Shown: positions 1-45,864 of the stretch, one piece after another | How the letters are laid out: each line of letters begins with the position of its first letter | Numbering within the stretch: the first letter of the stretch is position 1 | From: Burkholderiales bacterium | GTDB taxonomy: Bacteria; Pseudomonadota; Gammaproteobacteria; Burkholderiales; Burkholderiaceae_C | DNA: 45,864 nt | Reading direction: 5' to 3' | Assembly: GCA_016185015.1 (NCBI GenBank) | Contig: JACPOI010000027.1 | Location: 1 to 45,864, forward strand | Position numbers and translations under genes: made by a program | The notes under the pieces: model-generated | What the model was told of the DNA's origin: nothing | Databases searched by the model: none | Seen by the model: only the letters and a program-made list of their open reading frames with translations

Positions 1-1215
1 ATCCGGACGTATGGAGCCTCGAATGCGAAAGCGACGACCCAAACCCTACCCGTGGTTAACGGTCTCGCGCGCCCATGCTCGCCGGAAAATCAAGATACAT
101 GGTCACGACTGGGAGCCAAAGTAAGTGCCATTCTCCTTAAGGCCGCTGTCGGAGTCCTTCGGGAACTCGTGGTCCTCGAGCTCAACAGCGTCACCGGTGA
201 GAATCTGGAATACGACGAGAAACCCGGCAGACACATAGTCGCCGTTGGCGGCAATCGACTTTCCCGAGGACTGACTCTTGAGGGGCTGACGGTTTCCTAC
301 TTTCTGCGCACGGCGTCAATGTGTGACACCTTGCTCCAGATGGCACGCTGGTATGGGTTCCGCCGTGGCTACGAGGACCTGATCCGGATATGGACGACTG
401 ACGGGATAGCACGATGGTTTTCCGAGCTGGCTCTGGTCGAGCAGTCGCTACGTGACTCGATCATTGCCCTGGCACGTGCGGGCCGTCGGCCGGATCAGAT
501 GGCGATCCGGCTTCGGGCGCACAGTGATCTCCTGCTGACGGCACGCAATAAATCCGGAACTGCGCTGTCGCAGCAGGATTCCTGGTCGGGTGAACACCCG
601 CAGACTGTTCTGTTGCCCTTGTCGGACCCGGCGAAGCTGCAATCAAACCTCACTCTGACTGACCTACTTATCGAGGAACTTTCGCCCTCAGCAAAATGCC
701 AAGGAGGAATGCTGGCGCGAGACGTGCCTCCAGAAACCATTGCGGCATTCCTGCGGAGTTATCAGATCCACGAGGACATCGTCGTTTTCCGCAATGACCT
801 GCTGGCCGACTGGATCATGGGCCGGTCAACCATCGGTGAACTGACGGACTGGTCAGTCTTCGTGGCGTCTCCGGCGGATGGCAAGTCGACTACCTTAGGC
901 GGCCGGGAGATAGGCCTCGTCCGACGCAAGCGCGTCAGCAGCGAAAGCATTGGCATCCTGACAGATCCGACGCACGAGGGCGTGGATCTGCCACGCGGTC
1001 CGGACGCCTACAAACGGGACAGCGGTGCCTATGACGCCGAGGCCATGCGCGCGGCCCGGCCGTCAACCCAGGGACTTCTTCTGATCTATCCGTTGGACCC
1101 TGAATACCTCGGAATTCCGAGCGGCGAGCCGGTTATTGCATTGGCCTTGAGCCTGCCGCATACGTCGGACGCGGGAACGACGTGGGTTATGAACAGCATG
1201 GTGTCCAATGGTTGA
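1..1215 (+). CDS. Z1 domain-containing protein, 3' part (5' end outside window)
   Basis: The frame is open to the left edge, so this is the C-terminal 404 codons of a longer protein. The Z1 signature is clear at about nt 235-440: a GG-xx-LSRGLTLEGL stretch, then SYF, then a DTLLQMARWYGFRRGYEDL-type motif. Z1 proteins are large and usually carry an N-terminal helicase-like ATPase, which would lie upstream. Known family context (Iyer and Aravind, on MORC/MutL-type ATPases in modification systems) places Z1 next to DUF4420, Vsr and a cytosine methyltransferase in defence loci. The stop overlaps the next start by 8 bp, so the genes are translationally coupled. Family assignment is firm; biochemical function is inferred. 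Confidence 0.88.
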   Translation: MRTYGASNAKATTQTLPVVNGLARPCSPENQDTWSRLGAKVSAILLKAAVGVLRELVVLELNSVTGENLEYDEKPGRHIVAVGGNRLSRGLTLEGLTVSYFLRTASMCDTLLQMARWYGFRRGYEDLIRIWTTDGIARWFSELALVEQSLRDSIIALARAGRRPDQMAIRLRAHSDLLLTARNKSGTALSQQDSWSGEHPQTVLLPLSDPAKLQSNLTLTDLLIEELSPSAKCQGGMLARDVPPETIAAFLRSYQIHEDIVVFRNDLLADWIMGRSTIGELTDWSVFVASPADGKSTTLGGREIGLVRRKRVSSESIGILTDPTHEGVDLPRGPDAYKRDSGAYDAEAMRAARPSTQGLLLIYPLDPEYLGIPSGEPVIALALSLPHTSDAGTTWVMNSMVSNG

Positions 1216-2200
1216 TGGTCTTACACCTACACATTGGTCACAGCTGCGAGCCCTGCGGCCACAAAGCGAGGATGCTCTCGCAGTCATTCCGATCATCGTT
1301 AACGGCAATGAAACCACTTTGTCCTCGGCAATGGATCAAGCCGGTCTGCTTCACCTGCTGATCCCCGTGGCTCAGGGACCGGCAGGGGCACCTCCAGCAG
1401 ACTTGAATGGCCTGAAAGTGCGGCACCGTTGTCTAGAGACGGGGGATGTTCTGGATCTTTCTGCACCACCATCACATGAGCAGGTCTTCACCCCATTTTG
1501 CAACGAGATTGTTGATGCAGTTGTGCGCCAGTCACGCGAACCATGGAAGGCTGTAGCTGCAATCGTTCGCGCATGGCAGTCAGCCTGGAAGCCTGCTCGC
1601 CACGCCATGGACAAAATTGTCCAGATCGGCCTCTTCGGTGAACTGCTGGTACTTCGTTCACTGATGATTCCAATACTCGGACCAGCCGCCGTCGACCAGT
1701 GGAGCGGTCCGGAGTATGAGCGTCATGATTTCGTCGGCGATCAACTTCACATTGAGGTGAAGACTACGCGCAAGAGTCGCCCAGAGCATGAAATATCCCG
1801 ACTGGATCAGCTACGTGCGCCTGCAGAATGCCAATTACTGTTCGTATCCGTTCAATTGGAAGAGAGCATCGGCGGCGACGAATCGCTGGCCAGCCAAGTG
1901 GATGCCATCGTTGATCTACTGCGAGGAGATGCCGCCGCCCTGGACCTGTTCATGACGAAGATGGCGAACATGGGGTGGTCCGAGGAGGTAAGGAATTCCG
2001 GGGAGCTTTTGCGCTTTTTCGTACGTGACGCGGATGTCTATGCCGTGGACAGCGACTTTCCCCGACTGCCCGACGATTTTTCTCCACCCTCGGGCGTAGT
2101 TTCCGTGAAATACATCGTCGACCTTGCCAATCTGCCGTCGCTTGGAATGGACGAGGTTGGTGAAATCATCAAGGCTGCAAACAATGGCACCGGGTTCTGA
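1208..2200 (+). CDS. PD-(D/E)XK motif protein (DUF4420 family)
   Basis: This 330-residue protein starts inside the Z1 stop region (ATG at 1208). A nuclease-like core is visible at about residues 140-190: GELLVLR with E145, an HDF with D174, then IEVKTT with E183 and K185, which matches a PD-(D/E)XK fold. The DUF4420 family is typically encoded directly after Z1 proteins, as here. It is probably the nuclease subunit of a modification-dependent or restriction-like defence complex with the Z1 protein. No membrane segment or signal peptide is seen. The methylated-DNA target and the need for partners are inference; the conserved gene order is the main support. Confidence 0.82.
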   Translation: MVDGLTPTHWSQLRALRPQSEDALAVIPIIVNGNETTLSSAMDQAGLLHLLIPVAQGPAGAPPADLNGLKVRHRCLETGDVLDLSAPPSHEQVFTPFCNEIVDAVVRQSREPWKAVAAIVRAWQSAWKPARHAMDKIVQIGLFGELLVLRSLMIPILGPAAVDQWSGPEYERHDFVGDQLHIEVKTTRKSRPEHEISRLDQLRAPAECQLLFVSVQLEESIGGDESLASQVDAIVDLLRGDAAALDLFMTKMANMGWSEEVRNSGELLRFFVRDADVYAVDSDFPRLPDDFSPPSGVVSVKYIVDLANLPSLGMDEVGEIIKAANNGTGF

Positions 2201-2699
2201 GCATTCCGGTCCGGTCGGAAAGCAAAAGAAACGGCAAAGCCGGAAGCACAAAGCTGGACCGTTGACCCGATCCGAGAACATGTCCCGCATTCGCGGCAAG
2301 GATACTCAGCCTGAGATGGCGGTACGCCGTGCATTCTGGGCGGCCGGGCTCCGCTACCGACTGCATGACAAGCGGTTGCCGGGGAATCCCGATCTGGTGT
2401 TTCCCTGTTGGCGCACTGTCGTTTTTGTTCATGGCTGCTTTTGGCACTGTCACGAGGAATGCAACAACTTCCACATCCCCAAGACCCGCACGGAGTGGTG
2501 GACCACAAAGCTGGCGCGTAACAAAGCTCGCGATGCTGATGTGTGTGTTCAGCTGGAGGCGATGGGATGGAAAGTTGTGGTGATTTGGGAGTGTGAGACT
2601 TCAGACTCAACGCAGCTTGCTGTACTGGCAGAGATGTTGAAGCGGAACAGCGAGACATGCAACGTGCTGAAGTTCAGAGATTCAGAGTTTGAGGAATAA
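2184..2699 (+). CDS. vsr: Very short patch repair (Vsr) endonuclease
   Basis: I start this at ATG 2184 (171 aa), overlapping the DUF4420 gene by 17 bp; an upstream in-frame start would overlap more. The Vsr core is intact: GNPDLVF with D70, VHGCFWHCH with H83 and H88, then a WW..K..RN..RD segment and the C-terminal GWKVVVIWEC. The D-to-H spacings (13 and 5) equal those of the E. coli catalytic D51/H64/H69. Vsr nicks T:G mismatches created by deamination of 5-methylcytosine, so it implies a cytosine methyltransferase partner, presumably upstream of the window. In Z1/DUF4420 loci it is a standard member. Confidence 0.93.
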   Translation: MAPGSEHSGPVGKQKKRQSRKHKAGPLTRSENMSRIRGKDTQPEMAVRRAFWAAGLRYRLHDKRLPGNPDLVFPCWRTVVFVHGCFWHCHEECNNFHIPKTRTEWWTTKLARNKARDADVCVQLEAMGWKVVVIWECETSDSTQLAVLAEMLKRNSETCNVLKFRDSEFEE

Positions 2700-2710
2700 G
2701 GGGGAAGAAG

Positions 2711-3796
2711 ATGGCGGGATACGGCTACGAAGTTGACTTTCTACCGGTCGGCAGCGGCGACAGAAGTGGCGACGCCATTGTTCTTCGATACGGAGAGACT
2801 GGCAGCTACAAGGTGATGGTCGTTGACGGTGGGACGAAAGAGTCCGGGCAGAAGATCGTCGATCACATCAAGGAACACTACGGGACGACGCATGTCGACT
2901 ACTTGGTGAACACGCACCCCGATGCTGATCACGCATCGGGGCTTGAAGTCGTGCTTGAGCAACTCACAGTCGGTGAGGTCTGGGTGCATCGGCCGTGGGA
3001 ATATGCCGAGGAAATCCGACATTGGTTCAAGGACGGCCGGATCACCGATGAGAGTTTGGCCAGTCGTCTGAAAGATCTGCTGTCACATGCCTACCGGCTC
3101 GAAGAGCTCGCCGACGAAAAAGGAATCCCGATATTCGAGCCCTATGCCGGAGCCAAGATTGGTGATTTTTACGTGCTCTCACCTGATCAAGACTGGTACT
3201 TGGAACTCGTCCCGCAATTCAACAAAACACCTGAAGCCCGCAGTGTCAGCATGGCCGAGGCGGTGAAGAGCTTTGGCCTCCGAGCGCTTGAGAAAATGGC
3301 CTCCTGGGTTGACGAGCATTGGCATATCGAGACGCTCTCCGAAGATGGCGAAACGTCGTGCGAAAACGAAAGCAGCGTGGTTCTGTACGCGAACATTGAT
3401 GGGCGCGGCGTACTGCTGACCGGCGATGCGGGCATTCAGGCGTTAGGTCGAGCATGCGACTATGCAGCGGCACTTGGCCTTGACCTAGTCTCAAGTCGCT
3501 TCATTCAGGTGCCTCACCACGGTAGCCGAAACAATGTCGCCCCAAGTGTTCTGAATCGCTTTGTGGGCCCGAAAAACACACAGGGCACGGCGGCGACAAA
3601 GACAGCGTTTGTTTCTGCGTCAAAGGACTCGGAAGTGCATCCACGAAAAGTGGTGACAAATGCGTTCCTGCGGCGTGGCGCGGACGTCCATCAGACAAAG
3701 GGACAGTCGAAGCGGCATTCGCACAACATGCCAAATCGTGAGGGCTGGACCGCATCAACCCCCGTGCCATTTCATACCCAAGTTGAAGGGGATTGA
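2711..3796 (+). CDS. MBL-fold hydrolase, ComEC/Rec2-like
   Basis: This 361-aa protein has a good ribosome site (AGGGGGAAG before ATG 2711). The metal motif THPDADH (H69, D71, D73, H74) is the HxDxDH variant typical of ComEC/Rec2-like domains. Further ligands are LLTGDAG near residue 240 and PHHGS near 267. It ends in a His/Lys-rich stretch. There is no signal peptide or membrane segment, unlike full ComEC, so it is a free-standing cytoplasmic hydrolase. It sits 11 bp after vsr and 5 bp before a membrane-protein gene, suggesting a defence-linked pair. Substrate unknown; a nucleic acid or phosphodiester is likely from the family. Confidence 0.82.
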   Translation: MAGYGYEVDFLPVGSGDRSGDAIVLRYGETGSYKVMVVDGGTKESGQKIVDHIKEHYGTTHVDYLVNTHPDADHASGLEVVLEQLTVGEVWVHRPWEYAEEIRHWFKDGRITDESLASRLKDLLSHAYRLEELADEKGIPIFEPYAGAKIGDFYVLSPDQDWYLELVPQFNKTPEARSVSMAEAVKSFGLRALEKMASWVDEHWHIETLSEDGETSCENESSVVLYANIDGRGVLLTGDAGIQALGRACDYAAALGLDLVSSRFIQVPHHGSRNNVAPSVLNRFVGPKNTQGTAATKTAFVSASKDSEVHPRKVVTNAFLRRGADVHQTKGQSKRHSHNMPNREGWTASTPVPFHTQVEGD

Positions 3797-3801
3797 ATCT
3801 G

Positions 3802-4578
3802 ATGATCGGCAGCATTCTCGACCCTTACGACCGCAAGGCACGGCTTTACCCTGCGTTGCTGGTAATGCTGGTGCCGGTGGCCTCGTTCACCCTGGTCGCC
3901 CCAGTGTTCTCAAGTCAACTTGCAGGATTGGCCTCTCTGGCAATAGCGTTGGGCGGGCTAATGCTGCTCAGTTCGCTTGGCCGCGAATGGGGAAAGCGCA
4001 AGGAGCCGAAACTCTATGAAGTCTGGGGAGGAACTCCGACGACTCTGATGCTGCTACGGGCAAGCACCGACTTAGATCAGCTCACCCTGGATAGGTACCG
4101 CGGAGTATTGGAGGGGAAGGTATCTGGGCTGAATTTCCCGGACTCGAACAGCGAGGCATCTGATCCGTCGAAGGCCGTAGCCATTTGCGAGTCTGCAGTG
4201 AAGTGGTTGCGCGAGGCGACGAGAGATACCAAGAAGTTTGCATTGATCTTCGCCGAGAACACGAACTACGGATTTCGACGAAACCTACTTGGCGTGAAAC
4301 CCATGGCCATCGTGCTGTGCGTTCTGACGCTGCTGGTGACGGCACTGCACGCGTGGGTATCGACTTCTGGAAATTGGTCTGCCGTTACTGCCCAGTCATG
4401 GGGAGCGGGACTGGTGGCGTGCATCGGCACTTTGGTATGGGGTGCGATAGTCAATACGGACTTCGTCAAAACGACGGCGTTCGCCTATGCAACGGCACTT
4501 CTTGCGGCTTGCGACTCGCCATCGCTGGTTGCCGAAAAGCCAAAGGCCCGCAAAGCGGCTGCATCGAGCAAGGGCTGA
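3802..4578 (+). CDS. Four-helix membrane protein of unknown function, partner of the MBL-fold protein
   Basis: I choose ATG 3802 (258 aa), preceded by GAAGGGG; a TTG at 3793 overlapping the previous stop is possible. Two hydrophobic helices lie near residues 16-36 and 40-58, a soluble middle at about 60-165, and two more helices near 167-185 and 200-217, followed by a Lys/Ala-rich tail. I do not recognise the family. Coupling to an MBL-fold hydrolase gene in a defence operon suggests a membrane effector or anchor. Its last 94 bp are antisense to the C-terminal codons of the phage lysozyme, so one of the two 3' ends was probably reshaped by recombination. Confidence 0.7.
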   Translation: MIGSILDPYDRKARLYPALLVMLVPVASFTLVAPVFSSQLAGLASLAIALGGLMLLSSLGREWGKRKEPKLYEVWGGTPTTLMLLRASTDLDQLTLDRYRGVLEGKVSGLNFPDSNSEASDPSKAVAICESAVKWLREATRDTKKFALIFAENTNYGFRRNLLGVKPMAIVLCVLTLLVTALHAWVSTSGNWSAVTAQSWGAGLVACIGTLVWGAIVNTDFVKTTAFAYATALLAACDSPSLVAEKPKARKAAASSKG

Positions 4579-5039
4579 TTCGACTTCTGGAGCAGCGAGG
4601 ATTCCGACTCTCTCCGCGCAACCAGTCCTGGAAGTACCTTGCCTCCGCCGTACACCCACCGCCGGAGCTCTGTTGCCGCGCTCTCCCAGTCCCGCTGATT
4701 CACTCGCCGCCGCAGCGCCGATGTCTGCAGTCGCCCAGCCCCAAGGTTGAACGTGAAGTCCACGATGGCCGAAAGTCGCCCTTCGGGTTCGGCGACGAGC
4801 ACCGGGCAGTAGCGCAGCGTTGCCGCGAGCGCCGTCTGCAGGTCGTGCGCCAGATAGACCTCGGCTTCGGGCTCGGTGATCGGCGGGTGCTTCGGATCAC
4901 ACAGATGGCCGTAGCCAATCGTCCAGTAGCCCGCTGGGCAGATGTACGGATGCGCGCGTCCAGGACCGACCTTCGGCACGCGATGGAAGCCCTCGAAGCG
5001 CTTGGCCAGTTCGATGGCCGTTTTCGGCACCTCGCTCAC
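4485..5039 (-). CDS. Phage endolysin, GH24 lysozyme
   Basis: The start is GTG 5039 within a GTGA overlap with the holin stop (184 aa). The glycoside hydrolase 24 core is visible: KRFEGF with catalytic E16, then YICPAGYWTIGYGH with C34 and T40, the E-C-T variant common in phage lysozymes, and the conserved FNLGAGRLQTS and RRWVYGGGKVLPGL motifs. It cuts peptidoglycan at lysis. No SAR or signal helix is seen, so release should depend on the upstream holin. The family usually ends soon after the VARR segment. Here about 30 extra residues run antisense into the host-side membrane-protein gene, suggesting the original stop was lost at the prophage junction. Confidence 0.9.
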   Translation of the reverse strand: MSEVPKTAIELAKRFEGFHRVPKVGPGRAHPYICPAGYWTIGYGHLCDPKHPPITEPEAEVYLAHDLQTALAATLRYCPVLVAEPEGRLSAIVDFTFNLGAGRLQTSALRRRVNQRDWESAATELRRWVYGGGKVLPGLVARRESESSLLQKSNQPLLDAAALRAFGFSATSDGESQAARSAVA

Positions 5040-5512
5040 GAACGCACCCGGTCGAACACGCGTCCGAGGAACCAGAAGTTCAACACCCCGGCCCACAGTG
5101 CCTGATCGGCCTCCGTCCAGGCGTGCAGGATGGCGGGGCCCCACCCAGCGCCAGCGGTGATTGCAGCCGCGAAAGCAGCGGTCTTGGCGGCGCAGTACAA
5201 CGCCATGAACCAGTAGGTGATCACCGGTCGCACACTGACCGACAACGCATCGGCCCAGCGCACGCCGGTCTTTTCACCCTGGGTGCGAACGGCTTCGCGC
5301 AGCGCATCGACGGCACCGACGTTCCATGCAGCTTCAGCACTCGCGCCGATCTCGGCCATTCGTTGCGCGCCGCGAATTTTCTCGAACTCCAGCGCCTTGT
5401 CCTGCATCGCCAGTTCGTGGCCGCGTTCGCCCTTGCGGTCGAGCCACTTGAGGATTTCGGGCGCGAGGCGGAAGGCTCCGCCCAAAAGGCCACCGAGCAA
5501 GGTCTCGATCAT
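5036..5512 (-). CDS. Holin, GTA_holin_3TM-like
   Basis: The start is ATG 5512, in an ATGA overlap with the preceding gene (158 aa). An amphipathic N-terminus and charged middle (about residues 25-90, rich in Glu, Lys and Arg) are followed by hydrophobic segments at about 93-122 and 135-152. This layout and the RPVITYWFMALYCAAK stretch resemble the 3-TM holins of gene transfer agents and related phages. It is immediately upstream of the lysozyme, with overlapping stop and start, as expected for a lysis cassette. It would form the inner-membrane lesion that releases the endolysin. Exact TM count is uncertain. Confidence 0.75.
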   Translation of the reverse strand: MIETLLGGLLGGAFRLAPEILKWLDRKGERGHELAMQDKALEFEKIRGAQRMAEIGASAEAAWNVGAVDALREAVRTQGEKTGVRWADALSVSVRPVITYWFMALYCAAKTAAFAAAITAGAGWGPAILHAWTEADQALWAGVLNFWFLGRVFDRVRS

Positions 5513-5811
5513 TGGGGGCCTCCCATCAGCTTGAGCTTGATGGCGGCACCGACCAGCAACGCGGCCAAGATGCCAGTGGTAGCAACCTTGACTGTCGTCT
5601 GCCACGCAGTGCGGCGGGCATCACGCCACGCTTCCAGAAGATCGCGCAGCTCCCGGATGTCGCGGGCGGCATGGCCGTTTTCCAGGCCAAGATGGGCGAG
5701 GCAGCGCTCGGCACCACGCTCGGCGGCACGGTCGAGCAGATCGTCGAAGTCCTCCTTGCGCAACAGGAGCATGTTCTCGACGAGCACGGGTTGTTGTTCG
5801 GGTTCGGTCAT
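5509..5811 (-). CDS. DUF6127-like small membrane protein of the lysis cassette
   Basis: This 100-aa protein starts at ATG 5811 with GGAGAAAG as ribosome site. It has a charged helical body (residues about 15-70, with the LLLRKEDFDDLLDRAAERGA stretch) and one hydrophobic helix near 74-95 (TTGILAALLVGAAIKL). The pattern matches small proteins annotated as DUF6127 next to phage holins. It may be a holin partner or antiholin, but that is inference from position and its single membrane segment. It is translationally coupled (ATGA) to the holin. Confidence 0.7.
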   Translation of the reverse strand: MTEPEQQPVLVENMLLLRKEDFDDLLDRAAERGAERCLAHLGLENGHAARDIRELRDLLEAWRDARRTAWQTTVKVATTGILAALLVGAAIKLKLMGGPQ

Positions 5812-5830
5812 TTGCTTTCTCCAGAAATGC

Positions 5831-5867
5831 GAAACCCGCCCGATGCCGGAGCATCAGAGCGGGTCTC
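5831..5867 (-). terminator. Terminator-like hairpin between tail and lysis genes
   Basis: Read on the minus strand, ACCCGC pairs with GCGGGT and an inner GATGC pairs with GCATC around a TCCG loop, followed by a weak TTTCGCATTTCT tract. It lies in the only gap of the tail-to-lysis gene string, just upstream of the ribosome site of the DUF6127-like gene. It could terminate tail transcripts partially or attenuate lysis expression. Confidence 0.5.
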
Positions 5868-5887
5868 AGGGTTGAATCAGTTGGTTT

Positions 5888-6109
5888 TCAGATCTCGATG
5901 ATTTCCAGCGTCAGGCTGGGAGCGATGCCTTCGATGGCGTCGTCGCGCACGAACACCTTCTGGCCAAGGGCCGCAGAGCCCCGCGCCTTGATTCGGCCAC
6001 CACCGGGCAATGCGACCGTGATCACGCCGGAGCCGACGTTGATCACTGTGCCCGCCTGCAGCGGCGGATCTGGGATCAGTTGGCGAAACTGCTCGTAGAG
6101 GTTATGCAT
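5888..6109 (-). CDS. Small phage tail-associated protein
   Basis: I choose ATG 6109 (73 aa), which overlaps the TAA stop of the large upstream gene; longer upstream reading in this frame is antisense-like and unlikely. The sequence is glycine-rich and beta-prone (VINVGSGVITVALPGGGRIK, then FVRDDAIEGIAP). It has no recognised domain. Position at the end of the tail module suggests a small structural or assembly protein. Function unknown. Confidence 0.6.
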   Translation of the reverse strand: MHNLYEQFRQLIPDPPLQAGTVINVGSGVITVALPGGGRIKARGSAALGQKVFVRDDAIEGIAPSLTLEIIEI

Positions 6110-8120
6110 AGGCCTGCACTCCCAGCGTCTGCCAGACCTCGGGCATTCCGGCTTCCACTTGGGTTGCGCGGACGAGGCCCAGCCGGGTGACGCTACCGTC
6201 CTGATACTCGACAAACGCGCCGGGCTCGATGATCCCGGTCTCGGCCAGCACCGGCAGGCGCAGGCTGACCTCGAGCTGGTGACCGGTATCGGCCAGCACG
6301 GCGATCCCACGTTGCCGCGCGGCGGCAGCCTCGGTGATCAGCGGATTGACGACCATCGGTGCCAGCACGTCTCCCGCAGTCCCCGCTCGCGTCACCTGCC
6401 CGAGCACGCCGACGTCCTGCCCGGAAACGAACACGCGGTTGTACGCAGGCTTTTCCAACCAGCGCAGCGACTCGCGGGCGACAGCATCGACGGGCAACAC
6501 GAAGTCGGGCGTGACCGTGCTCCATTCCCAAGGGGCGACCGGGTAGCGATGACGCACGCGGATGCTCTGGGCCGAGGGATGCGGAATCAAGTAGCCACCT
6601 GCAGCACCGGCAATGGCGGTCAGTGCGTCGATCCACGATCCCTGCTGCGCGAACGCACCGGCGGGAACGTTCCAGTCCGTCAGGCCCCAATCAACCGCCC
6701 AGCCCAGCGGGATGCCGTTGACCGTGAGCACGTCGTCCATCAACTGCCGAGCAGTGCGGCCCTCGGTGTTCGAGAACGTCATCACCGGCGCGTAGGGCGC
6801 TGCCAGAACGGCGTTGCGCCCCCGTCCGGAGATGCGGATGCTGGCGTCACCAAAGATGCGCTCGCGGCTGATGCTCTCGGCCAGCACGCGAAACGGGGTG
6901 CCGTTGACGCTGGCCACGAGTTCGACGGGCCCGGATGCGCTGCCGGGCGCGACCAGGGCCTCGGCCCTGGCGGGCAACACCGCATCGAAGCCCCACGCCC
7001 AAGACGATGCATCGAGCGACAGCGAGAGATTGAACACCGGTACCGGCGTGCCATCGGGCACGCGGTGCAGGGTCACGTTGTTGATCACGAAATAGACCCT
7101 CCGAACAGGAACGACCATCGGCTCCCCATCGGGGGGCGGCGGTTCGGTATGGTTTTCACAAAGGAACAGCAGATGCCCATCGGTCACGGTCAGCGCAGCA
7201 AACAGCAGGTGCGGGCTGGGCGTGTAGCAAGGCTGCGGAACGGGCAGTTCGGGCACCACCCACCGGCTGATGCCCGGTGGCGGCGGCACCGCCTCCTGAT
7301 ACCTGCCACTCCAGCCCCTCAGTTGCGGCCGCGCAGTCTGAAAATCGCTCCCCTGGCCACGTACAACCAACACAGCGCTTTGCCACCGGGACACCCGCCC
7401 CGCACGCTTGGTGCGATCACCGTCTTGATGCCGGAACCGCGTTGCATCCCGCAGAGGGCCTGCGTTCTGGAACAGACCGCGTCGGGCCGCCTCAAAACGC
7501 GTGGCGTCCTGGTGTGCAAACCACGTCGAATCCTGCAGTCGGGTCGCGTCCTGGTGGCGAGCGCCTCGTTGCTCGGGCGCTGCCACCAGCACCGGCGGCA
7601 GCTTGTGCTCGATGCCTTGCGGAACACCTAAGGTGCGTCGCCAGAACGCGTCCCAGCCTGCGGGTGTAGCGGCGGCGTCCTGCTGGCCGTGCGTGGCACC
7701 GTCCTCTGTCTGCCGAGCCACCTGCCAAGGGTGCTCGGTCTGGCCCACCGTCGGTCGCTGCGTGCGCGAGTAGTACCTGACCTCGCCGGAGAACACGACA
7801 CCCGGAAGACTTGCGCCCGCCACGTCCAAGGGCACGCTCGGGCGCAGCAGCAACGTGCTGACCGTCAAGGCAGGTAGCTCTGCCAGCAATTCGGCCCGCG
7901 CTGGCGGGATGAACTTGATCGAGACAACCGGCAGCGGCAGGCTGGCCAGCACCACCACGTCGTCGCGCGGCGGGACGAAGCCTGCGCCGAACACCAAGTC
8001 GGCGTCGGCGGCAGCAGGCTGATCGAACAGTAGGTTGACCAGAGGTGGGCCGAACGCGATGCTGACTTCGGGTATCGGCAGCGTGACGGCCAGCGTCAAT
8101 TCGCTGGATGCGCTCGGCAC
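6102..8120 (-). CDS. Phage tail-tip/baseplate hub-like protein with repeat-containing N-terminus
   Basis: This 672-aa protein starts at ATG 8120, 3 bp after the preceding stop. Its N-terminus has two related beta-prone repeats (VTLPIPEVSIAFGPP and ASLPLPVVSIKFIPP). Residues of about 145-235 carry a degenerate HQDATR-type repeat rich in Gln, Asp and Arg. The C-terminal 330 residues, from RRVYFVINNVTLHRV onward, look like a hub or late-control-type tail protein, with a cluster of short beta-strands and the GWAVDWGLTDWNVP and IRVRHRYPVAPWEW stretches. Position downstream of the tape measure fits a tail-tip role. Assignment is by context plus composition. Confidence 0.62.
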   Translation of the reverse strand: MPSASSELTLAVTLPIPEVSIAFGPPLVNLLFDQPAAADADLVFGAGFVPPRDDVVVLASLPLPVVSIKFIPPARAELLAELPALTVSTLLLRPSVPLDVAGASLPGVVFSGEVRYYSRTQRPTVGQTEHPWQVARQTEDGATHGQQDAAATPAGWDAFWRRTLGVPQGIEHKLPPVLVAAPEQRGARHQDATRLQDSTWFAHQDATRFEAARRGLFQNAGPLRDATRFRHQDGDRTKRAGRVSRWQSAVLVVRGQGSDFQTARPQLRGWSGRYQEAVPPPPGISRWVVPELPVPQPCYTPSPHLLFAALTVTDGHLLFLCENHTEPPPPDGEPMVVPVRRVYFVINNVTLHRVPDGTPVPVFNLSLSLDASSWAWGFDAVLPARAEALVAPGSASGPVELVASVNGTPFRVLAESISRERIFGDASIRISGRGRNAVLAAPYAPVMTFSNTEGRTARQLMDDVLTVNGIPLGWAVDWGLTDWNVPAGAFAQQGSWIDALTAIAGAAGGYLIPHPSAQSIRVRHRYPVAPWEWSTVTPDFVLPVDAVARESLRWLEKPAYNRVFVSGQDVGVLGQVTRAGTAGDVLAPMVVNPLITEAAAARQRGIAVLADTGHQLEVSLRLPVLAETGIIEPGAFVEYQDGSVTRLGLVRATQVEAGMPEVWQTLGVQAYA

Positions 8121-8123
8121 AGC

Positions 8124-8519
8124 CTACCCCAGGATCGCAGAAACCATCCGGGCGTCGCCACCCAGATAGAGATTGGTGCTTGCCAGCTTCACATCGCCAC
8201 TGCCGTCGGTGCCGCTGCAGTCCAGATCCAGCGCCGTGACTTCGTTGCCGTTGACCAGCCGCGCCCACGTAGCAACGCCGGTGCTGGTGATCAAGCCATC
8301 CTCCTGCTGCGCCAGCGTCAGGAGCCCGCCTGCAATCGTGCCTGCGGGCTTCGTCAGCCTGATCTCGACCAGCATCGCGCTCGTCGGCGTCGTCGCCGGT
8401 GTAGCGGGTCGCGTGCCGCCGTAGATGCGCAGACGCGCCTGGTTGCTGCCCGCATCCAGGAACGCCAGGGTGCCCGCCAACCGCGCCTCGTTGTGTTCGA
8501 CAGTGATGGCAACGGTCAC
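8124..8519 (-). CDS. Phage structural protein of unknown function
   Basis: This 131-aa protein starts at ATG 8519 and overlaps the stop of the upstream gene by 4 bp. It begins MTVAITVEHNEARLAGTLAFLDAG and is beta-rich, with a LRIYGGTRPATPATTPTSA stretch. No catalytic or metal motif is visible. It lies inside the tail-tip and fibre gene cluster, so a minor tail or fibre-associated role is likely. I do not recognise the family. Confidence 0.62.
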   Translation of the reverse strand: MTVAITVEHNEARLAGTLAFLDAGSNQARLRIYGGTRPATPATTPTSAMLVEIRLTKPAGTIAGGLLTLAQQEDGLITSTGVATWARLVNGNEVTALDLDCSGTDGSGDVKLASTNLYLGGDARMVSAILG

Positions 8520-9601
8520 GGCATCATCTCCGGATGAAGGTTGTCCGCGATCACGGCGCGGTACATCTGCTTGTGGTCGTAGCTGACCACGGTGTATCTC
8601 TGGGCCGGGTCGATCAACTCGAACCGGTACGCGCCCGTGGTGTCGCTCCAGGTCTCGGCCACCAGGACGCGGGTGTTCTCGCTGATCAGTTGTACCCGCC
8701 GCACCAGGGGCTGGTCTGGCTGACCCTTCTCCTTCACGGTTCCGACGATCACCCCGTGGCCGCTGAAGTGGATGTCCTTGCGGCCGTTCGGGATGGCGTG
8801 GAAGTGCCAGTCATAGCCTCCGCCCCGGTTCCACAACTCGGACGAGGGGCTGCTCAGCCGCATCAGGTCGCAATCGGCATTGACGCCGATGTTGGCGGCG
8901 GGATCGGGCAGCACCGAAGTCGGTCCACCGGACAGCGGCAGCAGGTCATCGGCAGCGTTCACGCCGACGGTTGCGGGAAACGCGGGCAGACCTGACGGCG
9001 TGTCACCCGCGATGGCGTGGACGCGCGCCGTGGCTCCATACAGGAACACGCCCGGGATCAGCTTGCCCCGGTACGCTGCATCCCCGACTTGGAACATCAG
9101 CACCCCACCGGCCTTGAACTGGATCAGACGTGCCCACGGCACGCCATTGGTATCGAAGGCTCCGACGATGGCCTCGCAGCGCAGGGTCAGCCGCTGGCCG
9201 ACGTTGAAGGTCGGGGCCACGTCGGCGACGCCCGCGACCGGTTTCGCTCCATCGTTGACGCCGCCCGTCACTGCCCCGCCGTCGCCGAAGCCGCTGTTCC
9301 AGCGTGTCACGACCCAAGCACCGTCCAGATGCGCGAACCGGTAGCCCTCGGAACCGTTGCCGGTGGTCATCCACAAGCCGATGTGCTTGCGGGCGCTTGG
9401 GTCGGTCAGCAACTCGATGTCGGCCTCAAACCAGAAGTCGCCGTGGGCGGTTTCGTTGAAGCGCAGGATGGACTGGCTGTTCGGGGCCGAGATATCGATG
9501 GATTGCTGGGCGCTGTTGTGTGTCGCGGCCATTCCGCCGAGGACTGCGGTGTAGCCGGGCGCGGGAGCCGTGGCGAAGGACTCGCTCAGCGGGTAGCTCA
9601 T
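8516..9601 (-). CDS. Phage tail fibre-like protein with lectin-like and carboxypeptidase-regulatory-like domains
   Basis: This 361-aa protein starts at ATG 9601. The N-terminal half (SESFATAPAPGY, then FWFEADIELL, GYRFAHLDGAWVV) reads like a concanavalin/laminin-G-type beta sandwich. The C-terminal part (about 250-350, with GTVKEKGQPDQPLVRRVQLI and DTTGAYRFELIDPAQRYTVV) looks like a carboxypeptidase-regulatory or Ig-like beta domain. These are typical modules of receptor-binding or baseplate-decorating phage proteins. Host-surface binding is inferred. It is close-packed with neighbouring tail genes. Confidence 0.62.
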   Translation of the reverse strand: MSYPLSESFATAPAPGYTAVLGGMAATHNSAQQSIDISAPNSQSILRFNETAHGDFWFEADIELLTDPSARKHIGLWMTTGNGSEGYRFAHLDGAWVVTRWNSGFGDGGAVTGGVNDGAKPVAGVADVAPTFNVGQRLTLRCEAIVGAFDTNGVPWARLIQFKAGGVLMFQVGDAAYRGKLIPGVFLYGATARVHAIAGDTPSGLPAFPATVGVNAADDLLPLSGGPTSVLPDPAANIGVNADCDLMRLSSPSSELWNRGGGYDWHFHAIPNGRKDIHFSGHGVIVGTVKEKGQPDQPLVRRVQLISENTRVLVAETWSDTTGAYRFELIDPAQRYTVVSYDHKQMYRAVIADNLHPEMMP

Positions 9602-9604
9602 GGC

Positions 9605-10876
9605 TTACCTCCACGGGCCAGTGATGTCGAACGCGATCTGTGCGCCTTCCGTCTCCGAGCTGTACTGCGTCCTGACCAGCAGGAAGCGCTTGCCCGCCTG
9701 ACCGACCACGTTGTCCACGATGGTCTGATCGCTGTAGGGGCGGTCTTGGGGCATCCACAGCATCCCGGGCAGGATGCCGCGCATATGCCCGTCCTCCTGC
9801 CGCACGTAGGTTGGCAGCAGCCACAAGCTGTAGTCAGCGCCATTCGGGAACGGCGTCGGGCCTCGGCCGCAGATTTGCTGGCCGTTGTTCGTGTTCAGGG
9901 AAGTCAGCCCGAAGCGAACGGGGTTGCCGAGCTGGGTGTGATTGCGCAGCAGGACTTTGCCTGTGAAGTCCAAAGACGAAACCAGCCCGTAGCCGTTGTA
10001 CTGCCCCGGGTAGCTCGAATAGCCGCTGCTGCTGTTGCTCCAATAGACGTCTTCAGCGCAGAGCACGGAGCCGTAGTTGTCGCCTGGCTTGAAGCTGCTG
10101 ATGTCCCCGAAACAATACGAGCTGCGCCCGTACCAGCCGTATCCGGCAGCATTGGTGCAGAACAAGAAGAACAGTCGGTCATCGCCGATGAGCACCCAGT
10201 TGCGGTTGCCCCCGCCGCTGTCACCAGAGTTGTCGTAGCCGCTGGTGCGGCCGTGGTACCACTTGTACCAACCCCACTGGCCAGCTTGAACTTGCTTCCA
10301 GTTCTGCGTCGGGTTGTTCGGGTCGTAGGGGGCCTGCGCGCCGACGATGGTGTCGATGTCCGACAGATCTTCCACGATTCCGACATTCGCCCACTTGGCC
10401 CAGGTGGTCGTATAACCCGGCGTCTTGAGACTGTCGTCGATCAGCAGGATGTTCTGCGGTGACTGCGGGTTCTTGCTGCGGTAGGCAGCCTTGCCCGTCC
10501 CCGCGAAAGGCTTTTCCCACCCCAGCGGAGCCACCTTGGCGCTCAGGTTCGTGGTGGTCGTTGCGGGCGAAACCGGCGCGCCCGTCACCGCGTAGGTAAA
10601 CGTGGTCATGGTCGTCGTCAGCACGCGAAACGATCCGTTGTACTCGGTCTGCTCGGCTCCGGCGACCAACACCACCTGATGTGGCTGGTAAGCGTGTCCC
10701 GCCGTGATGGTGGCGGTGGCCACACCATTGGCGAAGGTCAACGTGTCGATGGCCTTCAGCGCGAAGCCGTTGACGAGGCAGGCATCGAGCATCGTCACCA
10801 GATCGCCCCAGTTGTTGGCGATCTGGGGCGCGCCGGTCATGCCGCTGTTGAAGTATTTGACGGTCAGGTCGGTCAT
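9605..10876 (-). CDS. Phage tail protein, likely fibre or tip component
   Basis: This 423-aa protein starts at ATG 10876 (MTDLTVKYFNSGMTGAP). It is unusually rich in Gly, Tyr, Trp, Ser and Asn in its middle (for example GWYKWYHGR and SNSSSGYSSYPGQYNGYG), which is common for phage surface-exposed beta structures. A short beta domain near residues 45-110 (GVATATITAGHAYQPHQVVL) resembles repeated modules in tail spikes. No enzyme motif is seen. It lies 23 bp after the large tail-tip gene on the same strand. Precise role unknown. Confidence 0.62.
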   Translation of the reverse strand: MTDLTVKYFNSGMTGAPQIANNWGDLVTMLDACLVNGFALKAIDTLTFANGVATATITAGHAYQPHQVVLVAGAEQTEYNGSFRVLTTTMTTFTYAVTGAPVSPATTTTNLSAKVAPLGWEKPFAGTGKAAYRSKNPQSPQNILLIDDSLKTPGYTTTWAKWANVGIVEDLSDIDTIVGAQAPYDPNNPTQNWKQVQAGQWGWYKWYHGRTSGYDNSGDSGGGNRNWVLIGDDRLFFLFCTNAAGYGWYGRSSYCFGDISSFKPGDNYGSVLCAEDVYWSNSSSGYSSYPGQYNGYGLVSSLDFTGKVLLRNHTQLGNPVRFGLTSLNTNNGQQICGRGPTPFPNGADYSLWLLPTYVRQEDGHMRGILPGMLWMPQDRPYSDQTIVDNVVGQAGKRFLLVRTQYSSETEGAQIAFDITGPWR

Positions 10877-10899
10877 TTCATTGGTTCCTGTCTACGAAT

Positions 10900-13800
10900 T
10901 CAGGGTGTGTCCACGTCGCCGCGAATCAGCAACGTGAAGTTGTCGTCGGGCACGGACTCCGGCCCCTGCTGGACGGTGCGCACCACCCAAACCGGGAATT
11001 GCGCGCCGATGGTGTTGAAGCGCAGCACGTTGCCGGTGGCCCAGCCATTGCCCCAACCCAACGCGGGCAGATGGAAGTACGGCACGCCGGTCGCCGGGTT
11101 GTTGGGCGCGCAATCCGCACTGGTGTTGCCCGTGGCGATCACGCCGACGTTCTCGCCGATGACTTCGAACGAGGTGCTGTTGGTCAGGCGCACGATCCAA
11201 CGCTCGGTCAGTGCCCCCCGGTTCGTGACGCGGATCGGGTACTGCGTGTTGTTGAAGGTCGCTGTTGCGGAACTGCCCGACAAGGCATCCGACCACGTAC
11301 CGTTCCAGGTCGACTGGTCGAACACCAGATTCACGCGGGCAAACAGGTCACCGGCCACCAGGGCGCTGGAGACGTGACTCCCCAGCGGATATTCGTGTGT
11401 CAGGGCGCGCGTGAAACTGATCTCGCCACTGATCTGCACATCCCGCACCACGGCCATGTCCTCGATGCGGTGCTCGATGGTCACGGGCTGGCTGTAGCCC
11501 GACACGTTGATGAAGGTGACGGTGCCCGCTTCCAGATCGGTGGAGTACCCGGTGTTGATCACCGCTCCGTCGTGGCCGACGACGCGCACGCGCGACAGGC
11601 GCACTCGAGCGCAGTTGATGGTCTGACCGTTGCTGACCGAGGTCGTGATCTTGCCGGTGTGGCCCACCACGGCGAAGCCACCCGGGCGAAAGATCGGCAC
11701 GCGGCCATCGCTGGGCAGGCGCACCGGATCAATGCCAAGCAAATCAGCGTCCAGCGGCAGATAGCTGTAGGCCACAGCGCTGTAGCGCACGCTGGATGCA
11801 GCCACTGGCTCGGGTCGGAAGATCTTGCCGTCCGTGCCCACCCGGTCGGCGGCGTACCAAGGCTGGCTCTCGTTCCCTGCCGCCGTGACCATCGTTCCGA
11901 AGCGAACGCGCACCAGACCGGTCTCGTAGTCGACGCTGCCGCTGATGCCGGTTGCCTCGATCTTGCCGTCAATTCCGGCCGTCACGTTTTGCGTGCCACC
12001 AACCGCGCGGGCGTACTGGATCGACAGCGACCCTGGACGAAGCGGTGCCGCGCCAGTTCGGAAAACGAACTCGCTGGAGATGTTCTCGCCGACCGTGGTC
12101 ACGCAACTGGCTCGCGTGATCGCGTTGTTCGTGCCCGCCGTCCAGGACGTCAGCGCCACGTCCCCGGATAGGTAGTTGATCGTGCCGCGCGTGACCCAGC
12201 CACTGGTGGTGAACTCCCGCAGGGTGCCCTGGCCGTTGTCGCCCCAAGGCTGCGCGCCACTGATGGAGAGAAGCACCGTGCCCGTCACCACCTGGGCATT
12301 CACCCCCGGTACCAGCTTGAAGGCCGGTAGGAACTGGAACGTCTCGGTCTGGTTGCTGGTCGAGCCCGCGCTGTTGTAGCGCAGCTTGACGTAGCCGGAC
12401 TCGTCGTTGGGGTACAGCGATGGCGCATCGACGTAGGCGATGCCGCCGTAGTTCAATCGCCACCGACCGGTGCCGTTGATGGCGACTGCCGTGTAGACCG
12501 GGCGTGGGATACGGATCGAGACATCCGGATTGAAGGTCACCTGACCGGTTGCGTAGTTGACGGTGCCAATCGAGATCCCGTTCAGCACTACACCGCCGTT
12601 CCCGTCATCTCGGGCGATCTGGGTGGGGTCGCGCCAGATCGAGACGGCGATACCCATCTCCTGCAATTGAGCGAAGGTGTACGCACCGAGAACCGCCTCG
12701 TCGGTGAACGTGTTCCACTCGACTTCGAGCGAGCCCGGTTCGATGGCCCCCAAGGTCGCGGTGACTGGCAGCGTCCCCGCACCATTGCGGGAGGGGTGAG
12801 CGAACGAGTCCTCCTGCTTCGGGCCCGCGACGTAGCTCACGGTGAGTTGCGTGCCCACCGCTGGCAGCACATTGGGCGCGAAGTCCACGCGGTTCTGCGC
12901 CACGCTCAGACTGCCCGTGGCGGCACCCGACAGCACGCCCGACGTGGCCGCCGTTGAGGTCTTGGTGCCGCCGTACTCCCAGGACACGGTGAGCGACCCG
13001 GGTTGCACCGCCGTCCCTGCAGGTGGGTTCAATGCCAGGCTCTGGGCAGCCTTCAGGGTGGTGGATGGCTGCTGCGTCTCCTGCGTCGGCACATTCCAGG
13101 TCAGCACGAGCGAACTGCCCACGTCGGGCAACGCACCCAGCGTGACCACGAAGGCTCCGGTATTCCTGTTGAAGGTGCCCGCGCCGTAGCTGGCGTCCAG
13201 GCCCTTGAGCGAGCCGTTGCCGCTGTCGGAAAGCACATACCAGCGCCCTTGGGCCATGTAGCTGATCGACAGCGTGCCGGGCTGCGGCACCGGGTTGACC
13301 GTACCCACGTAGGACTGGCTGCGCGACTCGGGCGTGACCGGGATCTCCGAGCTCTGCGGCGCACGCAGAATTTGCGCGGCTGGCGTGTAGGTGACCGCCT
13401 TTGTGTTCGACATCGTCCCCGAGTTCAGGGTCAGGATGCCATTGGCGTAGTCGATGGTTCCGACCGTCCCGCTGGCGGTCTTGAGCAGGCCAGCGTCGTC
13501 AAAGATCGTGATGCCGTCCGTGCCGATGGTCAGCGATCCCGGTAGGCATCCCCCCGGCAGGTTGAACTTGATGCTCGTCGTCCAGGCGTGGCTGGCCGTG
13601 TAGCTCACCGCCACAGCGCCCGGCACCGGCAGTCCTGCTGCCGCATACGGCGGCACGAAGGAAATTGGCGTCTCGGTCTGCGCGCTCGGAACCAACTGCG
13701 TGTAGATCGAGGTGCCCTTGATCGTGAAGTCGCCAACAGCGGCAGCCTGCGTCAGCGGCACCACGCCGACGTAAGTTCCGGCATCGGCGACGACCGTGTC

Positions 13801-14463
13801 GCGCACCTTGGTGCTGTTCGCGGCCCGAGTGAAGGTGCGGCTTGCGGGCGAGCCGGTGAAGTCGTAGCGCAGGGCATCGCTGATGTCGACTGTGACGATG
13901 CTGGCTTTGTAGTCCTTGTCACCGTCGTAGGTGAACGTCCGTTCAACGACGGAGACAGAGGTAGCGCGGATGTACTGCTCTTTCTGCGTGCCCAGGCCCT
14001 CGTTCTCGATCAAAACCAAGGTCTGACCGACATTGGGAACGGTGTCGGTCGTGCGCTGAAAGAGCTGGATCACCCGCTGACCGGCGATGTGGTTCTCGAA
14101 CAGGTAGCCCGCCCACTCCGGGCCCTTGTTGAGGTAGGCCTCGATGCGGACTTGCGCCTGCTCGCGGGTGTCGAAGGTCTTCTCAGTGCTGAACAGCGTG
14201 ACGCTGACGCGCGCATCCTGCGGCGGCTCGGCCACGATCACGTTGGCACCGAAGTAGGTGTCGGTGTCGTCGGTCTGCACCGAGACAAAGGACTTGCGCA
14301 GGTTTACCCGGCCTCCGGCGCGGTCCAGTTCCGAGATGTCAGGGAAGATGGCGTTGGAGACGCCGTCGGCAATAGTGGTGCCCGTGGGCGCACCACCACC
14401 CTCGGGCACGTCCGCCATCACGGCAGACTTCAGCAGTTTCACGTCGCCGGATTGGATCGGCAT
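10900..14463 (-). CDS. Large beta-repeat phage tail-tip protein
   Basis: This 1187-aa protein starts at ATG 14463. After an N-terminal region of about 270 residues, it is built of repeated beta modules that begin PGSL or PGTL (near residues 308, 395, 488, 575 and 825) and contain a G-T-V/I-x-Y-x-x-G-x-(L/V) turn, for example GTIDYANGILTL, GTVNYATGQVTF and GSVDYETGLVRV. No catalytic motif is visible. The repeat architecture and position after the tape measure suggest an elongated tip or side-fibre protein, in the place held by lambda M/L/J genes. Assignment as structural is firm; the exact part is not. Confidence 0.68.
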   Translation of the reverse strand: MPIQSGDVKLLKSAVMADVPEGGGAPTGTTIADGVSNAIFPDISELDRAGGRVNLRKSFVSVQTDDTDTYFGANVIVAEPPQDARVSVTLFSTEKTFDTREQAQVRIEAYLNKGPEWAGYLFENHIAGQRVIQLFQRTTDTVPNVGQTLVLIENEGLGTQKEQYIRATSVSVVERTFTYDGDKDYKASIVTVDISDALRYDFTGSPASRTFTRAANSTKVRDTVVADAGTYVGVVPLTQAAAVGDFTIKGTSIYTQLVPSAQTETPISFVPPYAAAGLPVPGAVAVSYTASHAWTTSIKFNLPGGCLPGSLTIGTDGITIFDDAGLLKTASGTVGTIDYANGILTLNSGTMSNTKAVTYTPAAQILRAPQSSEIPVTPESRSQSYVGTVNPVPQPGTLSISYMAQGRWYVLSDSGNGSLKGLDASYGAGTFNRNTGAFVVTLGALPDVGSSLVLTWNVPTQETQQPSTTLKAAQSLALNPPAGTAVQPGSLTVSWEYGGTKTSTAATSGVLSGAATGSLSVAQNRVDFAPNVLPAVGTQLTVSYVAGPKQEDSFAHPSRNGAGTLPVTATLGAIEPGSLEVEWNTFTDEAVLGAYTFAQLQEMGIAVSIWRDPTQIARDDGNGGVVLNGISIGTVNYATGQVTFNPDVSIRIPRPVYTAVAINGTGRWRLNYGGIAYVDAPSLYPNDESGYVKLRYNSAGSTSNQTETFQFLPAFKLVPGVNAQVVTGTVLLSISGAQPWGDNGQGTLREFTTSGWVTRGTINYLSGDVALTSWTAGTNNAITRASCVTTVGENISSEFVFRTGAAPLRPGSLSIQYARAVGGTQNVTAGIDGKIEATGISGSVDYETGLVRVRFGTMVTAAGNESQPWYAADRVGTDGKIFRPEPVAASSVRYSAVAYSYLPLDADLLGIDPVRLPSDGRVPIFRPGGFAVVGHTGKITTSVSNGQTINCARVRLSRVRVVGHDGAVINTGYSTDLEAGTVTFINVSGYSQPVTIEHRIEDMAVVRDVQISGEISFTRALTHEYPLGSHVSSALVAGDLFARVNLVFDQSTWNGTWSDALSGSSATATFNNTQYPIRVTNRGALTERWIVRLTNSTSFEVIGENVGVIATGNTSADCAPNNPATGVPYFHLPALGWGNGWATGNVLRFNTIGAQFPVWVVRTVQQGPESVPDDNFTLLIRGDVDTP

Positions 14464-14464
14464 C

Positions 14465-14872
14465 TCAGATCTCCAGGAATCGAAGGGTCAGGCGATAGAA
14501 GTCGGTGTCGGCACGGGCTGGGATGCCCAGCACCGGCTCGGCTTCGATGGCCGTTTCTGTGTGGCGGAAGGCCACGGTGAACGAGCGGCCATCGACGAAG
14601 GTCATGCCGAAGCGCCCCGAAGCACTGCTGACCGCAAGCGCGGCCCACGCGCGCAGCTGCTCGACCGTGGCGCGCGTCACCCAGGCCATATCGGGCGCGC
14701 CCACCAGCGTGATCGGGCGACCGGCTTGCCGCGTGGCGGACTGGATCAGCAAGGCTCCGGTGATGAGGTAGGACGTGGCCGCCACGGCGGGCGACCACGC
14801 GTGCTCATCGCTCCACAGCAAATCGTCGGGCAGCAGCAAGGCCACCTCATCGGAGAGGTTCTTCAGTTGCAT
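14465..14872 (-). CDS. Minor tail protein of unknown family
   Basis: I choose the ATG at about 14872 (135 aa, MQLKNLSDEVALLLPDD), just before the tape-measure stop at 14883; the longer frame above it is antisense to the tape measure and improbable. The protein has mixed alpha/beta content and ends RLTLRFLEI. It sits between the tape measure and the large tip protein, the place of lambda gpM. No recognised motif. A minor tail role is inferred from position. Confidence 0.6.
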   Translation of the reverse strand: MQLKNLSDEVALLLPDDLLWSDEHAWSPAVAATSYLITGALLIQSATRQAGRPITLVGAPDMAWVTRATVEQLRAWAALAVSSASGRFGMTFVDGRSFTVAFRHTETAIEAEPVLGIPARADTDFYRLTLRFLEI

Positions 14873-14882
14873 CGGAATGGAC

Positions 14883-17800
14883 TCACACCGCCCGGGTTCG
14901 GGCAGCGTCAAGAAGTTGCAGAAGGCGCGACTCGTCGCGCGCATCGATGGAGGCATTGACCTTGCGGTCGCCTGAAGACAGTTCCACACGCACCGTGCGG
15001 CTGGGCCCGGCATCGGTCGCCAACACCGGACGGGCCAGCCGCGAACCGCTTGGCTGCACCAAGCCGCCGGTGGCGAAGCCCTGAACGCCCGCGAGCGCAC
15101 GACCGGCCAGGGCTTGTGCCGGGGCAGACAGGTTGTTGATCGCCTCGAAGAAGCCAGCGCCGTAGCGGGAAACGGCGTCCTTGTTCACGACGAACTCGCC
15201 CTGCGTGAGCATCGCCGGGACGGTGTCGGACTTGGCCATGCCGCCGCGCCGGTAGAACTCCCCCTGGTTCTGCTCCATGTAGTCGATCAGCTCGCGCTCA
15301 AGGTCTTTGCCCCAGAGCAGCGGCTGGGCCATCGCCTGCCGCCACGTCTGCTTGATGCGCTCCAGGTTCTGGCGCTCGTTGCCGGTGAGCTGTTTGCGGC
15401 TGATGAAGTCCTCCAGCGCCCGCCGATCCTGCTGGGCCTGTTTGCCGTAGCTCTCCATCGTCTTGCTGCGCATATCCAGACTGACCGAGGCACCGTAGTT
15501 CCACTGGAGCCAGTTGGTGTACTCGTTCATCCCCTGCAGGCCGAGATCGATCATCTTCATCGCCTCGACGGCTTCGCGGTTCTTCTTGGGGACAACCGGC
15601 TTGCCATCTGGATCGGAACCTTGGGATCGGCCATTGCCGAAGGCCAGCACGCGACCGCCGACGGCGAAGCGCGCGACACCATTGGCCAGCCGCGAGAGCG
15701 CACCGCCGCCGTACTTCTGCACCGCAGCCTTTCGAATCACGAAGGCACCGGCATCCAAGGTGCGCGGCACGGTGTCGTGGTGGCCGGAGCCAGGAACCGA
15801 ACCACCACTCATCCGGGGAAAGGCCGGGGCCACCGCGCCACCGTCGGCAAAGCGGCGCACGCCACCACCAACCAGACCGCCAGTGGCATTTGCCTCTACC
15901 TTGCGCACGTAGATCGTGTGCGTGCTCGAGGTGTTGGCCCCATTGAGGCTCATGATCTCGGCACGGGCCGCTTCGGCATTGGTGATGACTTGATGCCGGG
16001 ACTCGGTCTGGATGCGGTCCAGCGCCTTGATCTGACCTTCGACGTTGGTGATGGCGGCCTGCGCCTTCTCGGTCGCCACCTTCAGCTCGAACTGCGAGTT
16101 CTGGTCGGCGTAGGTCTTGAGCTTGGCCAGCGCCTCCTTGGCCTTGGACACGTCGGCATCGACGGGCAGCGTCTTGCCTTCTTTCAGCAGTTGCTCGTAC
16201 TGCTGCAGCTTCTTCTCGGCCTCCTGCAAGTCGGCCTGAATCTTGAGCAGGTACTCCTTCTCGGCCAGGGCCTTGTCCAGATCGGCGATGGCCTTGTCGA
16301 AGCGCGTCGTGTCGGCATCCAGCGTGACCTTCAGGCCATCTTTCAGCTTGGCCGTGATCTGATCGATCTGGCTTTCGGTCTGCGTGAGGGTCTGCTGGAT
16401 CTGCTCGCGCGCGGTCAGCGCGGATTGCGCGGCCGTCTGGTGCGCCTTAGCTTCGGCATCGAGGGTGCGGTTGAGGATTTCCTCCGACTCGCGGATGCGC
16501 TGGATGGCTTGATTGACACCATCCTTGCTTTGGGCGATCTGCGCATCGGCATCCTTGGTCTTCTGGGCCAATTCGGCGCGCAACTGGTCGGCTTGGCGCA
16601 TCAGGGCTTCGGCCTGCGCGTATTCCTGTTTGCGATAGGCGTCGCGTGATTGCGATTCCAGTTGGGTGACCTGCGAAACCGCCTGCTCGGACTGCTTGCG
16701 GGCGTCCTCGCCGCGCTTGGCTTCACTGGTTTGCGAACTGGCCACCTGCGAGGCCAAGTCCATCGCTTTCTGGGCGAGCTGCCGGGCCTGCTCGAACTCG
16801 CCATTGGCCAGCGCCTCGCGGGCCTTCCCCTGGTACTCGGCGATCTGGCGCTTGCGGTCTTCCGTGGCCTCGAAGTCGGTCATGCCCTGACGACGGATGT
16901 CGCGGACACGTTCCTCCGTCGTCATCGAGAGCTGGCGCTTCTCCTCCTCGATGCGTTTGATCTCGGCCAGATGCCGGTTGGCCTCGGCGTTGAGCGCGTC
17001 GATGTGCTGCCGGTACTCGGCCAGCGCCTGCGTCATCGTCTGACGCTTGGTCGCCAGGATTTCGTTCTCGACACGCTGGACGTTGGCGCGACGTTCTTCC
17101 TCAGTCTGGCCCTGGCGGCGGGCCGCCTCGATCCTGGCCTTGGACTCATCGTCAATGAGTTTCAGCGTGTCGGTCGTGGACTGCCGCCGCAACGTGGTCT
17201 GCTGCGTGAGGGCATCCGTCAGCAACTGCGTCGACTTGGTGATCAGCGCCGCTTCGGACTGCTTGGATGTCTCCAGCGCCGACTGTTCCTGCTGGTAGCG
17301 CGCCTTGACCGCTTCGATCTGCCGCAGCAGGTTGGCCTCAACGATGGAGGTCAGGCCCTTGTAGGCCTCGGCCATTTTGGCGGTGGCGTCGTTGACCGTC
17401 TGATTGGCCTTGCCGACGGCCTGCTCAACCTCACCAAGGCGGGATTTCAGCTTCTCCAGGGCGCTGTGGACAGCCTCGATACCGCGCCCGACTGCCTCCT
17501 GCGTGCCCTGACGCACGGCTTCGAGCCGCTTGGCGATTTCCTCCGCAGCCGTCGCGGCGGTATTCATCGCGCCCTTGGCAGCATCCGCCCCCTTGGTCGC
17601 GTCGGCGTACATCTGCGCGAAGATCTGGTTCATCTCCGCAAGGCGTGCCTCGTGGCGCTTGGTCGCCTCGGCAATCGTGTCCGACGTGAAGATGGCGGCG
17701 AAGGCTTCCCAGCGGTAGCGCAGCTGCTCAACCGCCTTAACCAGCATCTCGACCATGAAGATGCCCGCCTTGCGGACGATCTCGAATTTCTCGGACAGCC

Positions 17801-18926
17801 AAGTCCCGATCTCCCAGCCGACCAGGAACGCGCCCAGCACGGCGAACGCCGTCTTGAGCAAGCCGACGCTGGCCACGGCGGCCGACACCGACAGATTCGC
17901 CGTCGTCCACGCCGCAGCGGTGGCACTGGCGGCGGTGACGGCAGCAGCACCGGCGGTCTGCCACGCGGTGATGAGTGCCGGGATCAGGCGGTAGATCAGG
18001 ACCGCGAGCCCGACTTCGGCGATGCGCTTCAACCACTGCATCACCGTGTCGAGGTTGTTGGCGAGAAAGGTCAACGCCTCGGCCAGCTTCTTGGTCAGGC
18101 CCGTCGATTCATCGACCCGGTTGATCCACTGCCCGAAGGCATTGCGCAGGCGCTCGAAGGCCTGGCTCACCGTCTGCGGCAGTTGGGCGTACTCGCTGGC
18201 CAGCTTGTCCTTCTGGCTCATGAGCGCGTTGACCACCACGTCAGCAGTCAGGCGGCCTTCTTCGGCCAGCTTGCGCAGCCGCCCGATGGGCACGTTCAGA
18301 CCATCGGCCAGAGCCTGCGCCAGCCGGGGGCTGTTCTCGACGACGGAGTTGAATTCCTCGCCCCGCAGCACCCCGGAGGCGAGCGCCTGCCCGAACTGCA
18401 GCAGGGACGACTGTGCTTCAGTGGCCGATGCGCCCGACAGGCGCAGTGCCTGCGAAATGCTCTCGGTGATCGTGAGCGCGTCCTTCTGCTCGCCACCCAG
18501 CATCCGGACCGCCTGCTGGAGCTTGCCGTACAGGGTGGCCGTTTCCTGAATCGGCACACCGATGCGCTGGGCGATGTCGAACAGAGCCGCTTGCGCCGTT
18601 GTGAACTCACGCTGGCCCGCCGTCGCCAGCTTCAGGCGCGCGGACATCATGTTCCAGGCGTCGGCGATCTGGACGATCTCCTGCACCTTGCCAGCGGCCC
18701 AGCTGATCGACAGGAAGGCCAGCAACTGCGTCTTGGCCGTTGCCACCTGATCGCCGAAGGCTGACATCCCGGCCTTGACCTCGGCCATTCCGGCGGCAGC
18801 CTTCGCTCCGGCGGTCTTGGCGGTGGTCGACAACTCACCGAGACTGCGCTCGGCCGACGTGATGGCGCGCTTGAGCCCCTCGTCGGCCCCTTCGAGCGCG
18901 ACGAGGATGGAAATTCGCTTGGCCAT
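14883..18926 (-). CDS. Tail tape measure protein
   Basis: This is the longest gene in the window (1347 aa, ATG 18926). The N-terminal region at about 60-290 matches the tape-measure domain, including WNMMSARLKLAT, LYGKLQQAVRMLGG and GVLRGEEFNSVVENSPRLAQ. A hydrophobic Ala-rich stretch follows at about 305-400. Residues of about 460-1000 are long Glu/Gln/Ala-rich coiled coil. The C-terminus has Gly-rich FATGGLV-type repeats typical of tape measures. By the usual 0.15 nm per residue it predicts a tail near 200 nm, so a long-tailed siphovirus. It scaffolds tube assembly and is ejected ahead of DNA. Confidence 0.95.
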   Translation of the reverse strand: MAKRISILVALEGADEGLKRAITSAERSLGELSTTAKTAGAKAAAGMAEVKAGMSAFGDQVATAKTQLLAFLSISWAAGKVQEIVQIADAWNMMSARLKLATAGQREFTTAQAALFDIAQRIGVPIQETATLYGKLQQAVRMLGGEQKDALTITESISQALRLSGASATEAQSSLLQFGQALASGVLRGEEFNSVVENSPRLAQALADGLNVPIGRLRKLAEEGRLTADVVVNALMSQKDKLASEYAQLPQTVSQAFERLRNAFGQWINRVDESTGLTKKLAEALTFLANNLDTVMQWLKRIAEVGLAVLIYRLIPALITAWQTAGAAAVTAASATAAAWTTANLSVSAAVASVGLLKTAFAVLGAFLVGWEIGTWLSEKFEIVRKAGIFMVEMLVKAVEQLRYRWEAFAAIFTSDTIAEATKRHEARLAEMNQIFAQMYADATKGADAAKGAMNTAATAAEEIAKRLEAVRQGTQEAVGRGIEAVHSALEKLKSRLGEVEQAVGKANQTVNDATAKMAEAYKGLTSIVEANLLRQIEAVKARYQQEQSALETSKQSEAALITKSTQLLTDALTQQTTLRRQSTTDTLKLIDDESKARIEAARRQGQTEEERRANVQRVENEILATKRQTMTQALAEYRQHIDALNAEANRHLAEIKRIEEEKRQLSMTTEERVRDIRRQGMTDFEATEDRKRQIAEYQGKAREALANGEFEQARQLAQKAMDLASQVASSQTSEAKRGEDARKQSEQAVSQVTQLESQSRDAYRKQEYAQAEALMRQADQLRAELAQKTKDADAQIAQSKDGVNQAIQRIRESEEILNRTLDAEAKAHQTAAQSALTAREQIQQTLTQTESQIDQITAKLKDGLKVTLDADTTRFDKAIADLDKALAEKEYLLKIQADLQEAEKKLQQYEQLLKEGKTLPVDADVSKAKEALAKLKTYADQNSQFELKVATEKAQAAITNVEGQIKALDRIQTESRHQVITNAEAARAEIMSLNGANTSSTHTIYVRKVEANATGGLVGGGVRRFADGGAVAPAFPRMSGGSVPGSGHHDTVPRTLDAGAFVIRKAAVQKYGGGALSRLANGVARFAVGGRVLAFGNGRSQGSDPDGKPVVPKKNREAVEAMKMIDLGLQGMNEYTNWLQWNYGASVSLDMRSKTMESYGKQAQQDRRALEDFISRKQLTGNERQNLERIKQTWRQAMAQPLLWGKDLERELIDYMEQNQGEFYRRGGMAKSDTVPAMLTQGEFVVNKDAVSRYGAGFFEAINNLSAPAQALAGRALAGVQGFATGGLVQPSGSRLARPVLATDAGPSRTVRVELSSGDRKVNASIDARDESRLLQLLDAARTRAV

Positions 18927-18929
18927 GAA

Positions 18930-19574
18930 TCAATCCACCGTGCTGATCTGCTTCTCGACCGCCGCCGCCAGACGCGGGATACGACCCGCGACCAAGCGCT
19001 CGACATCAAGGCGCTTCCTGAGCGCAACCTTGGGCACCAGGACGGCAATCGGGATGTCCGCGCCGCGCTTGAGGCGCTTGATGCCCTCGGCCTTGCGGTA
19101 GCGGCGCTTGAACCCCGCCAGTGGCCGGTCGTGCTCTTTGATGTTCTCGGCCATCAGGACGATGTTTCCCTTCGCGTTCTTGATGAAATAGGCATTGCCG
19201 CCGCGCATCAGCTCGGCCACCTGCGCCTTGAAGCGCTTGCGGCCAACCCGACCGTTCAGTGGAATCAGCATCCGCCCGGCAATCTGGCCGCCGGTTTCGT
19301 GCATCCCCGACCACGGAATGCGCGAGCCCACGTAGAGCGCTGGCAATCGGTTCGGGTCTTTGTCCAGCACCTTGGCGCTGAAGCCCTTGAGGAAGGACTT
19401 CTTGACCACGGCCATCTGGCTGGCGACGTGGCTGCGCACGTCCTGCTTGAGTTCGACTGCCTCGCTGGCAATCGCCCGAGACACCGCCTTCTTGACCTTG
19501 TCGCGGAACTCGCCGCCCCAACGGCGCAACTGCGCCTGGGCGGCTGCGCTATCGATCTGGATGGAAATGCGCAT
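18930..19574 (-). CDS. DUF6441-like minor tail protein
   Basis: This 214-aa protein starts at ATG 19574 and ends 3 bp before the tape measure start. It is basic (many Lys/Arg), with RISIQIDSAAAQAQLRRWGGEFRDK at the N-terminus and a central VGSRIPWSGMHETGGQIAGR stretch that resembles minor tail proteins grouped as DUF6441. Position between the G/GT-type chaperones and the tape measure is conserved in related prophages. It probably joins tail tube or tape measure assembly. Function not known biochemically. Confidence 0.7.
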   Translation of the reverse strand: MRISIQIDSAAAQAQLRRWGGEFRDKVKKAVSRAIASEAVELKQDVRSHVASQMAVVKKSFLKGFSAKVLDKDPNRLPALYVGSRIPWSGMHETGGQIAGRMLIPLNGRVGRKRFKAQVAELMRGGNAYFIKNAKGNIVLMAENIKEHDRPLAGFKRRYRKAEGIKRLKRGADIPIAVLVPKVALRKRLDVERLVAGRIPRLAAAVEKQISTVD

Positions 19575-19579
19575 GATCG

Positions 19580-20181
19580 TCAGGCACGGTCGGCGGCTTT
19601 GTCGGTGAGTCGGTCGAGGGTTTGGTCGAGGTGGCGGGCATCGCCGCGCGTGCCGATGGCAATCACGGACAGCAGCCGTGCATCGCGGGCCGCATCGGTG
19701 CGCGCCGTCGCTGCGACGAAGCCGCGCACCTGCGCCAACGTGTAGTCGAGGATGTCCGGCAGGCGGTGGCCGTGCTCGATCAGGTTCTGGACGGCATCGA
19801 ACCAGCCACCGCTTTCACGATGGGCGGCAGCTTCACTTGGCCGAACAGACCGTCGAGCTTCGGAATCACCGTCCGGGTAAAAAAATCGGCGTTCACCTCG
19901 ATCACCTTGGCCGCCAGCAGGATTGCCTCGTCGGCAGCCAGTTCGTCGACCCACGCCCGAGGCTTGCCGACGGCAATGGCGATGGCCGACAGCAGGTCGT
20001 CGCCGCGCTCGCCGAACAACGCCAGCCAGTCGATGTCGGAGGCAGTGAGCTGCTGCATCACCGGCGAGATCGCCCGCAAGAAACCGGGCATCTGCCCGAC
20101 CTTCAGCGGTTTGATGGCCAGCGGCTCACCGTCGATCACCAATTCGACCGCCTGCGGAATCAGGGTGTCCAAGTCACTCAT
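19580..20181 (-). CDS. Predicted G-T frameshift product, tail assembly chaperone
   Basis: If ribosomes shift -1 on the T7 tract at 19879-19885, 101 G codons are joined to 99 codons of the overlapping frame, giving a product of about 200 aa. The T part contains a convincing protein-like segment (FDAVQNLIEHGHRLPDILDY, then LAQVRGFVAATAR) that has no plausible start codon or ribosome site of its own. In lambda-like phages the low-abundance GT fusion bridges tape measure and tube protein. The stretch directly after the slip reads less like natural protein, so a shift nearer the G stop cannot be excluded. Confidence 0.65.
19780..20181 (-). CDS. Tail assembly chaperone, G-like
   Basis: This 133-aa protein starts at ATG 20181 (MSDLDTLIPQAVELVIDG). 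It lies between the tail tube and the tape measure, the position of lambda gpG. It binds the tape measure during tail assembly in the family. The frame contains GAT TTT TTT ACC at residues 99-102, a T7 tract that allows a -1 shift into the overlapping T-like frame, which ends at 19580. No other domain is visible. Strong positional support; sequence family recognition is moderate. Confidence 0.75.
   Translation of the reverse strand: MSDLDTLIPQAVELVIDGEPLAIKPLKVGQMPGFLRAISPVMQQLTASDIDWLALFGERGDDLLSAIAIAVGKPRAWVDELAADEAILLAAKVIEVNADFFTRTVIPKLDGLFGQVKLPPIVKAVAGSMPSRT
19879..19885 (-). other. Slippery heptamer for -1 frameshifting
   Basis: Seven T residues on the coding strand (zero frame GAT TTT TTT ACC). 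Tandem Phe tRNAs can re-pair after slipping to TTT TTT, followed by TAC in the -1 frame. This satisfies the X XXY YYZ rule. Confidence 0.6.
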
Positions 20182-20193
20182 GGCTCACTCCGA

Positions 20194-20946
20194 TCAGAGT
20201 TGCACGATGCGGCCGAACTGGCCCAACACCGCGTCGAATGGCTTGGTGGTGTCGGCCAGCAACGAGCCTTCCAGCTCGAACTTGTTGTACTCGTCCGAGA
20301 TGAAGGAGATTTCCTTCAGCGGATCGAAGGCCACGCGGTAGAGCTCGACCAGCACCTTGGCATTGCCCTGAGCCGTGTTGATGCCTTCGAGCCGCAGGAA
20401 GCGTTCCGGCAGCGCCTGCGTGAAGATGCCGATCTCGGTGGCCACACCGTAGGCGTAACTGGCCTTGAACGGCGCAGTGAAGCCGGTGGTATCCAGAAAC
20501 TGGAGGGCACCGAAGTCGGAATCAGCCGTGTAGTTCGTGCCCAAGGCCAGGGTCGCGGGCGTGCCTGCCGAATCCGTCACGACCAAGGACGACACCTTGG
20601 GGTGGGCGAGGAAGTAGCGGTCGCCCGCAATCGGCGTGACACCGCCCACCGGTTCGGCGGTGACCGTGCCCGGCGTGCCGACGACGTGGTTGCCGTAGAG
20701 AGCCAGCGCAAGGTTCTCCTTAGTGAATTCCTCGATGGTGAGGTTCACGGTGGCGGACTTCTGCTTGACCATCCGGTGATCCAGCGAGCGCTGGCCGGTC
20801 TGGCTCTCGTAGTGCTCCAGCACGTCGGTCTTGAGGGAGAGCTTCAGCTCGGCGACGTTGCCGGGCGAACGCACTTCGATGGGAAGGCCGTCGGTGTCGC
20901 GCTTGCCGAGGAAGACGCGGCCTTGAAAACTGGCATAGGTGCTCAT
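20194..20946 (-). CDS. Major tail tube protein
   Basis: This 250-aa protein starts at ATG 20946 (MSTYASFQGRVFLGKRDTDG). It is beta-rich with LSLKTDVLEHYESQTGQRS near residue 36 and a C-terminal EISFISDEYNKFELEG segment, features common to phage tail tube proteins of the lambda gpV class. It lies upstream of the G-like chaperone, as in lambda. It polymerises into the hexameric tail tube. An internal Ig-like insertion seems present at about 90-150 (GTPGTVTAEPVGGVTP, LVVTDSAGTPATLALG). Confidence 0.82.
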   Translation of the reverse strand: MSTYASFQGRVFLGKRDTDGLPIEVRSPGNVAELKLSLKTDVLEHYESQTGQRSLDHRMVKQKSATVNLTIEEFTKENLALALYGNHVVGTPGTVTAEPVGGVTPIAGDRYFLAHPKVSSLVVTDSAGTPATLALGTNYTADSDFGALQFLDTTGFTAPFKASYAYGVATEIGIFTQALPERFLRLEGINTAQGNAKVLVELYRVAFDPLKEISFISDEYNKFELEGSLLADTTKPFDAVLGQFGRIVQL

Positions 20947-21146
20947 TGCTTGGGTTCCTTGCGTTGGAGGGGTTTGGGTTCGGGAATGGGTTCAGCGGTT
21001 GGGGCGGTCGGCTCCGGCGTGGCGATGTCGTGCGAGATCAACCAGTCGGCTGATGTCGCGTCGATCTCGATCCGGTCACCGACGCCATAGGTCTTGCCCG
21101 CGTGGGTGTGCGGGCGCGTCAGGACAAGTTGGGTCATAGGTGTCAT
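20943..21146 (-). CDS. Small phage protein, DUF7210-like
   Basis: I choose ATG 21146, which forms an ATGA overlap with the preceding stop (67 aa). The N-terminal half (RPHTHAGKTYGVGDRIEIDA, then WLISHDIA) is a small compact domain seen next to tail tube genes; the tail is Pro/Glu/Lys-rich (PIPEPKPLQRKEPKQ). Function unknown; a small connector or assembly factor is plausible. Confidence 0.6.
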   Translation of the reverse strand: MTPMTQLVLTRPHTHAGKTYGVGDRIEIDATSADWLISHDIATPEPTAPTAEPIPEPKPLQRKEPKQ

Positions 21147-21589
21147 CCAAGGGTTGAAAGGTCGTTGGCCAGCGTCCGGTACGTCAGCCGATAGCGCGCC
21201 GGGAGGGCCACGGCCACCGCATCGGCGTCCTCGACCTCCCACTCGCTTTCCTGCTCACGGATGCCCAGCGCCAACCCACCAAACGTGCCGTCCGCGAACA
21301 AGGCGGCGTGCGCGGCGGTAAGCAGGCGGTCGGCTTCGGTTTCGGGAGACGCGGGGGGAACGGCACGGGCCAGCGCCACGACGCGAACGGTCAGTTCGCG
21401 TGTGACGCGGTCGTTGGCGCGCTCGGTGATGGACTCCGACTCCGGATACACCGCGAGCGCCGGGCAAAGTTCGCGGCTGATGGCCACCGTGGGCGACCGG
21501 TGCAGCGTGGCCCCGAGCCCTTCGACTGCGGGACGGGCAGCCGCCATCACCGCCAGCAGAATCCGCTCGCGGATGGAGTTATCTGCCAT
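21143..21589 (-). CDS. Tail terminator/minor tail protein, gpU-like position
   Basis: I choose ATG 21589 (148 aa, MADNSIRERILLAVMAAARP); the longer frame is antisense to the neighbour. The RELTVRVVALARAVPPASPE and WEVEDADAVAVALPARYRL stretches resemble tail completion or terminator proteins. The position, between a head-tail joining gene and the tube gene, equals lambda Z/U. It probably caps the tail tube at the head-proximal end. Confidence 0.65.
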   Translation of the reverse strand: MADNSIRERILLAVMAAARPAVEGLGATLHRSPTVAISRELCPALAVYPESESITERANDRVTRELTVRVVALARAVPPASPETEADRLLTAAHAALFADGTFGGLALGIREQESEWEVEDADAVAVALPARYRLTYRTLANDLSTLG

Positions 21590-21593
21590 GGGT

Positions 21594-21896
21594 TTACAGC
21601 CGGGTGAGCTTGGCGCGGATCTCGGAGCCGTCACCCACGGCCCGGATGTCTCGCACCTGGAAGGACGTGCCACCGATTTCGACGACTTCGCGGGCAACAA
21701 GTCCCCCGAACGCCGTGACCGGGTAGGTCATTTCGTAGTCGGTGCTCAAGGTCAGGCCGTCGAGAAGGGACTCATCCGGCGCGGCAAAGCCGACCTGATG
21801 CCGTTGCGATGGCGCACCGTTCGACGGATACCAAAGGCATTCCTTCAGCAGCCCTGCGTTCGCGGCCGACTCATAGATCTGAGCGACCAGACTCAT
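21594..21896 (-). CDS. Head-tail joining protein, gpFII-like
   Basis: The start is ATG 21896 in an ATGA overlap with the capsid stop (100 aa, MSLVAQIYESAANAGLLK). It is a small beta-rich protein ending GGTSFQVRDIRAVGDGSEIR. Size and position directly after the capsid gene match lambda gpFII, which completes the connector for tail attachment. Sequence similarity is only suggestive. Confidence 0.62.
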   Translation of the reverse strand: MSLVAQIYESAANAGLLKECLWYPSNGAPSQRHQVGFAAPDESLLDGLTLSTDYEMTYPVTAFGGLVAREVVEIGGTSFQVRDIRAVGDGSEIRAKLTRL

Positions 21897-22912
21897 ACGC
21901 CAGCGCCCATGACCAGCTTGACCAGCAGCGCCGGGCGGTGGCACAGCGGCAGCGGGTTGGCCTGCGTGTGCAGATCGGTGCCCCGGTCGAACTTGCGAGG
22001 CTCCTGCTTCGCGTACAGCGGCAGCGCCACCGTGTTGGCCGTCTCGTTGAAGTCGGCAGGCGCGTAGTAGGTGGCAAACGTGTCCATCGTGCCCAGCGGC
22101 AGGATGTGGCCCTCGTCGGGTTCGACGAATCGGCGCACGGCACTGCCCGGCGCGACAGCCCGGCCACGATGTTCCTCGAACGTGATCCCGGCGAAGGTGA
22201 AGCCAGCGCGCATATCGGTGCGAAGCGCCTGCCCATCCTGCCAGCGGTCGTAGGCGGCCTTGACCTCATCGTGCCCGGTGAGCGCGTCGAAGAAGTCCTC
22301 GCCGACGAAGGCGTGCAGGCCGCTCATTCGTTCGCCCTGCAGGTTGTCCTCGACATAGCGGACGACGTCCAGACAGGCCTTCTTCACGTCCCAGCCGTTG
22401 GCCGGGTCGGCGATGTTGAAGGTGAAGGTCTTCGGCGTGATCTCGAACTCGTTGTAGAGGTCATAGATCACGCTGCCGTCGGCGTCCAGAATTTGACCCT
22501 TGAGCGCGCCGAAGCGCAGATGCTCCAGCGTGATCGCGTGCTTGTTGCGCATCGTCTGCAGGTGCTGCGCCATCACGCCCGCCACGGTCTGCAGTTCCGT
22601 TTCCGACCCGAAGGCGCGGATGCCCTGGACTTCCTCGGGAAGGATCACGTCGTCGTGCGGGATGTGAGGGATGGTGAACGAGCGCACCTTGCGCTTGCCG
22701 CGCACGCCAACGGTGCCCGGCGAGCCCGGGGGCATCGTCGGCAACAGGGTGAGCACGCCGTTCTGCTCCTCGACGATCACCGAGCGAAAACGCTGCGGCT
22801 TGTCGACAAACAGGCCCATCGCGCCCAGGCGGTCGTAGTTGTTGGGCAGGAAGTTGATGGCGGCGGTGAGTGCCGACATCGAGAAGGCGGGGTTTTCGAA
22901 GATGTTCTGCAT
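21893..22912 (-). CDS. Major capsid protein, lambda gpE family
   Basis: I choose ATG 22912 (339 aa, MQNIFENPAFSMSALTAAIN), 2 bp after the decoration gene's stop. Family features are clear: LPNNYDRLGAMGLF, FTIPHIPHDD near residue 85, and GLHAFVGEDFFDALTGHDEV near 205. It forms the HK97-fold shell. The neighbours (gpD upstream, gpFII-like downstream) reproduce lambda order. High confidence. Confidence 0.93.
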   Translation of the reverse strand: MQNIFENPAFSMSALTAAINFLPNNYDRLGAMGLFVDKPQRFRSVIVEEQNGVLTLLPTMPPGSPGTVGVRGKRKVRSFTIPHIPHDDVILPEEVQGIRAFGSETELQTVAGVMAQHLQTMRNKHAITLEHLRFGALKGQILDADGSVIYDLYNEFEITPKTFTFNIADPANGWDVKKACLDVVRYVEDNLQGERMSGLHAFVGEDFFDALTGHDEVKAAYDRWQDGQALRTDMRAGFTFAGITFEEHRGRAVAPGSAVRRFVEPDEGHILPLGTMDTFATYYAPADFNETANTVALPLYAKQEPRKFDRGTDLHTQANPLPLCHRPALLVKLVMGAGV

Positions 22913-22914
22913 GG

Positions 22915-23295
22915 TCAGACTCCTTGGCGAACGAGGACACCCAGCGCCTTGAGCTGGGCAATGGCCGCCTGCTGTTCGGCGGTGGTGATGCCGGTGGGCC
23001 ACTGCAACGCGTGGTCGGCGACGATGGCGTGACGCGCCACCATCAGACCGTCCGGGCGTTCGGCCAGGGCGGCATCGACGGCCTGCATCAGCACGCCAGC
23101 GGCGTACTGGCTGCCGTCGGTGGCAGAGGGGTCGATCTGCTTGACCTTGCCGGTGGCAGTGACCATCCCGACGACCGCGCCCAGCGGCAGGGTCTGACCT
23201 GCGACCACGGTGACGCGGTCGCGCGAGTAGAGGTTCGGGGCCTCGTACTTGAGCAGGTCGCCCAAGTTCATCGATTCAGAAAAAACGGTGGGCAT
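22915..23295 (-). CDS. Head decoration protein, gpD family
   Basis: This 126-aa protein starts at ATG 23295. It carries the family pattern (LGDLLKYEAPNLYSRDRVTV, AGQTLPLGAVVG, ATDGSQYAAGVL, ARHAIVADHALQW). gpD trimers stabilise the expanded capsid in lambda. It lies between the protease/scaffold gene and the capsid gene. High confidence. Confidence 0.9.
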   Translation of the reverse strand: MPTVFSESMNLGDLLKYEAPNLYSRDRVTVVAGQTLPLGAVVGMVTATGKVKQIDPSATDGSQYAAGVLMQAVDAALAERPDGLMVARHAIVADHALQWPTGITTAEQQAAIAQLKALGVLVRQGV

Positions 23296-23296
23296 C

Positions 23297-23638
23297 TCAG
23301 ATCTCCTTCTTCAGTGATGCGGACTTGGCCGCGAGCTGCTTCGCGGCATCGAGCAGCGGGTTGCTCGTGGATGCAGCAGCATCGGGAGCAATGCGGCTGA
23401 CGATTTCGGGGGACGCTTCGGCCTTCGCCGCCAGCAACTGGCTGCGTACCTTGGCGGGTGATGCCTTCGCTTCGAGGAAGCCCGCGATCAGGTCGGTGCG
23501 CCCGGCCAGGGTGCAGGTCTGGGCGACCTCAATCGCGTCGGCCACGGTCATGGCGGTGGCGGCCGCCGGTTGAGAAGGACTGCCAGCAGGATCAGCAGCA
23601 AGCCGATCAGGAGCAGCGGGGTCGGTTCGATCATTCAT
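23297..23638 (-). CDS. Nested scaffold protein from an internal start (Nu3-like)
   Basis: Inside the protease gene, in the same frame, an ATG at 23638 is preceded by GGAG at a 6-nt spacing. It would give a 113-aa Ala-rich helical protein (MNDRTDPAAPDRLAADPAG to SASLKKEI). In lambda the scaffold Nu3 is made in exactly this way from gene C. The ribosome site and the shift in composition at this point support it; expression is not proven. Confidence 0.55.
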   Translation of the reverse strand: MNDRTDPAAPDRLAADPAGSPSQPAAATAMTVADAIEVAQTCTLAGRTDLIAGFLEAKASPAKVRSQLLAAKAEASPEIVSRIAPDAAASTSNPLLDAAKQLAAKSASLKKEI

Positions 23639-24526
23639 TGATGACTCCATCTGGGGGTTGCTAAAAAGTCCCGAGTGGCTTGCCGCCAACTTCGGGGGTG
23701 GGGAAACGGATTCGCAGAGCTGCGCAAGTGCGTCGTCGAAGGTGCCGATGGCGTCGGCCAGCCCGATGGCCACGGCGGCTTGCCCGAAGAACAGCCCCGC
23801 CTCGGTGTCACGCACGGCAGATGCCTCGATGCCCCGGTTGCGGGCCACCGTCTCGACGAACAGGCCGTAGACGCGATTCACCTCGCCCTTGAGAAAGGCG
23901 TGGGCTTCGCTGGAAATCGGCTCGTGCGGGTTGAGATCGTTCTTGCGGTCGCCCGCAAAGACCGCCGTGTAGCGAACGCCGTCCTGGGCATCCCTCTCGG
24001 ACTGGTCGACGTGCATCGCAATGACGCCAATCGAGCCGACGCCACCGGTGCGCGACACGAACACCTTGCTCGCCGCAGATGCCAGGGCGTAGGCCGCCGA
24101 GAACGCCATGTCATTGGCCACCGCCCAGACTGGCTTGATGCTGGACGCCGCACGGAAGCGGTCGGCCAGATCGAACACGCCGCCCGACTCGCCACCCGGC
24201 GAGTCAACGTCGAGCAGGATGGCGGTGACATCCGGGCTGGCCAACGCGGCGTCCAACTGCGCGGTCAGCCCTGCGTAGCTGGTCAAACCGGATTCAGCTT
24301 CCAGGCCCACGGTGCGGCGCACCAGCGTGCCGTGGATGGGAATGACTGCGACCTTCGTCGTCTGGTTGGATGCGGGACGTGCGGGCGGCGTGAAGCCCGA
24401 GGGCGCAGCCAGATCAGCCAAGCCGATCCGGGTGCCGAGCACGGCCAGAATCACGTCAAGTTTTGGGCGATGGATCGCCAGCGGCACACCGTAGAGGCGC
24501 GCCGCCAAATGGGGCAACAAGGTCAT
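23297..24526 (-). CDS. S49-family prohead protease with C-terminal scaffold region (lambda C-like)
   Basis: This 409-aa protein starts at ATG 24526. The SppA/ClpP-like core is at about residues 58-240: AVIPIHGTLV, LLDVDSPGGESGG, the catalytic serine in NDMAFSAAYALAS (S143) and the catalytic lysine in AGDRKNDLNP (K195). The last 115 residues are Ala/Ser/Pro-rich and helical, as in the scaffold part of lambda C. It processes the scaffold and portal during prohead maturation. It lies between portal and gpD genes, in lambda order. Confidence 0.9.
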   Translation of the reverse strand: MTLLPHLAARLYGVPLAIHRPKLDVILAVLGTRIGLADLAAPSGFTPPARPASNQTTKVAVIPIHGTLVRRTVGLEAESGLTSYAGLTAQLDAALASPDVTAILLDVDSPGGESGGVFDLADRFRAASSIKPVWAVANDMAFSAAYALASAASKVFVSRTGGVGSIGVIAMHVDQSERDAQDGVRYTAVFAGDRKNDLNPHEPISSEAHAFLKGEVNRVYGLFVETVARNRGIEASAVRDTEAGLFFGQAAVAIGLADAIGTFDDALAQLCESVSPPPKLAASHSGLFSNPQMESSMNDRTDPAAPDRLAADPAGSPSQPAAATAMTVADAIEVAQTCTLAGRTDLIAGFLEAKASPAKVRSQLLAAKAEASPEIVSRIAPDAAASTSNPLLDAAKQLAAKSASLKKEI

Positions 24527-24535
24527 GGGATTCCT

Positions 24536-26047
24536 TCAGGCAGACGGTGAGTCGCCGGTTTGCGTGGTGTCTGCAGCGTTCTTGTTCGGCTCGGCGCTCC
24601 CGCCGTCCTTGGAGGTGCGGCGCGGGTCGGAGTCGAAGATCAACCCGAGGTCGTCGGCCCGCTGGTTGTCGGCGGCGATCTCGCGGTCAACGTCCTCGGC
24701 GTCGTAGCCAAAGGCGGAAATGGCTTCCGAGCGACTCATCAGTCCCGCCCGGATGGCCAGCAGCATTGCCTTGAACTCCTTCTCAGGATCGACCCACTGC
24801 CAGCCCTGGGGAATCCACTTCACCTGCAGGTACTGGCGGCGACGGGCTGGGCCGCCACGTGCGAAGCCGGGGGCTTCAATAGCACCGGCGAGCACGGCCT
24901 GCTTCATCCACGCGGCCCAAACCGGACGGCACATCTGATGCACAAGCACCCCGTGCTGCACCATCTCGCAGCGACGCCGGAACTCGAGCATCCCGGCGCG
25001 AATGGACGAGTAGTTCACGCCTGTGAGGTCGCCGGTCAACTGCTCGTAGGTGACGCCGATGGCAGCGGCGACCGCGCGGAACTGCGTGCGCAAGAACTCG
25101 CCATACGAGCCACCGACGTCGGCTGGATCAGAAAACTTGATGTCCTCGCCGGGCTCCAGAATCTGCAAGGTGCCCGGCTCCAGACCGGCCAGCGCGATGC
25201 CATCGCCATCAGCTGCACCTTCGCCCATCAGGTTGTCCTCTGGGTTCTGTCGCGTGACAAAGCCAGCGAACATCGCGGCGGTCTTTTTGCGCACCAGTTC
25301 TGCGTCGTCGTACTGGTCGAGTTCGTTGAGCTTGACCAGGGCCCGCGACAACCACGGCTCGCCCCGGATCTGGCCGGGACGCAGCACGCGGAACAGGTGG
25401 ATGACTTCCTTCGCATCGATGCGCACCGTGTCTATCCCGCCCTGGCCCGACATCGGAGCCAACCGACCGTCTTCGGGGTGCGAGCGGTACAGGTGGTAAG
25501 CGACGCGCCGCCCGAGGCTGTCGAATTCGATGCCCGAGCGCACCACATTGCCCGAAGGCAGATCGAGGTTGAGGCTGATCGGCAGATGCTCGGGCTCCAG
25601 CAACTGAAGCTGCAGAGGAACGACCAGTCCATCCTCCGGACGACGCGGGCGCAGCCGGATCAGGCATTCACCGCCTTCGAGCATCGCGCGACAGGCCAAT
25701 GCCTGCAGGCCGTAGAAATCGGTCTGTCCTGCGGCGTCGGCTTCCTCTGTCCAGTCACGCCACAGCGCCTGCACGTCGGTCTTGAAGCGCTCGTCTGCGG
25801 CCAGACTCTGCGGCTTGATGCCGGTGCCGACCGCGTTGGACACGAAGGCCTCGATCCCGGCCTGCGCCCAGGCATTGCGGCGCACGAGGTCGCGGCTCTT
25901 GATTCGCAGTTCGGTGTTGGTCGCCAGCATCGCGGCGACCGCGCCCGGGTTGCCGGGCATCCAAGCCAACGAGCGGCGACCACGGCCAGCCGCTTCGTGG
26001 ACGGGTTGCTGGCCGAACAGGCTTCGGATCTTCGAATACCAGGCCAT
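24536..26047 (-). CDS. Portal protein, lambda gpB family
   Basis: I choose ATG 26047 (503 aa), in a TGATG overlap with the gpW stop. Family features are present: ELRIKSRDLVRRNAWAQ near residue 47, the DVGGSYGEFLRTQFRAVAAA segment, and GVTYEQLTGDLTGVNYSSIR. The portal forms the dodecameric DNA entry ring. The C-terminus is acidic and low-complexity. High confidence. Confidence 0.94.
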   Translation of the reverse strand: MAWYSKIRSLFGQQPVHEAAGRGRRSLAWMPGNPGAVAAMLATNTELRIKSRDLVRRNAWAQAGIEAFVSNAVGTGIKPQSLAADERFKTDVQALWRDWTEEADAAGQTDFYGLQALACRAMLEGGECLIRLRPRRPEDGLVVPLQLQLLEPEHLPISLNLDLPSGNVVRSGIEFDSLGRRVAYHLYRSHPEDGRLAPMSGQGGIDTVRIDAKEVIHLFRVLRPGQIRGEPWLSRALVKLNELDQYDDAELVRKKTAAMFAGFVTRQNPEDNLMGEGAADGDGIALAGLEPGTLQILEPGEDIKFSDPADVGGSYGEFLRTQFRAVAAAIGVTYEQLTGDLTGVNYSSIRAGMLEFRRRCEMVQHGVLVHQMCRPVWAAWMKQAVLAGAIEAPGFARGGPARRRQYLQVKWIPQGWQWVDPEKEFKAMLLAIRAGLMSRSEAISAFGYDAEDVDREIAADNQRADDLGLIFDSDPRRTSKDGGSAEPNKNAADTTQTGDSPSA

Positions 26048-26268
26048 CAGAACCCCTTCGAGGTCGTGACCCGGATCTGGCGCGGCGCACCCGGCCATAG
26101 CCCGGTGGCGGCTGCCTGTTCCAGGATGCCGCGCTTGACCTCGCGGATCGCGGCCTTCAGTTCATCGACCGAGCGGTACTCGACGGTCTTGTCGCCGAAG
26201 CTGACGCGGCGTTCGCCCTTGGCGAGCGCGGTCTCCAATGCCTGGAGTTGGACTTCTGTGTAGGCCAT
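26047..26268 (-). CDS. Head-tail joining protein gpW
   Basis: This 73-aa protein starts at ATG 26268. It has the gpW pattern: MAYTEVQLQALETALAKGER, RVSFGDKTVEYRSVDELKAA. It binds beneath the portal to allow tail attachment in lambda. Position directly upstream of the portal gene is as in lambda. High confidence. Confidence 0.9.
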   Translation of the reverse strand: MAYTEVQLQALETALAKGERRVSFGDKTVEYRSVDELKAAIREVKRGILEQAAATGLWPGAPRQIRVTTSKGF

Positions 26269-26660
26269 CAGCGGTACACCACGAGGTTGATTTCAGAGGA
26301 GTCGTCAAATGACGCCGCAGCCGTCGCACAGGAGATGTCGACGTACTGCGCGGTCTTGAGGTCGGAGCTGGCGCGCACGATGGCAACGCGCTGCTGGCCG
26401 GTGTTGGTGCTGCTACGGGCGAGTGCCGTCCAGCAGTAATTCGCATCCGGCATCGCTACCGCGAAATGCACGCGGTAGCGGCCAGTCGCCGTGCGCACCA
26501 CGCTGGCGACGTTGAGCGCGCTGGCAATCACGACCTGACCGCCCACGTAGCCGAAGCTGACCCAAACCCGGGCAACGCCGGGATGGGTGGCGTCGATCTT
26601 GGTCTTGACCTCGAAGCCAATGCGCGCCGCCAAGGCGGCGATGCTGGACGCAAGACTCAT
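26268..26660 (-). CDS. Fibre-like virion protein inserted between terminase and gpW genes
   Basis: I choose ATG 26660, in a TGATG overlap with the upstream stop (130 aa). It begins MSLASSIAALAARIGFEV, much like its upstream neighbour (MSLATRIESLVIRVAQEF), so the two share an N-terminal helix. The C-terminal part (GRYRVHFAVAMPDANYCWTA) resembles the terminal beta domain of many phage fibre proteins. Lambda has no gene here. A capsid- or connector-attached fibre is a reasonable guess. Confidence 0.6.
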   Translation of the reverse strand: MSLASSIAALAARIGFEVKTKIDATHPGVARVWVSFGYVGGQVVIASALNVASVVRTATGRYRVHFAVAMPDANYCWTALARSSTNTGQQRVAIVRASSDLKTAQYVDISCATAAASFDDSSEINLVVYR

Positions 26661-27151
26661 CAGGCCAGCGCCCCGTCGAAGATCACGACGAAGTCGGTAT
26701 CGGTGTTGCCAACGTCGCTGGCCGCGACCGCCCCGATGTTGGTACGGGCCTGCAGCTGCTCGGCTACGGTCAAGGTCTGCGCCGCGTCGAAGCGAACACG
26801 GAGATTGACCGCAGCCAGAATCGCATCCAGACCGCTGATACCGTTCTGCAGCGCCTGCTGGATTTCCACCAGGGTGTCGTAGGCGGCGTCGGCACCACCC
26901 AGAATGTCGGCCTTGAGCGCGTCCAGCAACGACACGATCTTGTTCGACGAGTAGGTGCTGGTGGTGGCGATCTTGTTGTCGTCGATGGCCATCGCAGACA
27001 AGACGGCCGCCTTGAGCTCGTTGATGGCGGCGACCAGACTCGACTTGTCGTTGGTGGACAGGCTGGCCAGACTGCCTGCCGTCGCACGGACGTCGTTGAA
27101 CTCCTGAGCAACCCGGATGACCAGGCTCTCGATACGGGTGGCAAGACTCAT
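26660..27151 (-). CDS. Head-fibre-like protein
   Basis: This 163-aa protein starts at ATG 27151. The LSTNDKSSLVAAINEL motif near residue 31 and AAYDTLVEIQQALQNG near 89 are hallmarks of phage head or tail fibre shaft segments. The protein is helical and Ala-rich, ending in a short beta stretch. It is encoded with the next fibre-like gene between terminase and gpW, so both may decorate the head. Family recognition is by motif only. Confidence 0.6.
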   Translation of the reverse strand: MSLATRIESLVIRVAQEFNDVRATAGSLASLSTNDKSSLVAAINELKAAVLSAMAIDDNKIATTSTYSSNKIVSLLDALKADILGGADAAYDTLVEIQQALQNGISGLDAILAAVNLRVRFDAAQTLTVAEQLQARTNIGAVAASDVGNTDTDFVVIFDGALA

Positions 27152-27168
27152 GAAAACTCCTCTGAAAA

Positions 27169-29136
27169 TCAGGACAGCCAGCGGCTCTTGATGACGCGCC
27201 GCCGTGATGTGGTTGCAGAAACAGAAAGGCCACCTCGTTGGGTGGCCTCGTCTGGGTCGAATGCTTGAATCGGGGGCGGCTCATCCGGTGGCCGTTCCAT
27301 CCCGAGTTGCCGCTCCAGTTCGCGCCAGTGGCGTTCCTCAAAGCGATCCAGGCCCGCCGCCGATGCGGCCGCCCGGGCGTACACGTAGCAATCGAGCGCT
27401 TCATTGCGCTCGCGCATCTTTTGCCACTCGCGCACCGGGAAGCCGTTGCGGTCGCGGCGGGTGATCAGTTGTTCGGCGCAGAGCTGCTGGATGAACTCGG
27501 CGTCGATCTTTGGCAGGTGAACGAACCCCGTCGGGTAGACGGTGGTCACGCCGTCCTCGCTGACGTCCGCGCCCTTGCGCAGGTTGTTGTAGAACTCCAG
27601 CTTGGCGATACCGACCGCCACCGTGAACACCTTGATGCCCCGGCGCAGCTTCTTGCCGCCCTGCGACACATCGATGGCCGTCGGCGTGCCGATCAGGGCC
27701 GCGCCGCGCGGCACCCCCTTGACCGGCATCACGCGCGGGTCACGGCAGGCACGCACAAAAGCGTAGGCCTCCTGCGTCGCAAAGCCGGTGTCCAGGGCGA
27801 AACGGGCCAGCGGCATCGCCGCACCCGAGGCGTGCGTCCAGTTTTCGGCAAGCAACTCGGCCAGTCGCTTCCACACTGCGTCGCGGGCGGTGTCGCCCAT
27901 CAGCACGCGGTGTTCGACCAGCCAGGACTCCTTGCTACGCCCGAACGCCCAGATCGACGCCTCGATGCGATCCTTCTGCACGTCGGCAGCGCCAACCAGG
28001 AGCAGTCCACCCGGTGGCACCGTGCCGATCCGGTAGTCCTCGCGGCGCTCGACCAGCCGTTGCCAGTCGGGCGCTTCGCCTTCCTCGACCCAGGTTTCGC
28101 CCAACTCGGTGTTCTTGAAGGTCTTGATGGCGGCTGCCGACCCCGACTCCTTGTTGACGGAGCTTTCCCACGCGGCGGCAATGTCGCGCCAACCGCGCCA
28201 ACCGACCGGGCTGTAAAGCGACGACAGGTGAAACCCCGCTGTCTTGCCCGTGCCGTCGCTGATCATCGCGCGCCACTCGCCGTGCTCCAGCATCCAGGTC
28301 TTGTGGTGCTCTGCAATCGACTCGTCGCACGATTCGCAGATATAGGCAGCGGTGTCCGGTTGACCCTTCTCCCAGCGCAACTGTTCGAAGCGCAGCCACT
28401 GGCGATGCGAGCAATGCGGGCACGGCACGAAGTAGCGGCGCTGATCACTGGCTTCGTACTCGCGCTCAATGGCCGACGCCCCCGAGATCGTCGGCGTCGA
28501 CACGATGAAGATCTTGCGCCGAGCGAAGGTTCGCGTGCGCGCCTCGGCCAGCGAGATCGCATCGCCTTCGCCCTCGACGTCCAGTGGATAGCCGTCGACC
28601 TCGTCGAGGAACAGATACCGAACCGGCATCGAGCGCAGTCCGACCGCGCTGTTGGCCCCGGTCATCACCAGCACACCGCCCCGGAACTCCTTGGCCAGGA
28701 TGGTGTTGCCCGAGTCGCGTGACCGTGCCGGGGAAATCAGTTCGCTCAGCGCCGCCGACTCCTCGATCAACGGATCGATCCGCTGCTTGGAATTGCGCTT
28801 GGCCATATCCACCGTCGGCCATACCGCCATCATCGGCCCCGGCGCGTGGTGGATCACGTAGCCGATCCAGTTCGAGCCCATCTCGGTCGCACCGAGCTGT
28901 GCGGCTTTCATGAACACCACGCGCTCGACCGGCGAGGTCGGCGACAAGCAGTCCATGATGGCCTTCAGGTACGGCGTGCGGCTGGTGCGCCAGCGCCCAG
29001 GCTCGGCCGAGGCCTTGCTGGACAGCATCCTGTGGCGATCCGACCATTCGGACACCGAGAGCAGAGGATCAGGTGTCAGCCCTTCGCGCCACGCGCGCTC
29101 GATTTCGGCAGCGCCTTCGTATTCGACATCCAGCAT
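27169..29136 (-). CDS. Terminase large subunit, lambda gpA family
   Basis: This 655-aa protein starts at ATG 29136, overlapping the small subunit stop. The ATPase motifs are visible (VVFMKAAQLGATEMGSNW as the Walker A-like segment, YLFLDEVDGYP as Walker B). Two CxxC pairs occur in the middle (PCPHCSH and CESCDE). A C-terminal nuclease domain follows (ARFALDTGFATQEAYAF, EFYNNLRKG). It packages DNA and cuts at cos or pac sites. High confidence. Confidence 0.95.
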   Translation of the reverse strand: MLDVEYEGAAEIERAWREGLTPDPLLSVSEWSDRHRMLSSKASAEPGRWRTSRTPYLKAIMDCLSPTSPVERVVFMKAAQLGATEMGSNWIGYVIHHAPGPMMAVWPTVDMAKRNSKQRIDPLIEESAALSELISPARSRDSGNTILAKEFRGGVLVMTGANSAVGLRSMPVRYLFLDEVDGYPLDVEGEGDAISLAEARTRTFARRKIFIVSTPTISGASAIEREYEASDQRRYFVPCPHCSHRQWLRFEQLRWEKGQPDTAAYICESCDESIAEHHKTWMLEHGEWRAMISDGTGKTAGFHLSSLYSPVGWRGWRDIAAAWESSVNKESGSAAAIKTFKNTELGETWVEEGEAPDWQRLVERREDYRIGTVPPGGLLLVGAADVQKDRIEASIWAFGRSKESWLVEHRVLMGDTARDAVWKRLAELLAENWTHASGAAMPLARFALDTGFATQEAYAFVRACRDPRVMPVKGVPRGAALIGTPTAIDVSQGGKKLRRGIKVFTVAVGIAKLEFYNNLRKGADVSEDGVTTVYPTGFVHLPKIDAEFIQQLCAEQLITRRDRNGFPVREWQKMRERNEALDCYVYARAAASAAGLDRFEERHWRELERQLGMERPPDEPPPIQAFDPDEATQRGGLSVSATTSRRRVIKSRWLS

Positions 29137-29663
29137 CAGTCCACCCGGGGCCGCAGTTCGCCCAGTTCCTGCAGGTGCTCACGTACCGCCGCCTCCAAGG
29201 CGACGTGCATCGTGTGCGGATCGATATTGAGCTTGGCCGCCATCTGCGCGGAGATGCGCGCGGGCCAGTTCAGCCACGCATCGCGCTCGGAGCGCGCCAG
29301 CTTGAAAACGTGGGCGATGGCCTGCGGCCGATCCACCAACTCGCCCTTCAGTCGGGCCAGACGCACCTTGTTGGTCTGCGCCTTGACCACCTCGTTGACT
29401 GTGCGCGCCTGAAGCAGCGACGCACCGCCAGCAGGTAGAGCTGCAGGCCCGTCGCCACCACCCTCCGGCACGGCGACCTTGGCGGCCTTTGCTCGCGTTC
29501 CGGCCTTCGGCACATCGGAGTTGCGAGCCCACTCGCGATCAGCACGGTCGGCATCAATGGTGCCGTCAGTCTCCGGCGTGATCCGACCTGCGCGAATGGC
29601 CTTGTGAACAGCGGTGTCGGTCACACCACGGTGACTGGCGTAAGCGCGAATCGAAATGCCCAT
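29136..29663 (-). CDS. Terminase small subunit
   Basis: I choose ATG 29663 (175 aa, MGISIRAYASHRGVTDTAVH); a TTG at 29687 is an alternative, and neither has a strong ribosome site. An N-terminal helix-turn-helix (HRGVTDTAVHKAIRAGRI) is followed by a Pro/Ala/Gly linker and a helical C-terminus, like lambda Nu1. It recognises the packaging site and recruits the large subunit. Overlap with the large subunit start supports the call. Confidence 0.85.
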   Translation of the reverse strand: MGISIRAYASHRGVTDTAVHKAIRAGRITPETDGTIDADRADREWARNSDVPKAGTRAKAAKVAVPEGGGDGPAALPAGGASLLQARTVNEVVKAQTNKVRLARLKGELVDRPQAIAHVFKLARSERDAWLNWPARISAQMAAKLNIDPHTMHVALEAAVREHLQELGELRPRVD

Positions 29664-29715
29664 TTTGAAAACCGGTTGCCCCTTCAATCATTTGTTCGTC
29701 ATTCACTCGAAATCA

Positions 29716-29743
29716 GCTTGGCTTCTCTCTGGAACAGCGCGTT
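29716..29743 (+). repeat. Leader repeat, copy A (upstream of DUF6900 gene)
   Basis: GCTTGGCTTC, six variable bases, then GAACAGCGCGTT. This pattern recurs exactly before the next two genes. It lies 65 nt (first base to ATG) before the start codon. A TTGGCT box and a TTCATA box 18 bp apart could form a sigma70-type promoter. Confidence 0.8.
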
Positions 29744-29780
29744 CATACGGACGTCATCAACACCATCAAAGGACGCAGCA

Positions 29781-29978
29781 ATGAGCAAGCTCGAACAACT
29801 CCTGACCCAGATCGCGCAAAGCAAGCTGGGCATCGAAACCCTGGAAACCCGCAAGTCGGACAGCCTCGACTTCCACGACGTGGCGGTTTGGTGCCTGCGC
29901 GACGCCCTTGAAGCCGCGTTCAACGCAGGCGTCGAACAGGGCCGCAAGGCGGCGAAGTCGGACAAGGCCAACAACTGA
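29781..29978 (+). CDS. DUF6900 small protein
   Basis: I choose ATG 29781 (65 aa), with AAAGGA 7 nt upstream. The sequence (MSKLEQLLTQIAQ, then IETLETRKSDSLDFHDVAVW) matches the small DUF6900 family found on phages and integrative elements. It is acidic/helical with no catalytic motif. It is the first of three small genes that each carry the same upstream leader and run opposite to the phage genes. Function unknown. Confidence 0.8.
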   Translation: MSKLEQLLTQIAQSKLGIETLETRKSDSLDFHDVAVWCLRDALEAAFNAGVEQGRKAAKSDKANN

Positions 29979-30007
29979 TCGAGAACCGTCGAAGCCTCGC
30001 GATAAGC

Positions 30008-30035
30008 GCTTGGCTTCACTCCCGAACAGCGCGTT
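30008..30035 (+). repeat. Leader repeat, copy B (upstream of DUF3489 gene)
   Basis: Same bipartite 10 + N6 + 12 bp sequence as copy A, starting 30 nt after the previous stop codon and 67 nt before the next ATG. Confidence 0.85.
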
Positions 30036-30074
30036 CATCACGTCACCCCATCAACCCCTCCGAAGGAGAAGCAA

Positions 30075-30590
30075 ATGACCACCACCCAACTGACCCCGGC
30101 CCAGCACGCGATCCTGGCTTACGCCCTCGAACACACCGACGGCAAGATCGACTGGTTCCCCGGCAACATCAAAGGCGGGGCACGCAAGAAGGTGCTCGAC
30201 GGCCTGTTCAACCGCGCGCTGATCACCTCCGACGGCACCAACTGGTTCGTTGCCGCCGAGGGCTACGACGCGATGGGGCGCGCCCGGCCTGCGGCTGCCC
30301 CCTTGGAGGCAGACCCCGAGATCGAGGCCACCGTCGCGGCCGCAGAGGCCACGTGGGCCAAGGAACGCGCAGAGGCCAAACCCCGCACCCGAGAGAACAG
30401 CAAGCAGGCCACCGTGATCCAGATGCTGCAGCGCCACGAGGGCGCAACGGTGCAGCAGATCTGCGAAACCACGGGCTGGCAGGCGCACACGGTGCGCGGT
30501 ACCTTCGCCGGAGCCTTCAAGAAAAAGCTTGGCCTGACCATCGTCTCGGACAAGGCCCAGGGCGGCGAGCGGGTCTACCGGATCGCCTGA
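30075..30590 (+). CDS. DUF3489 domain protein, winged-helix-like
   Basis: This 171-aa protein starts at ATG 30075 behind a strong AAGGAG site. The N-terminal half (LTPAQHAILAYALEHTDGKI, then KKVLDGLFNRALI) and the C-terminal part (KQATVIQMLQRHEGATVQQI, TGWQAHTVRGTFAGAFKKKL) both look like winged-helix DNA-binding folds; the latter is the DUF3489 signature. They are joined by an Ala/Pro/Glu linker at about 75-115. A DNA-binding regulatory role is likely. Such genes are common on ICEs and phages. Confidence 0.85.
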   Translation: MTTTQLTPAQHAILAYALEHTDGKIDWFPGNIKGGARKKVLDGLFNRALITSDGTNWFVAAEGYDAMGRARPAAAPLEADPEIEATVAAAEATWAKERAEAKPRTRENSKQATVIQMLQRHEGATVQQICETTGWQAHTVRGTFAGAFKKKLGLTIVSDKAQGGERVYRIA

Positions 30591-30620
30591 TCAGAAAGAT
30601 CGAGAAAGAGGCCAAGCAGC

Positions 30621-30648
30621 GCTTGGCTTCTCAATCGAACAGCGCGTT
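30621..30648 (+). repeat. Leader repeat, copy C (upstream of 122-aa gene)
   Basis: Same bipartite sequence, 30 nt after the DUF3489 stop and 67 nt before ATG 30688. Twenty-two of 28 positions are identical in all three copies; the six-base spacer differs. Confidence 0.85.
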
Positions 30649-30687
30649 ACTACGGGTGTCGCAACGATCAACCCCAAGGAGCCAGAG

Positions 30688-31056
30688 ATGAACACCAACC
30701 AACAGATCCCCGCCACCCAGAACGAAGCCTGGGGCTTCTGGGGCACGATGAACGAACACGCCAGCGCCGCGTGGCCTCTGGCGATGACCGCCATCTCAGA
30801 CGTCACCAGCCAGCCCCTCGAATCAGTCCTGGTCTTCCTCGACAGCCGCCACGGACGCCACTTTGCGGACGATGTGCAAAACGGGCTGTACGGGGGCCAG
30901 ACCCTGGCGGACGCGATCAACGCCGCCACCCAACGGTGGATGGGCTGGACGATTGGCCGCCAGACCAGCAAGCAGTACGGCATCCCGCGCGGCCTGCCTT
31001 ACCTGACGGGGTTCGTGATTCATTGCGAGATCGCGGAAGAGTCGCTCGCCGCCTGA
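30688..31056 (+). CDS. Small phage/ICE protein of unknown function
   Basis: This 122-aa protein starts at ATG 30688 with a clear CAAGGAG site. It has a Trp-rich N-terminus (NEAWGFWGTMNEHASAAWPL) and an LVFLDSRHGRHFADDVQNGL segment. I do not recognise a domain. It is the third member of the leader-linked array. Its last 37 bp overlap the 3' end of the convergent methyltransferase gene. Confidence 0.72.
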   Translation: MNTNQQIPATQNEAWGFWGTMNEHASAAWPLAMTAISDVTSQPLESVLVFLDSRHGRHFADDVQNGLYGGQTLADAINAATQRWMGWTIGRQTSKQYGIPRGLPYLTGFVIHCEIAEESLAA

Positions 31057-32291
31057 TCATCGAACAGCGCGCCATCCGACTCGCGGGTGGCTTGCTTACC
31101 AGTCCATTCCTGCCAGCGGCGCACGATCACGTCCGCATACTTCGGGTCGAGTTCGATCAGCCGTGCCAGTCGCCCTGACTTTTCGGCGGCGATCAGCGTC
31201 GTGCCAGAGCCCCCGAACGGGTCGAGCACCACGTTGCCAGGGCGGCTTGAATTGCGGATCGCGCGTTCGACCAACTCGACCGGCTTCATCGTCGGGTGCA
31301 GGTCGTTCTTCTGCGGTTTCTTGATGTTCCAGACGTCGCCCTGGTCGCGGTCACCGCACCAGTGACGCTGAGCGCCCTCGGGCCATCCGTACAGGATCGG
31401 CTCGTACTGGCGCTGGTAGTCGGCCCGGCCCAGCGTGAAGGTGTTCTTGGCCCAGATGATGAACGTCGACCACTTGCCACCGGCGGCGCGGAATGCGGCT
31501 TGCAGCACGTCGAGTTCGCTGGAAGACATCGCCACATAGATTCCGCCCCGGCAATGCGCGATGGTCGGCGTCAGCGCCGCCAGCAGGAAGTCGTAGAAGC
31601 CGTCGCCGAGGTTGTCGTTCAGGATCGCGCGATCCTTGCCGCGCATCTTGTCCTTGGCGCTGTTGGCGTAGTTCACGTTGTACGGCGGGTCGGTGAAGAC
31701 CATATCCACCGACTCGCCATCGAGAACCCGGTCGTAGCTCTCAGCCACGGTGGAGTCGCCACACAGCAGACGGTGGCCGCCGAGCAGCCAGACATCGCCT
31801 GGACGCGAAACCGGAGTCTCGCTGACCTCGGGTACCGCATCGTCATCGGTTTCGCCTTCGGCATCCGGCTCGTCGCCCGCCATCAACTCGGCGAGCGCAT
31901 CGGCATCGAAGCCGGTCAGCGACACGTCGAAGTCGTCGTCCTGGAGGGACGCGATCTCGATGCGCAGCATCGCGTCGTCCCAGCCCCCGTTCTCGGCGAT
32001 GCGGTTGTCCGCGATCACCAGTGCCCGGCGCTGCGTCGCGCTCAGATGATCGAGCACCACCACCGGCACCACCGCCATCCCGAGCTTCTGCGCAGCAGCA
32101 AGCCGTCCGTGACCGGCGACGATCACACCGTCGCTACCGGCGAGGATCGGGTTGGTGAATCCGAACTCGGCAATCGACGCAGCGATCTGCGCCACCTGAT
32201 CGTCCGAGTGGGTGCGCGCATTGCGGGCATAGGGCAGCAGCTTGGCGGTCGGCCACTGCTCGATCTTGTCGGCAAACCACGAGGCGGTCAT
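31020..32291 (-). CDS. ParB-N/DNA methyltransferase fusion, DPPY type (probable N6-adenine)
   Basis: This 423-aa protein starts at ATG 32291 in an ATGA overlap with the second methyltransferase gene. The N-terminal 120 residues are a ParB-like domain (YARNARTHSDDQVAQIAASI, then GHGRLAAAQKLG). The catalytic part has TDPPYNVNY near residue 200 and a C-terminal DPFGGSGTT SAM-binding motif, an order typical of beta-class methylases. DPPY suggests N6-adenine methylation. Such orphan enzymes often protect phage DNA from restriction. The last 37 bp overlap the convergent small gene. Confidence 0.9.
   Translation of the reverse strand: MTASWFADKIEQWPTAKLLPYARNARTHSDDQVAQIAASIAEFGFTNPILAGSDGVIVAGHGRLAAAQKLGMAVVPVVVLDHLSATQRRALVIADNRIAENGGWDDAMLRIEIASLQDDDFDVSLTGFDADALAELMAGDEPDAEGETDDDAVPEVSETPVSRPGDVWLLGGHRLLCGDSTVAESYDRVLDGESVDMVFTDPPYNVNYANSAKDKMRGKDRAILNDNLGDGFYDFLLAALTPTIAHCRGGIYVAMSSSELDVLQAAFRAAGGKWSTFIIWAKNTFTLGRADYQRQYEPILYGWPEGAQRHWCGDRDQGDVWNIKKPQKNDLHPTMKPVELVERAIRNSSRPGNVVLDPFGGSGTTLIAAEKSGRLARLIELDPKYADVIVRRWQEWTGKQATRESDGALFDDQAASDSSAISQ
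31062..31071 (+). repeat. Partial leader repeat (right half only)
   Basis: GAACAGCGCG, a 10-bp match to the right half of the three leaders, lies 6 bp after the third gene's stop and inside the 3' end of the methyltransferase gene. It could be a remnant of a fourth leader or chance. Confidence 0.35.
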
Positions 32292-33697
32292 TGCGCTACC
32301 TCCGTGGTGGCCAGACGTTCACTGGCGAGGTCATCGAAGGATTGGCCGGTGGCCAGCAGCGTGACGGGCACGCCTGGGTGGTTCTGCTGGAAGCGCTTGA
32401 TGGCGACGTCCACGTACTCCGGCGCGATCTCGACGCTGCGGCACACACGACCCGTGCGCTGCGCGGCCAGCATCGTCGTGCCGCTGCCGCCAAAGGGTTC
32501 AAACACGATGTCGCCGGTGTCCGTGTAGGCCTCGATGGCGAACTCCGGCAACGCCACCGGGAACACGGCCGGGTGGTCGATGTCCTGACCAATCTTGCCT
32601 TTGTGGCGCATCACGCGGATCACCGAGTCGGGAATCCGGGTGTCCTGCGTCGGCTGGCCCTTGTGCGTCCAGCCGCCGACCTCGCCGTCCTTGCCGCGCA
32701 TCGCCGTGGACGAGCCATCGGCGCGCAGATGCGATTCCTGTCCAGCGTGCTTGCAGGGCACGATCTTGTTGGGCTTGCGGCTGGCGCGGTTGAAGTGAAA
32801 CACGAACTCGAAGCTCGGGGCGAAGCGGCCCGCCCAGTCACCGGGCATCCCCGGTCCCTGATCCCAGACGTACCAAGCGAAGCGCCGCCAGCCCTGGGTG
32901 CGCATCCAGCCCAGCCACGCATCCCAATACGGGATGACTTCGTTGTCGCGGTGGATCAGCCCAAGGTTGACCAGCACCTGCCCGTCGTCGGTAATTGGCA
33001 CCTTGGCGAACACGCCGCGCATCAGGCCATCCCAATCGTTGATGCCACCGGAGGTGTAGTCGCGCTGGTTGCCGTAAGGCGGTGAGGTGAAGCACAGCCG
33101 GGCCGTATCGCCCTGCATCAGCGTGGCGACTGCTGTCGGGTCGGTGGCATCGCCACAGATCAGACGGTGGGAGCCGATGGCCCAGACATCGCCGGTGCGG
33201 GACACCGGCACCACAGGGGCATCCGGCACATCATCAGCAGCGTCCGGCTCGTCGGCATCTGCCTCCTGGTCGGCGTCATCGGTTTCCACCTCGTCAGCGA
33301 GCAAGGCCTCGATCTCGGCATCCTCGAAACCGGTCAACGCAAGGTCGTACCCGGCCTCGGACAGCTCGGCCATTTCCAGCGCCAGCATCTCCTCGTTCCA
33401 ACCGGCATCGAGCGCCAGCCGGTTGTCAGAGATGACGTAGGCGCGCTTCTGCGTGGGCGAGAGGTGCGCCAGTTCTATGACCGGCACCTGATCCTGCCCG
33501 AGCTTGCGCGCGGCGACCAGACGACCGTGGCCCGCAATGATCCCGTTGTCGCCGTCCACCAGCACCGGATTCGTCCAGCCGTACTCGACGATGCTGGCGG
33601 CGATCTTGGCCACCTGCTCGTCAGTGTGCGTGCGTGGATTGCGGGCGTAGGGGATCAGCGCCTCGACCTTGCGGTACTCGACGTTGAGCGTGTTCAG
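32288..33697 (-). CDS. ParB-N/DNA methyltransferase fusion, SPPY type (probable N4-cytosine)
   Basis: The N-terminal ParB-like domain (YARNPRTHTDEQVAKIAASI, GHGRLVAARKLG) is closely related to that of the downstream enzyme, but the catalytic motif is TSPPYGNQRDY, which is typical of N4-cytosine methylases; EPFGGSGTT lies near the C-terminus. No ATG, GTG or in-frame TTG occurs where homologous sequence begins. The best start is CTG 33697 (469 aa), 6 nt after GAGGAA, or ATT 33700. An ATG at 33793 would place a terminator hairpin inside the coding region. Confidence 0.85.
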   Translation of the reverse strand: MNTLNVEYRKVEALIPYARNPRTHTDEQVAKIAASIVEYGWTNPVLVDGDNGIIAGHGRLVAARKLGQDQVPVIELAHLSPTQKRAYVISDNRLALDAGWNEEMLALEMAELSEAGYDLALTGFEDAEIEALLADEVETDDADQEADADEPDAADDVPDAPVVPVSRTGDVWAIGSHRLICGDATDPTAVATLMQGDTARLCFTSPPYGNQRDYTSGGINDWDGLMRGVFAKVPITDDGQVLVNLGLIHRDNEVIPYWDAWLGWMRTQGWRRFAWYVWDQGPGMPGDWAGRFAPSFEFVFHFNRASRKPNKIVPCKHAGQESHLRADGSSTAMRGKDGEVGGWTHKGQPTQDTRIPDSVIRVMRHKGKIGQDIDHPAVFPVALPEFAIEAYTDTGDIVFEPFGGSGTTMLAAQRTGRVCRSVEIAPEYVDVAIKRFQQNHPGVPVTLLATGQSFDDLASERLATTEVAQ

Positions 33698-33709
33698 AAT
33701 CGGTTCCTC

Positions 33710-33746
33710 AAAAAGAAAACCCGCCGACGGAAGACCGTGGGCGGGC
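33710..33746 (-). terminator. Rho-independent terminator just upstream of the methyltransferase start
   Basis: On the minus strand a CCCGCC/GGCGGG stem (6 bp), one mismatch and an inner ACGG/CCGT stem close a TCTT loop, followed by TTTTCTTTTT. The T tract ends right before the GAGGAA ribosome site of the methyltransferase gene. Confidence 0.8.
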
Positions 33747-33773
33747 TCGTGATGGGTGCGGACTGGGGTGGGT

Positions 33774-33807
33774 GCAAACTGCAAACCCTGCAAACCTTGG
33801 TTTGCAG
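33774..33807. promoter_or_regulatory. TGCAAAC repeat cluster with inverted copy
   Basis: GCAAAC occurs at 33774, 33781 and 33790; CTGCAAACC is tandemly repeated at 33779-33787 and 33788-33796, and its exact inverse GGTTTGCAG follows at 33799-33807. The spacing and symmetry suggest an operator or iteron upstream of the methyltransferase genes. Confidence 0.6.
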
Positions 33808-34012
33808 TCGGACGCTAGGCGAATGCCGCGCTCGCGCCCCCCGCATTGCGATTTGGGAAGGAAGGACCCCTTTTGCCTGGGCCCATCGCCTCAACCGTCA
33901 CCGCTGTCCAGAAGATAGCCGAAATACTACCCCTGATCGGCCTGCTTTGTTGCAGGGCTGTCGGGCCTCGAAACGGACAAGCAAGGCAAAGCAGGGACAA
34001 GCGCGGCAAGCA

Positions 34013-34429
34013 TTACCCTAAATTGCCCACGTTTTTGGAAGGCAACCGCACGCCTTCGCTGTTGAGGTTCGCGGCCACGATCTCCATTGCCCTCTGCCAA
34101 CGCCGCCACGCCGTCGTCCGGTCGCAGGCAAAGCGAATCGTGATGTCCCTCCAGCCGTAGCGCTTGGCCCGCATCCACACGAGGTGGCGCTGCTCGACCT
34201 CGAGCCACTGCACCCAGCGCATCGTCTCCAGCATCCGGTCGATGGCCTCGGGGCTTGGTGGGAAGGGTCGGTACACCCTCTCGTCGGCAGCAAAGGCTTC
34301 CCACTCCTTGCGAACGAAGGCGGGCCAACAATTGAAGTAGCCCTGCACACGTACAGGGGGCAGGCGTCGTCCGGTGGTGGCGGCCTCTTCGAAGCGTGCT
34401 GCCACGTCGTCGCTTGTCCACTCAGCCAT
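34013..34429 (-). CDS. DUF6362 family protein
   Basis: I choose ATG 34429 (138 aa, MAEWTSDDVAARFEEAATTG). The family pattern is clear: RRLPPVRVQGYFNCWPAF, SPEAIDRMLETMRWVQWLE and YGWRDITIRFACDRTTAWRRW, the last an HTH of the Trp-rich type. Such proteins are common in phages near terminase or replication genes. A DNA-binding role is likely. It overlaps the upstream gene by 8 bp. Confidence 0.85.
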   Translation of the reverse strand: MAEWTSDDVAARFEEAATTGRRLPPVRVQGYFNCWPAFVRKEWEAFAADERVYRPFPPSPEAIDRMLETMRWVQWLEVEQRHLVWMRAKRYGWRDITIRFACDRTTAWRRWQRAMEIVAANLNSEGVRLPSKNVGNLG

Positions 34430-34631
34430 GACGTGTCCCTCCCAGCCCGTACAGGCGTTCACCAATGCGTCGCACGATCTCGCGCTCGATGAAGTCCAGA
34501 CGGTCGTCGGACGCGTTGACCACCAGGATGTGCTGGTCACGCCAGCCACGTTCCTTGATGGCGTCCAGATCGGTGGTCTGGGGTTGCAGCCGACCAAGGG
34601 GGCAGCGGTATTGGGGTGTCGAAACCTTCAC
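34422..34631 (-). CDS. Small phage protein, GTG start
   Basis: The start is GTG 34631 (69 aa), chosen for GGAGG 6 nt upstream; the frame above it is antisense-like. It begins VKVSTPQYRCPLGRLQPQTT and continues DAIKERGWRDQHILVV. No known domain. It overlaps its downstream neighbour and sits 1 bp after the resolvase stop, so it is part of the same transcript. Function unknown. Confidence 0.6.
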   Translation of the reverse strand: MKVSTPQYRCPLGRLQPQTTDLDAIKERGWRDQHILVVNASDDRLDFIEREIVRRIGERLYGLGGTRHG

Positions 34632-34632
34632 G

Positions 34633-35097
34633 TCACACCTCCTGCGTCTCGACTGCCCAGTGCAGCAGGGCCAGCGCGTCGGCTTCGTTGTCGTCGACTG
34701 GGGTGTGACCACGCTCGCGGACGGACGTGATCATTTCGTCCTTGCTCGCATTGCCCTTGCCGGTCGCGTGCTTCTTGATCGTGCCGACCGGAACGCCCTG
34801 GTAGGGGATGTTGTGATGTTCACACCACGCAGTCAGGTGCCCCATGAATCCGCCGTAGGCGTGCGCTGCATCAACGCCAGCGTGCCTCCGAACTTCCTCG
34901 AAGAACACCGCGTTAATGTGATTGCTGACCGACAGCAGTTCGTTGAGCCAGCGCTTGAATCGAAGGAAGCGCATTCCGCCGCCTTCAAATCGCTGCGGCT
35001 TGAAGTGCTCCGTGCCGCTGGTGATGGTGCCGTCCAGGTGCTGCAGAGCCCACCCGGTGTGTGTGCCCAGATCGAGGGCGAGGATCGTCGTGTTCAT
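34633..35097 (-). CDS. RuvC-like Holliday junction resolvase
   Basis: I choose ATG 35097 (154 aa), with GGAG 8 nt upstream. The RuvC fold is clear: LALDLGTHTGWAL (D9), FFEEV (E67/E68) and DNEADALALL (D136, D140). It would cut four-way junctions during phage recombination or before packaging. It lies directly downstream of a large palindrome that could extrude a cruciform. High confidence in fold. Confidence 0.85.
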   Translation of the reverse strand: MNTTILALDLGTHTGWALQHLDGTITSGTEHFKPQRFEGGGMRFLRFKRWLNELLSVSNHINAVFFEEVRRHAGVDAAHAYGGFMGHLTAWCEHHNIPYQGVPVGTIKKHATGKGNASKDEMITSVRERGHTPVDDNEADALALLHWAVETQEV

Positions 35098-35118
35098 CGT
35101 CTTTACTCCGTGTTGGGT

Positions 35119-35218
35119 GGGCAAGTGACGGATGCGACGGGTTGTCCGGACAACGTCCTTTACGTGCGCGCACGTGTAGCGCGTCAAACAGGAAACCCGT
35201 CAAATCCGTCACTCGCCC
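35119..35218. repeat. 100-bp nested palindrome between primase and resolvase genes
   Basis: Arms 35119-35143 and 35194-35218 are inverted with 22 of 25 matches. Their common centre (35168.5) is also the exact centre of a perfect 14-bp palindrome, ACGTGCGCGCACGT (35162-35175). A second perfect palindrome, GTTGTCCGGACAAC (35141-35154), lies 21 bp to the left, about two helical turns. This is the most symmetric sequence in the window. Origin, cruciform or composite operator are possible roles. Confidence 0.8.
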
Positions 35219-35225
35219 GGATTGG

Positions 35226-37517
35226 TCAGTCATCGCGGTAGGGGTAGGCGTGGCTGTACGGCTTGGGCCTGAGGGCGATGCCCGCGATGGCGCGAGCCCC
35301 TCCGGTCAGCCGACACTTCTCGAACTTGCGAGTCGCCATCAGCTCCGAGAAGCGCTTGACCGAGCCCACGTACTCGCCCGCGCGCTCGGCCCATTCGCGC
35401 CAGTCGGCGAACAGTTCGGAGACGCCTTCGCGGTGGGACTTGGCCAGCAGACAGCGTTCTTCGATCCACTGCCCGAGCGCATCCTCGGCCTCGAAATACT
35501 CCTCGGTCGCCGACACCACGCTGGCGGGCGGCTTCAAGCCCTGGCGTTGCCACAGGCTGCAGCCCGCGACCGCCCACGCCAGAATCCCATCGCGCTCCTT
35601 GAGCAGCTTCTCGGTCAGCCTGCCGTCGCGGCGCTCGGGCGGGATCGTCACCGTGAACGGGATCAGGTGAAGTCGGCGCTTCATCGCCTCGTCGACATTG
35701 CGGATCGACGGCTTGTGATTGCCCGCGATCACCAACTTGAATTGCGGCAGGTACTCGAAGAAGTCCTGGCGCATGAAGCGAGCGGACACCTTGTCACCAC
35801 CGGTGATGGCCTTGACCTTGGACTCGTTCCAGCGCCGCCCTTGCTCGGTTTCGATGGATGACACGAAGCGTGCGCCGCGCAGCCCTGCGAGATCGGTCGG
35901 GTGCCGGTCGTTGCGCGCCTCCATGAACGTGTCCATCGGCGCGTTGGCCGCGTAGTCGCCCAGGATGGTGGTCAGCACGTTGACGAACACCGACTTGCCG
36001 TTCGCGCCTGTGCCGTACAAGAAGAACAGCGCGTGTTCGCTGGTGACGCCCGTCAGGCAGTAGCCAACCATCAGTTGCAGGTAGGCCATCAGATCGACGT
36101 CGCCACCGGTGACATCCGTGAGGAAGGCTCGCCACGTCGGGCAGGCGCTGTCCGGATTGCCCTGCGGCGTGGCCGTGGTCACCTTGGTCATGCGGTCATC
36201 GCGCCGGTGCGGGCGCATCCGGCCCGTGCGCAGATCGACCACGCCACCGGGGGTGTTCAGCGCCCAGACATCGGCGTCCCATTCCTCGGCGGTGGATGCG
36301 TGCTTCGGGTCAGAGCGCGCGATCTTTTCAACCGACGAGATCGTGGCGGAACTGGCCAGCTTGCCCTTGAGCCTCGGCGTGTCCGCTTTCAGCGAGGCGT
36401 TGCGGCAGATGCCCCTGGAGAGATGCGACACGTAGAGCACCTGATCGGGATTCCAGCGCACACCCGTCCATACCAGCCACTTGCCCCACAGGGCACAGTA
36501 GCGCCAGTCTTCGCCATAGCGGCGGGTGAAAGCGCTGGACAGGCCATCCTCGGTCGTCCAATCAATGCCCGTCAGCAAGTCTGGCGAAGGTGCTTCCTCC
36601 ACCGAGCGCATCACCGGCATCCGCTCGCCGACGGCCAGAAAGCCACCGACATCGAAGCCTTCGGGAATGGCGTCGGCGGCGTCCCACCCCTCCGGCTTGT
36701 CGTCGGGCGGCATGAGGATGGCGACCGAGGTCGCACCTGCGTGCAAGATCGCTTGCGAAGCCCGGTCGGCATAGTCCCACCCCGGCGCATCGCGGTCGGG
36801 CCAGATCAGAACCGTTTTGCCAGCCAGTGGTGACCAGTCGGTCTTGTCGACCGGGGCATTGGCACCGTGCATAGCCGTGGTGGCCACCACACCGCTGACG
36901 ATCAATGCCTGCGCGCACTTCTCGCCCTCGACCAGGACAATGTGGCTTGCCGCAGCAAGGCCGGGCTGGTTGAACAGCGGGCGCGGCTCAGGCGGGGCCA
37001 TCTTGCGGCGCTTGGCGTCCCACGGTCGGAATTCCTTCTTGCCACCCGGTGGGTCATAGCGGTAGACGACGGCGATCAGCTTCCCAACGGCATCGAAGTA
37101 GTCCCACTTCGCCGTGGCCGGGCCGAGGTCGTCGACCGGCACTTCCTTCGTCGCGTTGCGCACCGGCACCGACCGCGAACGCCCGAGCAGGTCAGCAGCG
37201 GCGTCCAGCACGCGGGGAAAGTCGCTGTGAACGTTGATGCCGCAGTAGCCGCCGATCAGCGCATAGATGTCGCCGCCTGAGTTGTCGGCACGATCCGTCC
37301 ACAGACCGGCCTTCTCACCTTCGAGCACCACCTCGAGGCTGTCACCTGGACTGCCGAGGATGTCGCCGATCAGGAACTTGCCACGGCGCTTCTTGCCAGC
37401 CGGAAACATCGTGGTCAGCACCGACTCTAGTCGCGCCAGCAGATCGGCGCGAATCTCGTCTCGTTCAGATTCCCTGTTGTGCTCCGCAGATTGGGTTGTG
37501 TCGTTGAAGTCGATCAT
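35226..37517 (-). CDS. P4-type primase-helicase (Toprim-like plus SF3 helicase)
   Basis: This 763-aa protein starts at ATG 37517 in an ATGA overlap. A Toprim-like segment (VLVEGEKCAQAL near residue 195, IWPDRDAPGWDYADR near 238) precedes a D5_N-type region and the SF3 helicase, with Walker A GTGANGKS at about 502-509 and KARNDRHPTDLAGLRGARF-like motifs after it. It initiates and unwinds phage DNA. A Cys/Trp-containing zinc finger is not evident. High confidence in the general role. Confidence 0.9.
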   Translation of the reverse strand: MIDFNDTTQSAEHNRESERDEIRADLLARLESVLTTMFPAGKKRRGKFLIGDILGSPGDSLEVVLEGEKAGLWTDRADNSGGDIYALIGGYCGINVHSDFPRVLDAAADLLGRSRSVPVRNATKEVPVDDLGPATAKWDYFDAVGKLIAVVYRYDPPGGKKEFRPWDAKRRKMAPPEPRPLFNQPGLAAASHIVLVEGEKCAQALIVSGVVATTAMHGANAPVDKTDWSPLAGKTVLIWPDRDAPGWDYADRASQAILHAGATSVAILMPPDDKPEGWDAADAIPEGFDVGGFLAVGERMPVMRSVEEAPSPDLLTGIDWTTEDGLSSAFTRRYGEDWRYCALWGKWLVWTGVRWNPDQVLYVSHLSRGICRNASLKADTPRLKGKLASSATISSVEKIARSDPKHASTAEEWDADVWALNTPGGVVDLRTGRMRPHRRDDRMTKVTTATPQGNPDSACPTWRAFLTDVTGGDVDLMAYLQLMVGYCLTGVTSEHALFFLYGTGANGKSVFVNVLTTILGDYAANAPMDTFMEARNDRHPTDLAGLRGARFVSSIETEQGRRWNESKVKAITGGDKVSARFMRQDFFEYLPQFKLVIAGNHKPSIRNVDEAMKRRLHLIPFTVTIPPERRDGRLTEKLLKERDGILAWAVAGCSLWQRQGLKPPASVVSATEEYFEAEDALGQWIEERCLLAKSHREGVSELFADWREWAERAGEYVGSVKRFSELMATRKFEKCRLTGGARAIAGIALRPKPYSHAYPYRDD

Positions 37518-37768
37518 TCGGCTCCCTCGACAGGTGCGTCCGCGTCCTCGACATCACGGCCCTGGACGGCGGTGGTACGCGTGGCCCAAGCGGAGAGCTC
37601 GGACAGTCGATAGCGCACCAGACCGCCCATCAGGTAGTGCGGAATCCGGTACTTGGTGCGCATCGCGTGGTCGGCGAACCAGTAGTACGGCAGGCGCAAC
37701 GCGGCGGCCGCCTGCTTGGCGTCGATCATCGGCTCGATGCCGGTGGCCGGGGTGTTGTTGTCGGTCAT
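37514..37768 (-). CDS. Small DNA-binding protein, excisionase-like HTH
   Basis: I choose ATG 37768 (84 aa), in an ATGA overlap. The IDAKQAAAALRLPYYWFADH segment and YRIPHYLMGGLVRYRLSELS match the short MerR/excisionase-type winged helix (HTH_17-like). It is coupled to the primase gene. It could regulate the replication operon or act in excision; no integrase is present in the window to pair with it. Confidence 0.72.
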   Translation of the reverse strand: MTDNNTPATGIEPMIDAKQAAAALRLPYYWFADHAMRTKYRIPHYLMGGLVRYRLSELSAWATRTTAVQGRDVEDADAPVEGAE

Positions 37769-38502
37769 GCTTGTGTTCTCCAGCAGCGGTCTTGCCAAGC
37801 GCACATCCAGCACTCGAAGTGGGTCGGGTCATTGAAGGCGCGCGGCAGGAGTTCGCCTGCTTCGGTCGCCGTGATGACCTTCACCGCCCGATCCGACATT
37901 CGCTGGGCCAGGGCTGCGTCAAAGGGCACGGCCTCGGTGTAGATCTCCATCGTGTCGGCGTTGAGCGCCGTGAAGATCGCCGGGTGCTCGTGCAGTTCGA
38001 GATAGGCTTGGTAGATCGCCACTTGCGCGGCGTAGACGGGCTTGGCCACGGCGAGCCGGTTCTTCTCCAGCTCGCGCCAGGACTTCATGCCGAGGCACTT
38101 GTTTTCCCAGAGCGCCGGGTAGGTGAAGCCCTCCGGGCCATCGACGATGACGCCGTCGATGTGGCCCTGCAGACGGCCATCGGCCACCGAGAATCCGAAC
38201 TGCTTCCCGTCGGCCTTTCGGGTGCGCAGGTCGAAACCGGCGTCGCGCAGCCACGCGACCATGCAGTCCTCCATGACGTGGCCGCGCTCGAAGATGCGCA
38301 GCATCCGGCCCGGGGTGTCCCGGCCGTGATCGACGGGAGCCTTGGCGTACTCAAACTGCAGCGCACGCTCGCAGGCAGCGCCCAACCGCGAGGCTCCAAG
38401 GTACTGGCGCTCGGACTGCTGGGCTCGGGCCCGCTGCATCCCGGCGTCGACCAGCGAGGTGATCTGCCCCGAGATGCTCGAAGTGGAGTTGAAGTCCATC
38501 AT
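37765..38502 (-). CDS. PD-(D/E)XK nuclease with Cas4/AddB-like four-cysteine set
   Basis: I choose ATG 38502 (245 aa), in an ATGA overlap. The nuclease core has HIDGVIV (D116), LWENKCLG (E133, K135) and the YAAQVAIYQAY motif (Q160). Cysteines C44, then C231-x2-C234-x5-C240 follow the pattern that holds an iron-sulphur cluster in Cas4 and AddB. It is likely a phage recombination exonuclease, working with the nearby Sak4-like ATPase and candidate ssDNA-binding protein. The FeS cluster is inferred from spacing. Confidence 0.82.
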   Translation of the reverse strand: MMDFNSTSSISGQITSLVDAGMQRARAQQSERQYLGASRLGAACERALQFEYAKAPVDHGRDTPGRMLRIFERGHVMEDCMVAWLRDAGFDLRTRKADGKQFGFSVADGRLQGHIDGVIVDGPEGFTYPALWENKCLGMKSWRELEKNRLAVAKPVYAAQVAIYQAYLELHEHPAIFTALNADTMEIYTEAVPFDAALAQRMSDRAVKVITATEAGELLPRAFNDPTHFECWMCAWQDRCWRTQA

Positions 38503-38999
38503 GGCTTCTTCCCCTTCGGTTCTTCCCAAGGCAGGTCGTCCTCCAGATCCGCGAACGGATTGGCTGCACTCGGTGTCATGGGATCGGGCGTCGGCGTCAT
38601 GCCGCGCACGGGCGGGTACTTGCTCACCTCGTGGTGCTCAACCATCGCCTCGGTGTAGCAAGTGACGATGGCGTCGATCACCTGCAGCGCCTCGGCTTCG
38701 GAGTAGTTGCCCAGCGGCTTGGTGAAGCCGATCTCGCCCGCCGCCTCGCCGAAGGACTTGAGGCACTTGCGCATCGCGGCCAGCTCGATATCAGAGGGAT
38801 CGATCATGGTGACCCCCTTGATGTCGGTCCGACAATCCTTGGCGCGCAGCCAGTTGCCATACATCGCGTGGAACGCGGTCTGGCAGCGCTGCGAGCAGAA
38901 CACCCAGTCGACGGGGTAGCGCCGAGGATCGCCGACACCATGTCGGTTGTCGGTGTGACCGAATCCCCGGGCCTGTCGTTTGCAGACCCAGCATTTCAC
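38499..38999 (-). CDS. DUF6511-like zinc-binding protein
   Basis: The start is GTG 38999 in a GTGA overlap with the end of the P63C frame (166 aa). C3, C6, C35 and C39 (KCWVCK ... FCSQRC) form a likely zinc site. A helical body (DPSDIELAAMRKCLKSFGEA) and a Pro-rich, acidic tail follow. Similar proteins are labelled DUF6511 in phages. Function unknown, possibly a recombination or replication accessory factor. Confidence 0.72.
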   Translation of the reverse strand: MKCWVCKRQARGFGHTDNRHGVGDPRRYPVDWVFCSQRCQTAFHAMYGNWLRAKDCRTDIKGVTMIDPSDIELAAMRKCLKSFGEAAGEIGFTKPLGNYSEAEALQVIDAIVTCYTEAMVEHHEVSKYPPVRGMTPTPDPMTPSAANPFADLEDDLPWEEPKGKKP

Positions 39000-39008
39000 G
39001 CCCCCTCC

Positions 39009-39848
39009 TCAAAGTCTTCGGCCAGCAGCGCCAACTGCAGCGAGCCGCCAGCGAAGGCGGCTTCGCAGCGGCGGTCGAAGTCGCGGTAGCAGGTCGCTGC
39101 GCGCAATGGCGGTGACCGCGTGAATCTGCGTTTCCAGACGGGCGAGGCCCTGATCGGACAGCCACTGGTGGTGCTTTTGCGAGATGCCCTTGCGAGCGCG
39201 GATCTCGTCAATCAGCGTGGCGGGCAACACCGGCCCATAGACCCAGCGCTGCGTGATCTGGCCAACAACGTGGGGCGGGTTCTGGTCGTGGCCCTGGTAC
39301 TTCCAGCCGAACAGCCGGTAGAGGGCGCGGTAGTAGTCCGGGTGGAAGCGGCGCTCCCACGAAGAGCACGACTGGCGCAGCAGCTTGGAGATCAGTTCCT
39401 GCAACGCGTCAGGCGCACGGTGGTACTGGTAGCCCGTCGCCTCGTCGATCAGCGCGACCTCGCCGGTGGTGGCCAGCGCGCGCATGATCTTCATGCAGTT
39501 GGGCACGATGCCCTGGCGGGCCTTATGCAGCGTGCCGTTGATGGCGGCGCTGACCACCGCCGACGCGACGTCGGCAATGATCCCGGCCGGGAAGAACTGC
39601 GCCTGCCGCCCCGACGGCAACAGAATCGGCTCACGAGTTTTCTCCAATGCCGACAAGGAGTTAGGCGCGAAGTCGGCCAGGAATCGGGCAAATCGGCCAC
39701 CCTTGTGCGTCTCGTGGAAGCCCAGCAGCTTGGCCAGTTGGCGACGAACGTAGCCACGCTCGCCGCCCTTGAGGACGACGGCCTCGCATTGCAGATCGCC
39801 GAAACGCACGACGCCGTAGTGGCTGGCAGTGAGGACGGTGGTGTTCAT
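39009..39848 (-). CDS. P63C domain protein with probable C-terminal frameshift
   Basis: This 279-codon frame starts at ATG 39848 (MNTTVLTASHYGVVRFGDLQ). The P63C region (YYRALYRLFGWKYQGHDQNPPHVV, HQWLSDQGLARLETQIHAVT) is intact. The last 30 codons (RLRPPLRSRLRWRLAA) look out of frame; a +1 shift gives LRAATCYRDFDRRCEAAFAG to EEGA, ending at 38996 in a GTGA overlap with the next gene, as all neighbours do. An extra C near 39110 would explain this. P63C proteins are often phage antirepressors or ICE regulators. Confidence 0.75.
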   Translation of the reverse strand: MNTTVLTASHYGVVRFGDLQCEAVVLKGGERGYVRRQLAKLLGFHETHKGGRFARFLADFAPNSLSALEKTREPILLPSGRQAQFFPAGIIADVASAVVSAAINGTLHKARQGIVPNCMKIMRALATTGEVALIDEATGYQYHRAPDALQELISKLLRQSCSSWERRFHPDYYRALYRLFGWKYQGHDQNPPHVVGQITQRWVYGPVLPATLIDEIRARKGISQKHHQWLSDQGLARLETQIHAVTAIARSDLLPRLRPPLRSRLRWRLAAVGAAGRRL

Positions 39849-39858
39849 GGCCGCCTCC

Positions 39859-40485
39859 TCACTGAGCCCAGGACGGTTTGCCCGTCACTGGCGCGCGTTG
39901 CGGGGTGGGAGCTGCGTAGGCAGGAGCCGCCTGCGCCGGAGCGCCGGAGTTGCCACCGCCCGGACTGCCCTTCGGCGGCACGCCCTTCAACTTGGCGTAG
40001 TCGGGGTGGTCGGGCTCGACTGCCAGCTTGACCACGTTGCGGTCTTGGCCCTTGGCGTCCTTCTCGACGTCGACGCGAGCCAGGAACTCCAGGCCATCGA
40101 GTTCTGCGAAGCCATTGATGCGGCGCGCGGCAGCGGCCTGTGGGCTGTTGTCCTGCGGGTGGACGTTGCGGGCGCTGTTGAGCGCGGCGCGGATGAAGCT
40201 GCGCCCCATCTGGCCCCAGGTCGGGCCCTTCTTCGAGAGAAGTCCGACGTTGCTCCACATCTTGCGTTTGGCATGGTCGCCATCGGTGACCACGAACTCG
40301 GCGGCCAGATAGATGGAACCAGTCTCGAACGACTCGGTGGCGTAGCCGCCACCCCAGCCTTGTTCGGGGTCGTCATAGCCACCCGGTTTGATGGTCATGC
40401 GCACCGGCACGACGGTGCCCTTGGGGATCAGATCGAAGCCGGATTGCTGAGAGTCGGCGTCGTTGAAGTCATTCCATGCGGTCAT
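39859..40485 (-). CDS. Phage ssDNA-binding-like protein (tentative)
   Basis: I choose ATG 40485 (208 aa), with AGGAG upstream. The sequence (FDLIPKGTVVPVRMTIKPGG, then GSIYLAAEFVVTDGDHAKRK) is beta-rich and ends in a Gly/Pro/Ala/Gln-rich disordered tail (GGGNSGAPAQAAPAYAAP), a common layout of phage single-strand binding proteins or DUF669-type proteins. It follows the Sak4-like ATPase gene by 5 bp. Role inferred from context; it could also be an unrelated OB-fold protein. Confidence 0.62.
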   Translation of the reverse strand: MTAWNDFNDADSQQSGFDLIPKGTVVPVRMTIKPGGYDDPEQGWGGGYATESFETGSIYLAAEFVVTDGDHAKRKMWSNVGLLSKKGPTWGQMGRSFIRAALNSARNVHPQDNSPQAAAARRINGFAELDGLEFLARVDVEKDAKGQDRNVVKLAVEPDHPDYAKLKGVPPKGSPGGGNSGAPAQAAPAYAAPTPQRAPVTGKPSWAQ

Positions 40486-40490
40486 TGCGA

Positions 40491-41339
40491 TTACTCCTGA
40501 GATTCGATGTGTGTGGGGTTGGCGGCGCTGGCGGGCGTGGGAACTGCGCCCGCGCACTTGGCGATCAGCGCGCCGAGATGCGGCGGCTCCAGCAGGTCGA
40601 GACGACCGCTGCGGTCTTTGGCCGGGAAGCCGTAGGGATTGACGGTGTGCGTGACGAAGGCGCGGTAGGAGCTACCGTCCTCGGCCTTGATCTCAGCCAG
40701 CGTCACGACCTCATCGACGATGCCGGGCAGCTCCAGGCTGGTCTTGCTGCCTTCGATCTGCGGGACGAACACCTTGCGGTTGAAGTCATCCAGTCGCTCA
40801 TCGAGGATCGCCACGAACACCACGTTCTTGCCACGGGCGTGCTGCAGGTGGGTCAACGCGCCGATCATTTCCTGGCCGAGCAGCCCGTAGGCCGCGCGCA
40901 GATCGGGCTTGCCGGAACGATCACTGACCGCGCCGGGCTGCGTCTTGCACCACGCAAAGCACTGGCGAGACAGTTGCGTGATCGAGTCGAGAAAGAAGGT
41001 CTGGTAGCGACCGAGCTGCGTCGCATCGCCAAACTTCTCGACGACGTGGTCGTAGTGCGCCTGCGAAAACGCGCTCTCCGGCGGAAGCGACTTGTCCGGG
41101 CCTGCGAGGAACACGAAGAAGTCGCGGCTCTCGGGCCAGGACGCCGGGCGGATGGTGTCGCCCGGCCAGTCGGCGACCGCCAAGTCGCCTGCCTCGATGT
41201 CAAGGAACAGCGTGGTGGCGGGGTCGAGGTCTTTGAGCCGGGACGTCTTGCCGATGCCGGACTTTCCCAGCATCAGCAGCTTCACGCCCTTGCGCTCGGC
41301 CATCCGCTCGACAGCGGACACGATGGGTAGCCTCTTCAT
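40491..41339 (-). CDS. Sak4-like RecA-fold ATPase
   Basis: This 282-aa protein starts at ATG 41339. Walker A is GKSGIGKT (residues 25-32); a hydrophobic Walker B-like YQTFFLDSITQLSR lies near 112-125, and LFLDIEAGDLAVADW near 44. This matches phage Sak4-type single-strand annealing or strand-exchange ATPases, which work with an SSB. With the downstream nuclease it forms a likely phage recombination module. High confidence in fold. Confidence 0.82.
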   Translation of the reverse strand: MKRLPIVSAVERMAERKGVKLLMLGKSGIGKTSRLKDLDPATTLFLDIEAGDLAVADWPGDTIRPASWPESRDFFVFLAGPDKSLPPESAFSQAHYDHVVEKFGDATQLGRYQTFFLDSITQLSRQCFAWCKTQPGAVSDRSGKPDLRAAYGLLGQEMIGALTHLQHARGKNVVFVAILDERLDDFNRKVFVPQIEGSKTSLELPGIVDEVVTLAEIKAEDGSSYRAFVTHTVNPYGFPAKDRSGRLDLLEPPHLGALIAKCAGAVPTPASAANPTHIESQE

Positions 41340-41818
41340 GCCTCACCCCCATCGGTGCTCAGGGTGAAGGACGGCTTGCCGGAATCGACCGTGCGGGCGG
41401 CCGCGAACTGCTGCTGCAACGCAGGTGGCCAGTTGATGTACCGGGACTCGGATACCGAGAGCTTGACGTCGAGGTAGCCTTCGACCTTCTCGCCCGAGGC
41501 CACGATGCGCTCGGCGATTTCGCCCAGCTGCTTCTGGTTCCAGCTGACCTTCTTGGGCAGCTCGAACTTGATGTGCAGCGGGCCATCGCTGATGTGGGCG
41601 GTACCGAAGTCGCGGCCGGATTCACGCAGCGCGGCGCGTGCCTGCTCGCCGTAGCACTGCTCCAGCGCCGCGTCGAACTTGGTGCGTGCCTTCTTGAGCC
41701 AATCGATGGCGTCGTCGAGGTTCTTGTCGACCTCGCGCTTCTGCTCGGGTGGCAGCGCGGCCAGTTGGCTCACGGACATCTCGGCGATGTCGACGGGGAA
41801 GATGGTCAGATCGCTCAT
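41336..41818 (-). CDS. Phage protein of unknown function
   Basis: I choose ATG 41818 (160 aa, MSDLTIFPVDIAEMSVSQLA), in an ATGA overlap with the ATPase start. A helical N-terminal half (LPPEQKREVDKNLDDAIDWL) is followed by DGPLHIKFELPKKVSWNQ and SRYINWPPALQQ. I do not recognise a family. Operon position suggests a recombination accessory role. Confidence 0.65.
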   Translation of the reverse strand: MSDLTIFPVDIAEMSVSQLAALPPEQKREVDKNLDDAIDWLKKARTKFDAALEQCYGEQARAALRESGRDFGTAHISDGPLHIKFELPKKVSWNQKQLGEIAERIVASGEKVEGYLDVKLSVSESRYINWPPALQQQFAAARTVDSGKPSFTLSTDGGEA

Positions 41819-41829
41819 GGCCGTCCTCC

Positions 41830-42093
41830 TCACTGGTATGCCCGAGCGAAGGTCGAGTAGCGCGAGACGCGGCGCTCGAAGGCTTCGATTTCGGAGATCA
41901 GGTAGGTGACGCGCGCCCCGAGCTTGCAGAAGACGGGGCCGAGCTGTTCCTGCCGCCAACGGCGCAGGGTTTTGACGGAGAGCCCCCAGCGGGCGGCGAG
42001 CTCGTTTTCGTCGAGGGCGATGCGCGTGGCACCGTCCGGAAGGGGCCGGGTCAGATTCCGGCCGGGTTGAACAGATGAGGCATGGTTTTGCAT
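41830..42093 (-). CDS. AlpA/excisionase-like HTH regulator
   Basis: This 87-aa protein starts at ATG 42093. The LDENELAARWGLSVKTLRRW and FCKLGARVTYLISEIEAFER segments form the short winged helix of HTH_17/AlpA proteins. It heads the leftward phage operon, so it may activate or regulate early transcription. Its ribosome site is inside a perfect 7-bp hairpin, so translation may be controlled. Confidence 0.78.
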   Translation of the reverse strand: MQNHASSVQPGRNLTRPLPDGATRIALDENELAARWGLSVKTLRRWRQEQLGPVFCKLGARVTYLISEIEAFERRVSRYSTFARAYQ

Positions 42094-42097
42094 CGCA

Positions 42098-42120
42098 GGA
42101 CTCCTTTTGTTTGGGAGTCC
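42098..42120 (-). promoter_or_regulatory. Hairpin hiding the ribosome site of the AlpA-like gene
   Basis: In the minus-strand transcript GGACTCC (42120-42114) pairs with GGAGTCC (42104-42098), which contains the AGGAG ribosome site 4 nt before ATG 42093; the loop is CAAACAAAA. The full 7-bp complementarity predicts low initiation unless the stem is opened. Confidence 0.6.
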
Positions 42121-42192
42121 CTATTCAATTGCTCCATGCCTTGGGCGTGCGCGAGCACGTTTTGGGCTCTCACGAGCAGAGCTCGACCTCAG

Positions 42193-42240
42193 GGCATCTC
42201 GCGTGATCGCGCTAAGTTGTTGATCTGTATGGCATCTCGC
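42193..42240. repeat. Direct repeat GGCATCTCGC in the divergent promoter region
   Basis: GGCATCTCGC occurs at 42193-42202 and again at 42231-42240, 38 bp apart, between the AlpA-like and antitoxin genes. It could be a regulator site. The 42094-42321 gap contains no gene. Confidence 0.5.
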
Positions 42241-42247
42241 CTGCTGT

Positions 42248-42283
42248 TTCGGTTATTGCGATTTCGCTTATTTCGTTTATAAT
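42248..42283 (+). promoter_or_regulatory. Promoter with three 9-bp operator repeats
   Basis: TTGCGA (42256-42261) and a perfect TATAAT (42278-42283) are 16 bp apart. TTCGGTTAT, TTCGCTTAT and TTCGTTTAT lie at 42248, 42263 and 42272, overlapping the -35 and -10. The antitoxin-like HTH protein, first in the operon, is the natural candidate repressor. Confidence 0.75.
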
Positions 42284-42321
42284 GGCTTCAGATTGAACTT
42301 TGCCCCGACGAGGAGACCTCC

Positions 42322-42783
42322 ATGAACGCTCCCGCTATCCCCAAAACACTACCCTCCGCAGAGGACATCGCGCTCGCCCGGGAATCGGGCCGCGCGCTGT
42401 CGACGGTGCTCCAGACACGCGCCGAAACCCAGCAGATCGACTTCCATGACGACAAGGGGGCTGTACGCGCCGTGCGCATCCCGACTTCGGCACTGCGTCT
42501 GCTGCTGGAAGTGCTGACCGAGATCGGCCAAGGCAACGCCGTGTCGATCATCCCGATCCATGCTGAGTTGACGACCCAGGAGGCTGCCGATGTCCTCAAC
42601 GTCTCGCGCCCCTTCCTTGTGCAATTGCTGGAGAAAGGTGACATGCCGTTCCACAAGATCGGCACACATCGTCGCGTCCGTTACCAGGATGTGATCGCCT
42701 ACAAGAAGCGCATCGATGCCGAGCGTCGCAAGGCTCTGGATGAGCTGGCCGCGCAGGCCCAGGAACTCGGCTTGGGGTACTGA
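42322..42783 (+). CDS. HTH antitoxin-like protein (excisionase-family HTH)
   Basis: This 153-aa protein starts at ATG 42322, with GAGGAGA upstream. The N-terminal part is a beta/alpha domain (VRAVRIPTSALRLLLEVLTE). The C-terminal HTH_17 is clear (LTTQEAADVLNVSRPFLVQL, HKIGTHRRVRYQDVIAYKKR, residues about 83-130). Proteins of this type are annotated as antitoxins of PIN toxins. It lies 4 bp before the toxin gene and is preceded by three operator-like repeats, so it probably autoregulates. Confidence 0.82.
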   Translation: MNAPAIPKTLPSAEDIALARESGRALSTVLQTRAETQQIDFHDDKGAVRAVRIPTSALRLLLEVLTEIGQGNAVSIIPIHAELTTQEAADVLNVSRPFLVQLLEKGDMPFHKIGTHRRVRYQDVIAYKKRIDAERRKALDELAAQAQELGLGY

Positions 42784-42787
42784 CCGG

Positions 42788-43360
42788 ATGAGTTCGCACT
42801 TCACCGTCATCTATGACGCCTGCGTGCTCTATCCGGCACCGCTGCGCGACCTGCTGATGCATCTGGCGCTGTCGGATCTGTACCGGGCGCGCTGGAGCGA
42901 CATGATCCACGACGAGTGGACGCGCAATGTCCTGGCCAGCCGACCTGACTTGACCCAAGACCAGCTGAACCGGACGCGCCAGCTGATGAACGCCCACGTG
43001 CGGGACAGTCTGGTCACCGGATTCGAGTACCTGATTCCGTCGATGAACTTGCCTGATCCGGACGACCACCACGTGGCGGCGGCCGCCATCCACGCCGGTG
43101 CCAGCCTGATCGTGACTTTCAACCTGAAGGACTTCCCGGCAGAGGCGCTCAAGCCCTACAACCTCGCGGCCCAGCACCCGGATGATTTCATCGTTGATCT
43201 TCTGGATCTGCATCCCGCAGGCGTGCTGGAAGCCGCAGCCAGTCACCGGCGCTCACTGAAGAACCCGCCCAAGACGGCGGACGAATACCTCGACACCCTG
43301 CTGGCGCAGGGTTTGACTCAATCGGTGGCGGTCATGCGCCAATGGACTGTGGCCATGTGA
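42788..43360 (+). CDS. PIN-domain toxin-like nuclease
   Basis: I choose ATG 42788 (190 aa), 4 bp after the antitoxin stop. PIN acidic residues are present: VIYDACVLYP (D10), HDEW (E43), PDPDDHHVAAA (D92/D93) and VTFNLKDFP (N112, D115). PIN toxins cleave RNA, often tRNA or mRNA. The C-terminus is longer than minimal VapC-type toxins, with a helical tail after residue 140. Pairing with the HTH protein supports a type II system. Confidence 0.85.
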   Translation: MSSHFTVIYDACVLYPAPLRDLLMHLALSDLYRARWSDMIHDEWTRNVLASRPDLTQDQLNRTRQLMNAHVRDSLVTGFEYLIPSMNLPDPDDHHVAAAAIHAGASLIVTFNLKDFPAEALKPYNLAAQHPDDFIVDLLDLHPAGVLEAAASHRRSLKNPPKTADEYLDTLLAQGLTQSVAVMRQWTVAM

Positions 43361-43379
43361 ACGGCCGAAGGGAGACTGC

Positions 43380-45626
43380 ATGGGCAAAAAGACCCTGACC
43401 AACGCGCACTGCCTGCTTGATCTGATCGAGAAGGTCCCGGCTTCAGTCATCAAGGCCTTCAGCGGGCTGCCCGAATGCCGGGCTCTTGCCATTGGCTTCG
43501 ACTGGTCGCAGGATGCTGATGCGCTGCCTGTCGCCCTGGTCGAACACGTCAGGCACCTGCGCAAAGACCAGCGTGATCCCGCCGAACGCGAAGCGCTGCG
43601 CGTCCTGCGTCTTGCATCCCCTCGCGGAGCGCAAATCCTCACGACCGTCGCCGATCAGCTCAACGACAACGACCTGATCGCCGTTTTCATGGCCCAGGAC
43701 GGCGGCGAGATCGGTCGATCGGTCTGGATGCGCACCCACTCCGACGAGGCGGCACGGCTGTTCGATGTCGCCGAGTCGATCCTGAACACCGGCGACCTCC
43801 GAGGCAACAAGCGCCTCTACGATGCCTTTGACGTGCCATGCGACGACGCACCTCCCTTCATCTGGAACGACTCCGTCAAGAAGGAGCTGGAAGCGCAGCT
43901 CACCAGCGCGATGCGTCTGGGCGAGCCCTGCGAGGTGGTCTACGTGCCGCTGGCCGATGAGAAGAAGAACGGCGACACGAAGACCATTCATTACCTCGTT
44001 GTCCGGTTCGCCGGGGATCAGGTGACCGCAGTGCAAGTGGTCAACCGCAACCGCAAGAGCTTCTGCTACTTCCCGGCACGCGACGCCACGCTGGTCTACG
44101 CGCCGGATCGCAAGGTGGTCGAGGTCTATGCACATACCCTGTCGACGCGCGCTCCGCTGGCGAATGTGCTGTCCAAGCACGGTTTCAAGGCCCCATTGTC
44201 GAATCGTCCTCTGAACCGGTCGCGGTACGACCTGTCCCGGTTCGCGCTGCCTCTGAAGGACGAGAAGCCGCGCCTGGATGGCGTAAAGGTCGAGCGCCTT
44301 TACCTGACCGAAGCCAAGGCCCTGCTGGGACATTCAACAGACGCCGTGTCGTTGCACATCGACAGCGGCACGGAACTTCACGAGGTCATCAATGAACGTT
44401 GGAGCAACCATCCGTTCTCTCAGCCGGGAGCCATCCTCGGCGTGACGCTGGTGGCCGATCTGGTGTTCGAGGGTGAAACCGCCGAAACGCCGCTGTCCAT
44501 CGTGCTGGCGGAACCCGGTCGATGCAGCCTGCAGGGAGAGAAAGACCTGCGGCTGCGGGAAGCCGGGACGCAACTGCTCGAAGCGTTGGGCGTCCTCAAG
44601 CCGCTGCACCCGGGCTCAGGTATCGACGATCCGAACCTTGTCGTGCAGGTGGCGCGGCTGCTCGAATGCGCGACCAGTCCGATGGACGGCTTCGCCCTGG
44701 CAAAGCTGGGGATCGACATCGACCGCTTCGAGGACGAGGGCATCATCACCGAGGGCGACCGGATCACGGAGAAGGTGGTCGATCTGGCCGACGGTGAGCG
44801 GTTCAGCGTCCAACTGGAGCGCTGCGCCGATGCCAACCAGGTGCGCTACCGCGACCCGCTCACGGGCACCGACGTGATCTTGCCCGCCAAACATGCACGG
44901 CGCTGGAAAGTGCATCTGAACTGGCTGCGCGAGGAGATCATCACGGCCCTGGGCACAGCACTGCAGGGTGTGCGCGGCAAGCACCTGGATGAAGAGCCTG
45001 TTTTCTTGGGCGAACTCGACATCGATGGGCATGCCGTCGCGCTGTACTTCGCTGCGAAGATGTCCAGCGAGCGGCAATACGCCCGAGTCGATACAGCCTT
45101 GCGACTGCATCCTCGCCCCGTTCCCGGCATCGTGCTGACGACGGCATCGATTCCGTTCCCGTTCGCCGGGACGAATGTGGTGATCCCCATCGAGGATGTG
45201 GTGTCGCCCACTGGTGCGAAAACGGCCATCGACACGACCCGCCTCAAGGTCGCGTATCGCCATGGGCAGTTGGCAGCCATGGGCGGAACCTCGGTGAGTT
45301 TGAAGGTGTCCGCCGACGGGCATGCCGCCGTGCTGTACATCCCAGGAAAAGCTCCTTGGAGAATCACCGGCAAGGGCAAGATCACCGTGCTGCAGCGCTT
45401 GGTCGATGCCTACGCGGCAGGCACACACGTGAACACCAAGAAGCTGATGGAGGACACGGGATGCCTGTCGCCTACCAATCTGTTCTCCAAGGCGTCGCCT
45501 TGGAAAGGCTACCTGGCCAAAGTCAATGGCGCGCACGCATGGCAGTTGAATCTGCCAATCCTTGACACCCCAGTCGATGATGACGACGACAAGGTCGTGG
45601 CGGAAGAGGCTGCATTGACCAGCTGA
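43380..45626 (+). CDS. 748-residue protein of unknown function, third gene of the PIN operon
   Basis: It starts at ATG 43380, 19 bp after the PIN gene, with AAGGGAGA upstream. No Walker, nuclease, protease or membrane motif could be recognised. The N-terminal 160 residues are helical; 190-300 is beta-rich (YLVVRFAGDQVTAVQVVNRN, then KVVEVYAHTLS); the C-terminus has SLKVSADGHAAVLYIPGK and a final acidic tail (DDDDDK). It is a large addition to an otherwise ordinary two-gene toxin-antitoxin layout. Function not known; do not infer from position alone. Confidence 0.75.
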   Translation: MGKKTLTNAHCLLDLIEKVPASVIKAFSGLPECRALAIGFDWSQDADALPVALVEHVRHLRKDQRDPAEREALRVLRLASPRGAQILTTVADQLNDNDLIAVFMAQDGGEIGRSVWMRTHSDEAARLFDVAESILNTGDLRGNKRLYDAFDVPCDDAPPFIWNDSVKKELEAQLTSAMRLGEPCEVVYVPLADEKKNGDTKTIHYLVVRFAGDQVTAVQVVNRNRKSFCYFPARDATLVYAPDRKVVEVYAHTLSTRAPLANVLSKHGFKAPLSNRPLNRSRYDLSRFALPLKDEKPRLDGVKVERLYLTEAKALLGHSTDAVSLHIDSGTELHEVINERWSNHPFSQPGAILGVTLVADLVFEGETAETPLSIVLAEPGRCSLQGEKDLRLREAGTQLLEALGVLKPLHPGSGIDDPNLVVQVARLLECATSPMDGFALAKLGIDIDRFEDEGIITEGDRITEKVVDLADGERFSVQLERCADANQVRYRDPLTGTDVILPAKHARRWKVHLNWLREEIITALGTALQGVRGKHLDEEPVFLGELDIDGHAVALYFAAKMSSERQYARVDTALRLHPRPVPGIVLTTASIPFPFAGTNVVIPIEDVVSPTGAKTAIDTTRLKVAYRHGQLAAMGGTSVSLKVSADGHAAVLYIPGKAPWRITGKGKITVLQRLVDAYAAGTHVNTKKLMEDTGCLSPTNLFSKASPWKGYLAKVNGAHAWQLNLPILDTPVDDDDDKVVAEEAALTS

Positions 45627-45655
45627 CGCTCGAACGGCCATTGCCCTGCGTTGCC

Positions 45656-45671
45656 ATCCTCTTCGGAGGAT
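45656..45671 (+). terminator. UUCG-tetraloop hairpin after the PIN operon
   Basis: ATCCTC pairs with GAGGAT around TTCG, the extra-stable C(UUCG)G tetraloop. It lies 30 bp after the stop of the 748-aa gene. There is no T tract, so it may stabilise the mRNA 3' end or act as a Rho-assisted terminator. Confidence 0.5.
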
Positions 45672-45787
45672 CAGGCTCACCATCCCTGACGGTTGCAATT
45701 CCTCGGAGCCGTCATGAAGAACCTGCCTCTCTTGAAATCTGAGTGGGTAAGCTGACGCCATTTTTATCAACCTGGACGACCGAATTG

Positions 45788-45864
45788 ATGACTGCCAAGC
45801 TGTTTGAAGCTGCCCTTGGGATTGCACCGCCGTGGACAGTTGCATCGGTTGATTTCGATGAGAC
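45788..45864 (+). CDS. ISL3-family transposase, N-terminal fragment (cut by window edge)
   Basis: ATG 45788 begins MTAKLFEAALGIAPPWTVAS, continuing VDFDE, the usual N-terminus of ISL3-type transposases in proteobacteria. Only 25 codons are in the window. A left inverted repeat may lie near 45754-45765 (GGGTAAGCTGAC), but its partner is outside. Confidence 0.7.
   Translation, partial: MTAKLFEAALGIAPPWTVASVDFDE

Follow-up and report, generated by a model that had tools for sequence, protein, structure and literature searches.

A palindrome behind a phage primase-helicase gene is probably a replication origin read by the C-terminal domain of the initiator

The palindrome that separates a primase-helicase gene from a RuvC-like gene in this DNA is probably a phage replication origin (estimated probability of about 0.84), whose likely reader is the C-terminal domain of the primase-helicase encoded just before it, as judged from the comparison of related sequences. 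The window (the whole stretch of 45,864 bases that was analysed) carries terminase, portal, protease, tape-measure, and tail genes of phage type, and thus holds a prophage or a phage. The features of the region are as follows.

34633..35097, minus strand: RuvC-like resolvase (phrog_159 at 5e-36; alignment), with D9, E67/E68, D136, and D140 invariant in seven compared proteins
35098..35225, minus strand: intergenic gap of 128 bp with the putative origin, from the primase stop to the RuvC-like start
35119..35143, plus strand: outer arm beside the RuvC-like gene, matching the other arm at 22/25
35126..35132, plus strand: iteron 1', TGACGGA, inverted copy (pattern search)
35135..35141, plus strand: iteron 2', CGACGGG, 9 bp on (pattern search)
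35141..35154, no strand: second perfect palindrome, GTTGTCCGGACAAC, not conserved (2/118 gaps)
35161..35178, no strand: strictly alternating purine/pyrimidine core, 18 bp, the only such run of at least 14 bp in the window
35194..35218, minus strand: outer arm beside the primase gene, matching the other arm at 22/25
35196..35202, minus strand: iteron 2, TGACGGG, 9 bp on from iteron 1 (pattern search)
35205..35211, minus strand: iteron 1, TGACGGA, with G as base 6 (pattern search)
35226..37517, minus strand: primase-helicase with a TOPRIM fold (residues ~126-306), D5_N (328-470), an SF3/D5-type helicase (~410-660), and a C-terminal domain (domain searches)
35229..35537, minus strand: C-terminal domain, residues 661-763, a putative iteron-binding winged helix (arm co-variation; H-E-H-H-E-E order in the model)
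35355..35357, minus strand: codon of Lys721, at the start of the predicted recognition helix, 720-729 (co-variation, model)

The dyad had been singled out by a sequence-only reading, and its description proved accurate in several respects. The arms at 35119-35143 and 35194-35218 do match inversely at 22 of 25 positions, the midpoint of the dyad (35168.5) is also that of ACGTGCGCGCACGT (35162-35175), and the dyad does lie between the D5_N/SF3 primase-helicase and the RuvC-like protein. A repeat search extends the dyad to two arms of 50 nt, which are 72% complementary. In an ungapped scan for inverted repeats (span of up to 170 bp), it ranks first in the window with a score of 17.5, followed by two sites with 12.0, and the best scores in three triplet-shuffled windows were 12.0-13.0. 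Compared with shuffles, the RNA fold of the gap has a z of -6.7, and the single-stranded DNA fold of the 100 bp a z of -6.1. A search of the window's own genome with the gap recovered the gap itself as the sole match.

Each arm of the window contains two tandem iterons, 9 bp apart, which are inverted between the arms and face inward; the iteron-pair pattern has no second place in the window, where three further matches, with three mismatches each, are at about chance level. Relatives were drawn from the best 80 loci of viral contigs, the best 80 of bacterial genomes, and AcaML1 from a phage collection, which amounts to 161 loci (L003-L163). The window and 148 relatives were kept, all with a primase match that reaches the end of the protein, a RuvC-like gene behind the primase, and 60-300 bp between the two, and these represent 118 distinct gaps, including that of the window. 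The loci left out were four in which the primase match stopped short of the end, seven cut off before the RuvC match, L015, whose gap is 53 bp long and whose dyad is interrupted by an assembly gap (NN), and L111, whose gap of 434 bp contains an extra reading frame but which still keeps the outer GGTGACAG/CTGTCACC pair. The dyad is present in the three contig-cut loci inspected (L013, L036, and L153). The assembly gap of L015, near position 2880, occupies the palindrome's place, and hints that such dyads can break assemblies.

The primases of the relatives are 66-99% identical, the gaps measure 114-243 bp (with the RuvC start extrapolated from the tblastn match), and the dyad lies directly behind the primase stop in the window and all 148 kept relatives. 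The iteron layout, with two tandem copies per side, 9 or 10 bp apart and facing inward, is kept in the 118 distinct gaps, and the dyad has a median span of 100 bp (87-163). The best inverted repeat exceeds all 2,360 shuffles (maximum of 12) in 105 of the 118 gaps, and the 99th percentile of the shuffles, 9.5, in 115. The letters of the arms vary between groups, as in TGACGGATTTGACGGG, TGACGCAGCTGACGCA, GGTGACCGAAGGTGACC, and GGTGACAGATGGTGACAGG, and both arms change together; the free drift of the arms in homologues, which had been named as evidence against a function of the symmetry, is replaced by change in concert. The finer palindromes and the base-exact centring stressed in the sequence-only reading are present in the window but not conserved: a perfect core palindrome of at least 14 bp is found in 25 of the 118 distinct gaps, the window included, and the second palindrome, centred 21 bp to the left, in two.

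The variation of the arms follows one part of the primase-helicase. Over 117 loci, arm distance correlates with the distance between primase C-terminal domains (661-763) at r = 0.85, with that of residues 1-640 at 0.48, and with that of RuvC at 0.56. Given residues 1-640, the correlation with the C-terminal domain remains at a partial r of 0.80 (0/999 permutations as high), and given the C-terminus, residues 1-640 drop to -0.03 (817/999) and RuvC to 0.07 (66/999), in Mantel tests whose permutation leaves the kinship between loci in the correlations. With the C-terminal domain, the two arms have partial correlations of 0.83 and 0.74, the linkers of 0.11 and 0.39, and the core of 0.23, and the linkers are a good but imperfect control, given that they are short and fast-changing. 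In windows of 20 residues, the arm signal begins at 661-676 and peaks at 721-740, with an anchoring in which L004, L122, L138, and L146 are misplaced.

It is thus most likely, on this co-variation, that the arms are read by the C-terminal domain of the initiator, a predicted winged helix. In the full-length model, this domain has the order H-E-H-H-E-E at moderate confidence, within a whole model of pLDDT 60 and pTM 0.33. Folded alone, the domain came out all-helical (pLDDT 63), the H-E-H-H-E-E order was not reproduced, and the resulting model had no Foldseek match at E <= 0.001 and no match in the PDB. The only matches of the domain sequence in the PDB were two guanylate kinase sequences, at E 1.5.

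A single residue of this domain goes with one iteron base. Residue 721 sits in the string G-S-x-[KR]-R-F, and the KRF form is accompanied by G at iteron base 6 in both arms at 74 of 74 loci, and the RRF form by C at 34 of 34 (108/108 together). Ten loci with an RWL helix stand outside this K/G, R/C rule, with G/G in eight, G/C in one, and A/G in one. Among the 763 columns compared over the 108 loci, column 721 is the only one in perfect agreement, the next reaching 0.944; the best 25 primase columns are all at residue 683 or beyond, and no RuvC column exceeds 0.83. Agreement is less strict at the inner iterons: by simple register, all four sites agree at 65/74 (KRF) and 18/34 (RRF) loci, a looseness partly due to periods of 10 at some loci.

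The tree of residues 1-640 has 12 residue changes and 12 base changes, all of them joint, and the independent pairs with support are in agreement in nine cases of nine (p 0.0039). When the tree is built from the C-terminal domain without column 721, five residue, five base, and five joint changes are left, with one pair supported, and many of the 12 joint changes are therefore probably transfers of the whole domain together with the arms. The replication modules do recombine, as seen in L114, L119, and others; in L119, by eye, a window-like helicase end is followed by a different C-terminal domain. A fresh test drew on 208 loci from three more scans, of which 104 were duplicates, seven were too short, and three went unscored. 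The rule fits 91 of the 94 scored loci, which represent new data rather than independent descent, given that they belong to the same family. Two loci, L240 and L374, break the rule (KRF with C), and the misfit of L203 appears to be a mis-registration.

Between the arms lies the alternating core. The longest alternating purine/pyrimidine run of the 118 gaps measures 8-25 bp (median of 20), in 68 different strings, and lies at 0.44 +/- 0.03 of the gap. A run of at least 12 bp is found in 112 of the 118 gaps, compared with 5% of dinucleotide-keeping shuffles of the same short gaps, and in 94/94 of the further scored loci. The core is inside the arms in 118/118, and lies no more than 2 bp from the dyad centre in 65/118. 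Over 117 loci, the core DNA follows primase residues 1-640 (partial correlation of 0.55 given the C-terminus) over the C-terminus (0.23), which may reflect either background kinship or a contact with the helicase or primase part. It is conceivable, at somewhat less than even odds, that the core is selected for strict alternation as a pattern rather than for its sequence, and that it may act as a Z-DNA or easily untwisted element in place of the usual AT-rich unwinding element between inward-facing helicase rings.

A related primase is present in 1,184 phage records, of which ten beyond AcaML1 were inspected behind the gene. In seven of the ten, inverted groups of tandem iterons were recognised by eye, with best inverted-repeat scores of 20.5 in Milly, 20.0 in Aminay, 19.0 in Amelie, 17.5 in phiEG37K, 15.5 in Mae-JY28, 28.0 in Blf4, and 12.0 in A2, the last being no higher than the strongest shuffle of the window-family gaps. 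The dyads of Milly, Aminay, and Blf4 each overlap an annotated gene, and Mae-JY28 has an alternating run of 14 bp between its arms. No iteron dyad was found behind the primase in the other three, Tbone, Bernstein, and Attoomi (best scores of 9.5, 14.0, and 12.0), and the best inverted repeat of Bernstein falls inside the next gene. The record of Lactobacillus phage A2 (AJ251789) annotates a rep_origin at 32208-32717, from the 3' end of the primase gene. A2 shares with the window a homologous primase C-terminal domain, an annotated origin at the 3' end of the primase gene, and iterons in inverted groups, and differs in its ACGGGAGGAT iterons and its longer and AT-rich middle. Comparison supports the origin proposed in the sequence-only reading on two counts: the inverted iteron pairs vary together with the initiator's C-terminal domain, and the dyad occupies the position of the A2 rep_origin.

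Several known systems combine similar parts. The Rep protein of the SaPIs is described as a self-loading initiator that binds an iteron origin (PMC7581432). The window shares with SaPI and A2-like systems an SF3/D5 helicase domain, iterons, and an origin position directly downstream of the initiator gene, and it differs from SaPI Rep/ori, including SaPI5 Rep, in its TOPRIM (DnaG-like) primase domain, its two iterons per side in a palindrome, and its GC-rich alternating core, with the SaPI origin compared by its description. The alpha protein of P4, whose primase is of the TOPRIM type according to PMC4234260, also unites a primase and an SF3-type helicase in one protein, as does the window protein with its own TOPRIM domain. 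The crr of P4 lies just behind alpha, and each of its 120-bp repeats has one pair of type-1 repeats in tandem, at a distance of 9 bp, and another pair in inverted orientation; in contrast with the window, a fifth type-1 repeat faces back, the GGTGA strings face outward rather than inward, and the P4 record annotates a further rep_origin, richer in repeats, at another place. As a close homologue, P4 alpha was set aside, given that only the helicase part aligns and the C-terminal domain has no sequence similarity.

In pRN1, a stem-loop of ~100 bp, located 3' of a gene for a primase-SF3-winged-helix protein, is required for replication, and the authors report no iteron structure (PMC4234260). This arrangement of stem-loop and gene is common to pRN1-type plasmids, Bordetella phage BIP-1/BPP-1, and the window, whereas the primase is archaeo-eukaryotic in the former and of the TOPRIM type in the window. 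In BPP-1, only a weak 98-bp dyad was found, at the end of the gene, with a score of 10.5. The SV40 origin is bound by the large T antigen, an SF3 helicase that forms a double hexamer on two inverted pairs of short sites, with a DNA-binding domain that is unrelated and lies on the N-terminal side of the helicase.

The neighbouring resolvase deserves separate consideration. Its invariant residues D9, E67/E68, D136, and D140 are presumably the catalytic acidic residues. The 148 kept loci are uninformative on how frequently a RuvC-like gene accompanies the dyad, as a RuvC match was a criterion of their selection, and no RuvC-like gene was found among the inspected neighbours of the seven distant phages with inverted iterons. 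In four of these seven, one of the next three genes encodes a junction-resolving nuclease of an unrelated kind, namely RusA in Amelie (next gene behind the dyad) and Milly (second gene), endonuclease VII in Aminay (third gene), and, in phiEG37K, a small protein of the PHROG 'Holliday junction resolvase' (next gene), with no Pfam match beside it. No resolvase was found behind the dyad in A2 and Blf4, in which one and two following genes were scanned, respectively, and no gene is annotated behind the dyad in the stretch of Mae-JY28 inspected. Given these four phages, the proximity of a resolvase to the putative origin recurs, which speaks for a working connection between origin and junction resolution, not for a RuvC-like protein that reads the arms, and a role in reading structure may still apply. 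In these four phages (L166, L167, L168, and L172), RusA, endonuclease VII, or the small PHROG resolvase lies near the dyad where the window has the RuvC-like gene, and perhaps one kind of resolvase has been replaced by another in place. Elsewhere in the window, two neighbouring genes on the minus strand (31020-32291 and 32288-33793) each encode a ParB-like N-terminal part and an N6/N4 DNA methyltransferase, and the neighbouring genes gp24 and gp25 of AcaML1 are annotated as DNA modification methylase.

The palindrome could alternatively be a cruciform target of the RuvC-like resolvase, nicked, for example, to start recombination-dependent replication. The adjoining resolvase gene with its conserved acidic residues, the capacity of the dyad to extrude, as the DNA fold suggests, and the nucleases within three genes of the dyad in four of the seven distant iteron phages would all fit. 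The sequence of the site does not follow the resolvase, however (partial r of 0.07, 117 loci), and at L114 a RuvC-like gene 99% identical to that of the window accompanies different arms and a primase that is 72% identical. This cruciform, as proposed in the sequence-only reading, was not upheld in the sense of a resolvase reading the arm sequence, a partial r of 0.07 given the primase C-terminus being equalled in 66 of 999 permutations. With no resolvase found beside the dyad in A2 or Blf4, tandem iterons that such a target would not need, and the match between primase residue and iteron base left unexplained, we regard it as improbable. Slightly more credible, and still unlikely, is an operator, in which the primase C-terminal domain or a repressor would bind the arms and control the transcription of the resolvase and of the genes that follow, with no start of replication. 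The dyad does lie upstream of the RuvC-like gene, which is transcribed in the same direction, and tandem inverted iterons would suit an operator equally well, but the arms follow the initiator's own C-terminal domain, a scan for promoters of the sigma-70 type found none in 34900-35400, and the same position is annotated as rep_origin in phage A2. The composite operator suggested earlier may be a second role beside the origin.

A long hairpin in the primase-resolvase mRNA, serving as an attenuator, terminator, or processing site, is quite improbable, despite the strong RNA fold (z of -6.7): no terminator-like site was found, no Rfam family matched at its gathering score (two microRNA families reached 25.7 and 17.6 bits, far under their cut-offs of 78 and 51, and were taken as chance), and RNA pairing does not explain the match of amino acid and base. 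Nor do the arm mismatches have a clear G-U bias, with 27 distinct G-T contexts and 21 A-C; an apparent RNA signal of 97:55 G-T versus A-C, counted per gap, was discarded, as it came mostly from one shared position. Protelomerase sites are palindromic with an alternating core, and it is this likeness that would favour a site of telomere resolution or site-specific recombination. This is the least credible of the alternatives, as no such enzyme was found among the window proteins scanned (part of the open reading frames), and the halves of the dyad are 72% rather than fully symmetric.

Some observations also weigh against the origin. The GC skew changes sign ~4 kb before the dyad and not at it (79 genome loci together with the window and AcaML1, 81 in all, with 60-81 values in 11 of the 12 1-kb bins and one in the last); this change may reflect gene content, and no support for the origin is drawn from it. 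To this are added the loss of the C-terminal fold in the domain-only model, the loci that break the code (L240, L374, and the ten RWL loci), the five joint changes left on the C-terminal tree, the three of ten distant phages without an iteron dyad, the low score of A2, the overlap with annotated genes in Milly, Aminay, and Blf4, and the recurring resolvase, which an origin alone does not require.

If the palindrome is an origin, the C-terminal winged helix would bind the iterons, and the inverted pairs would load two SF3 helicase rings face to face. Deformation or melting of the duplex would take place at the core, the rings would unwind the DNA outward, and the TOPRIM domain of the same primase-helicase would lay the primers. 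The RuvC-like resolvase would represent a neighbouring recombination or replication gene, and not a reader of the arm sequence. Binding, two-ring loading, core melting, and priming are proposed by analogy with P4 alpha (PMC4234260), SaPI Rep (PMC7581432), and pRN1 (PMC4234260).

An iteron origin behind a self-loading primase-helicase is of a known kind, and the palindrome with an alternating core and a residue-base rule appears to be new within the searchable literature. No publication on the origin of the window family, the residue-base code, or the alternating core was found in a search of titles and abstract openings, with subscription literature mostly outside its scope. The core raises the question of why a GC-rich alternating sequence, rather than an AT-rich stretch, is found where unwinding should begin, and, if the proposed role of the core is true, the alternating core and the code of residue 721 and base 6 would make it possible to predict which phage initiator goes with which origin. 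It is difficult to locate phage origins from sequence alone, and this group of phages, found mostly in proteobacterial genomes, offers a recognisable candidate, with a likely reading domain and a residue-base pair open to testing by means of natural variants. Such a system would show the joint change of initiators and origins while replication modules recombine.
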